Notes under the pieces: model-generated
Seen by the model: the letters and a program-made list of their open reading frames with translations, nothing else
Told to the model about the DNA's origin: nothing
Database searches by the model: none
Shown: one piece after another, positions 1 through 64,000 of the stretch
Numbering within the stretch: the stretch's first letter is position 1
Layout: every line of letters begins with the position of its first letter
Assembly (NCBI RefSeq): GCF_000970285.1
Contig: NZ_CP009516.1
Location: 4,567,036-4,631,035 of the forward strand
Origin: Methanosarcina horonobensis HB-1 = JCM 15518
GTDB taxonomy: Archaea > Halobacteriota > Methanosarcinia > Methanosarcinales > Methanosarcinaceae
Direction of reading: 5' to 3'
Length of the DNA: 64,000 nucleotides
Translations under genes and position numbers: made by a program

Positions 1-539
1 TCAAGCGCTGCCATATATTCCTTTTCATCGAAGCCGTATTTTCTGGCCTGGGATCGGAAAAGTTCATAGTCCAGAGGCTCGTCCTCAAAAAAGAACTGCC
101 CTGAGAAGATATAGCCGACGTGCTGGCCGCCCACCATGATGGGAGTCACTATGTCCCACATATTGTTCTTGCATCTGTACAGCTTAAATTTTCCCGGGGC
201 AACACCCGTTGATAACTCTGTATCGCTTTCCACACAGTGCTTGCAGGTTTCGGGATGAACTCTGTGGAATCTGGTGCAGATATCCTGCCACCCTACACCT
301 GCCAGAACACTCCCTTTAAGATCATTTAAGCCTATGGGAATGTGAGTAAGTTTATAGAAATTCTCCATTAGAGGCTGGATAGCCTGGATATCAATGACCT
401 CCGCCAGCTCCAGGCTCTCCACCGTCTGAGCAGGCAAGAGATTATTTTCCAGCTTCAGCCTGAAACATTGTTCACTCTGGTTCAGAACTTTTTTTATTCG
501 CTTTCTATCCATGCCAGAATTTCTCAGGTTTGCTTTCAT
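1..539 (-). CDS. PocR-domain sensor protein, N-terminal part (runs off the window)
   Basis: Reading the minus strand from the ATG at 539 gives an open frame that continues past base 1. The visible 179 residues form a PocR-type ligand-binding domain: a start resembling LAEVIDIQAIQ, then a cysteine cluster (ETCKHCVESD) and a glycine-rich VGGQHVGYIFSGQFF segment. In this family PocR domains usually precede PAS and histidine-kinase or AraC modules; none is visible here because the gene is cut. The start at 539 is preferred because GGAG lies 10 bases upstream; a second in-frame ATG at 512 is possible. A cytoplasmic sensor is inferred, since no membrane segment is visible in this part. Confidence 0.75.
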   Translation of the reverse strand, partial: MKANLRNSGMDRKRIKKVLNQSEQCFRLKLENNLLPAQTVESLELAEVIDIQAIQPLMENFYKLTHIPIGLNDLKGSVLAGVGWQDICTRFHRVHPETCKHCVESDTELSTGVAPGKFKLYRCKNNMWDIVTPIMVGGQHVGYIFSGQFFFEDEPLDYELFRSQARKYGFDEKEYMAAL

Positions 540-876
540 CACATATCTTCTCCAACCAGGAAGAGTTCACTTTGTATGTCGCATCAAGCAGGAAAATCCA
601 ATTATCTATTCTCCAGAAAGATTGCATCTGCTTGCGGTTGTTACGTATATTATTTATATGTTTTTATATAGGAATAATATATAAGTATATTCAGCAGATG
701 TTAATCTAAAAATTGCTATAAAAAATAGTATACTTTCGATGAATTATATCGAAAATAGGAAAAGATAGTCAACCACTCTCGACTGAAGTCGAAAGCTTGT
801 AAGTAACCATTACTAAAATCACGGGTATCCTGCTTATTTGTCATGAAAAACTGCAGTTCCAACGGGCAGGCTTTCA
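540..876. promoter_or_regulatory. Upstream region of the PocR sensor with two short inverted repeats
   Basis: No supported gene lies here. It is AT-rich and serves as the upstream region of the minus-strand sensor. Two perfect inverted repeats are visible: TTTCGAT at 734-740 with ATCGAAA at 748-754, and TCGACT/AGTCGA with a 2-base spacer at 779-792. Either could be a protein-binding site; the second is also close to the 3' end of the neighbouring decarboxylase-family gene and could be part of its transcript end. Function is inferred only from symmetry. Confidence 0.35.
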
Positions 877-1677
877 TCACTTGAGAACTCGACCTTTATT
901 GGGCTTTAAAATGACAATCCCTTTCGACATGATGGTTGGAGTCGTCTCGAGCATTGGCAGCTCTGCCAGTGCCTTGATGATATGCCACTGCCCCGGGTTC
1001 TGTTCCCAGCTCAATTGTGTCCACTTGACAGTGCCACTGCCTGTCCAGGCGCTGTGGACCTCGGCATCCTGCGGGTACAGTATAGGCTGGCTCAAATCAG
1101 CTCCTGGGCCGCCGACTCTGGGAATATAGCGCCATCCAAGGGCATTAATCGTGGCTGCGGAGGTCTGCATCTGTGCCAGTGTTTTCCAGTCCACAGGCTT
1201 TGCCCCAAGCATTTCCAGGCGCAGAAATGTATTACCTTCATAACTTGCAGTTGTGTAGTAATTAGGTTGAATGATGTGGAGGTCCTCGATGTCAGCATAG
1301 ATTTTTGGAATACCGGTTTCCTCTCTTCCCCCAAGAATCGGCCAGGTTTTATTTTCCCAGACCACCAGAATAAACTGTCCTTCCAGCTGATCACGTTTGC
1401 CGTTGTAACGAGCTGGTACGCTGACCTGGACAAGATTATATCCCCCTCCGGCCATCCAGTCGATTTCTCGGAACTGACTATAGGAGATGTTCAGTTCAGG
1501 GCGTACCAGCTCAAAACCTTCAGGCACATAGTTTGCTAGCTGGTTTTCATCCGTGGTATACGCAAAAGTTATAGAAACCGCATCCCTGTAATACAGTGCT
1601 GCTTCAGGACCAGGGCAATCAAAACCGCCAAAGTGGGCTGGCATCCTATAACATTTACTTTCATCAAATCGAAACAT
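877..1677 (-). CDS. Acetoacetate decarboxylase (ADC) family protein
   Basis: A 266-residue protein, the usual size for the ADC superfamily. It contains the family landmarks: an early YVPEGFEL segment, then Q(F/V)xLVVWENK and GREETGIPKIYADIE, where the lysine after Pro lies in the position of the Schiff-base lysine of acetoacetate decarboxylase. Real ADCs carry a Lys-Lys pair at this point whereas this protein has Lys-Ile, so decarboxylation of acetoacetate is not assured; many ADC-like proteins do other aldol or dehydratase chemistry. The start at 1677 is chosen because GGAGG sits 7 bases before it; longer readings lack a ribosome site. It is divergent from the DUF362 gene at 1988. Confidence 0.75.
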   Translation of the reverse strand: MFRFDESKCYRMPAHFGGFDCPGPEAALYYRDAVSITFAYTTDENQLANYVPEGFELVRPELNISYSQFREIDWMAGGGYNLVQVSVPARYNGKRDQLEGQFILVVWENKTWPILGGREETGIPKIYADIEDLHIIQPNYYTTASYEGNTFLRLEMLGAKPVDWKTLAQMQTSAATINALGWRYIPRVGGPGADLSQPILYPQDAEVHSAWTGSGTVKWTQLSWEQNPGQWHIIKALAELPMLETTPTIMSKGIVILKPNKGRVLK

Positions 1678-1987
1678 GATCAAACCTCCGTACTCAGAGC
1701 AGACTATTATGCGACAGAATATATGTAATATATACAATATATATCATACATACAATTTGTTTTATATAATATTTGAATTAAGTTGATAAACGTAATATCA
1801 GGAATAATAGATTCGCAGATATAGCAACAAAAAAGGGGAGCAAAAAGGAGGTTAAAAAAGTACCACAACAGACCTGGAAGACATGGAATCTATTGTTTTA
1901 TTGTAGAATTTTACTGGGAATCTTTGTCTTTTTATAGAGAAGTTTTTGATTTCGCCGTATCCGTTTCGCATAAAATGGGGGGAAAAG
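1678..1987. promoter_or_regulatory. Divergent promoter region between ADC-family and DUF362 genes
   Basis: This 310-base AT-rich interval separates two divergent genes and must hold both promoters. TATA-like stretches are plentiful (for example around 1732-1770) but none can be singled out. A purine-rich stretch ending GGGGGGAAAAG directly precedes the ATG at 1988 and serves as its ribosome site. No RNA gene or repeat is recognisable. Confidence 0.4.
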
Positions 1988-4393
1988 ATGAGTGCAAGGA
2001 ATGAAAGTAATCCTAAGGGTGAAATTGTAAACTCACAGCTGGGGAAGATAAAAGTCGATTCTGAGGGATCACCGGTCGCTGGCAGCAGGATGGACACCTC
2101 AAAAGCCTATTCTGGAGTCCCGGGTTTGCTCAAGAAAGTAATTAATGAGAACGATAAAGCAGCCTGGGCGAAGATAGTCGAAAAAGTAGATTATATTTAT
2201 TCCAATCTTGATTATTCCCTGGGCGGGCTGGACCGTGAGACAGGTTTTGCCAGCCAGGTGAAATCACAGATCCGTGCCGGCAAGAAATTGTTATTCAAAC
2301 CCAACCTTGTAGGCCCGGTTGCCATCGATGCCGGAACCCATTGTGAAGGTCTGGGTGCTTCTATCTGTACAGAATGGCCCCTGATAGCTGCTCTTATGAG
2401 GTGGTTCCATGACAGGCTTGATATTAATTATTACCAGATGGCACTGGGGGAGGCTTCAACTTCCGCCCTGCTGATGACAGTCTCTTTCAGGTTAGCCTCC
2501 GGAAAAGACATCACCACTGAAGCACTTTTTGAAGGAAGGAGTGAAGATTTCTACGGAGGCTGGGGTTTTTTCTTCGTCCGCAGGTACCTGTCCGAACGCC
2601 ATCCCTCCTCCCATGAAGACGACCCTATGAAAGGTTACGAGGATAGCGTTGCCGGAAAATTTTTCCCACCTGGCAGGTCCGGAGACCAGTTAATGGTCTA
2701 TGATCTGAACAAACTCGACGAAGATTTATCCAGGGGGAGGACGGTCGAAGTCCCTGATGGAGCCAACTACAAAGAGATCACACTACATAAGGTGATAGTC
2801 GGTGGGGATCCCGGTGATAGTGAAGACCTTAAAGACTACCCGGGCTGCATCCTTATTAATGTCCCCAAGCTGAAGATCCATGCTCAGGACCTTATCACAA
2901 ATGCTACCAAGAACCTGGGTATCGGGCTTTATCCCACGCAGGCTCCCTGCGAGACTGGCGACGGTGAAACAAAATGGAAATATGCATGCCCGTCCAGATC
3001 GGTCCCGTCTTACAAAGGTGAGCTGCCGCATATGCCCTGGATCGTAAAGATGGACGACAAAACCAACCTGCCTGTGAAGGATGAGAACGGGGAATACATC
3101 ACAACAAAAACAGCAGGAATGCCAGGGACACAGGCGGATGTTATCAGGGCAGTGCAGAACCAGAATGTATTCATGGTGCATGTCAGCGATGGAATCGATA
3201 TGATTAATATCTGCCATAATCCGGATGGCAGAGCTGTAAGAATTCCCGAAGGTTATGTCTGGGCATCCCTGGATTGTGTAGCTCTCGACCTCCTCTGCGC
3301 CAGATACTGTTTCAAAACGGTGTCTATGCGTGAAGCATTGAAGCTCAAGGAAGAGAACGGCTGGCCCACGGAGTTTGTTCACCACGTACCTGTGGCAAGA
3401 GTTGACGGAACAAACATAGCAACAGAAGAAGGCCTCGATTCACCTCTTTTCAGGTATAACCTGTACCGTTATGCTGAAGCAAGAGGTGTGGGGCAGCAGA
3501 AATACTATGTTGTTGGCTGGGACGCCCTGACGGAAACACCAATGGTTTCTCTAAAAGGTCATCTGGGCAGGATAGAGGATGATAAATTTCTTGAGCTGAT
3601 GACGAAAACGATGTATTATAACCCTTCATGCATGCTCTGGGACATGCAGAAGACCCTCCTTAGCTATGCAGAAGCCCATGATAAGCTGACCGGCTCCTCA
3701 CTTTTAAAGGAATTTATGGATGGCTTTGATGAGAACAATGACGGGATAATAGATTACGATGAAAACGGGAGGAAAGGATTCTGGACCCCGGGTTTCAGAA
3801 TACTGAATCATTCCTATGATATTATGCTAACCGAAAAGTATGGCCAGCTCAGAGGGGTTTTTTATTCTATTGCCGATTTCGGCCTCAAGCCTTCCCGCAA
3901 AGGTTGGAATTCTCAGGGGCATGATTTCATGCAGGAGTATGCGCTCGTAATGATAGCAACCCAGGCCTTTGATATGTCACGATCCGAAGAAGGAGGCGAG
4001 GATCCCTTCATTCCGGGAATGAAATGGGGCAAAGGCATGTGGCCGAGCTGGCAGCTGGCTACCTATATCCAGCTCACTAACGGAATCTATGGTTCTCAGT
4101 CTCCCGATAGTATCAACTTCCAATCTCTATATGGTACAGCGTTCCAGTACGCAGATAAGACCCGAAACGGAGGTGCCTATACCGGTAGTACGGATCAATT
4201 GACAAGTAATCCGTCTTCTATTAAAAACTACCTCCAGGCAGTCTCTGATGGCGCAGACCCTCTCAATTTCACGTTATACGTTCCCGCAGGATACGGAAAA
4301 TTGAAGGCACACAGGATACCGAATGTGGAGGAGACAGATGATCCACGCAAGGTCTTCACTGCCCACTTTGGCAGTGGAGTGGAGGTATGGTAA
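1988..4393 (+). CDS. DUF362-domain protein with an EF-hand loop
   Basis: An 801-residue protein of the DUF362 type: LLFKPNLVGP in the first third and ILINVPKLKIHAQDLITNATKN further on are the family hallmarks. DUF362 proteins are often iron-sulfur-linked but no ferredoxin cysteine cluster is seen here. Around residues 580-600 the stretch DENNDGIIDYDE is a perfect 12-residue EF-hand calcium loop (Asp1, Asn3, Asp5, Gly6, Ile8, Asp9, Glu12). No clear signal peptide or membrane segment is present. The start at 1988 follows a GGGGGGA ribosome site. The stop overlaps the ATG of the next gene by 7 bases, so translational coupling with that membrane protein is likely. Biochemical role unknown. Confidence 0.75.
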   Translation: MSARNESNPKGEIVNSQLGKIKVDSEGSPVAGSRMDTSKAYSGVPGLLKKVINENDKAAWAKIVEKVDYIYSNLDYSLGGLDRETGFASQVKSQIRAGKKLLFKPNLVGPVAIDAGTHCEGLGASICTEWPLIAALMRWFHDRLDINYYQMALGEASTSALLMTVSFRLASGKDITTEALFEGRSEDFYGGWGFFFVRRYLSERHPSSHEDDPMKGYEDSVAGKFFPPGRSGDQLMVYDLNKLDEDLSRGRTVEVPDGANYKEITLHKVIVGGDPGDSEDLKDYPGCILINVPKLKIHAQDLITNATKNLGIGLYPTQAPCETGDGETKWKYACPSRSVPSYKGELPHMPWIVKMDDKTNLPVKDENGEYITTKTAGMPGTQADVIRAVQNQNVFMVHVSDGIDMINICHNPDGRAVRIPEGYVWASLDCVALDLLCARYCFKTVSMREALKLKEENGWPTEFVHHVPVARVDGTNIATEEGLDSPLFRYNLYRYAEARGVGQQKYYVVGWDALTETPMVSLKGHLGRIEDDKFLELMTKTMYYNPSCMLWDMQKTLLSYAEAHDKLTGSSLLKEFMDGFDENNDGIIDYDENGRKGFWTPGFRILNHSYDIMLTEKYGQLRGVFYSIADFGLKPSRKGWNSQGHDFMQEYALVMIATQAFDMSRSEEGGEDPFIPGMKWGKGMWPSWQLATYIQLTNGIYGSQSPDSINFQSLYGTAFQYADKTRNGGAYTGSTDQLTSNPSSIKNYLQAVSDGADPLNFTLYVPAGYGKLKAHRIPNVEETDDPRKVFTAHFGSGVEVW

Positions 4394-4863
4394 GTCTGAG
4401 CTCGATTGATTCGTATATTCACAAACAGGCTCTGATAGCTGCCCTGATTAATATGGTGGTAAACCCTCTCCTAGTGTTTCTCATCAACAGGAATGCGGAA
4501 AGCGTTGCCTTATCCGGGATTCTGATTGATACGATAATAACCTCAATAATTATGACCTGGCTTGTGACGGTTTTCTCGGCATCTGATATTAACCGTCAGC
4601 TTCGCTCAGGCCGTTTTAAAGATGAAAATTTGCCCCGCCCAGGACCGGTTCTGTCACGGTTGCCAAGGCGAGGAGTATTACTGGGCACTGTACTGTTCAT
4701 CTGTACGGTATTGATAATAGTGACTTTAACCGTTTCAATGTTCTCTCTATTCGGCATTACAGAGCTTGCCGTGGACAGACTGGCACTGTTTAAGGTTATC
4801 TATACCGGCCCGGTTGCTTATGTTGTAGCCCATCTGGCAATGATTCGGCAGCTCGGACCTTAA
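4387..4863 (+). CDS. Small multi-spanning membrane protein coupled to DUF362 gene
   Basis: A 158-residue protein not assigned to a named family. It shows about four hydrophobic helices (residues roughly 14-35, 42-63, 98-120, 132-150) with a positively charged central loop (RQLRSGRFKDENLPRPG). The ATG lies inside the last codons of the DUF362 gene, and that gene supplies the GGAGG ribosome site, so the two proteins are probably made together and may form a complex at the membrane. Similar 4-helix proteins accompany various soluble partners; nothing here shows transport or catalysis. Confidence 0.65.
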   Translation: MVSLSSIDSYIHKQALIAALINMVVNPLLVFLINRNAESVALSGILIDTIITSIIMTWLVTVFSASDINRQLRSGRFKDENLPRPGPVLSRLPRRGVLLGTVLFICTVLIIVTLTVSMFSLFGITELAVDRLALFKVIYTGPVAYVVAHLAMIRQLGP

Positions 4864-4932
4864 CTAGGATGTGAAAGTAAACCAACCAAAAAGAATCGAT
4901 CAAAACAGAACTTATGAAAAGTAGAAGGGGGA

Positions 4933-5772
4933 GTGAAAATAGGGGTTGAAGAGTATTTCAAGGATAAATGTTGTCTGGTAACCGGTGCAAACTCCGGAAT
5001 CGGCTATGCGATAAGCGAAGCGCTGCTGGAAAAAGGAGCAATAGTTTTCATGGCTGGCCGAAATGAAGAAAGCCTGGAGTCAGCGGCTAAGAATCTTGAC
5101 GCATATGCATGACAGATTCGTATTCTGCTTGTTGATGTGACAAAACAACCTGAAGTGGATAAGGCTGTTCAGGATATGGTCGCCCAAGAAGGCAGAATTG
5201 ATTTTTTATTTAATAACGCAGGGATCGGGGGAACAATGCCGACCGTTGACGCCACGCTTGAGCACTGGAAGTCTATCATTGATGTCAATCTCTGGAGTGT
5301 AATATACGGCATTAATGCCGCACTGCCAATTATGCGTATTCAGGGTGGAGGACACATCGTTAACACGGCTTCCATTGCTGGATTGGTACCGTTCCCATTC
5401 CAGGCTCTCTATTGCGCCACAAAATATGCAGTGGTCGGGATGAGTGAAAGCATGCGGTACGAATTTGCAGAAGAAGGCATTCATTTCTCGGTGACATGCC
5501 CCAGCGCTGTCGTTTCGCGCATCTGGAAAAAGCCGATACTGGGCCCGGTCCATGAAGAGGTGGAAGCCCCTGAAGATGCAATTCCAGCGGAAGAAGCTGC
5601 GCTGATAATCCTTGAGGGCGTTGCAGAGAAAAAAGGAATCATTGTGGTGCCTGAAGAGCCGGGCGGCTGGCTTTGGCATGAATATTGTAATTCTTCTGAA
5701 GCCGCAGAGGATTTCCTGATGAAAATGGCTCATGAGCGGAGGATAGGATGGGCAAAAAGGCAGAAGGTATGA
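4933..5772 (+). pseudogene. Short-chain dehydrogenase/reductase interrupted by an in-frame TGA
   Basis: From GTG at 4933 (after a GGGGGA ribosome site) the frame encodes a classical SDR: TGANSGIG cofactor loop, then NNAG, the catalytic Ser in NTASIAG and Tyr/Lys in YCATK. One codon, TGA at 5110-5112, interrupts it between residues 59 and 61, just before the beta-4 region (ILLVDVT). Methanosarcina reads TGA as stop and does not use selenocysteine, so the full enzyme cannot be made unless this base is a sequencing error (CGA to TGA is one change). The remaining downstream frame from 5137 lacks the cofactor-binding glycine loop. It lies 69 bases after the membrane-protein gene on the same strand and probably belonged to that operon. 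Confidence 0.75.
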
Positions 5773-5808
5773 GAGAATAGAAACTATGCTGAAAAAGAAT
5801 CAAGGAGA

Positions 5809-7266
5809 TCATTTTGAGGAAAGTCTCTTCTGTGCAAGGATACCAATTAATGTGACAATAATTCCACTAATTACCGCAATAATAAATTCTATTATCGGAC
5901 TCTCTTCAGTAGTTTCTATAGCAGGATGCTCTACCAGTAGTGTCAAAGAAGATGATGTGCTGGGTCTAAATCTATTATCATTGTCTCTGTATCTTGCTAT
6001 TATTGAATGCGAGCCAACCGAAAGGGGAGAAATTGTTAAAATTGCCTGACCGGAACTTAAAGTCTCAGTTCCTATGGATGTGTTTCCCTCAATAAAAGTG
6101 ACTGTGCCTGAAGGCCTCTCTGTTCCCTGAGATGTTGTATTAACTGTAGCAGTAAGCGTTATTGGGTCTCTGGTTGAATAATGGTCGGGTGAAGAAGTTA
6201 AAGTGGTTATGGTTTCTATCCGGGATCCCGGAACAGAACAAATGAACTGACCTAAACCAGAGGGACACATTCCCACATCCACCTTATCTATAACGGTATT
6301 GGTTTTTGTGCTAATTACAGAAACAGTATTACTGCCGGAATTTGTCACATATACCTTTGTTCCATCCCTATTGACTGCGACTCCGCAAGGGGATGTTCCT
6401 ACAATTATTGTATCCGTAACATTGTTCGTGGCCGCATTAATCACAGAAACTGAACCGATAGGAGTATTATGGTTCGCCACGTATACCCATTTTTCATCCG
6501 GGGTAACTGCAATTCCGTGAGGATATCTTCCTACGCTTACATCGGCTATAACCTTGTTAGTTAAAGTATCAATTACAGAGACATTGTCACTATTCATGTT
6601 CGTTACATATACTTTTGTTCCGTTCTTGTTGACTGCAACTCCATAAGGAGCTTCTCCCACATTTATATTAACTGTAACATTATCTGTCGCCGTATCAATT
6701 ACAGAAACAGTATTATCGCCTCTGTTCGTCACATATACCCTTGATCCGTCAGGAGTGATTACAACTCCAAAGGGATCTTTTCCTGTATGTATATCAAGAA
6801 CACTGCTGGTTATCAGGTCAACTGCACGAACTTTTTCATTTAAAAATTTTGCCACATATAGTTTTTGTCCATACGGATAAACCGCAATTCCAGAAGGTTT
6901 ACCTGGTTTGCCTTCTTCTACATTCATGGGTGTAACCTCTTCGGTAACTGTGTCAATTATGGAAACAGTGCGTCCCGGAATTTCATCGTTACCGAAGTTA
7001 GTTACGTACACCTTTGTTCCATCAGGGCTTACTGCAACTCCCACAGGAACATTTCCTACAGTCACCGTGGAGACAACAGTGTTGGTTGTTGTATTAATTA
7101 CAGAAACAGTGTTACTTTTCTCATTTGGAACATATGCATATTCAGCAGACAGGTCATTCTGCGCAGTAACTGCGGACCCGGTAAGTGAAAAGACAATTAA
7201 AAGCGAGAGAAGAACTATTGAAACTAAAAGTAATGAATGTGCTCTGTTCCCCCCTTTCATCCTCAT
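5809..7266 (-). CDS. YVTN beta-propeller surface protein with Ig-like domain and C-terminal membrane anchor
   Basis: A 485-residue exported protein. Residues 1-35 form a signal segment (KGGNRAHSLLLVSIVLLSLL). Seven or so repeats of the YVTN type follow (AYVPNEKSNTVSVINTTTN, VYVTNRGDNTVSVIDTATD and variants, each about 42 residues), building a propeller to about residue 345. Residues about 360-445 are a bacterial-Ig-like module (TLTATVNTTSQG...PSGTVTFIEGN), and residues about 457-480 are a transmembrane helix with a short basic tail. In Methanosarcina such proteins are S-layer-associated or cell-surface adhesins. GGGAG lies 10 bases before the start. The IscB element ends only a few tens of bases upstream, so the native promoter may have been displaced. 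Confidence 0.85.
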   Translation of the reverse strand: MRMKGGNRAHSLLLVSIVLLSLLIVFSLTGSAVTAQNDLSAEYAYVPNEKSNTVSVINTTTNTVVSTVTVGNVPVGVAVSPDGTKVYVTNFGNDEIPGRTVSIIDTVTEEVTPMNVEEGKPGKPSGIAVYPYGQKLYVAKFLNEKVRAVDLITSSVLDIHTGKDPFGVVITPDGSRVYVTNRGDNTVSVIDTATDNVTVNINVGEAPYGVAVNKNGTKVYVTNMNSDNVSVIDTLTNKVIADVSVGRYPHGIAVTPDEKWVYVANHNTPIGSVSVINAATNNVTDTIIVGTSPCGVAVNRDGTKVYVTNSGSNTVSVISTKTNTVIDKVDVGMCPSGLGQFICSVPGSRIETITTLTSSPDHYSTRDPITLTATVNTTSQGTERPSGTVTFIEGNTSIGTETLSSGQAILTISPLSVGSHSIIARYRDNDNRFRPSTSSSLTLLVEHPAIETTEESPIIEFIIAVISGIIVTLIGILAQKRLSSK

Positions 7267-7278
7267 AAGCAGGAGACT

Positions 7279-8847
7279 CCCTCCTCGGAGGGTGCAGCCC
7301 TACAGGTGGGAGAGGAATGTGTCAACTCTACCGGGATTATTTTTCTGTTCAATTAGGGTAGTTGTCCTGGCCCTCAATCGTTCACAGTTTCGTTTTACAT
7401 TAACACTATTATGAATCTTATTTCCAAAAATGTCAGTTATAGCAAAATAGCCAGTAGATCTTTTACCTTTTACAATACCAGCTCCGTATTCAGTTTTAAT
7501 CAAATCGAATTTTCTTAACCCAAACAATTTACCAGTTGGAATCTTCTTTTCTGATCTTTTCCCGTTCTCTGCTGATAATCTCCTTTACTAACATGTTTTT
7601 TCAGGTAGAAAATATCTTCAAGTTCCACTTTTTGATCGTTACAGCATATTGAAACAGCATCGAAATAATGTGTTTTTGGAAGCTCTAACATTTGTTCTCT
7701 TTTGTATTTAGTTTCGTATCCAAAAGTTTCTATGAAATTCCAATCTGATTTCTTAATTTGGGATTTGATAATTCCAATTTCAGTTGCATGTTTTGTTTTC
7801 GATCTTTTTACGGATAGTTGAAACTCTCCTCTATGTAATGCATCATGACAGGTATTACATAGACAAATCAAGTTTTTAGGAGTATCCGTACCTTTCTGTG
7901 ATCTAAAAATAATGTGATGACAATGTAACTTAGGATCTTTTGATTTGCCTTTGCAATGCTGGCAAGTATGTTTGTCTCTATTAAGGATGTATGCCTTCAA
8001 ATTGTAGAACCCTTTTTGATCTCCATTTTGATGCTCAATACCTGAAACACTTGGATCTGTTATCTTATGAATATCAAAGGAAGCAAGTTCCACTCCCCAC
8101 TTTGTTACAGGCAGAATCGATTCAACAAACTTCTTTTCTCTGAAATGAGATTCAAGTTTGCTTCGAATAGAAGGTGGTATTCGTCCTTCTCTTAACGAAT
8201 TTCTTCTATTATCAAATCTTGCAGGTCTGTATCTGGTCTTTCTGCTTCTTCGAGTTCTCCTGTACATAGCTCTCTGTTTCATTTTTGCGGATACATCTTG
8301 TCTGATTTCAGCTTCAGATTGATACAATACTTTTCCATTTCCAACTGCAGCACAGCCTATTTTCTTGGAGCCAGAATCCATTCCTGCAACAACAGGTTGA
8401 GTATAACCCTTACTGTTATAAGTTAACTTAATAGTAAATGGAATTCTACTGACCACTTTTGCTTTACCTGCTTTAAGCAAAATTCTTGCTTTTGCAGGAT
8501 TAGTTGGCATCAGCGGTTTTTGATTTTTGTTAAGTACAAACACAAATATTTGTAATTCCTCCTATTTCTAGGGGTTATGCGTATCAAGTTTTGTGGAGTC
8601 AAAACCTGAATTCGGCTTCCTCTCGATCGGATGTTAGAAGGTTTAATGACACAGGCACCGTCCCTACCCTTCAGGACTTTTAACCTGTATCCTCAGAGCT
8701 TCAAACTGAGGCGACATTTGAAGGTAACTATAGATTCTTCCACATCGTCTACCAATTTTCTTTACTCCTATTGGTGATCTGGTCAACCAGGGCTATCTTT
8801 CAAGCTCATTCCTCGACCGCATCGGCGGGCAGGGAGGGGTAGTTGAC
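7279..8847 (-). mobile_element. IscB-type insertion element (IS200/IS605-like, no transposase visible)
   Basis: The element holds an iscB gene and its upstream structured RNA. Its right-hand end on the plus strand is marked by GTCAACTACCCC (minus strand, 8847 inward); the other end carries a related GTCAACTCTACC on the plus strand at 7321, giving imperfect terminal inverted similarity. A perfect hairpin CCCTCC-TC-GGAGGG (7279-7292) followed by a GGGTGCAGCCC mini-hairpin lies beyond it and may be the subterminal hairpin recognised by a Y1 transposase. No tnpA is encoded, so mobility would need a transposase in trans. Exact ends are inferred; the site lies immediately upstream of the YVTN gene. 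Confidence 0.6.
7300..8543 (-). CDS. iscB: IscB RNA-guided nuclease (RuvC + HNH), frameshifted near the C-terminus
   Basis: The frame from GTG at 8543 gives 342 residues with the full IscB layout: N-terminal PLMP/RRXRR segment (residues about 1-45), RuvC-I with Asp56 in GMDSGSKKIG, arginine-rich bridge helix (about 88-115), RuvC-II Glu152, an HNH domain (CxxC at about 194-197, HCHHI at about 207-211, later Asn224 and CNTCHDALH), and RuvC-III HYFDA with Asp295. The frame then ends at 7515, while the expected C-terminal sequence (KLFGLRKFDLIK ... STGYFAITDIFG ... NSVNVKRNC) continues one frame over to 7300. Adding one A in the A4 run at 7557-7560 restores a protein of about 414 residues. Nuclease residues are intact; the C-terminal target-recognition part is lost unless this is a sequence error or slippage. 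AGGAGG lies 14 bases before the GTG. Confidence 0.9.
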
Positions 8848-8867
8848 TTACATTTCACTCCTTAGAT
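8550..8867 (-). ncRNA. HEARO / omega RNA of the IscB element with predicted 5' guide
   Basis: This non-coding, relatively GC-rich stretch lies directly upstream of iscB, where HEARO RNAs reside. Visible structure on the minus strand: CTACCC near the 5' end (8837-8842) complements GGGTAG at 8664-8669; local hairpins CTGGT-N2-ACCAG (8779-8790), CCTCAG/CTGAGG (8691-8711), GTTTTG/CAAAAC (8588-8605) and CCTA-GAAA-TAGG (8561-8572). The last overlaps the AGGAGG ribosome site of iscB, so the RNA may also control translation. The scaffold starts with GTCAAC (8842-8847); by analogy with known IscB systems the flanking host bases 8848-8867 would be transcribed as the guide. Confidence 0.75.
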
Positions 8868-9794
8868 GTATGAATATAGCCGCATACTGTGTGAACGGAA
8901 AGAAATCAGTGACTAAATTATAATGTTCATGGAGTATAAGGTTGAAGATTCAGTCACTAAATAAATTTGTAAGGGATAAAATCAAATTTGATCACAAAAG
9001 GATATATTTCTAAATATATAATGATGCGCAATATTAATATATAATAATAGGTGAATTCTCAAATCATTCTTTTGAAACAAGTTATCCTGGAGAAGAATTT
9101 GATCGCATTAACTTTTCTGTCATTTTTTGGCAAATATTTTTGTATGTTGTAAAAAAATGAAAATCTAGTTTAACGTGATAATCTTGGATAGAGATATTGA
9201 GAACTGTTCCTTAAAGATGGAACTAAATACAGCCATTAATAGAAATACAAATATTTTCTATAATTTTTTCCATAATTCGTTAAGCTTAGCTTAACTGCCA
9301 TATTTTGACAGCAATACTCGATCCTATAAGCTATAGCATTCATAAGAGAGAAAAATTAATGGAGTATTAAAAAGAGAGAATTAAAAGGGCTACAGTACCG
9401 AAAAAAAACTAAAACCGGATAAGAAATCCAAAAAGAAAGAGAAAGGAGATGACTTAATGGTAAAATTTTTTATTTCTCAGAATTTTGGTCTTGTTGTTTA
9501 CTGATCCGGTAGTAGAGTTTTCATCTGGTCACTCAGTTCTCCAGAACCAGATAGAGGAGGTATATTTGATACTTAGCAGGTAATACAATTTGAGGTGAGG
9601 CTGTTCGGTATGTTTCGGGGTGCTTATCTTTGAGTTACCTTGAAAAGGGATGGGAAGATGAATCCTGGCATCATTCCTTTCCGGTTTCCCCTATCATCTC
9701 CTTTCTAACTTTCCATCCTTTCAGTTTTTTATCATCTCCTGTTTACTTTTTAACTTTTCATATCATTTTGTCAGATGTTCGGATCTGTCAAAAC
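8868..9794. other. Gene-poor AT-rich interval downstream of the element's guide end
   Basis: No convincing gene. A perfect inverted repeat GTTAAGC-TTA-GCTTAAC occurs at 9279-9295. A short frame with a good ribosome site (GGAGA before ATG at 9459) encodes only 15 residues and ends at TGA, so it is either a leader peptide or the remnant of a gene. The remainder is low-complexity A/T sequence. Confidence 0.4.
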
Positions 9795-10688
9795 TCAGGC
9801 TTCAGTGCTATTATCTGCACTGTTTTCAGGTATCTTTCCAGGACCCATGGGACAATCAGAGCCTCCGTGCTGCATCGGACCTCTAACTCCCATCCCGGGC
9901 ATTCCCTCGGAAGAGGATATAAGTTCCATGAGGTCTTCAAGAGACTCTGCTCCGTTTATCTCTTCTATCAGAGCATTGAGTTCCGTGATCCTGCTACTAA
10001 GGCTTTCACTTATGTTTTCATCGGTTGAGTTTTCGTTGTTGCTCACCATTTCTTCGAGGTGTCCGATTTCCATTTCGAGTGAGTCAACAGCCTGGGCCTG
10101 TATATAGGTGAATACAACGTCCTGCAATTCTTCTGCACCGGAAGCCGCACTTATTTCACTGGATAGGGTTTCAAGCTCAGTTATCTGTTCATTGAGCATC
10201 TCAGTCATATTTTCATCAGTAGTGTTATCCAGCTGACTGTTAAGCATTTCAGTCATATTTTCAAGGGCATCAACCATTTCTACCTGGGCATCGGTAAAGT
10301 TTTCCTCAGTTAAGTTTTCAATCTGGGCGAAGCCGAATAATCCGGGCATCCCAAAGGTCCCGTGATTCATTCTAGCCTGTCCCATATTCATTCCATCAGG
10401 CCCGCACCTATTTGCCGGCACACGGCTGGACAGAACTTCTTGAAGTTCGGAAGCACCGGATGCTTCACTTACATTAGTATAGAAGCTTTGAAGTTCGGCA
10501 ATTTGTTCACTGATAGAGTCGAGCATTTCTGCCTGAACATCTGCGAAATTCTCATCAGTTATATTCTCTGCAGGAATAAATGCAGGTTTATTTTCTGAAG
10601 CAAAAGCTCCTGAAGGGAGAATGAATAATACCAACATTACCGCCGAAAAACGGTAAATTGAATTTAGTACCTTTGTTTTTATTTTCAT
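9795..10688 (-). CDS. Secreted protein with repeated acidic helical segments, function unknown
   Basis: A 297-residue protein beginning with a signal peptide (KIKTKVLNSIYRFSAVMLVLFILPSGAFA, cleavage likely after Ala30). The mature chain carries repeated units of the form ENxTxENFxDxQxEMxDxxxxx followed by Q(I)xELxxxxxxxSxASGAxELQ(D/E)V; at least three are visible (residues about 42-85, 125-200, 215-265). They are acidic, alpha-helical and rich in Asn-X-Thr sequons, fitting a glycosylated cell-envelope protein. Met/Gly-rich linkers (PDGMNMGQARMNHG and GMPGMGVRGPMQHGG) separate them and could bind metal, though that is speculation. No known family recognised. It stands alone on the minus strand. 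Confidence 0.65.
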   Translation of the reverse strand: MKIKTKVLNSIYRFSAVMLVLFILPSGAFASENKPAFIPAENITDENFADVQAEMLDSISEQIAELQSFYTNVSEASGASELQEVLSSRVPANRCGPDGMNMGQARMNHGTFGMPGLFGFAQIENLTEENFTDAQVEMVDALENMTEMLNSQLDNTTDENMTEMLNEQITELETLSSEISAASGAEELQDVVFTYIQAQAVDSLEMEIGHLEEMVSNNENSTDENISESLSSRITELNALIEEINGAESLEDLMELISSSEGMPGMGVRGPMQHGGSDCPMGPGKIPENSADNSTEA

Positions 10689-11057
10689 AGTTATACTTCC
10701 GTTACTGATCTTTAACTCTGATCTTTAACTCCGTTTTTTCGTTTGTCTTGTTTTTGAGTTGTTTTTGTCCTGTGTTGATCTATTCTATTTGTCTTGCAGG
10801 CTCTCAACCTGCTGACAATCATGAAATAAGCAGGCTTAGATATAAACATACTTTCAGAAAATAAGGATCTAAATCGATTTAATTTAAAAAAGAAGCTTTA
10901 TTTTAGCTTTTAAGACTTAAGAACCCTTAAAAAACAGGATTGAAACTTATTAGGCTTCTTAAAAGTCTTGTACTTGAAAATTAGCTACATAGAATCAAAA
11001 AAGTACTTTCAGGATATGATGGAGAAAATCTCATACCCTGTATTGCGGACTGAATAT
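10689..11057. other. Intergenic spacer, nothing recognised
   Basis: A 369-base AT-rich spacer between the secreted repeat protein (whose promoter lies here) and the 3' end of the chemoreceptor. Three near-copies of the phrase ATCTTTAACTC occur around 10708-10730, a minor local repetition next to the secreted-protein start. No coding or RNA feature is supported. Confidence 0.4.
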
Positions 11058-13055
11058 TCAGTGTCTATTTAAGTTCCTTTTTCTGTTAAAATCCTGAGGT
11101 TTTTCAGAAGATAGTTGACTGTTTTTCTTTTCTCCCGAGACCTTGAAGTTCTCCAATAAAGAGTCAACTGTTTTCTGGGCAAGCACGCTTACATTCTGCA
11201 CTGAAGTACTAACCTGTTGCATTGCAGCTGTCTGTTCTTCAATAGCAGCTGAGGTTTCTTCACTGCTTGCGGCGTTTTCTTCAGCTGTTGATGCAGTCTC
11301 ACTGATGCTTTTCTCAATGTTTTCAATTATACCCAGGCCTTCTTCTGCAAGCCTGTCCAGTTCATCAAGCATGGAGTTTATAGTGGCAACTGCAGTGGCA
11401 ATTTCATGGCTTTTATTCAACGCCTGTTTAATGTTCTTGCTTCCGGTTTTAGCCTGACCGTCTGCGGTGTTAATAGCTTCTGTCACTTTCTTGGTCTCTT
11501 TCTGGACATTTGTGACAATCCCATTAATTTCATCGGTACTCTTTCTCGAATCGGCAGCAAGTTTTCTAACCTCATCAGCAACAACGGCAAATCCCCTGCC
11601 GTACTCGCCGGCTCTTGCAGCTTCGATGGCTGCATTCAGGGCAAGAAGGTTAGTCTGGTCAGCAATGGACTTGATTTTCCCTGTAACGGCACCGATATTA
11701 TTCACCGCATCGTCGAGAGAGTGGACGATATCTCCAAGTTTGGAAATTTCTGCAACAAGCTGCTCCACTTCTTCCAGAGCCATATTGCTGAGGCCCTGGG
11801 CTTCGTCGCTGGTTTTACCTGCCTGGGAAGCATAACTGGAGGATTTGGTGGAAGAGTCGCTAAGCTTTCTGAAGATTTCCTGGGAAGATTTTATATCAGA
11901 AGCTGCTGTACCTGCATGCCTGGAAAGGTTCTCCGAACCGGTTGCAATCTGCTCTGCAGCAGTTGAAATCTGCTGCATGCCCATATTCATCTGACTGACG
12001 GCTTCTTCAGACTGCCGGGCATCTTCCAGAGTAGTAAGCATGTTTTCAAGAATGTTTTCTATGACTACTTTCAAATTAGTAACAAGCCTGTTGAATTCAT
12101 CAAAGGTATCGCCAAAGTCATCATCCTTGATCTTTTCGAGATGAGTATTAAGATCGCCTTCCCTAATTCTTCTGATGCCATCTCCAAGACTCCTCAAACA
12201 ATCGTTGGTATAAGCTAGGAGGTCCTTAACCTCTTTTTCCCTGTCTTTCAGCTCGGTCATATCAGTTATAACCATGAGACTGCCAACAATAGTTCCAGTC
12301 TCGTCTTTTATTGGCACAGCTGAGATCACTGTAAACAGAGGTTTATCTAAAGACTTGAATTTAAAGGATTTCTCAAGATTATAAATGCCTTCTCCTGTTT
12401 CCATTACTTTCTCAGCAAGAGTTCTTCTGGAATTAGTCTCTAGTAATTCAGAAGGAGATCTCCCGATGGCTTCATCCGCACTCTTAAATTTGCAGACTTC
12501 CAGAAAGTAATCATTAATGTACTTTATTTTTCCAGAAATATCTACATAAAGTGCAAGTGATGGAGCTGGAATGCTGCTGACAATTGCTCTTTGGGATTCT
12601 TCTCTTCGTCTTATTTGCGGAGTTACATCCAGGAACATACCATCAATATAAACCATGTTTCCATGCTCATCGTTCACTAAATGAGCCTGTTCCTGAACGG
12701 ATACTGTTTCACCATTGGATTTTTTGATTCTGTATTCAACCTGATAAGGATTTCCGGTTTTCATTGCTATTTCTATAGCCGCATCGATTTGAGGAATATC
12801 TTCCGGAAAAACGATATCTGACCAAGTTAATCTTTGAGAAAGAAAGTCCGTTGTAGAGTAGCCAGTGAGTGTTTCTACACTTTTGCTTATGTAGTGTATA
12901 GGCCACGAAGACTCATTCGAAACTCTAAAAATAGTTACTGGAAGATTATCAATTATCCAGCTTATTTCTTTTGCCACCTGATCAATATCATCAATAAATT
13001 TTTTTTTGGAGTCTGCCCGCTCCACTTTTTCCAAATCGCCATTTAGTAAAGCCAT
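11058..13055 (-). CDS. Cytoplasmic methyl-accepting chemotaxis protein with two PAS domains
   Basis: A 665-residue soluble chemoreceptor. Residues about 30-150 form a PAS domain with PAC-like tail ([18 protein letters not shown]), about 160-270 a second PAS, about 280-340 a HAMP-like segment, and about 375-630 the MCP signalling coiled coil with the invariant hairpin tip [26 protein letters not shown]. It has no membrane segment, so it senses an internal signal, possibly redox or flavin/heme-bound, and passes it to CheA/CheW encoded elsewhere. The ATG at 13055 is preferred over the TTG six bases upstream; only a weak GGGAT precedes it. It stands alone, without che genes nearby. Confidence 0.9.
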
Positions 13056-13201
13056 GACCAATCTAATCCCTAATTAGTTATATATTAACTGCTATTATAA
13101 ATGGAAGGAGTATTTAAGTGTATAGGGGATATAAAAACCTTTAACCCCATAATCTGAATGCGACTACGTAAATATTTATAGGAAGATTGCCTATTCTAAG
13201 T

Positions 13202-13306
13202 ATGTTTCAACTTGATACCGAATCAAAGGTATTAGGGATCTGTCTACTTATGCTCATTATCTATGTTCTATACAGATTGATTCCTATTTTATCGGTTAAC
13301 AATTAA
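13202..13306 (+). CDS. Possible 34-residue single-span membrane peptide
   Basis: An ATG at 13202 opens a 34-codon frame that starts with a charged patch (QLDTESK) followed by a hydrophobic helix (VLGICLLMLIIYVLYRL) and ends at TAA 13304-13306. The composition is typical of real small membrane proteins, but no proper ribosome site is present within 15 bases, so it may be leaderless or not translated. It sits alone between the chemoreceptor and the decayed histidine kinase; the rest of 13056-13507 shows nothing else. Confidence 0.35.
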   Translation: MFQLDTESKVLGICLLMLIIYVLYRLIPILSVNN

Positions 13307-13507
13307 AGGTATGGTTACTACAGAGCCATTTGCTTTCCCGATTGCTTTATGATAGTAAATACTATTGGCAAATGGATGTGCAGCTTAAAACTAGCATCCA
13401 GAGCAGGCAGAGATTAAGAAGAGTTTTCTTCAAAGTATAAGCGAGCTATGTAGAGTTAACTAAAGCTGTATGTGTTCAGCTTTAGTATCCAGCTCTTTAA
13501 TTTTTAA

Positions 13508-14518
13508 TTATGCAGGTCCTGCAGCAAACTTAATAATGTACTCTGTCCCGTTATTTCTGTTAAGCCTGACATTTTCATCCAGCTGATCCGCCAGGACACG
13601 TATGAGCTTAAGTCCAAGACTTTCAGATTTTTCGAGATCAAAAGTTTCGGGAATTCCCACTCCATTATCCGAGACAGTAAGGATAAAACTTGCATTCCCT
13701 TTGAAACCTTGATTTTTCCTTTTACTCCAGTTATTGCGCTCAAGTCCTCTTTCTTTTTCTCTTACGAGTCTTATACGAATTTCTCCGGATTTTCTATCCG
13801 GAAAGGCATACTTCAGAGAGTTGGAAAAGATCTCATTGATTATAATCCCCAGAGGAACCGCGGTATCGATATCAAAAAAATTTTCTCTTCAATTTCCATA
13901 TATATAAATTGATCCTGAAATCTCTAATTTCGTAAGCATCCAGAAGATTTTCAGCAAGCACTCGAAGATAGGTCGAGAGATCAACATTGCTTAACTTCCT
14001 ATTCCTGTAAAGTTCCTTGTGGATAAAAGCAATCGACATTATTCGATTCCGGCTTTCCCTGAGAATCTCTTTTGTTCGTTCATCTTCCAGATTCTCAGCC
14101 TGAAAGTCAAGCATAGATGAAATTACCTGCAAGTTGTTTTTTATCCTGTGGTGAACCTCTTTTTTTCGAGCTATCTCGACCTTTGCCAGGTTTTCTTCAG
14201 TTTCTTTTCTCTCAGTGACCTCGTATATTATGCCGTTATACACATCTGGCTTCCCTTCCTTACCCGGGACTTTCTGGTAAGTCTTATGCATCCATTTTAT
14301 TTTCCCGTCCCTGTACCTTTCCCATCCCTGCACCTGATCCTGTAGTCAAGCTCTCCCTTATAGTAGCCTGAACACTGCTTTACATTATATTCTTCATCTC
14401 TGAAGGAGCGCGGGTCTTCAGGCTCAATCAGCTATGGCCATAATTTTGAAGAAACGAGCTCTATTTGATAAAGATGCTGTCCAGTCCGTAAGCTTAACAA
14501 CTCAAGACTGAGATTCGA
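13508..14518 (-). pseudogene. Decayed PAS-histidine kinase (HisKA_2 type)
   Basis: Pieces of one sensor kinase are readable in shifting frames. 14518-14340 gives a PAS segment (ELVSSKLWP, then LIEPEDPRSFRDEEYNVK) split by a TAG at 14432-14434 where glutamine is expected. A missing base near 14333-14335 shifts the frame; 14333-13881 then gives KIKWMHKTYQKV and the phosphoacceptor helix EVHHRIKNNLQVISSMLDFQ. Another one-base indel in the T-rich run at 13874-13880 shifts again, and 13873-13508 encodes a complete ATPase lobe (IINEIFSNSLKYAFP, DNGVGIP, SLGLKLI). With three lesions it is a true pseudogene rather than a sequencing slip. No start codon remains; it abuts the stop of the upstream gene. 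Confidence 0.8.
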
Positions 14519-15706
14519 CTAATTTTTTTTCTGAATGCAGTATTCTTTAAACCCTTCTCTGTCAAGGGTTAGAACTCTAAGGAATCCTTCATTCTGGCTT
14601 TCATCGCATAAATTGAATGTTCTGCCATTTTTTATCGGAAGATTATCAGGGTTTCTATGGCCATGGATCTGATATGCGTTCTCATTTGTGTTTTTGTTAA
14701 AATTTTCAGCGATCAGAAACGCATGCTCAGGGTCTCCCACTCCTTTAATCATCTGTTCGGTTCCCACAAAAGTAAGGTTTTCAGGAAGGTTACTAAGTCC
14801 ACCGTGTGTTACGAGCACGTATTTATTACAAAATTCGTAATAAACGCAAGGTACTGCTTTCCGGTATAGTTCAAGGATGTCCTTCTCAGAAGTTCCTGCC
14901 TGTTCGAGTTCTTTCAGAAGACATAAAGTGTCCGCGAACTCTGATATACGGGACTGCTCTTTACCGGCTGCCGGAATACAAAGGCATTTTTCATTATCCC
15001 CTTCAAGCAAAATTACATTATCTCTGCACAGAATTGAGATCAGGAACTTAATGACCCTGGCATTTCCGGTGCCTTTGCCTGCGTAATCTCCAAGGAAAAT
15101 ATACAGATCACTGTCGTTCAGTCCGCACGTCAGATATTTCATAAGGGCTGTATAACTGCCATTTATATCTCCGATGTGATGGATTTTTTTATAATGGGAA
15201 AAATCAGTAATTCTGTACTGTAATTTCTCAGAAAATTCATGAGGTTTTATCACCTTTACAAATGAAGGCACACTCTGCCTTTCTATTATAGAGTACATAT
15301 CCTCGATTACAGCCTCAGGTACAATCTCATATGCAGGCCTTTTCCTGTTTCTTTCCTTTGCAACTTCAAGCGGCACATCCGTAAAATCGACACAGAAAGT
15401 CTCATACCTGTAAGTTTTGACAAGCTGCCTGTACTTTGCAATATCTGCGTTTCCCGCATTGGTTGCATTCAGGATTGTGAGCTCTCCCTCTTCCATGCGG
15501 CATTTAATAAGAGAGTAGATAAGTCCCCAGGCTCTACGATTAATTTTCTGGGAGATAATGGTTTGTCCGGTAACAGACAGTATCGGAGGCTTTATAAGAA
15601 GCCTGACCTCATCTGAGGAAATGGTATAAGGCTCAAGCCTGTTTTCTTTAACAAAGGTCGATTTGCCTGATCCGGGTATTCCTCTTAAAAATATTAAGTA
15701 CCTCAT
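14519..15706 (-). CDS. Polynucleotide kinase-phosphatase-like protein (P-loop kinase + metallophosphoesterase)
   Basis: A 395-residue two-domain protein. The first half is a P-loop kinase (FLRGIPGSGKSTF, residues about 6-18, with a later lid KERNRKRP). The second half is a calcineurin-type phosphoesterase (HHIGDINGSY, FLGDYAGKG, LEGDNE for the usual GNHE, VTHGG, HGHRN). This is the arrangement of bacterial Pnkp, the RNA end-healing enzyme, but the C-terminal ligase of Pnkp is absent, so another ligase would be needed for repair. The start at 15706 is preferred over a TTG 66 bases upstream because the kinase fold begins right there. It ends in TAG (14519-14521), a codon that Methanosarcina can also decode as pyrrolysine. 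Confidence 0.8.
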   Translation of the reverse strand: MRYLIFLRGIPGSGKSTFVKENRLEPYTISSDEVRLLIKPPILSVTGQTIISQKINRRAWGLIYSLIKCRMEEGELTILNATNAGNADIAKYRQLVKTYRYETFCVDFTDVPLEVAKERNRKRPAYEIVPEAVIEDMYSIIERQSVPSFVKVIKPHEFSEKLQYRITDFSHYKKIHHIGDINGSYTALMKYLTCGLNDSDLYIFLGDYAGKGTGNARVIKFLISILCRDNVILLEGDNEKCLCIPAAGKEQSRISEFADTLCLLKELEQAGTSEKDILELYRKAVPCVYYEFCNKYVLVTHGGLSNLPENLTFVGTEQMIKGVGDPEHAFLIAENFNKNTNENAYQIHGHRNPDNLPIKNGRTFNLCDESQNEGFLRVLTLDREGFKEYCIQKKN

Positions 15707-16061
15707 ATAACACCCACAGCCAACTTTGAAAATATTTGATTCAATTTCAGTTAACGTGTCTAGTTTGATCAAACTCGTCCGAGGCAGATAAATCTTAAAA
15801 TTCCAGTCTTTTTTGATTAACTCTCCTTAACGAAGAATATCTGAGTTAATAATACCTGAGTTAATATTACTATTAGTTTTTATAACATTTAATTGGATAA
15901 TTTTATGGTATCTGTTTGAGGATAGATGTTGGGGAACACCTTTAGCAAAGTGGTTATACGGAACGTGAACAAGCTCCTGATAGTTATACCGTCTACTGGG
16001 AAGGCAGTTCCATGAGAAAAACTCACGAGGTGCAACCTTAGAAAATAGTACGGTGACCGAT
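15707..16061. promoter_or_regulatory. Divergent upstream region of the kinase-phosphatase and FAD-Rieske genes
   Basis: This 355-base interval separates divergent genes and contains both promoters. Degenerate repeats of the phrase GAGTTAATA occur around 15841-15865. From about 15920 the sequence becomes less AT-rich and may form the 5' leader of the FAD-Rieske transcript. No ribosome site of standard strength precedes the ATG at 16062. Confidence 0.35.
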
Positions 16062-17606
16062 ATGGCAGATCAAAAGGAAACTGGTTATACTCTTCCCGGC
16101 AGGGCAGAATCTTACTGGAAGGCTACTATGCCAGAGTCAAAATATCCTCCTCTTTCCGGAGATATTCGTGTAGATGTTGCAATTCTTGGGGGTGGAATAG
16201 TAGGAATTACGTCTGCCTTCCTTTTGAAGGAAGCAGGTGTGCAATCCGTGGCAGTGATCGAAGCAGACCGCATTCTGACAGGGGTGACAGGCCACACCAC
16301 AGCCAAAATTACATCCCAGCACCACCTGATCTACGACCGCCTGCTCTCAAAATTCGGGAGAAGGCAGGCACAACAGTACGCAGAGTCCAACCAGGCAGCC
16401 ATAGAGAAAATAGCTTCCATAGTAAACTCAAGGAAGATAGACTGCGATTTTGTCCGTAAACCTGCCTACGTTTATGCAGGCTCTGAAGATTCGGTTGGGA
16501 AAATACGAAATGAGGTCCAGGCAGCCCAGAAACTCGGGCTTCCGGCTTCGTTTGAAGAAAACCTGCCCCTGCCCTTTGAGATATACGGTGCGGTCCGTTT
16601 CAATCATCAGGCGCAGTTTCATCCCACAAAGTACCTTGGTGCACTGGCAAGGGAGATTCATGAGGACGGATGTCACATCTTTGAGAACACAAGAGCATTG
16701 AAAATAGAAGGGGAGAACCCCATAAGCATAAAAACGGATAGAGGAACCGTAAAAGCGCAGAAGGTTATCCAGGCAACTCATTTTCCAATTCATGACAGAC
16801 CCGGGCTGTTTTTTGAGCGTCTTTACCAATCTCGCTCATACGTGCTCGGAGTTCGCATTGGTGAAGCTTTCCCAGAAGGAATGTTCATAAACGCCGAAGA
16901 ACCTGTCAGGTCTCTCCGGGCACAGCGCACAGAGGGGGAAGAACTTGTGCTTGTGACCGGAGAGGGACATAGAACAGGAGAGGGAAATCATGAAACTGAT
17001 CACTACCAAAACCTCGAGAAATGGGTAAGATCTATCTATTCCGTCAATTCCATTGATTACCGCTGGTCGACTCAGGATACCATAAGTATTGACCATGTTC
17101 CTTACATTGGTCAGCTGACATCAGGAAGCGAAAACTCGTATCTGGCAACGGGATTCCGAAAATGGGGCATGACCACAGGTACGGTCGCAGCAATGATTCT
17201 TACGGATATGATCCTTGGGAAGTCCAACTCCTGGGAAGAAGTGTACGATCCTTCGCGATTCAAACTGGTTGAATCGGCAAAAAACATCCTCTCACAGGTT
17301 GCTGAGGCTAGCAAAGCCTTTGTAGGAGATAGAATACTCCCTGTTCATAAAGAGGCATCGCAGATTATACCTGGAGAGGGTGAGATTGTCAAAATAGAAG
17401 GCGAAAGAGTAGCAGCATACAGAGATCGGGAAGGAATGCTCCACACTCTTGACCCCTCCTGCAGACACCTGGGATGTATCGTATCCTGGAATGACGCCGA
17501 AAGGACCTGGGACTGCCCCTGTCACGGCTCCCGCTATAAAGCAACAGGAGAGGTTATTCACAGTCCTGCCGTTTCCGGGCTTTCGGAAAAGAAAGTTGAG
17601 GAATGA
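16062..17606 (+). CDS. FAD-dependent oxidoreductase with C-terminal Rieske domain (copy 1)
   Basis: A 514-residue protein joining a DAO-type FAD oxidoreductase (VAILGGGIVGITSAFLLKEAG near residue 35; TGHTTAKITSQH) to a C-terminal Rieske [2Fe-2S] domain with CRHLGC and CPCHGSRY supplying the Cys/His ligands. Such fusions oxidise an amine or other small substrate and pass electrons to the Rieske cluster; the substrate is unknown. The start at 16062 was chosen by alignment with the neighbouring paralogue, which has the same nine residues before ETGYTLPG. An upstream in-frame GTG (16053) is less likely. The second copy follows after 44 bases, probably in one operon. Confidence 0.85.
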   Translation: MADQKETGYTLPGRAESYWKATMPESKYPPLSGDIRVDVAILGGGIVGITSAFLLKEAGVQSVAVIEADRILTGVTGHTTAKITSQHHLIYDRLLSKFGRRQAQQYAESNQAAIEKIASIVNSRKIDCDFVRKPAYVYAGSEDSVGKIRNEVQAAQKLGLPASFEENLPLPFEIYGAVRFNHQAQFHPTKYLGALAREIHEDGCHIFENTRALKIEGENPISIKTDRGTVKAQKVIQATHFPIHDRPGLFFERLYQSRSYVLGVRIGEAFPEGMFINAEEPVRSLRAQRTEGEELVLVTGEGHRTGEGNHETDHYQNLEKWVRSIYSVNSIDYRWSTQDTISIDHVPYIGQLTSGSENSYLATGFRKWGMTTGTVAAMILTDMILGKSNSWEEVYDPSRFKLVESAKNILSQVAEASKAFVGDRILPVHKEASQIIPGEGEIVKIEGERVAAYRDREGMLHTLDPSCRHLGCIVSWNDAERTWDCPCHGSRYKATGEVIHSPAVSGLSEKKVEE

Positions 17607-17650
17607 GTCACTGCACTATAAATTAGAGAATAAAGGAAGGGGGAATAGAA

Positions 17651-19171
17651 ATGCCGAATAGGAATGAAACAGGATATACTCTCCCTGGAAAAGCAGAGTC
17701 TTACTGGGTGGCAACTACTCCGGAATCAAACTATCCTGCTCTTTCAGGAGACATTAGGGTTGACGTAGCGATAATTGGGGGAGGGATAGTTGGAATTACC
17801 TCAGCCTTTCTTTTAAAGGAAGCTGGAGTATCCGTTGCAGTTATTGAGGCAGACAGGATTCTCAGAGGTACAACCGGGCACACGACTGCAAAAATCACCT
17901 CCCAGCATAACCTTATCTATGACAGCCTTATATCGGAGCTGGGAAGAGGGCAGGCAAAACAGTATGCTGATTCCAACCAGGCAGCAATCGATAAGATTGA
18001 ATATATTGTTCGTTCATGGAATATTGACTGCGACTTTTCTTACAAACCTGCTTATGTCTACGCAGGTTCTGAGGCTTCCGCACAGAAGATCCTGGACGAA
18101 GTTCGTGCAGCCCGGAGCCTTGGCATTCCGGCTTCATTCGAGGGAGACCTGCCGCTTCCTTTTAAAACCTATGGCTCGGTACGGTTCAGCCATCAGGCCC
18201 AGTTCCATCCCAGAAAATATCTCTGTGCCCTTGCAAGAGAAATTGAGGGTGACGGCTGCCATATCTATGAGAAAACCCGGGCTCTCGGTATCGAAGGGGA
18301 AGGGCCCGTTATTGTAAAAACAGATAGAGGAAACATAAAGGCGGAGAATATAATTCAGGCAACACGTTTCCCGATTGTGGATAAGCCTGGAGAGTTATTC
18401 AAAAAACTTAAACAATCGATGTCATATGTACTAGGGGCATATATAGAAGAACCGTTCCCTGAGGGCATGTTTATTAATGCAGAGGAACCAGCGAGGTCTC
18501 TGCGCTCGCAACCTACAGAAAAAGGCGAGATGGTACTCGTAGTTGGGGACGGACATCATGCAGGATATGGGAACCCCACACATGAGCACTACGGGCATCT
18601 TGAGGATTGGGTAAGATCGGTCTATAGGGTACGGTCCATCGACTACCACTGGTCGACCGAAGATGTCGTGCCTGAAGATAATGTTCCACTTATTGGCAGG
18701 CTTACTCCGGACAGCGAGCATCTGTATCTGGCAACCGGATTTAAGAAGTGGGGGATGACTGCAGGCACTGCTGCAGCAATGATTCTTACGGATACGATCC
18801 TTGGAAGGGACAACCCATGGACTGAGGTATACGATCCTTCAAGATCCAGACAGGAATCTCAGTTTTCTATGGAAGATGTATCCGGAATTGAACCCGGACA
18901 GGGGACTGTTATTGAAAAAGGGGAAGAAGAAAAGGTAGCGGTATACCGGGATCCGCAGGGAGTACTCTATACGCTCAATCCTGCCTGCAGACATATGGGA
19001 TGTACTGTTTCCTGGAACGATGCTGAGAAAACCTGGGACTGTCCCTGCCATGGTTCACGCTACAACGCCAGGGGAGAAGTTATTTACAGCCCTGCAGTGT
19101 ACGGACTTCTTGAAAAGCGCATCAGAGGGCAGGACAAAAAACCATATTCGTACACTAGAGATACTTCATAA
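17651..19171 (+). CDS. FAD-dependent oxidoreductase with C-terminal Rieske domain (copy 2)
   Basis: A 506-residue tandem paralogue of the preceding gene, matching it through both the FAD part (VAIIGGGIVGITSAFLLKEAG) and the Rieske part (CRHMGCTVSWNDAEKTWDCPCHGSRY). It starts after a strong GGGGGAA ribosome site. Differences cluster in the middle (substrate region, residues about 225-330) and in the linker before the Rieske domain, which is shorter here, so the two copies may accept different substrates or form a heteromer. The C-terminal tail (RGQDKKPYSYTRDTS) is absent from copy 1. A SWIM-domain gene follows after 37 bases on the same strand. Confidence 0.85.
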   Translation: MPNRNETGYTLPGKAESYWVATTPESNYPALSGDIRVDVAIIGGGIVGITSAFLLKEAGVSVAVIEADRILRGTTGHTTAKITSQHNLIYDSLISELGRGQAKQYADSNQAAIDKIEYIVRSWNIDCDFSYKPAYVYAGSEASAQKILDEVRAARSLGIPASFEGDLPLPFKTYGSVRFSHQAQFHPRKYLCALAREIEGDGCHIYEKTRALGIEGEGPVIVKTDRGNIKAENIIQATRFPIVDKPGELFKKLKQSMSYVLGAYIEEPFPEGMFINAEEPARSLRSQPTEKGEMVLVVGDGHHAGYGNPTHEHYGHLEDWVRSVYRVRSIDYHWSTEDVVPEDNVPLIGRLTPDSEHLYLATGFKKWGMTAGTAAAMILTDTILGRDNPWTEVYDPSRSRQESQFSMEDVSGIEPGQGTVIEKGEEEKVAVYRDPQGVLYTLNPACRHMGCTVSWNDAEKTWDCPCHGSRYNARGEVIYSPAVYGLLEKRIRGQDKKPYSYTRDTS

Positions 19172-19208
19172 TTCCTATTTTTATATGACGAGATCAAAAT
19201 AATAATTT

Positions 19209-21176
19209 ATGCCATCAGAAAACAAAGATTCCGATCCCTTTAAAGAATTAAAGTGGAGTGACCTGCAGGACTGGGCAGGAGGGAAGGCAACTGCAAAGGG
19301 AATAAAATACCAGGAAGAAGGACGGGTAAAAGAGCTTCAGCTAACCACTGAAGGCAGCCTCGTAGCCCGTGTAGAAGGGACAACTGATTATTTCACAGAA
19401 GTTACCCTGAAACAGGGAAAGTTGAGTTCTATCTGCACCTGCCCTGTAGGACACAACTGCAAACATGGGGTTGCAGCCGTACTTGAATATCTCGAACTTG
19501 CAGAGCAGGGAGAAAAGGTTCCCCTTGCTTCCGAAGAAGATCCTTTCGTTGCAAAAGCCAGACAGGAATATACTGGAGCTGAAACTCATGTCCACAGAGC
19601 TGAAGAACCCTCAGCCATGGCTCTCCGCGAGTACCTTGAGCAGCTGACGAAAAAAGAACTGATCGAAATACTGGTGGCGTTTGCAGAAAAAGATGATCTT
19701 CTTGGCAGGTACCTTCGAGATAGGCAGAGTCTTGCAGCAGAAGATATAGAAGGTATTGTAGGGGAAGTTTATTCCGAACTTGACGAGCTTCTGGAAGAAA
19801 CCGGGAACTTAGATTATGCAAGTTACGAAATTGACATGCCTGATTTTTTAGATGTGCAGGTAGGATTAGAGAGCTTGCTTGACGCGGGACAGCCTGATGA
19901 ACTGCTTGATATCGGAAAAGAATTGATGAAAAGGTACGAAAAAATAGCGGAGTATGATGAAGAAGGGGAGATAGGAACAAAAATATCCTTCTGCATGGAC
20001 ATCGTGTTTGAGGCTCTGGCTCGATCCTCCCTCCCTGCCCACGAGAAAATGCTCTATATGCTCGAAATTGAGTTAAGAGATAACTACAACACTCTTAATG
20101 AACACGCTTTTTGGGAAAAAGATTTTACTCCTGAAGAATGGAAGCGTTTTGCAGAAGCCCTGAAAATCAAGCTGGAGGAAGCTGACAGGATAAAAGATAC
20201 TATCTACAGTCTATCCTGGCAAAGGGACTACGCAGTTGACAGGCTGATTGATGCCCTTGGAAAAGCCGGGATTTTTGAGGAGATAATTCCCATCTGTGAA
20301 AGTGAAGCCGAAAAAACAGGAAATTATGTCCGGCTTGTCAGGGTGCTGCTTGACTCGGGGCAGAAAACGAAGGCAGAAGAGTGGATTTACAGGGGAATCA
20401 AAGAAACCAGGGAATTTGAACCCGAAACTGCTTATCAGCTCTGGCAGATCCTGCTCGAAATCAAAGAAAAAGAAGAGGACTGGCTTTTTGCGGCTGCCCT
20501 TGAAACAGAAGAGTTTTTCAGGTCTCCTGAGATTGATCGTTATCTCAGCGTACGGGAAACATCAAAGAAGGCAGGAAAATGGCAGGAAATCCTGGAAGCT
20601 ATTCTAAGATACCTGAAAAACGGAGAGCTACCAGAGGGGCAGGCTAAAACAACCAAGGTCAAAGCCGGGAAGTTCAAAACTGAAGAGGAAGCTTCAATTC
20701 TCCCCGGCACTCTCCCGAAGACAGGACTTCTGGAATCCGGCTCATTAAAGAAAATCAAAACCCCAGCCTTTGATCTTTTAATAAAGATAGCAATTCAGGA
20801 AGAAGACCAGAAGGAAGTTGTCCACTGGTATGAGGAACTTAAAAAAAGCGGAAAAGAATCCGAAGAATACTGGCACCTGGTCCCAGGGAATGAGATTGCA
20901 AACTCAGTAAAGAAAAAATATCCTGAAGTCGCGCTTGAGATATGGAAAACACTTGCAGAAAGGCTGATTTCAGAAACAAAAGTGAGTTCATATGAAGAGG
21001 CGTCCGCATACCTTCGGAAAATAAAGGAAACCCTGGAAGCCAGCGGAAGAAAAGAGGAATGGGAAGCCTATTTCTCTGAGATAAAAGAAGAAAACAGACG
21101 CAAAAGGAGGCTGCTTGAGATTCTGGAGATGCTTGGACAAGATCGAATAATAATGGGTGAAAGAAAAGTGAGTTAA
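19209..21176 (+). CDS. SWIM zinc-finger protein with long helical-repeat C-terminus
   Basis: A 655-residue protein. Residues about 60-90 hold a SWIM zinc finger (ICTCPVGHNCKHGVAAVLEYLE, pattern CxCx6CxH), which binds nucleic acid or protein. The remainder is charged and alpha-helical with TPR/HEAT-like character (repeated EEWKRFAEALK, AEEWIYRGIKETREF type helices), suggesting a scaffold. SWIM proteins of this build occur in archaea and bacteria, often next to SNF2 helicases; none is nearby. No good ribosome site precedes the ATG, only an AT-rich stretch. The functional link with the FAD-Rieske pair is unknown and may be only positional. Confidence 0.75.
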   Translation: MPSENKDSDPFKELKWSDLQDWAGGKATAKGIKYQEEGRVKELQLTTEGSLVARVEGTTDYFTEVTLKQGKLSSICTCPVGHNCKHGVAAVLEYLELAEQGEKVPLASEEDPFVAKARQEYTGAETHVHRAEEPSAMALREYLEQLTKKELIEILVAFAEKDDLLGRYLRDRQSLAAEDIEGIVGEVYSELDELLEETGNLDYASYEIDMPDFLDVQVGLESLLDAGQPDELLDIGKELMKRYEKIAEYDEEGEIGTKISFCMDIVFEALARSSLPAHEKMLYMLEIELRDNYNTLNEHAFWEKDFTPEEWKRFAEALKIKLEEADRIKDTIYSLSWQRDYAVDRLIDALGKAGIFEEIIPICESEAEKTGNYVRLVRVLLDSGQKTKAEEWIYRGIKETREFEPETAYQLWQILLEIKEKEEDWLFAAALETEEFFRSPEIDRYLSVRETSKKAGKWQEILEAILRYLKNGELPEGQAKTTKVKAGKFKTEEEASILPGTLPKTGLLESGSLKKIKTPAFDLLIKIAIQEEDQKEVVHWYEELKKSGKESEEYWHLVPGNEIANSVKKKYPEVALEIWKTLAERLISETKVSSYEEASAYLRKIKETLEASGRKEEWEAYFSEIKEENRRKRRLLEILEMLGQDRIIMGERKVS

Positions 21177-22734
21177 AAGGAAACAAAAAGGTAAAACAGA
21201 TTGGAACAGAAAACGAAATTGGAAAAAAATAGAAAGAACAAGTTTACGTATAAGTTCATCCCGAAAATCAAAATTACTTTTCTAAATCTCGAACCTGGAA
21301 TAATCAATTGATTCCGTAATCATGAAAATAGCTCTAAACTTCTTATTAATCTGAGAATAAAATTGGTTTTGGGATGAACTATATAAATGTCAATTGTATC
21401 AAACTTAAGAGAGTAACTTCACCAATTTCAAAATATATATTTTTCGAAAAGGTGGGAGCCACTGTCTAAATAAATTTAATAGGATTCTATAAATCATATG
21501 TATCTCATTTATAAATACAACAGTTTACATGCCTATAGTTCTTTTGCAGAAAAAAGGTAGCTAAGGATATAAATCAGTCAGTTAACAATAGCTCTTGGGG
21601 AAATTTTCATTCTCGTAGCAAGTTACAGGGTATTCAAACGAAACGAAAGGCTTATTTCAAGCTTACTGTGTTGTTTCATTCATTTCAGATATCTTTTCCC
21701 CTTACTTCTGGTGATATAAGATCTGCTCTCTTCATCGGCATCTGCATTTAAAGAGGTTTCTCTAACCCGATAAAGTATCAGGCAGCATAAATACCATGAA
21801 GTTTCAGATTTATTGGTTTTCAAGATAGCTATACTGCACTTGAATTTATCTATATTCGTTTTTTTGCTTAATTTTAGCTTTTCAGAATGAATTTTTATCA
21901 GCATTTGAAAAATAAATTGAAATATTTTTTAACCAGTTATTACTCAGTTCCCATTTTTTGTTCAAAAAAAGAGCTGCGGTATACCTTTAAGAAGAAAAGA
22001 GGATAATTATTCTATAACGGCTGAGTAACTTGCTATATATCTCCGAGTAAAACTAAAGTACTAATTTTATACAGAAAAGTGTTAAATAATTAAGGAGATT
22101 ACTAATCATGGGTAAATTTAGACTAGATAGGGATCAGATAGGAGACTTAGGGAAGAGGTAGAAGCATTAAATAGAATACTTTCCTTTCTGAACTTGTAAA
22201 CCCATCGTAGCCTATAGATATATATTTGAGTGGAAAAATTTGAGGTGTTTAACTAAATCTTGATACTGATAGCTTGCCTGGTCGCGTTTAGTTGAGTTGC
22301 AGCAGCGTATCCTGTAAGTGTAGAACTAACAATATAAATCCCTGGTTACTGGAAAAAATGCGGATGAGTTGTCTACACTTTTTTCCCAAGTAAGAAGGGC
22401 GTTTTATCGAGACAGATTAGTACCCAGTAGATACTGTATAGTGTATCTGAGCCTGTTAAAGAGACAAATCTAGACTTACTTAAAGTGACTGCTGCCTCTA
22501 AATTAGATGTGCTGTTTATCCGAAAATGTTTCACATTGACGATATTGATCACAATCGATGAGAGATTGTGAAGCTTAACGAAAGAAAGATCCATTAGATT
22601 GCCGCTCAAAAATCGAAATTATTCAGGATAAAACAGATGCTAACTATCATTTAAAATTATATTAAAATGTCCTTTTAATGCCTGTTATCGATTAAGCAGT
22701 CAGCTGAAGTAGGACGTGTGGGGGATTATGTATA
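21177..22734. other. Long gene-poor interval with possible gene remnants
   Basis: About 1.56 kb without a supported gene. An ATG at 22108 with a GGAG ribosome site opens a 17-residue frame (GKFRLDRDQIGDLGKR) ending at TAG then TAA, looking like the 5' stub of a lost gene. Around 22455-22575 a stop-free plus-strand stretch of about 40 codons (EPVKETNLDLLKVTAASKL...) could be another remnant. The rest is AT-rich with no clear repeats or RNA genes. It also carries the promoter of the glycosyltransferase gene at 22735. Confidence 0.35.
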
Positions 22735-24825
22735 ATGAAGAAACATATCGGAGATTTTGTAAAATTCCAAAGGACAAAAGTGATACATCAGCCAGATATT
22801 ATATTTGCTCGAAAAGAGAAAAACGAGAAAAAGTTTACGAGTTCGTCCAGCAGTCGTATTATAAATAAATGTATGCCGATTGTCTCATTACTTTTGGCGG
22901 TATTAATCACTCTCTCAATTGGATTATTTCTTTACACGGGACTTAATCACTTAAACGGCGGTACTCCCGGAAGTATTACTATTCTGGAAGAACCAGAGCT
23001 CCTTGATTCATTGAAGGACGCGCAGGATAGAGGAGTTCTTATGGGAATACACGGATGGGCACATGAAAATTATTCTATCCTAACGCCATTGCAGACAAAA
23101 GAAAATATAGAAAAGGGGAAAGAAGTCTTTGAAAAAGCCGGAATTGTTCCTGTGGCATTTATCCTTCCAGAAGAACCCATCAATGGAATAGTAGATGAAT
23201 CGTTAAAACAGAAAATAGAGAGTAATGGAATCTCAACACAGTTACCCATTCTCGAAACGAGCGGATCCAATAGAAACGAATATACCTGGGAGTGGCGTAC
23301 AATGCAAAGCTTTGACGACCCCCGGTACCAGGAAGCTTCAGAGCAAATCAGGGAAGAAAATCCAGAAACCATTCTGCTCCATGTACAGGACTGGAATCCA
23401 TACACAAAGCAGTTTCTCACTGATTACTTATCATCGACTAACGAGATGAATATCACCGTCAGAGTAGACGATATTGAGGTGAATACCCGACCAGAAGTAG
23501 TCTCCGACATGGCCAAGTTGACTCAGTATGAATCAGTAGGACAGGTTGCATTTTCAGTTATCCCTGCAGGATCAAGGAAAGGTGACAACCCTACTATCGG
23601 AAATATAAATGTAAATAAGATAATGGAGATATATTTCGGGTTCTTTATCATAACCTCATTACTGCCACTTTCATTCTTTGTGATATGGAAGTTGTTATCT
23701 GAGTGTCACAAGAAAAGAAAACAAAATAAATACTTACTTGAAGATGGTCGAGATCCGAAAGATCCTGACGCGAAAAGTCCAATGTTAGTCTCCATTATCG
23801 TTCCTGCCTACAATGAAGAGAAAGCAATAGGCAAATGCCTCCAATCCATCCTTGACCAGGACTACAAAGGAGAAATGGAAATAATCGCTGTTAATGATGG
23901 TTCCAGTGACAGAACTGCAGAGATTATTTCAAGATATCCCGTAAAACTTCTCGATCTTAAAGTGAACGGAGGAAAAGCAAACGCTCTTAATGAAGCGATT
24001 GAGATTGCAAAAGGAGACATCCTGATCTTTACGGATTCAGACTCGTATATGGCACCGGATGCTGTGAGCTCTTTAATGAAATGTCTCAATGAGAATAAAG
24101 ATGCCCAGATGGTGGCAGGAAATGTGTATATCCACGATAACCGCAGAAAGAAAGGACTCATGAAATACTTCCAGATGATAGAATACCGAACAGAACAGGA
24201 TATTACCCGTCACCTTCAGAGTTTGTCCGGCAGTATTCTCGTATGCCCTGGCCCTCTTACCGCTGTCAGGCGCAAAGTATGCGATGTAGTTAGATTCAGT
24301 AACGAAACTATCGTTGAAGACGCAGACTTTACAATCAAAGCTCTTAAAAACTCCGTTAAGATTATTCAAGAACCAAAAGCAATAGTTTACACAAACGCAC
24401 CTGAGACTCTTCGAGGGTGGTATAAACAGAGAAAGAGATGGTGGTACGGCAATCTCCAGTTATGGAGGCTCCACAAAAAATGGGCAATAAAGAACCCATG
24501 GATGATATTCAATTACTCAGGATATATTACTGGAATTTTCTCCATACTCCTGATCATGTCAATACCGTGCTTAATACTTCAATATGAGAACATCCCATTG
24601 ATATTGATGAGTGGAATCCTCTGTCTTGCATTCTCCATAATGCTGTACATCATATACATCGGCCCATTGTTTGCCACAGACAAAAGATTATTAGTAATGT
24701 TGATACCATATGTATTGATCTATGCAACAATAAAGGTGGTAGTAATCAGCTGCCTTTTCCTCTGCTACCTGACAGGTAAAGGAATAAAGGTTAAGTTCGG
24801 TGCAAACACCTTTGTGGTGAGATAA
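22735..24825 (+). CDS. Membrane glycosyltransferase family 2 synthase fused to a deacetylase-like domain
   Basis: A 696-residue protein. A membrane helix (residues about 46-70) leads to an outer domain resembling DUF2334-type polysaccharide deacetylases, but with order HGWAHE (106-111), LLHVQDW (214-220), then RVDDIE (243-248) and VAFSVIPAG (271-279); the DD motif normally comes first. A second helix (about 300-318) leads to a cytoplasmic GT2 domain: VPAYNEE, VNDGSSD, DSDS (about 434-437), VEDADF and QRKRWW, the processive-synthase signature of PgaC/IcaA/hyaluronan synthases, followed by three to four helices. It probably polymerises and modifies an N-acetylhexosamine exopolysaccharide. The next gene overlaps by one base. 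Confidence 0.8.
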   Translation: MKKHIGDFVKFQRTKVIHQPDIIFARKEKNEKKFTSSSSSRIINKCMPIVSLLLAVLITLSIGLFLYTGLNHLNGGTPGSITILEEPELLDSLKDAQDRGVLMGIHGWAHENYSILTPLQTKENIEKGKEVFEKAGIVPVAFILPEEPINGIVDESLKQKIESNGISTQLPILETSGSNRNEYTWEWRTMQSFDDPRYQEASEQIREENPETILLHVQDWNPYTKQFLTDYLSSTNEMNITVRVDDIEVNTRPEVVSDMAKLTQYESVGQVAFSVIPAGSRKGDNPTIGNINVNKIMEIYFGFFIITSLLPLSFFVIWKLLSECHKKRKQNKYLLEDGRDPKDPDAKSPMLVSIIVPAYNEEKAIGKCLQSILDQDYKGEMEIIAVNDGSSDRTAEIISRYPVKLLDLKVNGGKANALNEAIEIAKGDILIFTDSDSYMAPDAVSSLMKCLNENKDAQMVAGNVYIHDNRRKKGLMKYFQMIEYRTEQDITRHLQSLSGSILVCPGPLTAVRRKVCDVVRFSNETIVEDADFTIKALKNSVKIIQEPKAIVYTNAPETLRGWYKQRKRWWYGNLQLWRLHKKWAIKNPWMIFNYSGYITGIFSILLIMSIPCLILQYENIPLILMSGILCLAFSIMLYIIYIGPLFATDKRLLVMLIPYVLIYATIKVVVISCLFLCYLTGKGIKVKFGANTFVVR

Positions 24826-25610
24826 TGGAAAAAGATTACAAAAAGTATGTCTTAATAGGGTCAATCCCCTTATTTTTTATAACTCTACTTTGTTTATACT
24901 TGACTACCGAAGGACCTCCACAGTCTGAGTGTTCAGAAGGGGTATGGAATAATTGCAATTTTACAAAGCCTGCTGAAGAGTGGTCTGCCGCTGCCAAGAG
25001 ATTTGGAGGTGAGAGTGGAGTAGTTGACCTTGTCGTTGCCCAGGCACATGAAAGTAATCTCACTTACCTGCCATTTCCTTTTGAACAAAGGGAAAACATT
25101 TACAGTTACAGTCAGACTGATCAAGTGGAACCCTACCTGAAAAAATTCGATGAAGACGGCTTGAAAGTGATTCTTTCAATTCAGCCTAATGGAGCTGACA
25201 TACCTGAATTGATTGACATTATACTTTCAAAGTATGGTCATCATGAGAGCATAATAGGCGTAAACATTGATATAGAATGGAAATTAACCGGGGAACCTTA
25301 TCACGTTAGCGATGATGAACGTGATCTCTGGTTAAGCAGAATTCAAAGATACAATCCTGAATTTAAACTGTTCCTGACTTATTTTAAAGATTATACCTAC
25401 TTTCCTGGCGATGCGCAGGATATAATCATCCTATATGATGGCGATAAAGCTACTCAGGATTTACTCATGAGAGAGTACGAGAAGCTAGCAAGCCACTACA
25501 CATCAGTAGGGATATATACGGGATATTCTTCAAGCACTCCGCCAACAGCATCTTATGAAAGTATTATAGCTGCAGCTCCGAACACAGAGTATATCTTGCA
25601 TATAGTCTGA
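24825..25610 (+). CDS. Membrane-anchored extracellular protein, possible glycosidase-like barrel
   Basis: A 261-residue protein with an N-terminal membrane anchor (residues about 8-27, YVLIGSIPLFFITLLCLYL) and an outer domain. The pattern of alternating strands and helices (LKVILSIQPNGAD, IIGVNIDIEWKL, FKLFLTYFKDYTYF, SVGIYTGYSS) looks like a TIM-barrel glycoside hydrolase fold; the acidic IDIEW segment is where a catalytic acid would be expected. No family can be named with confidence. The ATG overlaps the stop of the synthase gene (TAATG), so the two proteins are co-translated and this one probably trims or processes the polymer. The 307 bases after it up to 25917 hold no gene. Confidence 0.65.
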   Translation: MEKDYKKYVLIGSIPLFFITLLCLYLTTEGPPQSECSEGVWNNCNFTKPAEEWSAAAKRFGGESGVVDLVVAQAHESNLTYLPFPFEQRENIYSYSQTDQVEPYLKKFDEDGLKVILSIQPNGADIPELIDIILSKYGHHESIIGVNIDIEWKLTGEPYHVSDDERDLWLSRIQRYNPEFKLFLTYFKDYTYFPGDAQDIIILYDGDKATQDLLMREYEKLASHYTSVGIYTGYSSSTPPTASYESIIAAAPNTEYILHIV

Positions 25611-25917
25611 TGAAATATTGAACGAACTTATCCCAAAATCAATTTTACTTTTACTTATTAACTTTCAAGAAACTGTTTTTATGCTCCTGAACTTGAATTA
25701 CGAGACAGTCCCTCATAGAGTGAAAAGAGAAGAAATCATCAGAAAGATAAGAAAGGGAAAAGAGATAACTGTGAAATAAAAGCAAATTTTTATATATAAA
25801 AAAGGATGAATAAAAATAGAGTTTGGTGGGTTAACTGAATCCTGAACTCTAACTTCAATTCATAAAGTACTGATCCTAACAAGATAAAAAGAAAAATGAA
25901 AAGAGGAGTTGAAACTA
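25611..25917. promoter_or_regulatory. Leader region of the ferredoxin gene
   Basis: An AT-rich 307-base interval. A TATA-like run (TTTTTATATATAAAAAAGG, 25787-25805) lies about 115 bases before the ferredoxin start and is a good archaeal promoter candidate; GAGGAG precedes the ATG by 9 bases. No other feature is seen. Confidence 0.4.
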
Positions 25918-26097
25918 ATGGCAGCAAAAGTCAACAAAGAAGAATGTACAGGCTGCGGGACCTGTGTGGAAGAGTGTCCTGTAGAAGCAATTATAATTGA
26001 TGAGGATGAAGGCTGTGCGGTTGTAGATGAGGATGAATGTGTAGACTGCGGAGCCTGCGAAGAAGCCTGCCCCATTGGAGCTATAAAGACTGAATAA
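25918..26097 (+). CDS. 2[4Fe-4S] ferredoxin
   Basis: A 59-residue ferredoxin with two complete cluster motifs, [12 protein letters not shown] and [12 protein letters not shown], in the clostridial-type arrangement. It is strongly acidic. Such ferredoxins carry low-potential electrons between CO dehydrogenase, the membrane hydrogenase or Rnf, and heterodisulfide reductase in Methanosarcina. The start at 25918 follows GAGGAG with 9-base spacing; an ATG three codons earlier lacks this spacing. It is monocistronic. A close paralogue lies at 54007-54189. Confidence 0.9.
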
Positions 26098-26190
26098 TAC
26101 TGAAACTGGAGTTCACTAGATTCGCCCTGTGGACGGAAATCACAGTAACGAGTTAAAGGGAAAGAGTGGGTTGGTTGGAAAGGGCAGCTT

Positions 26191-26667
26191 TTAACGCTTC
26201 AGGGTAATTTCCCACTCAGATTCCCTTATTTTTAAATTTCTCCGGTTTATTCCGCTTGAAGAGGGCAGGATCTTTGTTTTATAGCCCATTGCTCTCAGAA
26301 TCGGTTCATATTTTCCTGATGTTTTACCATTAAAACATACCAGTTTTAGCTCTGGCGCCATCTCTTTTAATATTGAAAACTGATTTATCTCCTCTTCTCT
26401 GATGTTTGAGTCCTGACTTCCTTCCCTTCTCCCGGTTTTAAAAACATCCCAGAGCCCTATTTTATTGCGTTTTAGAGTCTCAAGCCTTGTTTCATAGTCC
26501 ATGTCCTGAAGACTCTCTCCGATGGCATTGCCGACTAGCCTCCAGAAGTCATTTCCAGGGTGCCCATAGTACTGCCGCCTCCTTAAGGACTCATCTCCAG
26601 GAAGAGAACCCAGAATCAGGATTTCAGTATTTTTATCAAGAACAGGAGGAAAACCTCTTTTTATCAT
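26191..26667 (-). CDS. Hypoxanthine/uracil-DNA glycosylase, UDG family 6 (HDG)
   Basis: A 158-residue enzyme of the uracil-DNA glycosylase superfamily. The segment ILILGSLPGDESLRRRQYYGHPGNDFWRLVG matches the family 6 pattern, a DNA-deoxyinosine glycosylase class that was defined partly with Methanosarcina proteins; the second active-site loop is probably LPSSSGINRR near the C-terminus. It removes deaminated bases (hypoxanthine, perhaps uracil) during base excision repair. It is a single gene on the minus strand, tail-to-tail with the ferredoxin gene. The ATG at 26667 lacks a strong ribosome site. Confidence 0.8.
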   Translation of the reverse strand: MIKRGFPPVLDKNTEILILGSLPGDESLRRRQYYGHPGNDFWRLVGNAIGESLQDMDYETRLETLKRNKIGLWDVFKTGRREGSQDSNIREEEINQFSILKEMAPELKLVCFNGKTSGKYEPILRAMGYKTKILPSSSGINRRNLKIRESEWEITLKR

Positions 26668-26819
26668 GGTAAAGAGACTGGGTTTTAAGGCTACTTTAGT
26701 CTTTAGAATCTAAAAAAATGGATTTATATATGTGATTAAAAGTTTACAGACAATTCAAGTTTTTGTAATCCTGAGATTTGCAAAACTTCAGAGCTTGCAA
26801 ACCTCAGCTTAAACATATC

Positions 26820-27611
26820 TCATACCTGCATAATCTGTTCAGACATGTCCCTGTAATAATTGAAAAGTTCCTTACCCCATTCAAGGGCGCTTTTTTCAAA
26901 GCTCACCATCTCGTGGTTATAGTATCTTCCGTCTTTTGAAATCATAGATAAAGAGATAAAACGGTCAGTAACAATACTGGAAGCGAGCTCAATTTTATCG
27001 TCACAAACAAAGAGACATGTATTTTCCATATTTATGAATTCCTCGACCTCTTTTCTGTAGTCGCGGACCAGTTTCCCGTATATTGATCTTTCAAGAACAA
27101 GAAACACTTTAATCCCTCTTTTTGCAAGATCCAGATAGAGACCCGGATATCCCGGACGGAAAAACGAAGATATTTCCATTACTATTTTAGACCTGTAAAG
27201 CGGGTCCATAATTTCTGGCGGGTAATCGAAAATATGAGTTCTCTCAGGTACGAGTTCCTTACATAGACCCAGTTCTCCGATTCGGTCCAGAAGGTGAGGA
27301 GGAAGGGTACGCAAATTATGTCTTGCCCAGTAATCGTGATTGTCATCAAAGACCTTAAAAGTAGAAAGAAGAGGTTCCATTTTGGGAACTATAAGCTTCC
27401 CTTTTACAGAAAGTTCGTAAATATCCTCTTTCTGCACCAGCAGTCCATCTTTGAGCAGGATGCGGACCTGAGCCATAATAGGGCTGGAACTGACTTCAAG
27501 TTCGGTCTTGATTTCTTCGATCGTTTTTGGCCCGTTCTTCAGGAGCAGAAGTAAATTTTTCCTTTTGTCCGAAAAGAAAATAGTATCTATTAACTGCAGT
27601 TCCATACTCAT
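26820..27611 (-). CDS. Msr/FilR1-type winged-helix regulator (methanol-methyltransferase regulator family), copy 1
   Basis: A 263-residue regulator with an N-terminal ArsR-like winged helix (residues about 5-75; KTIEEIKTELEVSSSPIMAQVRILLKDGLLVQ) and the FilR1 middle domain typical of Methanosarcina Msr proteins. Msr proteins activate or repress the mta methanol methyltransferase operons. It starts at 27611 with GGAGG 9 bases upstream. It is about 40 percent similar by eye to the next gene, with the same IYELS and MVSFEKSALEWGKELFNYYR-type ending. Its position upstream of mtaCB, on the opposite strand, supports control of that operon. Confidence 0.85.
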   Translation of the reverse strand: MSMELQLIDTIFFSDKRKNLLLLLKNGPKTIEEIKTELEVSSSPIMAQVRILLKDGLLVQKEDIYELSVKGKLIVPKMEPLLSTFKVFDDNHDYWARHNLRTLPPHLLDRIGELGLCKELVPERTHIFDYPPEIMDPLYRSKIVMEISSFFRPGYPGLYLDLAKRGIKVFLVLERSIYGKLVRDYRKEVEEFINMENTCLFVCDDKIELASSIVTDRFISLSMISKDGRYYNHEMVSFEKSALEWGKELFNYYRDMSEQIMQV

Positions 27612-27890
27612 TCTATTTAGCCTCCCTCCGGAAAGGAGTTAAGATTCAACAGGGGTGATTTAGATTATCCGGAGTTATTTCAGACTGAAGAAGAATTACT
27701 TTTCCGTTCTGAAGAGTTTCAAGTTGCTCTGGAAAGTTCCAGTTACTCGAATAATTGTAGTTACTCCGGGTAATCATCTCGCTCAGTTGTTTTGGATTAA
27801 AACCTATAAGCCAGTATTAAACCTGTTGATACAATCAGTATACTTAGACACATCAGTATGTTAGCTTAAACACACAGTATGCTAGACAAA

Positions 27891-28781
27891 TCAATGTTGT
27901 AGATGCATCAGTATCTTAGATACATCAGTATGAAGATTTAACATTTCAGACTCAAAGAAAGTTCCATTCTCTGATGTGCATATAAAACTGTCAATGCTTT
28001 TCTCACCCTCAACCTTTAATGCCCTTGATTTATATAAATCAAAGAGCTCTCTTGCCCAGGAAATAGCCTGAGGCTCGGAACAGTACATATATTCATGATA
28101 GAACCTTCCCTGGCTGTCAAAAAGAGAAATCATCATCCCACGATCGGAGACGATAAGCTCGGCAATTTTCACACCATCCTTACAGACAGAAAGTTCGGTA
28201 TTTTCCATTGTGGCAAATTTCCGTATTTTCCTTTCGTAGTTATGCAGGAATTTCTCGAGTACCGATTCCGTAAAAATAAGAGAGACCTCTGACTCAAGTC
28301 TTGCGAGCTTTGAATAAAGGGGAAGGAACTCAGGCCGGTAAAAGGAAGAAAATACCATGAGATAACGAGAAGAGGAAAAGAAATTCAAAAGTTCAGTGTT
28401 CGGTTCGAATATCTGGCTGGGATCGGCTTTAATGAGATTACAGTCCTTAATATCTCCTATCCTGTCTAGAAGGTACTGAGGGATTCCGTCCAGGTCGTGT
28501 TCTATCCAGTAATTATTTTTTTCAACAAGAGTAAGGACGTCAACAAGAGACCTGACTTTTTTGAACACCTGCTCTCCCATGTCTGTCAATTCATAGCTGC
28601 CATTTTTTTGAATAACCAGGTTACTGTCTGTAAGTCTTTTGATCTGGGGCAAGATAGCTGTGGGAGACACATCGAGGAGGGTTTTAATTTCTTCCATTGT
28701 TCTGGGTTCTTCCCCCAAGAGTAAGAGGAGATCCCTTCTTTTCTGGGAACGAAATACTACATCTATTAACTCAGGTTGCAT
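27891..28781 (-). CDS. Msr/FilR1-type winged-helix regulator, copy 2 (adjacent to mtaCB)
   Basis: A 296-residue paralogue of the previous protein: winged helix at residues about 1-75 (RTMEEIKTLLDVSPTAILPQIKRLTDSNLV) followed by the FilR1-type domain and a C-terminal extension rich in Ser/Asn. In Methanosarcina acetivorans pairs of such genes upstream of mtaCB1 (msrA, msrB) are both required to activate it; by synteny the pair here should do the same, though the exact orthology cannot be settled by reading. It is divergent from mtaC across a 0.9 kb regulatory interval. Only a weak ribosome site precedes the ATG. Confidence 0.85.
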   Translation of the reverse strand: MQPELIDVVFRSQKRRDLLLLLGEEPRTMEEIKTLLDVSPTAILPQIKRLTDSNLVIQKNGSYELTDMGEQVFKKVRSLVDVLTLVEKNNYWIEHDLDGIPQYLLDRIGDIKDCNLIKADPSQIFEPNTELLNFFSSSRYLMVFSSFYRPEFLPLYSKLARLESEVSLIFTESVLEKFLHNYERKIRKFATMENTELSVCKDGVKIAELIVSDRGMMISLFDSQGRFYHEYMYCSEPQAISWARELFDLYKSRALKVEGEKSIDSFICTSENGTFFESEMLNLHTDVSKILMHLQH

Positions 28782-29681
28782 TCAAACCACTTCTATCTCT
28801 TTTTTTGTAAATATAGGATGTCTGTATCTTGCGGCACTGTAAATTTTCTTGCCGCGGCGAATGAAAATTTGAGGCCTCATTGGGTTCTCTACGGCTTAAC
28901 AAGAGGAAGAGTTTGCGCCATATTTGGAGATAACCGATAAGCAGAGATATATAAAAGAGTTTGGATGAATAATTTAAAACGTAAGAGGATCTAAATAGTA
29001 TAATTATATAAGTTAGGGAGTTGGGAAAAAATTAAAAAAAACAATAGCATTAGCCAGATTCAAAAAGAAAATACTATTTTAAGATTTTGCATTAATTTTA
29101 TATGTTGGACTGATAGGGCAAATATGATCATTGAAATTTTTGACAGGCTTTATCTAAATAATGTCATTGTTCAAAAAAGATTAGATTGTTCCAAACCACC
29201 AACTTAAGAAAAAATATTGACACTGTTATTTGGAATTTGCTTTAAAAATTTAGAGTCTATTTATTAAGAGAAAAGATCCAAAAAAATTCGGATTCAAGAA
29301 GTTGCACAATAGCCTCAAAATTTCGGACCCCGTGTTGCTTAGAAAAAATCAGGAAAAAATTTCCGCCGGTTATGGTATATGGGATGATTTACCCTAATTA
29401 TGCTGTAAACACATGCCAGCATGCTGGTGTGAGATGCACTTAAAAAAGGAAAAGTTCCGGAAACAGGAGAAAGAAAATTCTTTCATCGGTACGTGTTGCA
29501 GAAATCTGGAATTTAGCCCTTCAAAGATAAATAAACTCCAGATATTTCTTAGAGTGCTACCACAGAAAGAAAAAAGCTTTACAAAGGTAAAACCGGAACC
29601 TCCCGTGCCATATAAACCGGTAAACTGCAGATCCGGGAAGGCAAGGACCTTTCTGTTAAATCTAAATGGAGGTTTAGAAAT
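28782..29681. promoter_or_regulatory. Long leader/promoter region of mtaCB
   Basis: A 900-base AT-rich, non-coding interval between divergent msr and mtaC genes. Long untranslated leaders are known for mta operons. A striking palindrome, CCAGCATGCTGG at 29416-29427, is flanked by CACA and TGTG, extending the symmetry; it could be a regulator site or an RNA hairpin. GGAGGT lies 8 bases before the mtaC ATG. A 98-codon frame at 29413-29709 overlaps the mtaC start and looks accidental. Confidence 0.55.
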
Positions 29682-30458
29682 ATGTTGGACTTTACAGAGG
29701 CAAGTCTGAAAAAGGTATTAACCAGATACAATGTGGCTCTGGAAAAGGCAATGACGCCTGAAGATGCCGCAGAAGAGCTCTATCCTAAGGACGAACTTAT
29801 TTACCCGATTGCAAAAGCCATCTTCGAAGGAGAAGAAGATGACGTGGTCGAGGGTCTCCAGGCAGCAATTGATGCAGGCGAAGACCCAATTGCACTCATC
29901 GACGATGCCCTCATGGTCGGTATGGGTGTTGTCACCAAGCTCTACGATGAAGGTATCATTTTCCTCCCCAATGTCATGATGTCTGCTGACGCCATGCTCA
30001 ACGGTATCGAATTCTGTAAGGAAAATTCTGAAACTGCCCCTGTAACAAAGGGAACTGTTGTCTGCCACGTCGCAGAAGGTGACGTTCACGACATCGGCAA
30101 GAACATCGTTACCGCTCTCCTCAGAGCAAATGGCTACGATGTAATTGACCTCGGGAGGGACGTCCCTGTTGACGAAGTTGTTGCATCCGTTGTTGCAAAC
30201 AAGCCCCTCATGGTCACAGGTACTGCACTCATGACCACCACCATGTATGCATTCAAGGAAGTTAACGACAAACTCCTCGAAAAGGGAATCAAGATCCCAT
30301 TCGCATGCGGTGGCGGAGCAGTTAACCAGGACTTCGTGTCCCAGTATACACTCGGTGTGTATGGTGAAGAAGCAGCCGATGCCCCCAAGATTGCTGACGC
30401 AATCATTGCAGGTACCACAGAGATCGCAGCATTAAGAGAGAAATTCCACAAGCACTGA
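29682..30458 (+). CDS. mtaC: Methanol corrinoid protein MtaC
   Basis: A 258-residue corrinoid protein, the standard length for MtaC. An N-terminal helical cap domain is followed by a B12-binding Rossmann fold with DVHDIGKNIV, in which His136 is the lower cobalt ligand, matching the numbering of the characterised Methanosarcina barkeri protein. MtaB transfers the methyl group of methanol to its Co(I) and MtaA then passes it to coenzyme M. It starts after GGAGGT and is followed 10 bases later by mtaB. Codon use is strongly biased (frequent AAG, GCA, CTC), fitting very high expression. Confidence 0.97.
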   Translation: MLDFTEASLKKVLTRYNVALEKAMTPEDAAEELYPKDELIYPIAKAIFEGEEDDVVEGLQAAIDAGEDPIALIDDALMVGMGVVTKLYDEGIIFLPNVMMSADAMLNGIEFCKENSETAPVTKGTVVCHVAEGDVHDIGKNIVTALLRANGYDVIDLGRDVPVDEVVASVVANKPLMVTGTALMTTTMYAFKEVNDKLLEKGIKIPFACGGGAVNQDFVSQYTLGVYGEEAADAPKIADAIIAGTTEIAALREKFHKH

Positions 30459-30468
30459 GGTGAGTTAA

Positions 30469-31854
30469 ATGGCAGCAAAAAGATACACTTCAATGGCATA
30501 CGCAAGCGCAGACGAAATGACCTTCGGCGTATCCAAGCACCCCGTAAAGGCAGGCCTTGGCCTTGAGATCGGTGCAGGCTACACAATTCCTGAAGTTAAC
30601 TACGCCCCCAGACCTGAAGCCGGTGCATCCAAGGAAAAACTCGTAAAGGAATACGAGAGGATCACCACCGACATTATGGCCAGAATGGTCCAGGTCGGTT
30701 TCCCGGCAGTAATCCTCGAAACAGAACACGTTCAGCAGATGTCCAACAACCCCTCCTGGGGAGCAGAAGTCGCACACGCCCAGAAGACCATCATGGAAGA
30801 ATACCACGATGAATACGGCATAAAGTGCGCCCTCCGCCACACAATCGGTGACATCCGTGAGAACAGGGACTTCCTCCAGCTCAGAGGCGACAAGTACTCC
30901 GTCTTCCTCGAGGCTTTTGAACAGTGCGCAAAGTCCGGTGCTGACCTCCTGTCCGTTGAATCAATGGGTGGTAAGGAAGTATTCGACCACGCAGTTCTCA
31001 GGAACGACATCCCTGGTATGCTCTACGCAATTGGCTGCCTCGGTTCCATGGACATGGAAATGATCTGGTCTGACATTGCAGCAATTGCACAGAAGACCGG
31101 CACTGTTGCAGCCGGTGACACCGACTGTGCCCAGGCAAACACCGCAATGTTCATTGCAGGCGGTCTCCTTGACAAGAACCTTGCCCACACCCTCGCAATC
31201 CTCGCAAGAGCAATCTCTGCCCCCAGGTCTCTCGTTGCATACGAATGCGGCGCAATGGGCCCCGGAAAGGACTGCGGATACGAGAACATCATCATCAAAG
31301 CCATCACAGGTAAGCCGATGACCCAGGAAGGTAAGACTTCCACCTGCGCCCACTCTGACGTAATGGGTAACCTCATTATGCAGTGCTGTGACTGCTGGTC
31401 CAATGAGTCTGTCGAATACCACGGTGAATTCGGTGGTACCACCGTTCAGTGTTGGTCCGAGTCCCTTGCATACGACTGCGCTCTCATGAACACCGCTCTT
31501 GAAACCAAGAACGAAAAAGTTCTCAGGGACCTCCTTATGCTCTCCGACAGGTACAGAGACCCCCAGTCCTACGTGCTTGCATACGACAACGCATACAAGG
31601 TCGGCCAGGCAATTGTTAAGGACGGAGACAACATCTACCTCAGAGCAAAGAACGCAGCAGTTGCATGCTGTGACATCGTCAGCGAAGGTGCTGCAGGCAA
31701 GCTCGAGCTCTCCAGGTTCGAATCCAAAGCCCTCGCAGACGCAAAGGCATCCCTGGACTCCCTCACAGACGACATGGACAAGTTCATGGACGACTGCCTT
31801 ACAAAGTACAAGAGCGAAGTTAAAGTCTTCCTTCCAGAGAACTACGGCTTCTAA
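30469..31854 (+). CDS. mtaB: Methanol:corrinoid methyltransferase MtaB
   Basis: A 461-residue zinc enzyme that activates methanol and methylates the corrinoid on MtaC, the first step of methanol-dependent methanogenesis. Counting from the ATG places Glu164, Cys220 and Cys269 exactly at the zinc ligands known from the Methanosarcina barkeri MtaB structure. It follows mtaC by 10 bases with a GAGGTGA ribosome site. Codon bias is as strong as in mtaC. A pyrimidine/T-rich tract directly after the stop probably ends transcription. Confidence 0.97.
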   Translation: MAAKRYTSMAYASADEMTFGVSKHPVKAGLGLEIGAGYTIPEVNYAPRPEAGASKEKLVKEYERITTDIMARMVQVGFPAVILETEHVQQMSNNPSWGAEVAHAQKTIMEEYHDEYGIKCALRHTIGDIRENRDFLQLRGDKYSVFLEAFEQCAKSGADLLSVESMGGKEVFDHAVLRNDIPGMLYAIGCLGSMDMEMIWSDIAAIAQKTGTVAAGDTDCAQANTAMFIAGGLLDKNLAHTLAILARAISAPRSLVAYECGAMGPGKDCGYENIIIKAITGKPMTQEGKTSTCAHSDVMGNLIMQCCDCWSNESVEYHGEFGGTTVQCWSESLAYDCALMNTALETKNEKVLRDLLMLSDRYRDPQSYVLAYDNAYKVGQAIVKDGDNIYLRAKNAAVACCDIVSEGAAGKLELSRFESKALADAKASLDSLTDDMDKFMDDCLTKYKSEVKVFLPENYGF

Positions 31855-31885
31855 GCCCCCAGTTCTCTCTTTCTTTTTTTCTTTA
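31855..31885 (+). terminator. U-rich transcription end of mtaCB
   Basis: Immediately after the mtaB stop the plus strand reads a pyrimidine tract with CTTTCTTTTTTTCTTT at 31869-31884. Archaeal RNA polymerase terminates at such U-rich runs without needing a hairpin. It lies between the convergent mtaB and PHP genes. Confidence 0.5.
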
Positions 31886-31917
31886 ACTTCACGTACTGCA
31901 CTTTTATCCTCATTTTT

Positions 31918-32916
31918 TCAAGCTGTCAAATTAACCATTTTTTCTATTCTGGAAACCAGAGGCTTTTCAGCTCTCATGTACATATAGGCAGGAAGTCCCG
32001 AACGGGAAAAATTCTGGAAAAATTTCATTGCCAGCCCGTTAATTCTGGGAAATTCTCTTATCCTCCCATTTGCAAAGAAACCTATAAGCCTGTCAAAAGT
32101 CCTCACATTTGTGGTAAAACCCGCTTCTCCCCTTGCATTTCGGTCCATGGAAAAGACAAGTTCGACCCAGGCGTTCAGTTCCTTTGTAAGGTGCCGACTG
32201 GCTCCTCCTTCGACTACTATATGAGATCTTCCATTTTTGATATTACCAAAGTATTCTCTGAAAGAATCTCCTTTTGCAAGCGTATAGACTGCACCCATGC
32301 CTCCTGTGTGGCTATCCGTAGTGGCAACAAGCCCTTTGCCGTACTTTCGGGCAAGGGCAGCCGTAATCAGGTTTTTTTCCGTTAAGTCCTGCATGTTATA
32401 TTCAACTACAGGAAACTGTTTTATAAGTTCAGGCACAGCCCGGAGATTGGGGCGGTCTCCTATCGCAAACCAGAAAGGGTGATTGTATATATGGGGCAGG
32501 TCATGAACCCTGAGATAACGGATAAAATTTTTGAAATCATGTTCCTGATTGGCGATAGCCTCAAGTTCTCCGAAATCTTCCGAGTCAAGATCAAAAACAT
32601 TAATGTGAAGAGTATGTCCCACGTTTTCCGGGTCTTTTATTGAAATCTCAACCCCAGGAACCAGCCCCTCTTTATCCCAGCCGAGCAGGTCATATGCTTT
32701 GACAGTATCATGGTCGGTAAAGGTCACAAAATCAAGTCCCTTAGCCTTTGCTTTTTCAAAAAGAACTGCAGGGTGCATTGCCTTTGCCGGAGGGACATCA
32801 TAGGAACAGGAGGAGTGCACATGCAGGTCCATCTTTTTCCATCCCTCCTGGTGCAGGGTTTCTGCAAGCTCAGAACTTACAGTTGTTTTAGGATTGTTTT
32901 CGGGTTTTCCTTGCAT
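31918..32916 (-). CDS. PHP-domain phosphoesterase-like protein
   Basis: A 332-residue protein with a PHP metal-dependent phosphoesterase fold: MDLHVHSSCSYD (residues about 28-39) and FVTFTDHDT (about 64-72) supply the metal ligands, and VEISI, HPF and TTDSHTGG complete the active site. Relatives hydrolyse phosphoester bonds in nucleotides or sugars; the substrate is unknown. The longer reading from 33216 begins with low-complexity Phe/Leu/Ser sequence and is rejected; the ATG at 32916 lies just before the conserved fold, although its ribosome site is weak. Convergent with mtaB. Confidence 0.8.
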   Translation of the reverse strand: MQGKPENNPKTTVSSELAETLHQEGWKKMDLHVHSSCSYDVPPAKAMHPAVLFEKAKAKGLDFVTFTDHDTVKAYDLLGWDKEGLVPGVEISIKDPENVGHTLHINVFDLDSEDFGELEAIANQEHDFKNFIRYLRVHDLPHIYNHPFWFAIGDRPNLRAVPELIKQFPVVEYNMQDLTEKNLITAALARKYGKGLVATTDSHTGGMGAVYTLAKGDSFREYFGNIKNGRSHIVVEGGASRHLTKELNAWVELVFSMDRNARGEAGFTTNVRTFDRLIGFFANGRIREFPRINGLAMKFFQNFSRSGLPAYMYMRAEKPLVSRIEKMVNLTA

Positions 32917-33408
32917 AAACAAGCACGACCATTTTATTCGGATTTCTTTCTGTGCAAAATATAAAGAAATTCTTATCCAGTTAAAAGAATGAAGGCAGAA
33001 ATATAAAGATATTTCGCTAAAAAATATATTTTTCATAATTAATACATAGATAATTGAAGAAATGAGATAGTTAGATAGAAAAGACAGAGATAAAAAATCA
33101 AGAGAAAAAGAGTCCTTAAGAAGAAAAAAGCAGAAAAGAAGGTAAAATCTGAGAATATTATTTACCTTACTGCATGGATGGAATAAATAGTAAAAGAACG
33201 ATCGGAAATAATCCAAAGCGCATACGATCTTTTTTGTAAAAAACCCTCTTTTTAGAGTATAAATTCTTTGTAAAATAACCGAATCAAAGGTGGTAGGAAA
33301 AGTGAGAAAATATTGTTTTCTAAGACAAATAACAATACTTAAAGGAATTGTTACATAGAAAGAAGAAAAAATATATATACAGGAGGTGAGTATCTACTAA
33401 TTAGTAGC
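32917..33408. other. AT-rich spacer, nothing recognised
   Basis: About 490 bases of mostly A/T sequence between the PHP gene (transcribed leftward) and the glycosyltransferase cluster (rightward); both promoters lie here. A GGAGGTGAG ribosome-like site at 33381-33389 is followed by frames that close within five codons. Confidence 0.4.
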
Positions 33409-33678
33409 GTGGGACCAAAAACACCAATACCCAAATTATACGAACAGACCAAAAAGCATGCCATCAGTAAAGAGCTTGTTAAAATCTCCCTCCCATGTTA
33501 CTCTCTTTTAAACAAATTTTACCTCGAATCTCTTTCTTTTATTTTTTTGATTATGCAGACAGTTTTTGAAGCTATTAAACTCGTTTTTAAGGCTTTTGGA
33601 GCCCTGCAAGCAATGGTTCAATCCATGAAAAATATTTATTTCTACAGATTGCGGCAGGGTAGAGAGGCACGGATATGA
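33409..33678 (+). CDS. Possible small protein coupled to the glycosyltransferase gene
   Basis: An 89-codon frame from GTG at 33409 whose TGA overlaps the next ATG (ATGA). It contains one hydrophobic stretch (YLESLSFIFLIMQTVFEAIKLVF) and a basic end (FYRLRQGREARI). Overlapping stop and start suggest translational coupling, but the start lacks a ribosome site at proper distance and no family is recognised, so it may be an accidental open frame. Confidence 0.3.
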   Translation: MGPKTPIPKLYEQTKKHAISKELVKISLPCYSLLNKFYLESLSFIFLIMQTVFEAIKLVFKAFGALQAMVQSMKNIYFYRLRQGREARI

Positions 33679-34841
33679 AAATTTTACTGTTTATATGCGG
33701 AGAAGGGCTTGGACACACCGGCCGCTGTCTTGCGCTGGGGAGAGAGTTTCTGGCGGCAGGGCATGAAGTGAACTTTGGAGCTTACGGTTACTCAAAGGAA
33801 CTGGTGCAAAAAACAGGCTATTCGGCGCATAAGATTCTTCCGGAAATCAAGCTGGTTGGAGAGGCCGGGACTTTTGACATTGGTAAATCCATTAAAGAAA
33901 CGCTGAGTAATCTTTTCCCTTCCGGGTTCAGGAAGCTCCTCAAACTGATTGAAGAACTGGGCCCTGACGTTGTACTTTCGGACGGGTACTACTCAGGCAT
34001 CCTTGCTGCACAATCAAAAAAAGTTCCTGTTTACTTTATCGGGCATCAGTTCAATATGGAAGAGTTTTTTCAGAAAAAGGGACCTCTTTTAGGAACGGCA
34101 GGAAAGCTTGTTAAAAGGTTTTACAATTACATATTCAGCAGCGTTAACGGAATAATAGTTCCTGATTACCCGCTCCCTTACTCCGTAAATAGAAAAAATT
34201 TCGCGATCTCAAGGAGCATCAATGACAATATCTTTTTCAGCGGCCCCCTTATCCGATGCAGGTATCGGGAAGCCGGGGCAAAAACCCTCAAGCACCCTAA
34301 TGTCCTTTCAACACTCGGAGCTTTCGGGTACAGGGCAGCCATATTCAAAAATGTGCTTGAGGCTGCGAAACTGGACCCGAACATTCACTATACCTTTATC
34401 TCAGGTCCCGAGATAGACCCCGAACAGTTTCCTGAAATCCCCGACAATGTGGAATTTACGGGTTTTACGGACAATCCCTTTCCTTATTACAGAGGCTCGG
34501 ACCTGGTGATTACTGCAGGCGGGCACGGAACCATTATGGAGAGCCTTGCCTTTGGGCTTCCTGTACTTTCTTTTCCAGACGAAAAACATATAGAGCAGGA
34601 AAACAATGCCGCAATCCTTGAAGAAGCAGGATACGGAAAGCGAATGAGTTATCTGACGCCCCCTGAGGTAATTCTTGCCTGTATCCGGGAAGTCCTGGAA
34701 GATGAGAGTTACAGTAAGAAAACCCGAAGGCTAATGGAACTTGCCGAAGTGCTGGACGGGCCTGCAGCTGTCAGAAAGTTTCTTGAGGAAAAGATTGAAG
34801 GCAGACCTGCGGAAAAAGAAAACTCAAAGGAAGAAGCTTGA
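33675..34841 (+). CDS. MJ1255-family glycosyltransferase (copy 1)
   Basis: A 388-residue GT-B-fold glycosyltransferase of the MJ1255/MurG-like class. It begins with LLFICGEGLGHTGRCLALG, the glycine-rich nucleotide-sugar loop start of this family, and has the C-terminal donor site GGHGTIMESLAFGLPVLSFPDEKHIEQENNA. It should transfer a sugar from a UDP donor to a lipid or glycan acceptor at the cytoplasmic membrane. The following gene, 57 bases on, is a close paralogue, so the pair probably acts in one envelope-glycan pathway. A Lys/Glu-rich tail follows the catalytic part. Confidence 0.85.
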   Translation: MKILLFICGEGLGHTGRCLALGREFLAAGHEVNFGAYGYSKELVQKTGYSAHKILPEIKLVGEAGTFDIGKSIKETLSNLFPSGFRKLLKLIEELGPDVVLSDGYYSGILAAQSKKVPVYFIGHQFNMEEFFQKKGPLLGTAGKLVKRFYNYIFSSVNGIIVPDYPLPYSVNRKNFAISRSINDNIFFSGPLIRCRYREAGAKTLKHPNVLSTLGAFGYRAAIFKNVLEAAKLDPNIHYTFISGPEIDPEQFPEIPDNVEFTGFTDNPFPYYRGSDLVITAGGHGTIMESLAFGLPVLSFPDEKHIEQENNAAILEEAGYGKRMSYLTPPEVILACIREVLEDESYSKKTRRLMELAEVLDGPAAVRKFLEEKIEGRPAEKENSKEEA

Positions 34842-34897
34842 GGTCAGGGAGAAAAAGCAAATACAAATAAAAACATCCTGAAAAACGAGGATAAAGG

Positions 34898-36037
34898 ATG
34901 AAAATAATGATTTTTATATGCGGGGAAGGGCTTGGCCATACCAGTCGCTGCCTTGCACTGGGAAAAGAGCTTCTAGCTGCAGGGCATGAAGTTAAATTCG
35001 GGGCTTACGGCTATTCAAAGGACCTGATCGAAAAGACAGGGTATAAAGCCCAGGAAATCCCCTCGGAAATAAAACTGGTTGGAAAGGCTGGAGGTCTCGA
35101 TTTAACAGGATCGATCGAAGCAACCCTCAAAAGCGCCCAGCTCCTCGGAGGCCCCAGGCTTCTCAAGCTGATCAGAGATTTCAAACCGGATATTGTGATT
35201 TCGGACAGCTACTATCTGGGGACTCTTGCAGCCATGGTCCTTAAGCTTCCTGTATATCTTATCATCAACCAGTCGAATATGGAAGAGTTTTTTAAGAACA
35301 GAGGAGTTCCGGTCAGGATTATTGGGAAGCTGACAAAGAAGTTCTACAAAGAAGTCTTTGAAAAAACCGATAGAATAATTATTCCTGACTATCCTCTGCC
35401 CTACACCGTCTGCAGAAAAAATCTGAGCTTTGCCCCCAGACTTCGGGAAAAGCTATTCTACAGCGGCCCTCTTGTAAGGGCAAAGTATGAAGAAATAGAC
35501 AGCATCCCTCTGGAAAAGCCCCATGTCGTTTCTCTTATTGGAGGTTTCGGATACAGGGAACCGATTTTCAGAAGAGTGCTCACCACTGCTGTGCTTGATC
35601 CCGGAATTAATTATACACTCATTGCAGGCCCTTCCCTTGACCCCTCAAAGTTCAGAGAAATCCCAAAAAATGTTCAGATTCTCAGGTTTGTTGAAGACAC
35701 TTATCCTTATATCAAGAGTTCGGATGCCGTAATAGCTCCAGGCGGGCACAGCACAATCATGGAGGCTTTAAGCTTCGGGGTTCCCATCCTCTCTTTCCCG
35801 GACGAGGGACATAGCGAACAGGAAAGTAATGCTACAGTGGTAGAGGAGGAAGGCTACGGAAGAATGCTCAGCTATTCCACCCCTCCCGAGGTCGTTCTCG
35901 AATGCATAAGGGAAGTTCTTGAAGATGAGGCATATAGAAATAAAGTGGAAAGACTGCAGCGGCTTGCAGGGGAACTGGACGGGCCAAAAGCGATCCGAGA
36001 ACTGCTGGAAAAAGAAATAGGGAAGAAAACTTCCTGA
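34898..36037 (+). CDS. MJ1255-family glycosyltransferase (copy 2)
   Basis: A 379-residue tandem paralogue of the preceding enzyme, sharing the start (IMFICGEGLGHTSRCLALG) and donor site (GGHSTIMEALSFGVPILSFPDEGHSEQESNA). Variation is greatest in the acceptor-side half (residues about 70-200), which suggests different acceptors for the two copies. It starts 9 bases after a GAGGA ribosome site. No flippase or other glycan genes lie within the window next to it. Confidence 0.85.
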   Translation: MKIMIFICGEGLGHTSRCLALGKELLAAGHEVKFGAYGYSKDLIEKTGYKAQEIPSEIKLVGKAGGLDLTGSIEATLKSAQLLGGPRLLKLIRDFKPDIVISDSYYLGTLAAMVLKLPVYLIINQSNMEEFFKNRGVPVRIIGKLTKKFYKEVFEKTDRIIIPDYPLPYTVCRKNLSFAPRLREKLFYSGPLVRAKYEEIDSIPLEKPHVVSLIGGFGYREPIFRRVLTTAVLDPGINYTLIAGPSLDPSKFREIPKNVQILRFVEDTYPYIKSSDAVIAPGGHSTIMEALSFGVPILSFPDEGHSEQESNATVVEEEGYGRMLSYSTPPEVVLECIREVLEDEAYRNKVERLQRLAGELDGPKAIRELLEKEIGKKTS

Positions 36038-36138
36038 AAAGCTTCTCCGATATCTCTGGAAAACCTCTATTTGTCAGCACAGACTGGGAGAAGGGGTTTT
36101 CGGAAAAAGTTTGGGAGAACTGTTAGAAAAATTCAAAG

Positions 36139-36798
36139 TTATTCGGCATGAGGCTCTGCAGGTATAAGGTTCTTCAGATAATCCAGCAGAGCAGCGTGTT
36201 CTTCGAGCACGAGGTCTGCATGCTGTACTGCCTCAGGTTCGAGCATACTTGCAACTGCAACACAGTAAAGTCCTGCCCTTTTGGCAGCCGTAATTCCAAG
36301 AGGTGCATTTTCAATTACAATGCATTCGTTTTTTGTCAGGTTAAGCATCTCAAGCGCTTTAAGATAAGGGTCAGGATCAGGTTTCCCGCGTTCCAGATCG
36401 CTCCCGTTAACAACTACATCAAAATAGCCTGAAAAAAACTTATCCACCACTTTTCCTACAGTTATACGGTTCGAGCCGGAGACCATGGCGAGCTTGAAAT
36501 GTTGTTTCAATTCATTCAGGCACTCCGGAATACCTTCAAAAGGTTTTATTCTGTCAAATTCCAGAAACTCGCGTTTCCTTTCAGGTAACTGCTCGAAATG
36601 CTCGGGCTCAGGCTCTTTTCCGGCTTTTTCGAAAACCGCTTTAATTAGCCTTGTATCGTTTGAGCCTTCAAGCTCATAAATGTCTTTCCTGGTGATAGTA
36701 ATACCCACTTCCTTAAACGCTTCAACCCAGGCGTCTGCCTGAAAAAGCATGGAGTCCACAAGAACTCCATCCACGTCGAAAATAATTGCTTTTAACAT
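36139..36798 (-). CDS. HAD-superfamily phosphatase, beta-phosphoglucomutase-like
   Basis: A 219-residue HAD hydrolase with all four motifs: FDVDGVLVDS (nucleophile Asp8 and Asp10), MVSGSN (motif II Ser), the lysine in ERGKPDPDPY (motif III) and IENAPLGITAA (motif IV). The cap region after motif I is helical, as in beta-phosphoglucomutase and phosphoglycolate or sugar-phosphate phosphatases. IENAPLG in place of IEDSxxG means one of the usual motif IV acidic residues is Asn, which may lower activity or shift specificity. Convergent with the glycosyltransferase pair. Confidence 0.8.
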   Translation of the reverse strand: MLKAIIFDVDGVLVDSMLFQADAWVEAFKEVGITITRKDIYELEGSNDTRLIKAVFEKAGKEPEPEHFEQLPERKREFLEFDRIKPFEGIPECLNELKQHFKLAMVSGSNRITVGKVVDKFFSGYFDVVVNGSDLERGKPDPDPYLKALEMLNLTKNECIVIENAPLGITAAKRAGLYCVAVASMLEPEAVQHADLVLEEHAALLDYLKNLIPAEPHAE

Positions 36799-36931
36799 GT
36801 ATTCAATAGATTGTTGTGCTCCATAATAAATTTTATGAAAAACTAGAACTCATTAAAGTTTCTATATAGAAATATCCGGATCTCAATGAAGCTTTAGTGA
36901 AAGTTGAAGTCGATTTTCCAGATATTTTTCA

Positions 36932-37010
36932 GGTTATTTCCAGATTATTTCTCAAATTATTTCTCAAACTATTTCACAAATTATTTCACAAATTATTTCC
37001 TGTTACATTT
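36932..37010. repeat. Degenerate short tandem repeat
   Basis: About five imperfect copies of a 15-base unit resembling TATTTCACAAATTAT, with TCTCAAA and CACAAAC variants, lie in tandem. It sits between the HAD gene promoter and the small membrane protein gene 3' end. It is probably neutral, and any translation through it gives a Phe/Leu/Lys-repeating peptide without coding signs. Confidence 0.45.
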
Positions 37011-37022
37011 TCCATCAAGTTT

Positions 37023-37211
37023 TCATCTCAGATATTTATCATAAAGATATCCACCCAACCAGTATCCAAAAAAAGCAAATATAAGAGTTCCAGGCGCGTA
37101 AATAGGATACCCAGCTTCTTCAAAACGGAATAAAAAATTGAAAAAAACAAGATAGAGGATCAGAAAAACTAAAAATCCTCCAATTTCAGTATGCCTTTTC
37201 GTAAGGTTCAA
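37023..37211 (-). CDS. Small two-span membrane protein
   Basis: A 62-residue protein with two hydrophobic helices (residues about 10-29 and 40-57) joined by an acidic loop, and a polar end (YDKYLR). It starts with TTG at 37211, 11 bases after a strong GGAGG, which supports real translation. No family is recognised. The gene stands alone, 90 bases downstream of msrB on the same strand and perhaps co-transcribed with it. Confidence 0.6.
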   Translation of the reverse strand: MNLTKRHTEIGGFLVFLILYLVFFNFLFRFEEAGYPIYAPGTLIFAFFGYWLGGYLYDKYLR

Positions 37212-37301
37212 GTTTACAATGACCTCCTTTTCCTGATCTAAAGCTACCCTGAAGCTCGAAACTGGAACTCTAATACCCTTTGTACTTAAGAATTTTATTC
37301 T

Positions 37302-37730
37302 TTACCTCTTTTCCTGTCCTGCTTCCTCTTCCTCTTTGAAATCAAGAGAAACAGAGTTAATGCAGTAGCGCTTCCCAGTTGGTGAAGGTCCATCCTCAAA
37401 AACGTGCCCGAGGTGACTTCCACAGCGAGAGCAGACCACCTCGATTCTATTCATAAAATAGCTGGTATCTTCCTTAAGCCGGACCCTGTCACTGGAAATT
37501 ACGTCATAGAAACTTGGCCAGCCGGTTCCGGATTCGAATTTGGTATCCGAAGAAAAAAGTTCCTGCCCGCAGGCAGCACAGGTATAGACTCCTTTTTCCT
37601 TATTATAATACAGGTTGCCGGAAAAGGGTCTTTCCGTACCTTTCTGCCTCAAAACATGATACTGTTCAGGAGTAAGAACCTTTTTCCACTCTTCTTCAGA
37701 CTTCTCGACCTTGTTCTGTGTCAGTCGCAA
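37302..37730 (-). CDS. msrB: Peptide-methionine (R)-S-oxide reductase MsrB
   Basis: A 142-residue MsrB that repairs R-methionine sulfoxide in proteins. Two CxxC zinc pairs (CAAC and CSRC), [22 protein letters not shown] and the catalytic cysteine in RYCINS are all present. The start is uncertain: the open frame begins with TTG at 37730 behind GGGGG with only two bases of spacing, yet no better start precedes the conserved [13 protein letters not shown]. This gene name is unrelated to the Msr regulators near mtaCB. It fits an oxidative-stress repair role. Confidence 0.92.
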
Positions 37731-37976
37731 AACCCCCTTTAAGTATGTGACCTTATTTAACTTAATTATATCGGAAAAATTATTTTTCTGCAGCTCAGGA
37801 AAGATTTTGACTTCCCCTCAAGGAAGAGCATTGTATAATAAAGGGAGAGCACTGCGAGTTATTAAAGTACTGCACGCCAGATAAATATAAATTGCGGCAA
37901 ATAGTATTCAATTAAAGAAAAAAAACATAATATTCGAAATAACCCACAAGACAAGAACTCATTAGTTTGAGGGGCT

Positions 37977-38426
37977 ATGGAGGAAAACTGGGAGAACAGA
38001 AAAGATCACAGCATAATAACAGCTGCCCTTATATTCCTTCTTCTTGCAATAGTATTTGGCCTGATAGTCTCAAGGCAAATTTATATTGGAAAGTTTATTC
38101 TCCCGTTTTATCTCCTTGTCACAGGAACGTTTCTCTTTGCCACTTCCCTGGAAACGGAGAACAACATTGGAGAATGGATTGCCTCTTTCAGCTGGACTCT
38201 TAATATGTTCGGTCTGGTTCTTTTTTACCAGTACGGAACAGGAGACTGGGAAAGCTGGGTTTATGCCTGGACTCTTATATTTCCTGCAGGGCCGGGCCTG
38301 GGGCAACTGAGTTACGGGGCAGTGAAAGCACGGAAAGATCCTTTTGAACGGGGGAAAATTCTTGTCCAGATAGGGTTTGGGCTGTTTTTCCTGATCTTTA
38401 TAGTTTTCAAGCTCTTTTTTCAATAA
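37977..38426 (+). CDS. Four-span membrane protein, function unknown
   Basis: A 149-residue protein with about four hydrophobic helices (residues roughly 14-33, 38-58, 66-84, 123-147) and a short charged linker (VKARKDPFERGK). It begins with ATG at 37977, with little ribosome-site support. Similar conserved hypothetical proteins occur in Methanosarcina. It is convergent with the permease gene at 38528 and shows no link to its neighbours. Confidence 0.65.
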   Translation: MEENWENRKDHSIITAALIFLLLAIVFGLIVSRQIYIGKFILPFYLLVTGTFLFATSLETENNIGEWIASFSWTLNMFGLVLFYQYGTGDWESWVYAWTLIFPAGPGLGQLSYGAVKARKDPFERGKILVQIGFGLFFLIFIVFKLFFQ

Positions 38427-38527
38427 TTCGGATAATTCCGGAGTTTATTCTACCTGATTCTACCATCTTACTTTTTTGCTTTATTACCTTACTTTACCTT
38501 TTTTACCTTGCCCTTCCTTATCCAGTC

Positions 38528-39739
38528 TTATTCGTACCTTAGAGAGTCCACAGGCTTCATTTTTGCAGCTTTTCGTGCCGGGTAGACGCCAGAGATAAAG
38601 CCGACTGCAACCGCAACAATAAACCCGGCAGCTATCAGGCTTAAAGGGAATACTACGGGAAGGGAAAGAAGGCTTTCAACGCTGTATGCACCTGCAATTC
38701 CAACAGCACCTCCGATAATGCCCCCGAAAACTCCAAGAAGGATTGACTCGATCATGAAAAGAAAAAGGATGTCGAAACCTGTGAAGCCGAGAGATTTGAG
38801 CACTCCTATCTCCCTTGTCCTTTCGGTAACGCTTACGAGCATGATATTCATGATCCCTATGGAGCCTACCAGAAGGGAAATCAGGGCAACGGCTGTCAGG
38901 AAAGAGCTGAGGGCTGCTGCCATCATATCAGTCTGTTCTAAAATTTCAGCCTGATTGACGATCATGTAGGGTCTCGAATCTTTATCCTCAAGATCCCTTT
39001 CGGAAATCCCGAAATTCCGGGCAAGGCGTCTGTCCACTTCATCCGAGGTCTCCTGAATAGCCGCAGGGTCTTCAGCCATTGCAAAAACTCCTCCATAGTC
39101 CGTTTCGCCAAGGATCTCGTTCATTACATTGACAGGGATAAGGACAGCCTCGTTATCGTTATAAGCCTGGATCATTGTGTTTTCAGGATTCTGGATTACT
39201 CCCTTAACCTTGAAGGTTTTTGTGATTTTCTCATTTTCCCCTATCCTGAAGGTTATGTCTATGGAGTTTCTGACTGAAATATTTCTGCCGAATTTTTCAT
39301 TTGCAATATCATGCCCTATAATTGCTACATACCCATCATTATCATTAATAAAGGAGCCTTCCCGGAGCTGGGTATTTGCAACCTCATCATAAGCCTCCCC
39401 TACCCCGCTTACCATGATGCTTTTGGTTTCGGACATATACGTAACTTCAGCAGTCTGCGACTTTAAAGGCGAAACTCCTGAAATTCCTGGCGTGTTTTCA
39501 ACTATTTTCATCTGGTTGTCGTAGAAAAGCTTTGGCTGCATTCCCTGAATATAAATGAAATTTGAGCCGATATTGGTTACCTCATTTGTAAAGTGCTGGT
39601 TAAAACTTGCCCCAAGGGACACGTTTGCAATCACAGCAGCAACTCCGATGACAATTCCAAGAACCGTAAGGGTTGAGCGCATCTTTGCGCTTGTAATGCT
39701 TCCAAGAGCTATTTTTCCTGCACTTAAAAGGGGGATCAT
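38528..39739 (-). CDS. ABC-type permease, MacB/FtsX family
   Basis: A 403-residue permease of the MacB type: an N-terminal helix (SAGKIALGSITSAKMRSTLTVLG), a large extracytoplasmic MacB core (residues about 45-265) and three C-terminal FtsX helices (LISLLVGSIGIMNIMLVSVTERTREIGVLKSLG, then two more). The start at 39739 is chosen because GGAG lies 9 bases upstream; an ATG five codons earlier lacks a site. The usual ATP-binding partner gene is missing on both sides, so the ATPase must come from elsewhere or the system is broken. It may export peptides or lipoproteins. Confidence 0.85.
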   Translation of the reverse strand: MIPLLSAGKIALGSITSAKMRSTLTVLGIVIGVAAVIANVSLGASFNQHFTNEVTNIGSNFIYIQGMQPKLFYDNQMKIVENTPGISGVSPLKSQTAEVTYMSETKSIMVSGVGEAYDEVANTQLREGSFINDNDGYVAIIGHDIANEKFGRNISVRNSIDITFRIGENEKITKTFKVKGVIQNPENTMIQAYNDNEAVLIPVNVMNEILGETDYGGVFAMAEDPAAIQETSDEVDRRLARNFGISERDLEDKDSRPYMIVNQAEILEQTDMMAAALSSFLTAVALISLLVGSIGIMNIMLVSVTERTREIGVLKSLGFTGFDILFLFMIESILLGVFGGIIGGAVGIAGAYSVESLLSLPVVFPLSLIAAGFIVAVAVGFISGVYPARKAAKMKPVDSLRYE

Positions 39740-39979
39740 GAATGGGGGCTCCATTTTTCACTAAAATCTGATTCACCAATTGACCAAGATATACGCAATA
39801 TATACCTCTAATATATTAAAACAGATGAACAGCCCATAAGATATTGCGAATTGATGTGACCAAATAGTCAAACAAAGATATGAATAGAAAACTAAATCGA
39901 TAAATGGATATTAAAGTAGATAGAAATTATAAAGTCATTATGATACTAATTTTACTTGATTCTTGGCAATGTGGTATTC

Positions 39980-41269
39980 ATGATAGAAGAGAAACAAATA
40001 TTCCTGTCCTATTCTCACAAAAACATGGATTTAGCAAATGAAATTGATAATACACTTCGTATAAGGGGGATTAGAGTAACAAGGGACATAAGAGGCGTAA
40101 AATGTTCCCAAGGCTTTAAAGAATTTATGAAAAGTATCGGAAGCCACGACCTCGTTTTGATGTTGATCAGTGATCAGTATCTAAAATCTCAAGCTTGCAT
40201 GTTTGAGGTCATAGAGTTTATGAAAGAATCAAACTACAAACAGAGAGTAATACTAATTGTCAATGATGATGTAAATTTTGATTTGAAAGGGATACTATAT
40301 CTCAAGTACTGGGAAGAAAAAGGAAAGTTAATCGAAGAAACTATAAAAAAACATCATCGAGAAAAAGTAAAGCCTCTGGAAGAAGAAAGTGATGAAATAA
40401 AACTTATTGAAAACAACATTATAGAATTTATTGCCACAATTCGGGATCTGAAATATATAGCATTCAAAGAATTGAACAAAAGTTATAAAGAATTATATGA
40501 AAGAATTGGACTAAAAATAGATAAAAGCGAAGCAAATTATGATACTATTACTGAAGAAGATGTTAGCTTCGGACTTGCGAGAAGGTACTCTACAAATGTT
40601 TTAATAAATAAGGATTATCCCAAATGTGAAATTAAAGACGCGTTGGGGGAAATCGTATTTTCTTTGAAAGCAAATAATGATGTTATCTGGATATTTGCTT
40701 ATAATAAGCTAGACGACATTTCAAATGTTAATTGGTTTTGCCGAAGCTACTGGGTCTCACCTGATTTAGATCAAGAATGGAGACCAATGAGAATAAAATC
40801 TAACGATGGAATTGAGGATATTGAGATTGAATGGAATAACGAATACGAAAAATATAGAGAATTCTATAAATCTCATTCTGGAACTAAAAGTGAGATTATA
40901 AAATGGTCAGACACATTATTGGAACAAGTAGTTCCAATAGCAAAAACTGCGATTGAAAAATTTATTCAATTCCAAAGTAGTGAAATTGATGATGAAGAGT
41001 TTCTGGAGCATATGCATAAAAACCGCAAAACTGTGCAGGAATTGTATTTACAGTCTGGAAAAAGAAAATATCCACCTTATGAATGTAGAGAGTATATTCA
41101 AAAGTTTGACAATATCTTTGCAATAGTCGACAATATATTCTTGTTTCATTCAAAAGAAAACATGGATACATGGCCTGAAAAGACCAGGATAATAATGACT
41201 GAACAAGAAAAAAATAGATTTTACAAAGTGTTAGAAGAATTAAATTATGAAAGAAAGAAACTAAATTAA
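39980..41269 (+). CDS. TIR-domain protein, possible defence effector
   Basis: A 429-residue protein. Residues about 5-130 form a TIR domain: QIFLSYSHKNMDLANEI at the start, the BB-loop region RGVKCSQGF, and the NADase-type glutamate Glu76 in the CMFEV motif. Residues about 135-429 are charged, helical and match no family I recognise, with a Trp-rich segment (NVNWFCRSYWVSPDLDQEW) that may be a ligand sensor. TIR proteins of this build act as NAD-depleting abortive-infection effectors. The gene is notably more AT-rich than its neighbours and isolated, a sign of transfer. The ATG at 39980 is preferred over an upstream TTG because the fold starts there. Confidence 0.75.
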   Translation: MIEEKQIFLSYSHKNMDLANEIDNTLRIRGIRVTRDIRGVKCSQGFKEFMKSIGSHDLVLMLISDQYLKSQACMFEVIEFMKESNYKQRVILIVNDDVNFDLKGILYLKYWEEKGKLIEETIKKHHREKVKPLEEESDEIKLIENNIIEFIATIRDLKYIAFKELNKSYKELYERIGLKIDKSEANYDTITEEDVSFGLARRYSTNVLINKDYPKCEIKDALGEIVFSLKANNDVIWIFAYNKLDDISNVNWFCRSYWVSPDLDQEWRPMRIKSNDGIEDIEIEWNNEYEKYREFYKSHSGTKSEIIKWSDTLLEQVVPIAKTAIEKFIQFQSSEIDDEEFLEHMHKNRKTVQELYLQSGKRKYPPYECREYIQKFDNIFAIVDNIFLFHSKENMDTWPEKTRIIMTEQEKNRFYKVLEELNYERKKLN

Positions 41270-41307
41270 CTTGTAGTTAAAGAATAAAAAGACTAAAAGG
41301 TTCAACA

Positions 41308-41829
41308 ATATCCCTTAAAATTCGCCCCGAAACTCCCTCCGACTATCCCGCAATAACCGAAGTAAACGACCTTGCCTTCGGACAGCCTGCCGAAGGAAAA
41401 CTCGTTGAAAACCTCAGGAAAAACCCAAAATTCATCCATGAACTTTCACTTGTAGCTGAAGCTGATGGAAAGATAGTTGGTCATGTACTCTTCTTCCCGA
41501 TAAAAATCAAACCTGCAGAAGGAAAGGAAAAGGAAACAATCTCTCTTGCACCGGTTGCAGTCCTTCCTGAGTTCCAGAGGCAGGGTATAGGAGGCGAACT
41601 TATAAGAGAAGGGCTAAAAGCCTGCGAAAAAATAGGGTATGACTCTGTTATAGTCCTCGGACATCCTGAGTATTATCCTAAGTTCGGATTTGAACCGGCA
41701 GAAAAATGGCGAATTACAGATCCTTTCGGAGCTCCGTCTGAGGCTTTTATGGCGGTGGAGTTAAAAGAAGGATCTCTTGAAGGTTCAGGCGGAGTAGCGG
41801 AGTATCCTGATGAATTTCTCGAGGTTTAA
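41308..41829 (+). CDS. GNAT N-acetyltransferase without a standard start codon
   Basis: An open frame ending at TAA 41827-41829 encodes a complete GNAT fold of about 170 residues: IRPETPSDYPAITEVNDLAF, LVAEADGKIVGHVLFFP, the acetyl-CoA loop APVAVLPEFQRQGIGGELI, and GHPEYYPKFGFEPA. Upstream the frame reads back to a TAA at about 41270-41275 without any ATG, GTG or TTG. ATA at 41308 follows an AAAGG stretch at suitable distance and is the best guess; the true start may have mutated. The fold is intact, so either an unusual start is used or the gene is silent. The 3' neighbour is convergent. Confidence 0.65.
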   Translation: MSLKIRPETPSDYPAITEVNDLAFGQPAEGKLVENLRKNPKFIHELSLVAEADGKIVGHVLFFPIKIKPAEGKEKETISLAPVAVLPEFQRQGIGGELIREGLKACEKIGYDSVIVLGHPEYYPKFGFEPAEKWRITDPFGAPSEAFMAVELKEGSLEGSGGVAEYPDEFLEV

Positions 41830-41896
41830 AGAAGAAAAAAATAAAGAAATTTAAAAAAGAAAAAGGCGAAAAAAGAGAACCTTCTGACAGAAAAGT

Positions 41897-42520
41897 TTAG
41901 ATAGATGGTGTCAGGCTTGACTCTACTCTTCTATACCTCGGGCCCGGAAGGTGAAAAGCCGAAATCAGTTTCCCTAGGTCCCTGGATTTTTCCAGTAACC
42001 TGGGCCTGAAAGTAACTTCAAGATTATCCGTGCCTGCTGCGATGATTGTATCCAGAATATCAAAACCCAGATAGTAAAGAAGACCCGCTGTATATTCGAA
42101 ATAGGGTTTAAAGGCATCCCTGTCCGGAATTCCCTGAGTGAAAACAAGAATTAGTTTTTTATTGTCAAGCCTGCTTGAGAAATCAGACCTTAAGAAAGCT
42201 GTCATGCGGTCAATAATGAGTTTTGTCTGGGCTGTCATCTGCCACATATATACAGGAGAACCGAGTACAACAGCATCTGCTTCTTCAATTTGTCGGTAAA
42301 GTTCCTGCATGTCATCATCTATAACACAGCAGCCATTCTCCTGGCACCTTTGGCAGGCGTCACACCCTTTGATGTTAAGAGAAGAAAGATTATAGATTAT
42401 GGTTTCTGCCCCATTTTCTGCAGCTCCTTCGAGAATTGCATTCACAAGTTTTGCGGTATTACCATCAACTTTAGGACTACCCACCAATCCGAGAATTTTA
42501 ATGCTAGAACCCCCATTCAA
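41897..42520 (-). CDS. Iron-sulfur flavoprotein (Isf family)
   Basis: A 207-residue flavodoxin-fold NAD(P)H/FMN oxidoreductase. ILGLVGSPKVDGNTAKLV is the FMN phosphate loop and the compact cysteine set CDACQRCQENGCC is the Isf-type 4Fe-4S site. VVLGSPVYMWQMTAQTKLIIDR completes the FMN site. Isf proteins in Methanosarcina transfer electrons from ferredoxin and reduce oxygen or peroxide. The frame opens at TTG 42520, but GGGGG with good spacing instead points to ATT in SIKILG at about 42499; the start is therefore uncertain. A related but broken gene occurs at 59350-59884. Confidence 0.85.
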   Translation of the reverse strand: MNGGSSIKILGLVGSPKVDGNTAKLVNAILEGAAENGAETIIYNLSSLNIKGCDACQRCQENGCCVIDDDMQELYRQIEEADAVVLGSPVYMWQMTAQTKLIIDRMTAFLRSDFSSRLDNKKLILVFTQGIPDRDAFKPYFEYTAGLLYYLGFDILDTIIAAGTDNLEVTFRPRLLEKSRDLGKLISAFHLPGPRYRRVESSLTPSI

Positions 42521-42713
42521 ATTTTGAATATTGGATATTAAACATTTTTACACAAAAGTATAAATGACAGATCAGAATAAAAACGTTTCTCTTATTTAAA
42601 AAAATAAGTCAGTTTCTATGAAAAAGTCTTAAAAAAGAAGATAATGAAAAAAAAGAAAAATAATTTTGCTGGTTTAGCCCTACTGGTTTGGTCTATTTAC
42701 CTGGTTTAGCCAA

Positions 42714-43460
42714 TCATCTTTTAATTACCATAAACGCCCCGAAAAGCGCTGCAATAAACAGCAATGCTGTGAAGATTGATGAATAACCTGCATCTTCGGC
42801 CCCTTCAGCGTCTTCAGTACCTTCAGCACCTTCAACATCTTTAATATCCTCTCCTTCTCCGTCATCTACCTGAGAAACAGGTCCCTCTGCATCAGCAGTA
42901 TCATCTTCGTCTTCTCCGGCAAAACTTGCTTCTGAACTACCTTCAGTCCTGTCAGAAGCTTCAGACTCGGCTGTATCTTTTTCCGCAATCCTGGCTTCAC
43001 CTGTTGAGCCACCACCGCCGCTTGAGCCTGTGTTACCATCAGTAGATGAAGTAGAGTATATTATGTCAACTTCAGCAATATAGCCCTGAGATGCATTCTC
43101 AATTGTTTCCATCTGAGAAACAGGAATCTCAAAACTGACTTTATCGCCATTAACGTAGAGTTCGACATTTCCGATATTGGTATAGTTTTCAGGAGTGAGA
43201 TTCAGGTTCAGACTGTATCTGCCTCCCTCTCCTACGGTACTTTTTGCAATTAGCTCTCCCTCATAATATGCCATAATTTCAGAGCCTGCAGAGACAGATT
43301 CTCCATTAAAATCCAGCTCTCCATGAAGGATGAGCGGCAGGTCAGGCACATCTCCAATCAAATCGTTATCTTCGGATAAGGCAGTCACACTTACCGCTGC
43401 AAACACAGGCAGTATTATCAGGCTTAAAATAAGCACTCCGAACTTTCGGTATTTAATCAA
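42714..43460 (-). CDS. Secreted surface protein with acidic linker and C-terminal anchor
   Basis: About 248 residues: an N-terminal signal segment (FGVLILSLIILPVFAAVSVTALS), a beta-sandwich-like domain (residues about 30-140, LILHGELDFNGESVSAGSEIMAYY, Gly-rich NLNLTPENYTN), a Ser/Gly linker (SGGGGSTGEA), an acidic Glu/Asp/Ala-repeat tract, and a C-terminal membrane helix ending with IKR. This layout is typical of S-layer-anchored proteins processed by archaeosortase, though no clear PGF motif is present. TTG at 43460 is used as start because GGGGG precedes it by 8 bases. Same strand as the DUF2341 gene upstream. Confidence 0.65.
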   Translation of the reverse strand: MIKYRKFGVLILSLIILPVFAAVSVTALSEDNDLIGDVPDLPLILHGELDFNGESVSAGSEIMAYYEGELIAKSTVGEGGRYSLNLNLTPENYTNIGNVELYVNGDKVSFEIPVSQMETIENASQGYIAEVDIIYSTSSTDGNTGSSGGGGSTGEARIAEKDTAESEASDRTEGSSEASFAGEDEDDTADAEGPVSQVDDGEGEDIKDVEGAEGTEDAEGAEDAGYSSIFTALLFIAALFGAFMVIKR

Positions 43461-43960
43461 AATTACTTCCCCCACTCTATTCAGGTTAATGTAAAGATTA
43501 TGAAACCACTGCCATTACTTGATCTCTGCTCTGTCGGACAATAGTCGCAACGACTGCAGGTACCTCTTAAGAAATGGGCTTTGTTTACAGGTTTCCTATG
43601 TTGCTATTTTTTTCAGGCAGAGTTTAACTCCCATAAAACTCACAAATATTTGATTTGAAAATATTTCCTGCCCGACAATTTAAGAAGGCAAGAATTATTA
43701 AGATATAATATTGTTAGATATTATATATACCAATATATTAAAAAATATTAATTATTTAATAATAATCCAGTCAATATTGAGCTTATATCAAATAATATCC
43801 CCAAAAGATCCTGTTTTTTTGTTTTTATACTCCGAAAAAAGAGAAAAAAGAAAGGAAAAAAAGAAAAAAAGAAAGTTACTCTTTTTTACTCTTATTCTTC
43901 ACTTCTACTGTATTTCCCTGTCAATTTTTATTTCCTTAGTTTCTATTTTCTTATCTTGTT
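43461..43960. other. AT-rich spacer, nothing recognised
   Basis: About 500 bases between two surface-protein genes of the same strand. The part near 43700-43800 is a series of TATTA-rich stretches, and 43830-43880 is purine-rich. No gene, RNA or clear regulatory site is visible. Confidence 0.4.
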
Positions 43961-46084
43961 TCATTCTCTCTTCGACTTAAGAAAAGCAAAGGCTCCAAGC
44001 CCTGCAAGTAATGCAGATAATGTTTCAAACCCAGGTAGTGCGGACCGTTCCTCAGGTTCAGCTTTGACAGGCAGGGCTGAGTATGCATCATAGCTGGAGA
44101 TTGAGAATCCTGCAAAAGCTAAGTCTCCTGTGTAATACTCTGCAAGTCCTGCAAAAAGATCCTGTACCAGGTACTTATCTTCAAAACCTTCTTCTACGGA
44201 AACTTCTATTATTCCTTTTGAATTTACACCTCTTATTTCACCCATTTCAAGTGCAACAGCATCAATAATCGCCGATTCAGAGTTAAGGTCTTCAGTCTCA
44301 CCGCCATAAGCCCTGACAATAAAGAAGTCTACAAGAGGAGCAATTTTTTCAATATTTGATGAAGCATAAACGGGAGGAAGACTTGCTGAAACGGATACGT
44401 TTTCTCCGGCATTCTCACTGGCAGCCTTAAAAAGGGGTATATAGTCCATGCAATTATTTCCGGAGTCCGGATCAGAGGAAGTTTTGATATAAATGTTAAT
44501 TCCATCAAAAGGTGCAAGTGACTTGTTGTTGTAGTCAAGGATGGTATTCAGGGAAGATGTAGAGGAATTCGCAGCTTCTTTTGCTGTGCAGTTGAGCTCT
44601 TCAAAAAGCACTGCATGTACTTTCTTTCCGTTCTCATGAGCCATTTTCACGAAACGTTCATACTGCCAGACGTCTTCACTGTTTATGCTCAGGAAAACAG
44701 TACTGATTCTTGAGGATTCAAGTTCACTTATGAGTACAGGAGAATCGAATCTATATGGAGACGAGAGTTTAATTCCAGAAAGATTAACATTATATCTGGG
44801 AAACAGAATCTCTGGAGCTTTGGTTTCATTTACACTCTGATTTTCCTGCACTTTTACTGTTTTTTCAGAAGATTCTTCAGGAGACTTCTCAGAAGCTGAA
44901 ATCTCAGGGGCAGAAGTTTCAGTCTCGGGGATGGTTTCAGATTCGGAAATTGAACCTTCAGAGGCGTTGCTTTGGATAGATACTTCAGCGTTGTTTTGGG
45001 TAGATACTTCAGTTTTGTTCTGATCTGAGACGAAATTTACAGTTGGCTCGGATTCTACAAATTTTCGGACAAAAGCGTATTCTACAGCCATATATCCCGT
45101 ATTCTTAGAGGCATTGGAATAAGATTCTGCATAAAGATAGACATGCATCGGGAAGTTCGTAATATAGTCATTCGAAGAATAATCCATGTTAACATCCCGA
45201 ATACCGTTCTTAAACCAGGCTACTTTGCGTGTATCATTTTCTTCATACCAGGCGATTCCTGAGCTGTACCACTCTCCTTCAGGAATGCGGACATCTGTTT
45301 TATCAAAAGAATTAAATCTCTCCTTTCTGTAAGAAGTCTCCCAGCGCACCCGACTCTCGTTGGCAAATTCAGTCTGGAACCTGACCTCGTTTTTCCTGCT
45401 GCTTATCTGATCTATGAAGCCCTGCCTCAGCAGAGGACCTCTCTCATCTTTTCCTGTAGTAACTTTCATTCTTTTAACTACGAACATAGAATTAATGTCA
45501 AAACTATCTTTACTGTAGATCAGGGAGGAATCATAAGCATGAGGCACAGGAACTGTCACTTTACAGATTCCGTTTTTGACTTCGACAAGCCCTCCACCTG
45601 CACTTTCGGAATCCCATACAAGCCCCTTGAGTTTATCCTCTTCAAAGTCATCGAAAAATTCGAAGGTTTTCTCTCCATTACTTACTGCCTCAGCAGCCGG
45701 ATTTCCGCACTTCATAAGGAGTGTGGTGTTCTTGTTCGCAGGCAGGGAAGGGATTTTTACCCAGATGAGAGCTTCTTCAGTTTTCGGGTTCCAGGACTCA
45801 ATCCAGTAATTAAGTGTTCGTCCTCCGGAAAAGAAACGAAGGTCGGAACCATCCTCTTTTGCCTGTGAAAAATTAAAGTTGGAAAAATTCAGGTTAATAG
45901 GAACCTGATAGTCTGTCAAAGTTTCTCCGGAATTTTCAGTAACTATGATCTCCTGGGAATAGCCTTCCGTATCATTTACCTTAGATATGGCCCATAGATC
46001 ATTCACGGTAGCCAGGGCAGAGCCCGTAATCAAAACCAGGAAAAAAACAGAAATAATTCCACATGTGGTCAGTCTCTTTTTCAT
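43961..46084 (-). CDS. DUF2341-domain surface protein with PGF-CTERM-like sorting signal
   Basis: A 707-residue exported protein: signal peptide (residues 1-25), DUF2341 domain (about 55-150, QVPINLNFSNFNFSQ, WIKI-type core), a LamG-like sandwich (about 150-345), a Ser/Glu/Thr-rich linker (about 355-425) and a barrel-like C-terminal domain (about 430-670; VFLSINSEDVW, AHENGKKVHAVLF, FDGINIYIKT). It ends with LPGFETLSALLAGLGAFAFLKSKRE, a PGF-CTERM-like archaeosortase signal. It is probably a lipid-anchored cell-surface protein. Its ATG is preceded by AGGCTGCT, a modest ribosome site, and it stands as the first gene before 42714-43460. Confidence 0.8.
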   Translation of the reverse strand: MKKRLTTCGIISVFFLVLITGSALATVNDLWAISKVNDTEGYSQEIIVTENSGETLTDYQVPINLNFSNFNFSQAKEDGSDLRFFSGGRTLNYWIESWNPKTEEALIWVKIPSLPANKNTTLLMKCGNPAAEAVSNGEKTFEFFDDFEEDKLKGLVWDSESAGGGLVEVKNGICKVTVPVPHAYDSSLIYSKDSFDINSMFVVKRMKVTTGKDERGPLLRQGFIDQISSRKNEVRFQTEFANESRVRWETSYRKERFNSFDKTDVRIPEGEWYSSGIAWYEENDTRKVAWFKNGIRDVNMDYSSNDYITNFPMHVYLYAESYSNASKNTGYMAVEYAFVRKFVESEPTVNFVSDQNKTEVSTQNNAEVSIQSNASEGSISESETIPETETSAPEISASEKSPEESSEKTVKVQENQSVNETKAPEILFPRYNVNLSGIKLSSPYRFDSPVLISELESSRISTVFLSINSEDVWQYERFVKMAHENGKKVHAVLFEELNCTAKEAANSSTSSLNTILDYNNKSLAPFDGINIYIKTSSDPDSGNNCMDYIPLFKAASENAGENVSVSASLPPVYASSNIEKIAPLVDFFIVRAYGGETEDLNSESAIIDAVALEMGEIRGVNSKGIIEVSVEEGFEDKYLVQDLFAGLAEYYTGDLAFAGFSISSYDAYSALPVKAEPEERSALPGFETLSALLAGLGAFAFLKSKRE

Positions 46085-46371
46085 TTTTAGCAGCCTCTTT
46101 TAAGCCCTTTTGTCAGACACAATGAAAAGTACTATCCAGACATCATCAAGACTATAACAAACACTATTTGTTTTACCTAGGTACTAACCCAAAAACAATA
46201 AACCTTTTCATAAATACTTACACATGATAATAGTTAAAATAATAATATTGAGTTATATAAAAATTGGGTGAAAAAGAAAGAGACCAGGGAAAATGAAAGA
46301 TTTATCGGAACAGGTGAAGAATCTAAAAAGCCCGAAATGGTAATAAAGAATACACACAATTACAGTTTTCC

Positions 46372-46887
46372 ATGACTCTTCTATCCAGCAACGAACTAAG
46401 AAAACTCATACAGGCAAATCCCCCTTTGCTTGAAAACGCAGTCGATGTAGAAACCCAGATCCAGCCCAATGGGCTTGAACTTACCCTGAAAGAGATAAAA
46501 ACAATAGAAGGTACGGGAGCTGTCGATTTTGATAATTCTGAAAGGAAAGTTCCCGACGCAAAAAACCTGGAATTCGGGAGCGACGACTGGATTCATCTTC
46601 CCAGAGGCATTTATAAAGTCCTGTTTAATGAAATCGTAAATATTCCCATGGACCTGGCTGCAATTGCAAAGCCGAGATCAAGTCTTATTCGATGCGGGGC
46701 AACTCTTGAAACCGCGGTATGGGACGCAGGTTACAGGGGACGCAGCGAGTCCATGCTTGTAGTTTATAATCCGGCAGGTTTTAAGTTGAAGAAAAATGCC
46801 AGGATAATGCAGCTCCTTTTCTATACCCTTAATACCGAAGTAGAGGAAGGTTATTCAGGAGTCTACCAGAACGAAAACACAAAATGA
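46372..46887 (+). CDS. dUTPase / dCTP deaminase family protein
   Basis: A 171-residue member of the trimeric dUTPase/dCTP deaminase family: IQPNGLELTL (motif near the N-terminus), AKPRSSLIRCGATLETAVWDAGYRGRSES, the core of the nucleotide site, and a C-terminal EEGYSGVYQNENTK. It hydrolyses dUTP or deaminates dCTP to keep uracil out of DNA. The PRSSLIR serine is the expected dUTPase residue. Which of the two activities it has cannot be decided by reading. It stands 101 bases upstream of the ADH synthase gene on the same strand. Confidence 0.8.
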   Translation: MTLLSSNELRKLIQANPPLLENAVDVETQIQPNGLELTLKEIKTIEGTGAVDFDNSERKVPDAKNLEFGSDDWIHLPRGIYKVLFNEIVNIPMDLAAIAKPRSSLIRCGATLETAVWDAGYRGRSESMLVVYNPAGFKLKKNARIMQLLFYTLNTEVEEGYSGVYQNENTK

Positions 46888-46987
46888 ATTTTACGAAAAA
46901 AAGGACGGTGCTTAAAAGTCTGGAGAGAGATATCTTTCGAAAATATATAGATAAAGTATATATCATCTGATCCGTATATCACAGCCT

Positions 46988-47791
46988 ATGAGTACTATAG
47001 GAAAATCCGTTAGGATGGAGCGTATTTTCGATAGAAATACAGGTAATGCAATTATCATTCCCATGGACCATGGAGTCGGTGCAGGGCCCATTTCAGGGCT
47101 TACAAACCTTCAGGAAGCTGTAAATAGGGTTGCTGAAGGTGGAGCGAATGCCGTACTCGGACACATGGGGCTTGCCAAACACGGGCACAGAGGATATGGA
47201 CATGATGTAGGTCTGATAATCCACCTTTCGGCTTCTACCTCACTTGCCCTTGACCCGAACCATAAAGTCCTTGTAACAACTGTAGAAGAAGCTATAAAGG
47301 TTGGGGCTGATGCGGTATCTGTCCATATTAACATAGGGGCTGAAGACGAATTTGAAATGTTGCAGGGTCTCGGCTATGTTGCAGGAAAATGCGATGAATG
47401 GGGAATTCCTCTCCTTGCAATGATGTATCCACGCGGTAAAAAAGTACGTTCTGAGTATGATGTTGATGTAGTAAAGCATGCAGCAAGGATTGGCGCTGAA
47501 CTTGGAGCGGATATTGTTAAAACTAACTATACCGGAAGTCCGGAAACTTTCAAAGAAGTTGTTGACGGATGTCCTGTACCTGTAATTATTGCAGGCGGCC
47601 CCAAAATGGGCTCGGAAAAAGAACTGCTTGAGATGATTCAAGGCTCTCTTGAAGCAGGCGGACGTGGTGTTGCAATAGGAAGAAATGTATTCCAGGCAGA
47701 AGACCCAACAGGACTTGTACGGAGAATTTCAAAAATCGTCCACGAAGGTATGACTGCAGAAGAAGTAACAAACCTTGGTAAAAGTGCCTGA
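46988..47791 (+). CDS. 2-amino-3,7-dideoxy-D-threo-hept-6-ulosonate synthase (ADH synthase)
   Basis: A 267-residue class I aldolase-type enzyme. [17 protein letters not shown], the FBA-like loop, and the Schiff-base lysine in [10 protein letters not shown] are present, followed by PVIIAGGPK and [13 protein letters not shown] phosphate-binding loops. In methanogens this family (MJ0400-type) makes the C7 precursor of dehydroquinate from a fructose-derived phosphate and aspartate semialdehyde, which couples it to the asd gene at 54284. The partner dehydroquinate synthase II is not next to it. A real fructose-bisphosphate aldolase is an alternative reading but less likely. Confidence 0.85.
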
Positions 47792-49028
47792 AGCCCGAAT
47801 ATCAAGATAAAAAGGAAAATTTATTAGTTGGTTAATTAGTTAGTTAATCAATTAGTTTAGAAAGTCGTAGACATAATTAAGATCTTAATTTCAGATTTGA
47901 CGGAACGGGGAATTTACTTTTCAGGAAATTTCCTGTCATCCTTTCCAGTGGAAATGAAGGGGGTGCTACTTTTCAGAAGAAATGTTCCTTCAGATACATA
48001 AAGAACAAAATTTAATATTTGACTTCATAACTTCACTTAAGTTCCAGAAAAAGCAGGTAAAACAAAATAAAAATTTTGAGCTATAACTCAGGATTCCTTC
48101 GAGTGTTCTTAATTGAACAAATAGTCTCCAATGCTCCTTCACTTTTCTGTTCATTTAATCTTAACCTCGAAGAATATACCGAGATTATTCAGTAGACTTT
48201 AATAAAAGTAAGTAGATGCAAAGCTTCAGACAATGCAAATTCCTTTTCTGAAATAGAACCTTAATCTCTTGAAGGACTATCAGATTTAAACACTGTTTCT
48301 GTATATATCAAATAAAGAGTTCCCGGTTTACCTGTAGATTCCAGTGGAAATTTGGGGCTTTTTAGATTTTTATTATAAAGAGCAGAATGTGAAATGGATA
48401 CTTTTTTAATAAAATTTAAGGATATGTGAGATTCAATGAATTAGAAAAGTATGCAGGATAAACTTATACAGGATAGAAAAAGGGGAGGACAAAATAAAAT
48501 AATTAAAAGAAAAAATAAACGATTGAAAAGTAAACACCACTTGAGAAAGTAATGTGAGAGAATAAGGATACCAAGGCAAATAAGGAAGCCGATGATGAGT
48601 TAAGGCAAAAATAAAGTAAGGAGACTTTAACTTAAGGAAGAACCGAGAAAAAGATAGATTTCTTAAGAGTAGAGCAGTCCAGAAGCACTCCTGATAGTGA
48701 AAGTGGATAATGAAAAGATAAAAGAGAAAAACCGTTTATAACAGTGAAATCCGGGAAACAATTGAAAAGTATATAGGAAAAAAACGAAAAGTCATAGATG
48801 AGGAAGAACTAAAAAATAGTAAAAAATAAATTTACGAAAAGTTCCAGTGGAAATAAGGGGGTTCCTCTTTAAAGAAAAAGGAGAAACTGAAAAGTCTAAA
48901 AATAATTTTTACAATTATAAAAGTAAAAAAATTATCAAAAAGGTGAAAATTAAAAGTCAGGCTCCAGAACTCAAAAGAGACTGTTCTTTAAGCCAGAAAC
49001 CTGCTCTGCGTTCATATCTATGCCGGCA
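47792..49028. other. 1.2 kb gene-poor interval with three copies of a TTCCAGTGGAA palindrome
   Basis: No convincing gene; a 61-codon frame at 48847-49032 is Lys/Asn-rich and unsupported. The perfect 11-base palindrome TTCCA-G-TGGAA occurs at 47943-47953, 48339-48349 and 48842-48852. The first and third copies also share the following context (GGAAAT-A-rich then AGGGGGTxC), so they look like copies of one longer unit. Their spacing of about 400-500 bases is irregular. The rest is A/T and purine-rich. Confidence 0.5.
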
Positions 49029-50024
49029 TTAGAAATCTACAGCGGGCACAAGGTCGCAACCTGTGCATTTAAGACACATTGTCATTGCAAGGGAGGGATC
49101 TAGCCCGTATTTCTTCAGGATTTCAGCTTCCATTTTCGCAAGTTTCAAAAGGCGTTCAGGAGAAGGACGTTCGGTAAAACAGTCCCCTGATCTGAGAGGA
49201 TGAGGGTTTACCGGGCGCAGGATTGGAATTACCCCTATCTTTGCAAGGGTCTCGATTCCTTCCCTGACAGAATCATCAGTTTCCCCAAGTCCTATTATGA
49301 AGTTACTGAAGACCCTGTTTTTTCCGAAAATTTCCACAGCTTCTTTAAGCCTGTCCAGAATATAATCAAGAGAAAGATCTCCACACACCTTCCGGAATAT
49401 TTCTCTGTCCATGGTTTCGACATTATACTTAACCTCGGCAACTCCAGAATCGTAGAATTTTCGGGAACAGCCCCTGGTTGGATATACAGAAACTCCTATG
49501 GGGACATCGTATTTTTGAAGTGCAGGGAGAAGGCTGAGTACACGCTCAACTTCTCCCTCGATTGAGGTTTCGACACCTGAGGTAATGGAGATAGCTTTGA
49601 GAGATCCTGCCTGAAGGACATCATCCACTATGCTCAGGACTTCCTCCTCACTCTTGACATGCCCCTGAAGTTTAGGTACAGGGCAGTATTTGCAGTCAAA
49701 AATACATCTTTCGCAGAGCGTGATAAAAGCCTGATCAGGGCAATGTGCAGGTGCAGGTTCAAGTTTTCCTCTGGCAAGTTCTTTGCCTTCATGCAGAAGC
49801 GCAACTGTCTCGCTATCTCCTGCTGCGGCAATGGAAAGAGGGGAATTCTTGTTTACGCTGAGCCTGACCCGCTTCCCTCCTGCTCTAAAAAAAACGGAGC
49901 TTGTACCTGCCCCTGGACCTGCAGTAGAACCTCGCGCCCTTGGAATAAGTAAAGGGTCCACAGAAACGGAACCTATTGAGATAAGAAAAGCTTTTATTTC
50001 CGGCGTGATTTGCGTACTTTGCAT
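49029..50024 (-). CDS. Radical SAM protein, function unassigned
   Basis: A 331-residue radical SAM enzyme with the CIFDCKYC (CxxxCxxC) cluster motif at residues about 107-114 and a C-terminal cysteine-rich end (MTMCLKCTGCDLVPAVDF) that may bind a second Fe-S cluster. The barrel shows SITSGVETS, YNVETMD and FIIGLGETDDS strands, as in lipoyl/biotin-synthase-like enzymes. The N-terminal 100 residues (VDPLLIPRARGSTAGPGAGTSSVFF) are a separate domain. The start at 50024 is chosen from GAGG 9 bases upstream rather than the earlier ATG at 50102. Methanogens hold several such enzymes of unknown role. Confidence 0.8.
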   Translation of the reverse strand: MQSTQITPEIKAFLISIGSVSVDPLLIPRARGSTAGPGAGTSSVFFRAGGKRVRLSVNKNSPLSIAAAGDSETVALLHEGKELARGKLEPAPAHCPDQAFITLCERCIFDCKYCPVPKLQGHVKSEEEVLSIVDDVLQAGSLKAISITSGVETSIEGEVERVLSLLPALQKYDVPIGVSVYPTRGCSRKFYDSGVAEVKYNVETMDREIFRKVCGDLSLDYILDRLKEAVEIFGKNRVFSNFIIGLGETDDSVREGIETLAKIGVIPILRPVNPHPLRSGDCFTERPSPERLLKLAKMEAEILKKYGLDPSLAMTMCLKCTGCDLVPAVDF

Positions 50025-50287
50025 TAGGGTGTTCCTCAAGATAACTATTCTTTCCTGTAGTTCCGGCCTTTTTTCATCATCACCAGATAGTATATAAATC
50101 ATTCTGAAAATATAACTTAAATAGTCTGGAACCAGCTTTGAGATAAGGAAGAATCTTTTCGTTAGACATTAATTTATAATATCTGGATTGAAAAAAAGTC
50201 TTTTTCCCTGGAAAAAATCGAAATAAGCATATATAAATAAAACAAATGCTATTTAAAGTTCGAAATTAATCTAGGAGGAATAGAGTT

Positions 50288-50791
50288 TTGTTGAAGAAGT
50301 GGTTTCCAGTACTGGTAATACTCATATGTGCCATTTTTGCTGTTTCCTCGGGGTGTAGTGAAAACAGTGAAGAAGACACAAATGTTCCTGAAGAATCGAT
50401 TGAAGAAGTAAACGAAGAAGTGGCTTCTGCAGAGGATGAAGGAGAAGAAGTTAAAGTGGAAATGGTATCCACCGGAGACTCCAGCGACTGGTGTGCTGTA
50501 GGTTCTTCATGGAAGTCAACAAACCCCCAGACAGGCGAAGAAGTTACAATGAAGATCACAGGGACCGAAACTGTTGATGGTGTCCTGATGTGCAAAGCCG
50601 TTTATGAGACTAATGTTGAAGATGAAGACTTCTCCAAAATTGAATATTTATGGTCCGAGAACGGAGAAACCTACTTCTGGACTGCTTATGACGCTTCAGG
50701 AGAAGTAATTTCCGAGATGAGCATGAAAGATGGCAAAATGAAAATCGTTGATGAAGAAGGCAATGTAATGGAGTATTCTCAGGGGCAATAA
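50288..50791 (+). CDS. Lipoprotein of unknown function
   Basis: A 167-residue protein beginning with TTG at 50288 after AGGAGG. The signal segment ends in AVSSGC, a lipobox-like site giving a lipidated cysteine at residue 23. An acidic linker (SEEDTNVPEESIEEVNEEV) follows, then a beta-rich domain (residues about 65-165; WKSTNPQTGEEVTMKITGTETVDGVLMCKAVYE) resembling secreted Methanosarcina proteins of unassigned function. It stands alone with gene-poor DNA downstream. Confidence 0.7.
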   Translation: MLKKWFPVLVILICAIFAVSSGCSENSEEDTNVPEESIEEVNEEVASAEDEGEEVKVEMVSTGDSSDWCAVGSSWKSTNPQTGEEVTMKITGTETVDGVLMCKAVYETNVEDEDFSKIEYLWSENGETYFWTAYDASGEVISEMSMKDGKMKIVDEEGNVMEYSQGQ

Positions 50792-51671
50792 ATAACAATA
50801 GGAACCCTAAAATAAAGATAAGGTAGCAATTCTGCTGGATTTTCCAGCACATTGCCTTTTTCCTGAATCTCTCTAACCTATTGTTCTTTATTATTTATTC
50901 TCTACTATTGTTCTCTACTATTATTATTCTCTAACATTGTTTCTACTATTATTTTCTAATTATTAAATTCTCGATCTAGTTAATTCCTGATCTCTATTTT
51001 AAATCTTCTCTTTCTTACATCCAAGTGTATTCATACCCGGTCATTTTTTAAACTCAAAGAGAAATTTCAAGGAAATAAGATATCTGATCCTGATTTTCTA
51101 GGTTGATTCGGAATGATATATGAGTACTATAATATTAGCTCCATTGATTAAAATTACAATGATGTAATAATGATACATGAATATAATAACATTATGTGTT
51201 ACATAAATTTACAAAAGTATTATATACCTGAAACGCGTAGTATAATTTGCGTTCTCATCCCTTCAACACCCCAAAATTACAAGATCTACTCCACACAAAT
51301 AAAGGGATAAAGAAGAAAGAAACTAAACTAAAACTCGCAACCCGTGAGTCCAGTACCTCAATATCTCTTCCCAGACAAAATAAAAGCATCTCTTAATGCC
51401 GTTCGGAACTTCCAGGTTTTTGGATGGGAACGCAAGCCTATTTTTCAGAAATAATTACAAAAGAAAGTTGATTTTTAGAAGCTTTATCATGAATTCCTGA
51501 TTCATTTTAAACTTATTATAAGTTTCAATTTTGTGATTTTTTTCATGCATCATGAGAAATTTGACCTGCTCACGTGCTATAAAATGAAAATTCCGAAACA
51601 AAATCAAAATAATTATATATTAACCCTCCTGATTTTTAAAATATATTCTTTTACGGTACAGGAGGTCATAA
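50792..51671. other. Gene-poor interval upstream of winged-helix gene
   Basis: About 880 bases of AT-rich DNA. The first part (50870-50970) has several degenerate copies of the phrase TTATTCTCTACTATTG, a low-complexity run also usable as a U-rich terminator for the lipoprotein gene. Further on only scattered TATA-like sequences appear. GGAGGT precedes the ATG at 51672. No gene or RNA recognised. Confidence 0.4.
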
Positions 51672-51977
51672 ATGATAGAAGAAAAAGATGAAATTGACCT
51701 TTTTCTGGATTCGCAGGTAAAAACCGAAAAAGAACTGCTACAGGAAAAATGTGAAAAAACTTACTATGCAGCATCCAGCCAGGTCCGAAGGGACATAATG
51801 CAAACCATATGTTTTCTTGGGAAAAGTAAAGAAGAACTCCTTAAAAAAACCGGTCTTGATGAAGCTGCTTTAAAGTTCCATACTGAAATTTTGATAAATA
51901 CTGATTTTCTCTATCAGGATGAAGAGGGAGTCTACAGGCTGACAGATCTCGGACTTAAGGTGCTTCCGAAACTTTAA
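51672..51977 (+). CDS. Small winged-helix protein (paralogue of 53452-53760)
   Basis: A 101-residue protein with an acidic N-terminal leader (EEKDEIDLFLDSQ) and a winged-helix DNA-binding core (VRRDIMQTICFLGKSKEELLKKTGLDEAALKFHTEILINTDFLYQDEEGVYRLTDLG). ATG follows GGAGGT. Its closest relative in the window is the protein at 53452, and together they flank the CobW GTPase gene. A regulator of metal or cofactor supply is a reasonable guess; no direct evidence. Confidence 0.7.
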   Translation: MIEEKDEIDLFLDSQVKTEKELLQEKCEKTYYAASSQVRRDIMQTICFLGKSKEELLKKTGLDEAALKFHTEILINTDFLYQDEEGVYRLTDLGLKVLPKL

Positions 51978-52242
51978 CAGATTATAGTTATGATATAGTT
52001 TTAAGGAACATTTACGTTTCGAAAAACTCTTGTCTGCGAGCTAAAAACGGAAGTTTTCTTCTGACAAACTCCCTCCGCACAGCCGACAAAGTCAGTTTTG
52101 GGAAGAGGAATATCCTTTTCCGGCAAGACTTATCTCATAAGCCTCAAATAAAACACGTTGCCTATTTTATATATAGGAGTAAATATATTACATTTGTCGG
52201 CCTGACATAGAATCTTTTTTCAGGTAATAGGACAGGAAAAAC

Positions 52243-53301
52243 ATGAAAGTCATGATCATAGGAGGTTTTCTCGGAAGCGGGAAAACAACCGCAATTCAGA
52301 GGATTAGCAGGCAGCTTAGTGATGCCGGAAAACGGACTGCAATTATCGTAAACGAGATAGGGGAAATAGGGCTTGATGGAGAGACGCTTAAAAGCCCCGG
52401 AATTATGACACAGGAACTAACAAGCGGCTGCATCTGTTGTACACTAAAAATCAGCATGCAGTATACTCTTCAGACCCTTGAAGAAGAGTTTAAGCCTGAT
52501 ATCGTAATTATCGAGCCAACAGGAATTGCTTTCCCCGGACAGATCAGGGAAGAAATCGAAGTGATGGGACTTTCGGAGTTATCTTTTGCTCCGGTTGTAA
52601 CCCTTGTAGACCCCGGGCGTTTCGGCACCGAGGCAAAAGAGATCCCAAGGTTTATTGAGACCCAAGTAAAAGAAGCTGAAATCCTTGGCATAAATAAAGT
52701 GGATGTGGCGCCTGCAGAAATAGTTATGGCAACAGAGCAGATGCTTGCAGAACTGAACCCTGAAGCCAGGGTCCTTAAGTTTTCAGCAAAAGTAGGAGAT
52801 GAACAGTTTAAAGACCTGTTCATTCATCTTGCACTTCCAGGGATTGAGAAACCCTCTCAGGAAAAGCAAAATTCTATTGAAATTTCTGAAGTCTCGGCTC
52901 ATTCAGTCCTTTATACCCTCTCATCCTGCGGGTTTAACCCTGAAGAAGGAAGGCAATTTATTGAAGAGAGCCTTCAGACCATAAGAGACAAAGTGAGGGA
53001 GATTAATCCTGACTTTATAGGCCATGTTAAACTTTCTCTGAAACTCCCGAGTTCCATGATCAAGGGTAGTGTAACCTCTTCAGAAGAAGCCCCGCAGGTA
53101 GAGTTCATTCCTCGCAAAAATGAAAAGCTCGAAATCAGACTTCTGTCTGCAATTACAAAGATCCCGAAAGATAAGCTCACGGGAATAGTGGAGAGTACAC
53201 TTGAAGAGAAACTACGGGAGTCAGATGTATCTTTTAAGAAAAAAGAACAGCAGCAACATGGTTCACTTACGAAAATAAGCGGGATCATGAAAAAGAAATG
53301 A
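52243..53301 (+). CDS. CobW/COG0523-family GTPase (metal or cofactor chaperone)
   Basis: A 352-residue P-loop GTPase: GGFLGSGKTT (Walker A, residues about 7-16), GCICC (the metal-binding CxCC motif of COG0523), IIEPTG (Walker B) and NKVD (base recognition). COG0523 proteins deliver Zn, Co or other metals to target enzymes or act in B12 metabolism; in methylotrophic methanogens they cluster with methyltransferase activation. The C-terminal part (about 210-350) is less conserved and lacks the usual histidine-rich stretch. The gene lies between two small winged-helix genes. Confidence 0.9.
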   Translation: MKVMIIGGFLGSGKTTAIQRISRQLSDAGKRTAIIVNEIGEIGLDGETLKSPGIMTQELTSGCICCTLKISMQYTLQTLEEEFKPDIVIIEPTGIAFPGQIREEIEVMGLSELSFAPVVTLVDPGRFGTEAKEIPRFIETQVKEAEILGINKVDVAPAEIVMATEQMLAELNPEARVLKFSAKVGDEQFKDLFIHLALPGIEKPSQEKQNSIEISEVSAHSVLYTLSSCGFNPEEGRQFIEESLQTIRDKVREINPDFIGHVKLSLKLPSSMIKGSVTSSEEAPQVEFIPRKNEKLEIRLLSAITKIPKDKLTGIVESTLEEKLRESDVSFKKKEQQQHGSLTKISGIMKKK

Positions 53302-53451
53302 GCACTGGAGAAACACTGGCAAAAGAGTGAAAAAAGTGAACATCAACAAATTTCTGTTTCACTCAGTAAAGAAAGCAAAATATCAGAAAAACTGAGATAT
53401 TAAAGGAAAGGATACCTGAAATATTAAAGATAAAAAAAATGGAGCTTCTAT

Positions 53452-53760
53452 ATGCACGACGAAATTGACGAAATTGATGCTTATTTCGCTTCAAAAGAAG
53501 AAATTACAGAAGGCGAAGTTGTCAAAATGGAACATATGATGATGGAAAAGGTTTCCATAAATCCGGCAAGAAGGAAACTCCTTCGGACAGTAGGGATCTT
53601 CGGAAAAACTGAAAAACAGTTAAAAGAAGAGTCGGGGTTAAACGATTTCTTCTTTAAGTTCAATATGGATTTCCTGCTCAAAGAAAGATTCCTCAAGTTT
53701 GAAGACGGCATGTACCGGCTTACAGATTCGGGAATCGCATTGCATGATTCCGTGTGTTAA
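53452..53760 (+). CDS. Small winged-helix protein (paralogue of 51672-51977)
   Basis: A 102-residue protein with the same architecture as the one before the GTPase: acidic leader (DEIDEIDAYFASKEE), then ARRKLLRTVGIFGKTEKQLKEESGLNDFFFKFNMDFLLKERFLKFEDGMYRLTDSG. The shared pattern R(R)xxxxx(I/V)xxxGK(S/T)xxxL...L with YRLTD is a winged helix. The start follows a weak ribosome site. Perhaps the two proteins form a heterodimer or are duplicated regulators of the GTPase. Confidence 0.7.
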   Translation: MHDEIDEIDAYFASKEEITEGEVVKMEHMMMEKVSINPARRKLLRTVGIFGKTEKQLKEESGLNDFFFKFNMDFLLKERFLKFEDGMYRLTDSGIALHDSVC

Positions 53761-54006
53761 AAAGCATATTTTCTCATATTCTTTCTTATTTTTCCATACT
53801 TTCTAAAACATAAATTTTGGAAGCATAAGCCTTAGCTCCTTCCGATTCTTGAAAATTGCTTTTTGCTAAAAAACGATAAGTTTTTATGGTTATCTGAATA
53901 ATGGCGTTATGATCAATTTTTTCGATATTCTATGGAAGTTTCAAAAACGCCCTGATATAATTTCCTGGTACATATCGAGCAAATCAAAAAGGAGTGTGAA
54001 AAAAAT

Positions 54007-54189
54007 ATGCCAGCATTAGTTAACGCAGATGAATGTTCTGGATGTGGAACCTGTGTCGATGAATGTCCCTCTGAGGCAATCACCCTTGATGAAGAAAAGG
54101 GCTGTGCAGTCGTTGACCAGGATGAATGTGTAGAGTGCGGTGCATGTGAAGAAGCATGCCCGAACCAGGCAATTAAAGTACAGGAATAA
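54007..54189 (+). CDS. 2[4Fe-4S] ferredoxin
   Basis: A 60-residue ferredoxin with [12 protein letters not shown] and [12 protein letters not shown], closely similar to the protein at 25918. It begins with ATG 13 bases after AGGAG. It is a single cistron followed by a hairpin terminator. Having two such similar ferredoxins in one window suggests recent duplication or division of labour in low-potential electron transfer. Confidence 0.92.
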
Positions 54190-54205
54190 AAAACAGAGAT
54201 CAAGA

Positions 54206-54240
54206 TGGAATAACTTTTTATTCCATTCTTTTCTTTTTCC
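54206..54240 (+). terminator. Hairpin plus U-rich terminator after ferredoxin
   Basis: A perfect stem TGGAATAA (54206-54213), loop CTTT and TTATTCCA (54218-54225) is followed directly by CTTTTCTTTTTCC-type pyrimidines. This gives both a hairpin and a U-rich run at the ferredoxin 3' end, just before the asd leader. Confidence 0.6.
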
Positions 54241-54283
54241 TTTTTATCAAATCATTTTTATCTCTCCGGAGGCAATTTTTTAG

Positions 54284-55312
54284 ATGGCAGCAGTTAAAGC
54301 GGGAATTTTAGGCGCCACTGGCGCTGTAGGGCAGAGATTTGTAGAAGCACTTGCAAACCATCCGTGGTTTGAGATCACAGCCCTTGCAGCGTCCGAAAGG
54401 AGTGCCGGCAAAACGTATAGAGAAGCGGCAGGCTGGAAACTGGACACCGCCATGCCGGAAAGTGTCGAAAACATAGAAGTTGTTCCTGTAGACCCGAAAG
54501 CCGTTGATGCGGATGTGGTCTTTTCGGCTCTTCCTGCAGACCTTGCCCTTACAGTGGAACCCGAGTTTGCAAAAGCCGGGTTTGCAGTTGCAAGCAATGC
54601 ATCATCCTACAGGATGGAAAAAGACGTCCCTCTTGTAATTCCAGAAGTAAACCCAGAACACCTGGGACTCCTTGAAGTCCAGCAGGACACAAGGGGCTGG
54701 GACGGATACATCATTACAAACCCTAACTGCTCCACAATTGTCATGACAATTACCTTAAAGCCCCTCATGAAGTTCGGGCTCGAAACCGTGCAGGTAGCTA
54801 CAATGCAGGCAATTTCCGGTGCAGGGTTTTCCGGAGTTTCAGCCATGGCAATCTATGATAACGTAATTCCCTACATAGGAAGCGAAGAGAAGAAGATGGA
54901 AACTGAAACTTTAAAACTCCTCGGGGAATTCAACGGCTCAGAAATCGTGCCTGCGGACGTAAAGGTTAGCGCTTCATGCAACAGGGTCCCTGTAGTTGAC
55001 GGGCACACTGAAGCTATCTGGGCAGGCATGAGAGACAAGCCCACACCTGAAGAAGTAAGGGAAGCTTTCCTCAAATTCGACCCGAAACTCGGAGAACTCC
55101 CCTCAGAGCCGGGAAAAGCCCTGATAGTGCGGGATGAAATTGACAGACCCCAGCCGCGCCTTGACCGTAACATGGGCAGAGGCATGAGCGTCTCAGTAGG
55201 CAGGATCAGAGAAGGGATCCGTTACATTGCAATGGGGCACAACACAATCCGCGGAGCTGCAGGTGCAAGCGTCCTTAATGCAGAACTCCTGCACTCGATT
55301 GGCAAGCTCTGA
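54284..55312 (+). CDS. asd: Aspartate-semialdehyde dehydrogenase
   Basis: A 342-residue archaeal-type Asd. [13 protein letters not shown] is the NADP loop, NPNCSTI holds the active-site cysteine (about residue 148), and [13 protein letters not shown] contains the catalytic histidine. It reduces aspartyl phosphate to the semialdehyde for lysine, threonine, methionine and, through ADH synthase, aromatic amino acids in methanogens. The ATG lies behind GGAGGC. It stands alone on the plus strand between the ferredoxin gene and the convergent larC. Confidence 0.95.
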
Positions 55313-55554
55313 GTTCAGACGAAATGCTTCAGCAGCAAAAACATCAGGACTGGAAGCTTAAAAGCACGATTGAAACTGCAGAAATCAGTAGAAAATAGTA
55401 AAGAATAAGAATTAGAAGTAAAAGGTCTGAAAACCCGGACTTTTTACTTTATTAAAATTCTTCTCGCAGAAACTTTTGTTTTGAATTTATTTTCCTTAAA
55501 TGTTTTGATTCTAACTTTGAAATTGATTTTTCAAGCATTCCATTTCAGGAATTC

Positions 55555-56745
55555 TCAGGAGAAAAGCCTTCTTGCAGCCTCTTCTGCCCTGCGCATAACT
55601 TCTCTTACAGGAATCCCGCTGGCTTTTGCGATTTTTTTGCAGTCTTCAAATTCCGCAGAGATATTGAGCAGAACTCCTTCCGAGTCCCTGGCGATTTTGA
55701 CCGCAGTTTCAAACTCCTGACCTTCCAGATCTATTTTTATCCTTTCAATATTTCGGGCAGCCATTAGCCTGTGTCGGGCAGGCATAACCCTGACTCCAAG
55801 CGACCCTGTCTCAATAATGATCTTCCGGGCGAGTTTTGCGCTATCTTCAGGCTTTGCAATGACCTTGATAATATGAGCAGGTCTTCCTTTTTTCATGGTT
55901 GCGGGCATAATAGCAACATCTCTGGCTCCCATTGAAAGCAGTTCCTCGAAAAGGTTGCCCAGGACTTCCCCGCTTACATCGTCAGCATTGGTCTCAAGAA
56001 CCTCGATAATATCCGGAATCAGATGCGAATCAGGCTCAAGCAACACTCCCTGAAGCACATTGGGACCCTCAAGCTCGGCATCCCCTGCTCCGTATCCGAT
56101 GGCAATTGCCCTTCCCTGAGGAAAAGTGTCAACAGGCTTCACAAAATGTGCAAGAATTGCAGCCCCTGTAGGAGTAAGCAGCTCCTTATTCACGTTGCCT
56201 CCCCTGAAATAGAGCTTTCCTCTCCTGAGGATCTCAAGGGTTGCAGGAGCTGGCACTGGGAGAGTCCCGTGGGCGCATTCTATTGTTCCGCCTCCCACGC
56301 TGATAGGAGTGCAGTAAACCGAATCGCAGTTAAGAGAATGGATGGCTGCAGAAGAGCCTATAACATCGGCAAGGGCATCACTCTGCCCCACTTCATGAAA
56401 GTGAAGCTTTTCAAGGTCAGGTTGCCCATGGACTGTAGCTTCAGCCTCTGCCATTTTCAAAAAAATATCAAGAGCACTTGCCTCCACTTTCGCGGGCAGT
56501 TTTGCAGCCTTTACAAGGTCCACAATTTCAGGGTATGTTCGAACATGCTCTTTTTCAGGTACGTTTATGTGAACATCCAGGGCTTTGATTCCTTTTTTTA
56601 CTACTTCCCTAATATCCATGGATACCGGTGCAGATGCTTCGATTAATTCTTTTACTTCTTTCCTGTCAGCTCCAAGATCTAGAGTACACCCCAGAATCAT
56701 ATCTCCTGCTGCACCTGAAAAAGGGTTAAAGACCAGTGATTTCAT
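55555..56745 (-). CDS. larC: Nickel-pincer cofactor biosynthesis protein LarC
   Basis: A 396-residue DUF111/LarC protein: FNPFSGAAGDMILGCTLDLGA at the start, ECAHGTLPVPAPATLEIL in the middle, LHFHEVG as the histidine cluster, and a C-terminal half with VRVMPARHRLMAARN. LarC inserts nickel by CTP-dependent chemistry into the pincer cofactor used by lactate racemase and other enzymes. The archaeal full-length form is present, with no sign of the frameshift that splits some bacterial homologues. larB lies 72 bases upstream on the same strand. No larA or larE is next to them. Confidence 0.92.
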   Translation of the reverse strand: MKSLVFNPFSGAAGDMILGCTLDLGADRKEVKELIEASAPVSMDIREVVKKGIKALDVHINVPEKEHVRTYPEIVDLVKAAKLPAKVEASALDIFLKMAEAEATVHGQPDLEKLHFHEVGQSDALADVIGSSAAIHSLNCDSVYCTPISVGGGTIECAHGTLPVPAPATLEILRRGKLYFRGGNVNKELLTPTGAAILAHFVKPVDTFPQGRAIAIGYGAGDAELEGPNVLQGVLLEPDSHLIPDIIEVLETNADDVSGEVLGNLFEELLSMGARDVAIMPATMKKGRPAHIIKVIAKPEDSAKLARKIIIETGSLGVRVMPARHRLMAARNIERIKIDLEGQEFETAVKIARDSEGVLLNISAEFEDCKKIAKASGIPVREVMRRAEEAARRLFS

Positions 56746-56817
56746 AAAGTTCCTCCCTGAATTTTACTCTTTAATTCATCCACAGTCATTATTTTCCGGG
56801 TATCAAAATTCTCCCGA

Positions 56818-57621
56818 TTAATCTTCCTGTTCCGCTTCTTCAGTTTTTTTCTCTGCCCCGGCAGCAGCAATCATATTGGCAATCCTGGCTGCATAAGCTC
56901 CTGCAACAAATCCAGCATCAATATTTACCACTGCAAGGGTCGAGCAGGACTGAAGCATTGACAGCAGGGCTGCTTTTCCTCCACCGCCTGCCCCATAACC
57001 AGTGGATACCGGAAGCCCTACTACCGGCACGTCGACGAGCCCTGAAACTATAGTCGGAAGCGTCCCCTCTCTTCCGGCTGCAACAACGATTGCTCCCGGG
57101 TTCCGGAGTTTAAGTTTCTGCAGTTCGGGGATCAACCTGTGGATCCCGGCAACCCCTACATCGTACACGGCAATAGTTTCACAACCCATTTCAGAAGCAA
57201 TAACCCTGGCTTCTTCTGCAGCAGGAATATCTGCCGTACCTGCGGATATGACTCCAACAACTCCTCCCGTACGTGGAGCAGGGGTGCCGTCGTGGATAAT
57301 CACGGTGCGTGCACGGCTGTTCCACTCCAGTTTTTCAGAACCAAAAACCTTCATTAATGCTTCCACGTGTGAGGCAGAGGCGCGAGTAACCAGGGCTCTT
57401 TTACTTTTTTCTACCATAACCCTGGCAATTTCGACAACATCTTCAGGTTCCTTGCAGTCAGCAAGAATAGCTTCGACTACACCAGTCCTGTTTTTCCTGT
57501 GGGTATCCACTTTAGCTATATGCGAATAGGAAACAAAACCCAGACCTCGGACCTGCTGTTCCGCAGTTTCAAGATCGGTTTTTCCTTCTTTGACAGATTT
57601 TAATATATCAGTGAGATCCAT
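56818..57621 (-). CDS. larB: Pyridinium-3,5-biscarboxylic acid mononucleotide synthase LarB
   Basis: A 267-residue PurE-like enzyme; LarB carboxylates and hydrolyses nicotinic acid adenine dinucleotide to start the nickel-pincer cofactor. VVGVISAGTADIPAAEEAR and VVGLPVSTGYGAGGGGKAALLSMLQSC are the PurE-type binding loops. The first 110 residues are the LarB-specific domain (LKSVKEGKTDLETAEQQVRGLGF). Same operon as larC. In organisms with no lactate racemase the cofactor may serve other LarA-like enzymes. Confidence 0.92.
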   Translation of the reverse strand: MDLTDILKSVKEGKTDLETAEQQVRGLGFVSYSHIAKVDTHRKNRTGVVEAILADCKEPEDVVEIARVMVEKSKRALVTRASASHVEALMKVFGSEKLEWNSRARTVIIHDGTPAPRTGGVVGVISAGTADIPAAEEARVIASEMGCETIAVYDVGVAGIHRLIPELQKLKLRNPGAIVVAAGREGTLPTIVSGLVDVPVVGLPVSTGYGAGGGGKAALLSMLQSCSTLAVVNIDAGFVAGAYAARIANMIAAAGAEKKTEEAEQED

Positions 57622-57933
57622 GCGCCACCCTTAATCGAAAAGGATTGAATGCTTTAGCAATAAACAGCTTAAACCAAGCTACCAGGCAATAATTATTAGT
57701 TTGGAAACTTTTTAGAGTTTCGTGCCATATTCGTACACGTTTGATTTTTATAATTATTTGTATTATTGCTTTGTGACTTGAGATAAAAAACTCAAAATTA
57801 TAAAGCTGAATGAGTACAGTTAACTGAATGAAAAGCAGCAGCGGAAAATGGAGATATTGTTTAATCCTTCGATAAAAGTCAGCTTAAACAATATCTTTAT
57901 TTTGTCGTTTTTCACTTCAAATCGTTCTCGCTT
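57622..57933. promoter_or_regulatory. Spacer before larB, nothing specific recognised
   Basis: A 312-base AT-rich interval upstream of larB and downstream of the aldo/keto reductase 3' end. TATA-like sequences occur near 57740-57760. No palindromic site of the kind found near 59.2 kb is present. Confidence 0.4.
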
Positions 57934-59133
57934 TTAAGTCCGCTTGAACATCTCCCTCGCCATGGCAACTCTCTGCTCAAAGTCGGGTCCTTCCAGTTCT
58001 TCTACAACAGATTCGAGCATCGTTGGTATATCAATGTGCTGGGGACATTTTTCAAGGCACTGTCCGCACTGAACACACATGGATGCAAATTCGGGTTCCC
58101 CGAGACCGACAGCGCCGCCAAGCCGTGCCGCATACATGAACCGTTCCTCGTCGGGGTTGTCGACCAAATACAGGTTGTTATACTGCTCGAAACAGAGTGG
58201 AATATTCACGCCCGCCGGACAGGGCATGCAGTACTGGCAGCCGGTACAGCCCACTTTCATCAGTTCACGATACTTCTGTTCTACTTTCTTTACTAATTGA
58301 AGTTCGGTTTCTGCCAGGGAATTCGGGTATGCCTGTTCTGCAATCCTGAGATTCTCCTGAATATGCTCCTCCTCATTCATGCCGGAAAGGACGACCGTGA
58401 CCTCCGGATGGTTCCATACCCAGCGGAGTGCCCATTCAGCAGGAGACCTCTTTATTGGGGCTTCGTCCCAGATTTCTTTCACGGCTTGAGGCACGGTTTT
58501 TGTCAGGTTCCCTCCGCGGAGGGGCTCCATAATGATTACTCCAAGACCTTTTGAAGCTGCATATTCCAATCCCTTGGTACCTGCCTGATTCTTTTCGTCC
58601 AGGAAATTGTACTGGATCTGGCAAAAGTCCCAGTCACAAACGTCCACTATCCGGGTGAAATCCTCCCCCGCACCGTGGAAGGAGAAACCTGCATTCCTGA
58701 TGCGGCCGTCAGCTTTGGCTTTGTCAAGGAAATCAGCTACACCAAGCTTTTCGACACTGTCCCAAAGACCACCAACGAGGGCGTGTATGAGATAATAGTC
58801 GATGTGGTCTGTGTTGAGTTTCTCCAGCTGAGCATTCAGGAATTTATCCATATCCTCCCGCCTCTCTATAAGCCAGGAAGGAAGCTTTGTGGCAAGTTTC
58901 ACTTTTTCGCGGTACCCGTTGGCAAGGGCACGGCCCAGGAAAGGCTCGCTCTCTCCCATGTGATAAGGCCAGGCAGTATCAACATAGTTTACTCCGTGGT
59001 CGATTGCATAATGTACCTGCCTGGTGGCTCTTTCTTCATCTATACTACCGTCTTCTTTTGAGGCGAGACGCATGCATCCGAATCCAAGTATCGAAAGTTC
59101 GTCTCCATTTTCAGGCATTTTTCTGTAAAGCAT
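57934..59133 (-). CDS. Aldo/keto reductase with C-terminal ferredoxin domain
   Basis: A 399-residue two-domain oxidoreductase. The N-terminal AKR barrel has the catalytic tetrad region VDTAWPYHMGESE (Asp/Tyr), KLATKLP (Lys) and YYLIHAL (His). The C-terminal part has CTGCQYCMPCPAGVNIP and CVQCGQCLEKCP, two 4Fe-4S motifs. Such AKR-ferredoxin proteins exchange electrons between ferredoxin and carbonyl compounds. Two 14-base palindromes lie upstream (59184-59197 and 59231-59244), implying regulation shared with neighbouring redox genes. Confidence 0.9.
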   Translation of the reverse strand: MLYRKMPENGDELSILGFGCMRLASKEDGSIDEERATRQVHYAIDHGVNYVDTAWPYHMGESEPFLGRALANGYREKVKLATKLPSWLIERREDMDKFLNAQLEKLNTDHIDYYLIHALVGGLWDSVEKLGVADFLDKAKADGRIRNAGFSFHGAGEDFTRIVDVCDWDFCQIQYNFLDEKNQAGTKGLEYAASKGLGVIIMEPLRGGNLTKTVPQAVKEIWDEAPIKRSPAEWALRWVWNHPEVTVVLSGMNEEEHIQENLRIAEQAYPNSLAETELQLVKKVEQKYRELMKVGCTGCQYCMPCPAGVNIPLCFEQYNNLYLVDNPDEERFMYAARLGGAVGLGEPEFASMCVQCGQCLEKCPQHIDIPTMLESVVEELEGPDFEQRVAMAREMFKRT

Positions 59134-59183
59134 TTTTCATTCTCCTGAATATTAGAATTGTGTCATCTAGTATCGCCATTGAC

Positions 59184-59197
59184 TGACTGAACAGTCA
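59184..59197. promoter_or_regulatory. Palindromic operator TGACTG-AA-CAGTCA
   Basis: Perfect 6-base arms around a 2-base spacer, 51 bases upstream of the aldo/keto reductase start. It is one of five similar sites between 59.1 and 63.5 kb and is typical of a TetR-family operator. Confidence 0.65.
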
Positions 59198-59230
59198 TTA
59201 ATAAATATGGTTTTTAGTATATATGTACTT

Positions 59231-59244
59231 TGATTGATCAATCA
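59231..59244. promoter_or_regulatory. Palindromic operator TGATTG-AT-CAATCA
   Basis: A fully symmetric 14-base palindrome 98 bases upstream of the aldo/keto reductase start and 34 bases from the previous site, matching the same pattern with T at the fourth position and A in the other arm. Confidence 0.6.
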
Positions 59245-59349
59245 CTCACAAAAAGAGTGAAAAAATAAGTTTTAGTTATGCATCTCCATATAATTCTTCA
59301 AATCTCGGTTCGCATGACTCTGCTCTGCTCACTGTATCTTATCCTTCGA

Positions 59350-59884
59350 TCAAGCCGCTCTTCCCATTTCATATGCCTGTTCCATTGCTTTGCTTCCTTT
59401 GATGTCTCCAATGTTCCAGGCACCAGTTCCATAGATAATACCCTTTTCGTTTGCCCCTTCAAGACAGGAAGTAAATCCCCGGAATCCTTCAAACGTTCTC
59501 TCCATTGCCTGCCTATTATCGTCGGCTGCCGTCGCAATAAAAATCCTTATCGCTGATTTCTGTATAACGGGAGCAGGTACGGTCAATTAGAGTCTTCATT
59601 TGACCATTCATCGTGTAGAAGTAAACCGGTGTTGCCATTACGATCACGTCTGCAGCAATCATTTTTTCCAGGACTTCAGGCATATCATCTTCTTGGGGAC
59701 AGCCTTCTCCCATGCTATAACAGGCTCCGCATCCTGTGCAGTAATTGATTTCCCTGTCCTTCAAGAATATCCTCTCCACAGAGTGTCCAGCTTCTTTTGC
59801 TCCAAGAATAAACTGGTCGCACAACAGGTCGGAGTTTCCGCCTTTTCTCGGGCTGGCGGACAGAACCAGTACTTTTTTACTCAT
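59350..59884 (-). pseudogene. Iron-sulfur flavoprotein (NADPH-FMN reductase family), frameshifted
   Basis: The frame from ATG 59884 gives the flavodoxin-fold start VLVLSASPRKGGNSDLL and the compact cluster CTGCGACYSMGEGC, then VIVMATPVYFYTMNGQMKTLIDR and YTEISDKDFY. At about 59535-59546 the frame is lost and ends after a few residues; the expected continuation (FIATAADDNRQAMERTFEGFRGF, GIIYGTGAWNIGDIKGSKAMEQAYEMGRAA) is read one frame over and ends at 59350. A small deletion there is the simplest explanation. The first part carries FMN and Fe-S sites, so a truncated protein might still be made. An operator-like palindrome lies upstream at 59974-59987. Confidence 0.8.
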
Positions 59885-59973
59885 TTGTATGATCCTCCAT
59901 ATTCTTGCTTATGTTTTATATTTCTGTAAATTTGAGTTGTGAGACAAGCTCATTATAATGTGAATTTGGTTAC

Positions 59974-59987
59974 TGACTGATCAATCA
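59974..59987. promoter_or_regulatory. Palindromic operator TGACTG-AT-CAATCA
   Basis: Same pattern as the sites at 59184 and 59231 with one arm mismatch, 90 bases upstream of the iron-sulfur flavoprotein start. Confidence 0.6.
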
Positions 59988-60094
59988 ATCATTAAATACA
60001 TAATAATATATAACTATTTGCTCCGTCAATAACGAGGAAATATAAAAAGAAATTGATAAACAATTCATAGGTTTTCATCCACAAAACGCACTAA

Positions 60095-60757
60095 TTACTT
60101 ATTGCTTTCTGGCACTATCTCATCTACACAATTTAGAGCGTTCAAAGTTCTTGGAAAGCACATGTAAGGTAAACTTTGCGTAATTGCTTCAATCATTGTT
60201 TCTTCATCATCTCCAACACTCAGATTTCCTCTCACATGTGATTTTAACTGGTTTTCACAGCCACCTAAAGTACTTAGGATACATAGGGTCAATAATTCTC
60301 TGCTTTTTAAATCAAGACCACTTCTTGTATATATATCTCCGAAGCAAAATGCTGACAAAAATCGCTGAATGTGCTTTTGATTCTCAGGTGTATTTTTTTG
60401 CATTTGTTCAATCACATCACCAAAGATAACCTTTTGTACTTTTAATCCCTCGTCAAAGCGCGTATCTTCATTTACCTGCTTTTGACTTTCAACTGGAAGC
60501 GGGATGTTTCTCTCTTTAAAAACTTCATTGGCCTGGTACATTGCATTTAATGTTTTAGAAAATCCCAGATGTGGTACGCACTGATAGATTGCTTCCTTTA
60601 TCTCTATCGGAGTTACGCCCACATTTAATGCTACACCCACATTTAATGCTACACCCACATGTACTCTGACTTGGTCTAAAGTTGACGAATGATTAATTGT
60701 TAGTTCTTCTGTTTTTGAAACAGACCGTCCACAAATGAGTCCCGTCTGTGGTCCCAT
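60095..60757 (-). CDS. Carboxymuconolactone decarboxylase family protein, N-terminally altered
   Basis: A 220-residue double CMD-domain protein. The first domain begins abruptly with the segment VRVHVGVALNVGV that normally follows a longer helical start; the first 25 residues (GPQTGLICGRSVSKTEELTINHS) do not resemble the family. The segment VALNVG is present twice because an 18-base unit (60607-60651) is tandemly duplicated. The second domain, FGDVIEQMQKNTPENQKHIQRFLSAFCFGD and LDLKSRELLTLCILSTLGGCENQLKSHVRGNL, with CEN(Q)LKSH as the thiol/His site, is intact. It probably acts in an antioxidant or quinone-type pathway with the neighbouring redox genes. The odd start coincides with the edge of the bacterial-like patch. 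Confidence 0.75.
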   Translation of the reverse strand: MGPQTGLICGRSVSKTEELTINHSSTLDQVRVHVGVALNVGVALNVGVTPIEIKEAIYQCVPHLGFSKTLNAMYQANEVFKERNIPLPVESQKQVNEDTRFDEGLKVQKVIFGDVIEQMQKNTPENQKHIQRFLSAFCFGDIYTRSGLDLKSRELLTLCILSTLGGCENQLKSHVRGNLSVGDDEETMIEAITQSLPYMCFPRTLNALNCVDEIVPESNK

Positions 60758-60929
60758 AAACCTTCTCTGCCAAATTTTTTATATCGAGGCGGTACTTCTC
60801 TTCGATGTGAAGCGGGGTCACAGGCAGAGGTCATCGTAGATAAGCACCAGCTCGTCGCCTTCCTCACCTCTTGAAAGCCACGAAGAGGAATATTTGATAT
60901 GCCTGAAACAGTATATTTAGAGAGACACC
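60758..60929 (-). other. Junction DNA with a possible C-terminal coding fragment
   Basis: On the minus strand 60826-60909 reads HIKYSSSWLSRGEEGDELVL followed by IYDDLCL and a stop, about 27 codons without a start, which looks like the 3' end of a gene broken at this junction. The base composition rises sharply in G+C here. It also contains the upstream region of the substrate-binding gene. Confidence 0.35.
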
Positions 60930-61640
60930 ATGAAGTTCAAGACTATCACCTCCGGCATCCTTTGCGTTGCATCTGCTATGCCCGATCCGCCGTTCGAATT
61001 TATGGATGGCGAGACGCCAACAGGCTTCGACGTTGAGCTAATGCAGGCGATTTGCGCGGATCTCGGCCTGGAATGGCGGCTCGTTCACTACAGCGGTGCG
61101 GATTTCAACGGCATCTTCTTGGGGCTGACGAATGGGTCGTGGGATTGCGTTGCTTCGGGAACGACGATCACGCAGGAACGACAAGCCGTTGCCACATTCT
61201 GCGGCCCGTACGTCGAGTCAGGTCAAAGCCTCGTCTGCAATATCGAGAAAACGCCGAACGTGAACTCCGTTGATGACCTTCGGGGGATGATCATCGGTAT
61301 CCAGCACGGAAACACGTCCGAACCTGTGGCACATCGTCTGAAGGCGGAGGGCCGCGTCGCGGAGGTTCGTACGTATGCATACCACGATATCGGAGTGATG
61401 TTGAATGACCTGGAAGCCGGGACAATCGGCGCGGTGATGAAGCTGGCCCCGGTCATGCGTTGGCTAGTGAGAAATCGCCCTCCCTTGCGAGTGGTGCAGG
61501 AAGGGATCACCGATGAGAAGTTGGGCGTGGCCGTGCGTCTGGGCAACGACGCCTTGCGCCAGGCCATCGACGACTCACAGGCCCGACTGTGCAAGAATGG
61601 TGTGCTGGGCAAACTCACGAAGAAATGGTTGCAGACATGA
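60930..61640 (+). CDS. Amino-acid-type ABC substrate-binding protein (SBP_bac_3), likely bacterial origin
   Basis: A 236-residue periplasmic-binding-protein fold: ASAMPDPPFEFMDGETPTGFDVELMQAICADLGLEW, then DCVASGTTITQERQ, and a C-terminal LGVAVRLGNDALRQAIDDSQARL. It belongs to the family 3 solute-binding proteins for polar amino acids. There is no clear signal peptide, so it may be cytoplasmic or the start mis-set. G+C content and codon choice (GCG, CGT, GTC) differ strongly from the neighbours and point to recent transfer from a bacterium. No permease or ATPase gene is next to it; the following cupin overlaps by 4 bases. Confidence 0.8.
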   Translation: MKFKTITSGILCVASAMPDPPFEFMDGETPTGFDVELMQAICADLGLEWRLVHYSGADFNGIFLGLTNGSWDCVASGTTITQERQAVATFCGPYVESGQSLVCNIEKTPNVNSVDDLRGMIIGIQHGNTSEPVAHRLKAEGRVAEVRTYAYHDIGVMLNDLEAGTIGAVMKLAPVMRWLVRNRPPLRVVQEGITDEKLGVAVRLGNDALRQAIDDSQARLCKNGVLGKLTKKWLQT

Positions 61641-61981
61641 TTCGTTGTATCCACTTGTTCACTGGGGCTGATGGGAAGTCTCACGTCGAAGATAGGGCCA
61701 TCCCCATCGACGTCGTGCAAGCTGCAACGGCCGTACACTTTGAGGAGACTGCGGCCGGTTCAGCGCTTGACTGGCACACTGCGCCGCACGTCCAATACGT
61801 GATTACGCTGTCTGGCACGCTCGAATTCACCACTCGTGACGGTGAGACCTTCGTTTTGCGTCCCGGTGACGTGTTGCTGGCCGCCGATACTACAGGTAGC
61901 GGCCATCGGTGGCGCTTGATCGACGATCAGCCCTGGCGGCGCCTATACGTCGAGTTGGGCCAACCCGCAATGAAAAGGTAA
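61637..61981 (+). CDS. Cupin-domain protein, likely bacterial origin
   Basis: A 114-residue single-domain cupin: HTAPHVQYVITLSGTLEFTTRDGE is the metal-site strand region and LRPGDVLLAADTTGSGHRWRL the second motif. The ATG overlaps the stop of the substrate-binding gene (ATGA), so this start is preferred to ones further upstream; translational coupling is likely. G+C and codons match the preceding gene. Its role with a solute-binding protein is unknown. Confidence 0.75.
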   Translation: MIRCIHLFTGADGKSHVEDRAIPIDVVQAATAVHFEETAAGSALDWHTAPHVQYVITLSGTLEFTTRDGETFVLRPGDVLLAADTTGSGHRWRLIDDQPWRRLYVELGQPAMKR

Positions 61982-62060
61982 GATCCGTCTGTCAATGGAG
62001 GTTAGGCTGTCAGGAACAGCCCGCCATATCACGGCTCACTTCAGGTAGGCAGAAAAGCCC

Positions 62061-62107
62061 AATCCCGTGAAACGCGGGACTGGACCCCGGCTTTCGCCGG
62101 GGTGACG
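62061..62107. repeat. Bacterial-type palindromic repeats
   Basis: Two hairpins in series: TCCCG-N5-CGCGGGA at about 62063-62079 and CCCCGGC-TTTC-GCCGGGG at 62085-62102, the latter with 7-base arms. The surrounding GGACCCCGGCTTTCGCCGGGGTGACG is a pattern I recognise as a widespread REP-like repeat in bacterial genomes, and it is out of place in Methanosarcina-type DNA. Confidence 0.6.
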
Positions 62108-62149
62108 AGGTTGACTGAGAGCATTTCCCTTAAGTCAACAGCCTTGCCG

Positions 62150-62359
62150 TTATAAAAGGGACCAAGTTGACTTTTCCCCCTTTGTAAAGGGGTGTTGGAG
62201 AGATTTTTCACGTAACATGGTGACGCCTTTAGCAGGACGGTCACGCAGGTCATAGCAGGAGTTAAGGAGATCCATCTGACATTTCACGGTCTCCGCTTTC
62301 GCTGCTTTCATCCGTGTCACAATGGAATCGAACGGCTCTTTAATATGTTTGTTTGTCAT
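62150..62359 (-). pseudogene. Truncated N-terminal fragment resembling a bacterial cytochrome-type protein
   Basis: A 69-codon frame from ATG 62359. Residues 1-56 (FDSIVTRMKAAKAETVKCQMDLL, YDLRDRPAKGVTM) resemble the start of bacterial di-heme cytochrome/peroxidase-like proteins, from memory; I cannot verify this. After residue 56 the frame runs into the palindrome CCCCTTT-GT-AAAGGGG (62177-62192), another bacterial-type dispersed repeat, and ends. It is most likely a gene cut short by repeat insertion. G+C is intermediate. Confidence 0.4.
62177..62192. repeat. Palindrome CCCCTTT-GT-AAAGGGG
   Basis: Perfect 7-base arms around GT, followed by a pyrimidine/purine pattern. Repeats of this form are common dispersed elements in bacteria. 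It ends the homology in the 62150-62359 fragment. Confidence 0.5.
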
Positions 62360-62376
62360 TACAACTTTCTTATTCG

Positions 62377-62390
62377 TGACCGTTCAGTCA
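62377..62390. promoter_or_regulatory. Palindromic operator TGACCG-TT-CAGTCA
   Basis: One-mismatch member of the same operator family, 17 bases before the ATG of the truncated fragment at 62359 and about 100 bases from the 3' end of the flavodoxin gene. It could have controlled the lost gene. Confidence 0.5.
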
Positions 62391-62392
62391 CG

Positions 62393-62473
62393 CAGCCAGC
62401 ATCGCAGGCTGATGTACATAAATCCTTCGGATTTGATGCTGGCTGACTCGAAAATCTACTGTATTTTTCGAGT
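62393..62473. repeat. Stacked inverted repeats downstream of the flavodoxin gene
   Basis: Left arm CAGCCAGCATC (62393-62403) pairs with GATGCTGGCTG (62435-62445). Inside lies AAATCC-TTC-GGATTT (62420-62434) abutting the right arm. Directly after comes a second hairpin, ACTCGAAAA (62446-62454) with TTTTCGAGT (62465-62473). The whole could act as a terminator for the flavodoxin transcript, or mark a recombination end of the bacterial-like patch. Confidence 0.55.
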
Positions 62474-62490
62474 AGACCGAATAGTTACTT

Positions 62491-62976
62491 TTACTCTATC
62501 ATCCCAATTTTACGCAGCCACTCGGATACCTCATTCTGTGCATTTTTTACTTCTCTGCCCCGGACTGCAAGACCGTTCAGAACGGTTGACTGTGGGCAAA
62601 GCCTGGTGATATCTGTAATACTTCTCCCCAGACGGCTTCCCTCGTGTGTACAAAATGGCACAATGGTTTTGCCGGAAAAATCGTGTTTTGACAAAAACGC
62701 TGCAACTGGCCTTGGTATTGTACCCCACCAGTTAGGATAGCCAATGAAAACTGCCTCATACGATTTCATGTCCTTAACTGCTGTTTTCAACTCGGGTTGG
62801 TAACCCGATTGCAGTTCCTGCTTTGCCTGTTCCACAACCTCATTGTATTCGCTGGGATATGGATTTACAGACTGAATTTCAAAAATATTGCTCCCAATGT
62901 TTTTATGAATTTGAATAGCTATTTCGCGCGTATTGCCAGAATGTGAAAAATAAGCCACAAGAATTTTTTTATTCAC
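62491..62976 (-). CDS. Flavodoxin-like protein
   Basis: A 161-residue flavodoxin: FSHSGNTREIA is the FMN phosphate loop and GYPNWWGTIPRPVAAFL and CTHEGSRLG follow in family order. It is of the flavodoxin family found near oxidative-stress and xenobiotic genes rather than the photosynthetic type. Cupin gene 24 bases upstream, same strand, suggests an operon starting at 63423. Electron carrier for reductases in this region, inferred. Confidence 0.85.
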   Translation of the reverse strand: MNKKILVAYFSHSGNTREIAIQIHKNIGSNIFEIQSVNPYPSEYNEVVEQAKQELQSGYQPELKTAVKDMKSYEAVFIGYPNWWGTIPRPVAAFLSKHDFSGKTIVPFCTHEGSRLGRSITDITRLCPQSTVLNGLAVRGREVKNAQNEVSEWLRKIGMIE

Positions 62977-63000
62977 TGAAATTGTCCTCCATATTTGGAG

Positions 63001-63423
63001 TTATTTTAACTTGTTATATTCTTCATCCGTTATGGGTTCCAGCCATTCAGCCGGACCTGCATTAGCATTTGTTTCAACAGAAAGGTGTACAAACCAGCTA
63101 TCAGGCGCCGCACCATGCCAGTGCTTTACGTTTGAAGCAATCTTTACCACATCTCTTGGATTAAGTTCCTGTGCAGGCTTTCCTTCCTCCTGATAGTAAC
63201 CACGTCCTCCTGTTACTAGCAGAATCTGTCCGCCCGGATGTTTATGCCAGTTATTCCGACAGCCGGGTTCAAATGTTACATTGCCTATCGGACAATTAAA
63301 TTCATTGTCCCTTGGCACCAGCATGTTAAGCCATGCATTACCTGAAAAATATTTACTAAACTGTTCCGGAAGTTTTTCACCTTTCGGGAAGATTACACTT
63401 TGACTTAAGTTTGATTTATCCAT
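63001..63423 (-). CDS. Cupin-domain protein of redox cluster
   Basis: A 140-residue cupin: PGCRNNWHKHPGGQILLVTGGRGYYQEEGK carries the His-His metal ligands of motif 1 and HWHGAAPDSWFVHLSVE motif 2. Such cupins often sit beside CMD-domain and flavodoxin genes, as here. A palindromic operator (63485-63498) lies 62 bases upstream, so cupin and flavodoxin are probably controlled together with the aldo/keto reductase. Catalytic role unknown. Confidence 0.85.
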   Translation of the reverse strand: MDKSNLSQSVIFPKGEKLPEQFSKYFSGNAWLNMLVPRDNEFNCPIGNVTFEPGCRNNWHKHPGGQILLVTGGRGYYQEEGKPAQELNPRDVVKIASNVKHWHGAAPDSWFVHLSVETNANAGPAEWLEPITDEEYNKLK

Positions 63424-63484
63424 AGATTATCTCCTTGAACTTTTTTACATTCTTTTCGTCATTTGCTCGATCATGGCTTGTGAG

Positions 63485-63498
63485 TGACTAATCAGTCA
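63485..63498. promoter_or_regulatory. Palindromic operator TGACTA-AT-CAGTCA
   Basis: Fifth member of the family, upstream of the cupin-flavodoxin genes, with one arm mismatch. Confidence 0.6.
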
Positions 63499-63617
63499 GA
63501 ATGTAAGATTTAATGTTATATAAAAGTAAGCCCTACAAAGAAAAATAGAATATAAAAAGTTGAAGAATAATTTCCCAACAATAATTTCCCAACATGCCTA
63601 TGATCTTTCTCTTTCGA

Positions 63618-63712
63618 TCAAACAGCTTTTCTAATTTCACATACCATTTCCATTACTTTGCTTCCTCTGATATCTCTCATATTCCGGCACAATTTCAATA
63701 GAGAATACTCTT
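63618..63712 (-). pseudogene. 3' remnant of a second iron-sulfur flavoprotein gene
   Basis: The minus strand encodes NMRDIRGSKVMEMVCEIRKAV ending at TGA 63618-63620, which matches the C-terminal NIGDIKGSKAMEQAYEMGRAA of the flavoprotein at 59350-59884. Forward DNA similarity runs over roughly 63605-63710 (compare 59345-59460). The rest of the gene is absent; the MBL-fold gene now abuts it. Confidence 0.6.
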
Positions 63713-64000
63713 TCAAAAATTCCACCATGAAGTTGGAGGCATGTGTAAGTCTGAATCTAATAGAACGGTTTCGCCAATTTTCGGGGCAATTATGCTTACT
63801 TCTCTATTTTTTGCCTCTTTAAGTGCTCGTTCTATTGGTTCTTTCCAACCATGATTAGCTAATGTAAATGCTCCCCAATGCATCAACATCATAGTTTTAC
63901 CATTTACATCTAAATTGGCCTGGACAGATTGTTCAGGTATCATATGAATATCCGACCATCTCCGGTCATATTGGCCGCCTTCAATTAAGGTGATATCAAA
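63713..64000 (-). CDS. MBL-fold metallohydrolase (UlaG-like), C-terminal part
   Basis: The frame is open from 64000 to the stop at 63713 (95 codons visible); the N-terminal part with the HxHxDH site lies beyond the window. MMLMHWGAFTLANHGWKEPIERALKEA and IIAPKIGETVLLD are typical of UlaG/L-ascorbate-6-phosphate-lactonase-like MBL proteins, which include the metal-ligand histidine of the last strand. The internal ATG at 63943 is not the start. The orientation matches the other redox genes. Confidence 0.75.
   Translation of the reverse strand, partial: FDITLIEGGQYDRRWSDIHMIPEQSVQANLDVNGKTMMLMHWGAFTLANHGWKEPIERALKEAKNREVSIIAPKIGETVLLDSDLHMPPTSWWNF

What the first reader, a model, noticed from the sequence alone, without database searches (positions are those of the whole stretch)
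7300..8867. Archaeal IscB element with adjacent omega RNA and predictable guide
The window holds a RuvC/HNH nuclease of the IscB type (the ancestor group of Cas9) and, directly upstream, a structured GC-rich RNA region of the HEARO class. All catalytic residues (Asp56, Glu152, HNH histidines and Asn, Asp295) are present. IscB in a methanogen, inserted just before a surface-protein gene, offers an archaeal RNA-guided nuclease with a readable guide.
Basis: partly seen in the sequence, partly recalled or inferred. Interest (0 to 1): 0.8.

Follow-up and report, generated by a model that had tools for sequence, protein, structure and literature searches.

The report
Frameshifted archaeal IscB mobile element
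A methane-producing archaeon carries a small mobile element encoding a relative of Cas9 and its guide RNA, wedged exactly between a surface-protein gene's ribosome-binding site and its start codon; the element is of a known kind and this copy's nuclease gene is broken near its end.

Summary
The window contains a real HEARO (omega) RNA (8847-8611, minus; 92.7 bits, cut-off 83) followed by a real IscB gene (8543-7515, minus; 332 bits, cut-off 175). All named catalytic residues are in place.

The last ~100 residues (TAM-interacting domain) are lost from the main frame, so this copy alone is probably not a working DNA nuclease. An intact paralogue (83% protein identity, 94% omega-RNA identity) lies elsewhere in the genome and could serve it in trans.

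About 60 related Methanosarcina loci fix the anatomy. The element is 1,587 bp (8847-7261). The guide is the host DNA just upstream of the left end (AAGGAGTGAAATGTAA). The TAM is ATGAA, just downstream of the right end. Empty sites in relatives join guide to TAM without a gap. Here the TAM is the start codon of the surface-protein gene and the guide is its ribosome-binding site. Insertions at gene starts are over-represented (12 of 34 versus 39 of 505 ATGAA sites outside ORFs; p=1.6e-5).

The element has no transposase. Its ends resemble, in inverted polarity, those of TnpA-TnpB elements in the same genome. New member of a known kind.

The parts
8848..8863 (-). Predicted guide (16 nt, AAGGAGTGAAATGTAA): host DNA just outside the left end, holding the ribosome-binding site of the interrupted surface-protein gene
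   Evidence: HEARO model position 1 lies at the first base of the element, so host sequence is immediately 5'; distinct flanks in 41 family A copies; guide plus TAM contiguous in a relative's empty site. The 16-nt length is taken from OgeuIscB (PMC13180657, PMC9640706)
8611..8847 (-). Omega RNA (HEARO, RF02033) scaffold; its first bases GTCAACTACCCC are also the left end of the element
   Evidence: cmscan 92.7 bits, E 1.4e-17; 19 of 37 predicted pairs show a both-sided change in 21 relatives
7515..8543 (-). IscB, N-terminal 342-aa frame: PLMP, RuvC-I (D56), bridge helix, RuvC-II (E152), HNH (H209/H210), RuvC-III (D295)
   Evidence: NF040563 332 bits; Pfam RRXRR and HNH; residue positions
7563..7564 (-). 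Site of the one-base deletion that shifts the frame (ACAGGG in the nearest relative, ACGGG here)
   Evidence: nucleotide comparison with L118 and other relatives
7300..7560 (-). Out-of-frame remnant of the IscB C-terminus (TAM-interacting domain), still conserved
   Evidence: conserved C-terminal columns D348, G361, G366 all lie after the shift
7261..7329 (-). Right end of the element, GC-rich inverted repeats, ends CTGCTTATGAGG
   Evidence: common end in relatives L027, L117, L118 and in the 59-bp end-only copy L028
7256..7260 (-). TAM ATGAA, which is also the start codon (ATG AA.) of the host surface-protein gene
   Evidence: 41 of 41 family A insertions have ATGA here, 38 of 41 ATGAA; empty sites
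5809..7260 (-). Host gene: YVTN beta-propeller repeat surface protein with an Ig-like domain; its native start is 7260, an extra in-frame ATG at 7266 is supplied by the element
   Evidence: TIGR02276 261 bits, PF16640; start codon conserved in uninterrupted relatives

Best explanation
This is a 1,587-bp transposase-less IS200/IS605-type element of the IscB (ISC) kind. A TnpA Y1 transposase acting in trans inserted it precisely in front of an ATGAA site, without duplicating the target. Transcription entering from the host gene's own promoter would make an omega RNA whose 5' guide is the host 5' leader. An IscB protein loaded with that RNA would cut only the re-sealed empty site (guide followed by ATGAA) after excision, so that repair from a sister chromosome puts the element back. 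In this copy a single-base deletion has removed the TAM-interacting domain from the reading frame, so it is most likely a recently decayed copy that can act only through the intact paralogue at G000:C1:1693711-1694718. Shown here: RNA and protein identity, boundaries, guide and TAM, empty sites, frameshift, paralogue, similarity of the ends. Inferred: transcription, RNA-guided cutting, mobilisation by TnpA, trans-use of the paralogue.
For: HEARO and IscB family matches above curated cut-offs. Closest solved relatives are IscB/IsrB complexes, by sequence and by a modest-confidence model (mean pLDDT 61.6). Left end GTCAA(C/T)TACCC is constant in ~50 copies while flanks all differ. ATGA after the right end in 41 of 41 distinct family A insertions, ATGAA in 38; this fits the NWRRN class reported for OrufIscB (PMC13180657) and the NNRR TAM of OgeuIscB (PMC9640706). 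Joined-flank queries match relatives without a gap, for example the site of the Methanosarcina sp. DH2 copy in the window's own genome (97%, 303 of 303 bp), a Fic gene and a glycosyltransferase-like gene. The window's own site is uninterrupted in G013. dN/dS against the intact paralogue is 0.09/0.52, about 0.17. Own genome has three complete 1,840-bp TnpA-TnpB elements and about 20 TnpB elements whose right end is the reverse complement of the IscB left end at 18-19 of 20 bases.
Against: No RNA or activity data. The three complete TnpA-TnpB elements are flanked by TTTAAC, not TTCAT, so their TnpA may not be the true partner; G007, with 146 omega RNAs, has no TnpA found whose ends clearly match. 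The frameshift could be an assembly error. Right-end similarity to TnpA left ends is modest (local score 28 against a shuffle maximum of 23).
Confidence: 0.85

Rival explanations
1. The frameshift is a sequencing or assembly error and the window copy is an intact, active IscB.
For: Selection was purifying over the divergence from the paralogue, and the C-terminus is still conserved after the shift. There is only one lesion.
Against: Other damaged copies are common in the genus (stops or fragments). The genome is one closed-looking 5.02-Mb contig at 99.95% completeness, which suggests good data. The missing base is not simply within a homopolymer when compared with L118 (ACAGGG to ACGGG).
Confidence: 0.2
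2. The truncation is functional: a natural IscB without its TAM-interacting domain, redirected to single-stranded nucleic acid like the engineered R-IscB.
For: Removing this domain from OgeuIscB turns it into an exclusive single-strand binder (PMC12991159). The N-terminal frame keeps all catalytic residues.
Against: No other Methanosarcina copy was seen with this truncation point; most full-length copies have open frames of about 410-490 aa. The C-terminal remnant is not yet decayed, as it would be in a long-lived truncated form. The guide has the same sense as the host mRNA, so it could not pair with it (sequence orientation).
Confidence: 0.04
3. The full-length protein is still made by -1 frameshifting at G GGA AAA (7563-7557).
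For: The shifted sequence reads G GGA AAA in the zero frame, a shape used in -1 frameshifting (general knowledge); slipping back one base restores TGKRSEKKIPTGK exactly (sequence).
Against: No relative uses a shift here; the motif arises as a by-product of the deletion; no stimulatory structure was tested.
Confidence: 0.05
4. The nuclease belongs to TnpB or an unrelated HNH family.
For: TnpB elements with similar ends are abundant in the same genome.
Against: IscB equivalog match 332 bits with HNH inserted between RuvC-II and RuvC-III; the Cas9d model scores 27 bits against a cut-off of 375; best solved relatives are IscB.
Confidence: 0.01

Closest known systems
IscB / OMEGA systems (OgeuIscB, OrufIscB, TbaIscB)
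   Same: PLMP, RuvC-I/bridge helix/RuvC-II/HNH/RuvC-III/C-terminal domain order; 5' HEARO RNA; guide 5' of the scaffold; purine-rich 3' TAM of the NWRRN type
   Different: Archaeal; TAM inferred as ATGAA (from insertions, not assayed); the window copy is frameshifted before the TAM-interacting domain
IscB element of Methanosarcina sp. DH2 (L118/L057)
   Same: 78% identical protein, same ends and TAM; its insertion site is uninterrupted in the window's own genome
   Different: Intact reading frame; different insertion site and guide
IS605-type TnpA-TnpB elements in the same genome (L010-L012 and about 20 TnpB-only copies)
   Same: Ends similar in inverted polarity (IscB left end equals the reverse complement of the TnpB right end at 18-19 of 20 bases)
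   Different: Encode TnpA and/or TnpB; flanking target is TTTAAC, not TTCAT; guide at the 3' end of the RNA
IscB of Psychromonas aquimarina (L058), a bacterium
   Same: About 57-58% identical protein, the closest non-archaeal relative found
   Different: Bacterial; no HEARO match, but that contig starts inside the gene

Membership tests
IscB (guided_IscB, NF040563) | Match to the curated IscB model above cut-off | tested here: met
   332 bits, cut-off 175
IscB (guided_IscB, NF040563) | Split RuvC with inserted HNH and catalytic residues | tested here: met
   D56, E152, H209/H210, D295; Pfam RRXRR and HNH
IscB (guided_IscB, NF040563) | N-terminal PLMP domain | tested here: met
   NKNQKPLMPTNPAKARILLKAGKAKVV near the N-terminus
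IscB (guided_IscB, NF040563) | Complete C-terminal WED/TAM-interacting domain in frame | tested here: not met
   Frameshift near 7563/7564 removes it from the main frame, so this copy is a broken member; met by the paralogue L008/L027
Omega RNA / HEARO (RF02033) | Covariance-model match above gathering score, directly 5' of iscB | tested here: met
   92.7 bits, cut-off 83, full model
Omega RNA / HEARO (RF02033) | Structure conserved with covariation among relatives | tested here: met
   19 of 37 pairs with both-sided changes in 21 sequences; 13 relatives above gathering score
IS200/IS605-type mobile element | Fixed ends, no target duplication, fixed flanking target motif, empty sites | tested here: met
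IS200/IS605-type mobile element | Mobilised by a Y1 transposase | tested here: inconclusive
   No tnpA in the element; TnpA-TnpB elements with similar ends in the genome, but their target motif differs
OMEGA RNA-guided nuclease | Guide-dependent DNA cleavage | not testable with these tools
   Needs biochemistry
TnpB / Cas12-like | TnpB-type protein with no HNH and a 3' RNA | tested here: not met
   HNH present, RNA is 5'

The most novel reading that the evidence does not exclude
In Methanosarcina the IscB TAM (ATGAA) makes gene start codons natural docking sites. The element parks between the host ribosome-binding site and the start codon, so the host promoter makes the omega RNA with the host 5' leader as guide, and the element's right end supplies a new translation start that keeps the host gene alive. 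This would be a favoured low-cost insertion niche and not a by-product of the motif.
Probability: 0.25. Interest if true: 0.6.

Novelty: new member of a known kind. Interest (0 to 1): 0.38.

Why it matters
The window's copy is an ordinary, partly broken member of a known family. The genus around it is a useful natural experiment: one Methanosarcina genome (G007) carries 146 omega-RNA matches, at least 80 of them without a matching IscB, each copy examined having its own flank-derived guide. That makes target-site choice, omega-RNA use in trans and retention of elements testable in archaea of a genus that is cultured and genetically tractable (general knowledge). The link between TAM and start codon is a concrete prediction that can be checked with reporters.

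Tried and rejected
TnpB or unrelated HNH identity: rejected by family models and solved-structure matches. A second target for the guide in the same genome: none with up to 3 mismatches; only the element's own left junction is found. A conserved programmed frameshift: relatives are in frame. A matching TnpA in G007: none found by end motifs. Functional truncation aimed at host mRNA: the guide is same-sense, so it cannot pair. Start-codon siting as pure avoidance of genes: first estimated by hand as sufficient, then contradicted by a measured background. The first alignment of the two own-genome copies is void, because the loci were in opposite orientation. The 2016 ISC paper and one TnpB/IscB transposition paper are not held.

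Full report
Observation. On the minus strand Rfam HEARO (RF02033) matches 8847-8611 over its full length at 92.7 bits (gathering score 83, E 1.4e-17). Downstream, the ORF 8543-7515 matches the curated IscB model at 332 bits (cut-off 175) and Pfam RRXRR and HNH.

The reading frame stops at 342 aa, but the conserved C-terminus (KIPTGKLFGLRKFDLIKT...) continues in another frame. Compared with the nearest relative L118 (ACAGGGAAAAGATCAG) the window reads ACGGGAAAAGATCAG, a one-base loss at 7563/7564. Highly conserved C-terminal columns (D348, G361, G366, R363, F368, G375) all lie beyond the shift. In OgeuIscB the C-terminal TI domain reads the TAM (PMC9640706), so this copy alone probably cannot bind duplex targets. 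Divergence from the intact paralogue shows dN 0.09 and dS 0.52, so the lesion is young or an assembly error.

Family in the genome. The own genome (5.02 Mb, one contig) has six HEARO matches, four above the gathering score, and three IscB matches: the window copy, an intact 83% identical paralogue at 1693711-1694718, and an intact, distant (32%) copy at 3892869-3893810. The paralogue's omega RNA is 94% identical to the window's. The genus is Methanosarcina: the same-genus genome G020 and the record NZ_WJBI01000002.1 of Methanosarcina sp. DH2 share contig length and position.

Family in the genus and phylum. 9 of 31 genomes of the genus have a match to the window's IscB; G007 alone has about 63 and 146 HEARO matches, 143 or so above the gathering score. 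At least 80 of its omega RNAs therefore have no IscB match. Twenty such loci were read: they carry the usual left end, an omega RNA and, where traced by eye (L206, L207), an element only a few hundred bases long. In the phylum, 27 of 393 genomes match the IscB model. A tree separates family A (window), family B (own genome 3892869) and G007 copy L099, with a Psychromonas protein nearest to family A; the placement of the long branches is unsure.

Boundaries, guide and TAM. Across about 50 copies the left end is exactly GTCAA(C/T)TACCC and the preceding 20 bases differ between copies. After the right end (CTGCTGAGGTAAG, CTGCTGAGGGTTT or CTGCTTATGRGG) come ATGA in 41 of 41 distinct family A sites and ATGAA in 38; in family B GTGA in 10 of 10. 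By construction the right-end search required ATGA in most patterns, so the invariance of those four bases is partly imposed; the fifth base was not, and the unfiltered listing of G007 copies shows few exceptions (L093, and the hybrid-ended L080 and L091 with CTGAA). Queries made of the two flanks joined matched relatives without a gap: the DH2 copy's site in the window's own genome (303 of 303 positions, 97%), a Fic gene, a glycosyltransferase-like start and others. The window's site is uninterrupted in G013, where TAAGGGGTGCAACATAA runs directly into ATGAAAAGGGGGG; the G013 neighbourhood is shared but locally rearranged. The target bases therefore belong to the host, nothing is duplicated, and the guide and TAM are contiguous when the element is absent. 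ATGAA fits the NWRRN class (PMC13180657).

Position. The TAM of the window copy is the start codon (7260) of a YVTN beta-propeller protein, and the guide AAGGAGTGAAATGTAA is its ribosome-binding region. The element's own right end offers an extra in-frame ATG at 7266. Of 41 distinct family A insertions 12 lie exactly at the start of an ORF of at least 80 codons, 7 inside ORFs and 22 elsewhere. In 20 sampled stretches of G007 (400 kb) only 39 of 505 ATGAA sites outside ORFs are such starts, against 12 of 34 insertions (odds ratio 6.5, p=1.6e-5; G007 copies alone 6 of 23, p=0.009). ORFs were called mechanically, and the non-G007 copies were compared with a G007 background. Preferred targeting and preferred survival are not distinguished.

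Mobility. The element has no transposase. The own genome has 16 Y1 transposase matches. Three belong to complete 1,840-bp TnpA-TnpB elements whose right end is the reverse complement of GTGAACTACCCCTCCCTGCT, 18 of 20 bases like the IscB left end; about 20 further copies of that end occur, and those read belong to TnpB-sized elements. The IscB right end resembles their left end more weakly. They sit after TTTAAC, while IscB elements sit beside TTCAT (read on that strand), so a shared transposase is plausible but not shown.

Mechanism. The best-supported reading is a transposase-less IscB element whose guide is templated by its insertion site, so that the nuclease would cut the resealed donor site after excision and favour retention. 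This follows from the established behaviour of OMEGA systems (general knowledge) and from the anatomy shown; no step of cleavage or transposition was tested. Because of the frameshift, the window copy would depend on the paralogue.

Verdict. Confirmed IscB-HEARO element; new member of a known kind; this copy is probably non-functional on its own. The genus-wide expansion and the start-codon bias are the more interesting leads.

Noticed in passing
Genome G007 (L205-L224): A 4.1-Mb Methanosarcina genome has 146 HEARO matches but about 63 IscB matches, so at least 80 omega RNAs lack a detectable IscB; L206 is an element of only a few hundred bases.
   Followed up: partly
L028, G000:C1:4054075-4054139: A 59-bp element made only of the fused left and right ends of the window's IscB element, next to ATGAA: an end-only derivative.
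   Followed up: partly
L080 and L091 (G007): IscB of family A with family-B-like left end (GTCAACTACCCGCCACTAAAGTGGCAGGCA) and a different right end and TAM-like motif (CTGAA): apparent exchange of ends between families.
   Followed up: partly
L222 (G007:C1:757239-758639): An IscB-less omega-RNA element lies just upstream of a gene that reads like pyruvate kinase, with AGGAGGT shortly before its ATG.
   Followed up: no
L005 and L006 (own genome): Weak HEARO matches (29.8 bits) are the reverse complement of TnpB element right ends, showing the similarity of IscB and TnpB ends.
   Followed up: yes
L027 flanks (own genome, about 1693428 and 1695021): The intact paralogue is inserted within an inverted repeat (CAGGAAACCAT ... 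ATGGTTTCCTG).
   Followed up: no
L001 (own genome, 399085-399288): A strong HEARO match (143 bits) followed by a family B IscB broken into several frames.
   Followed up: no
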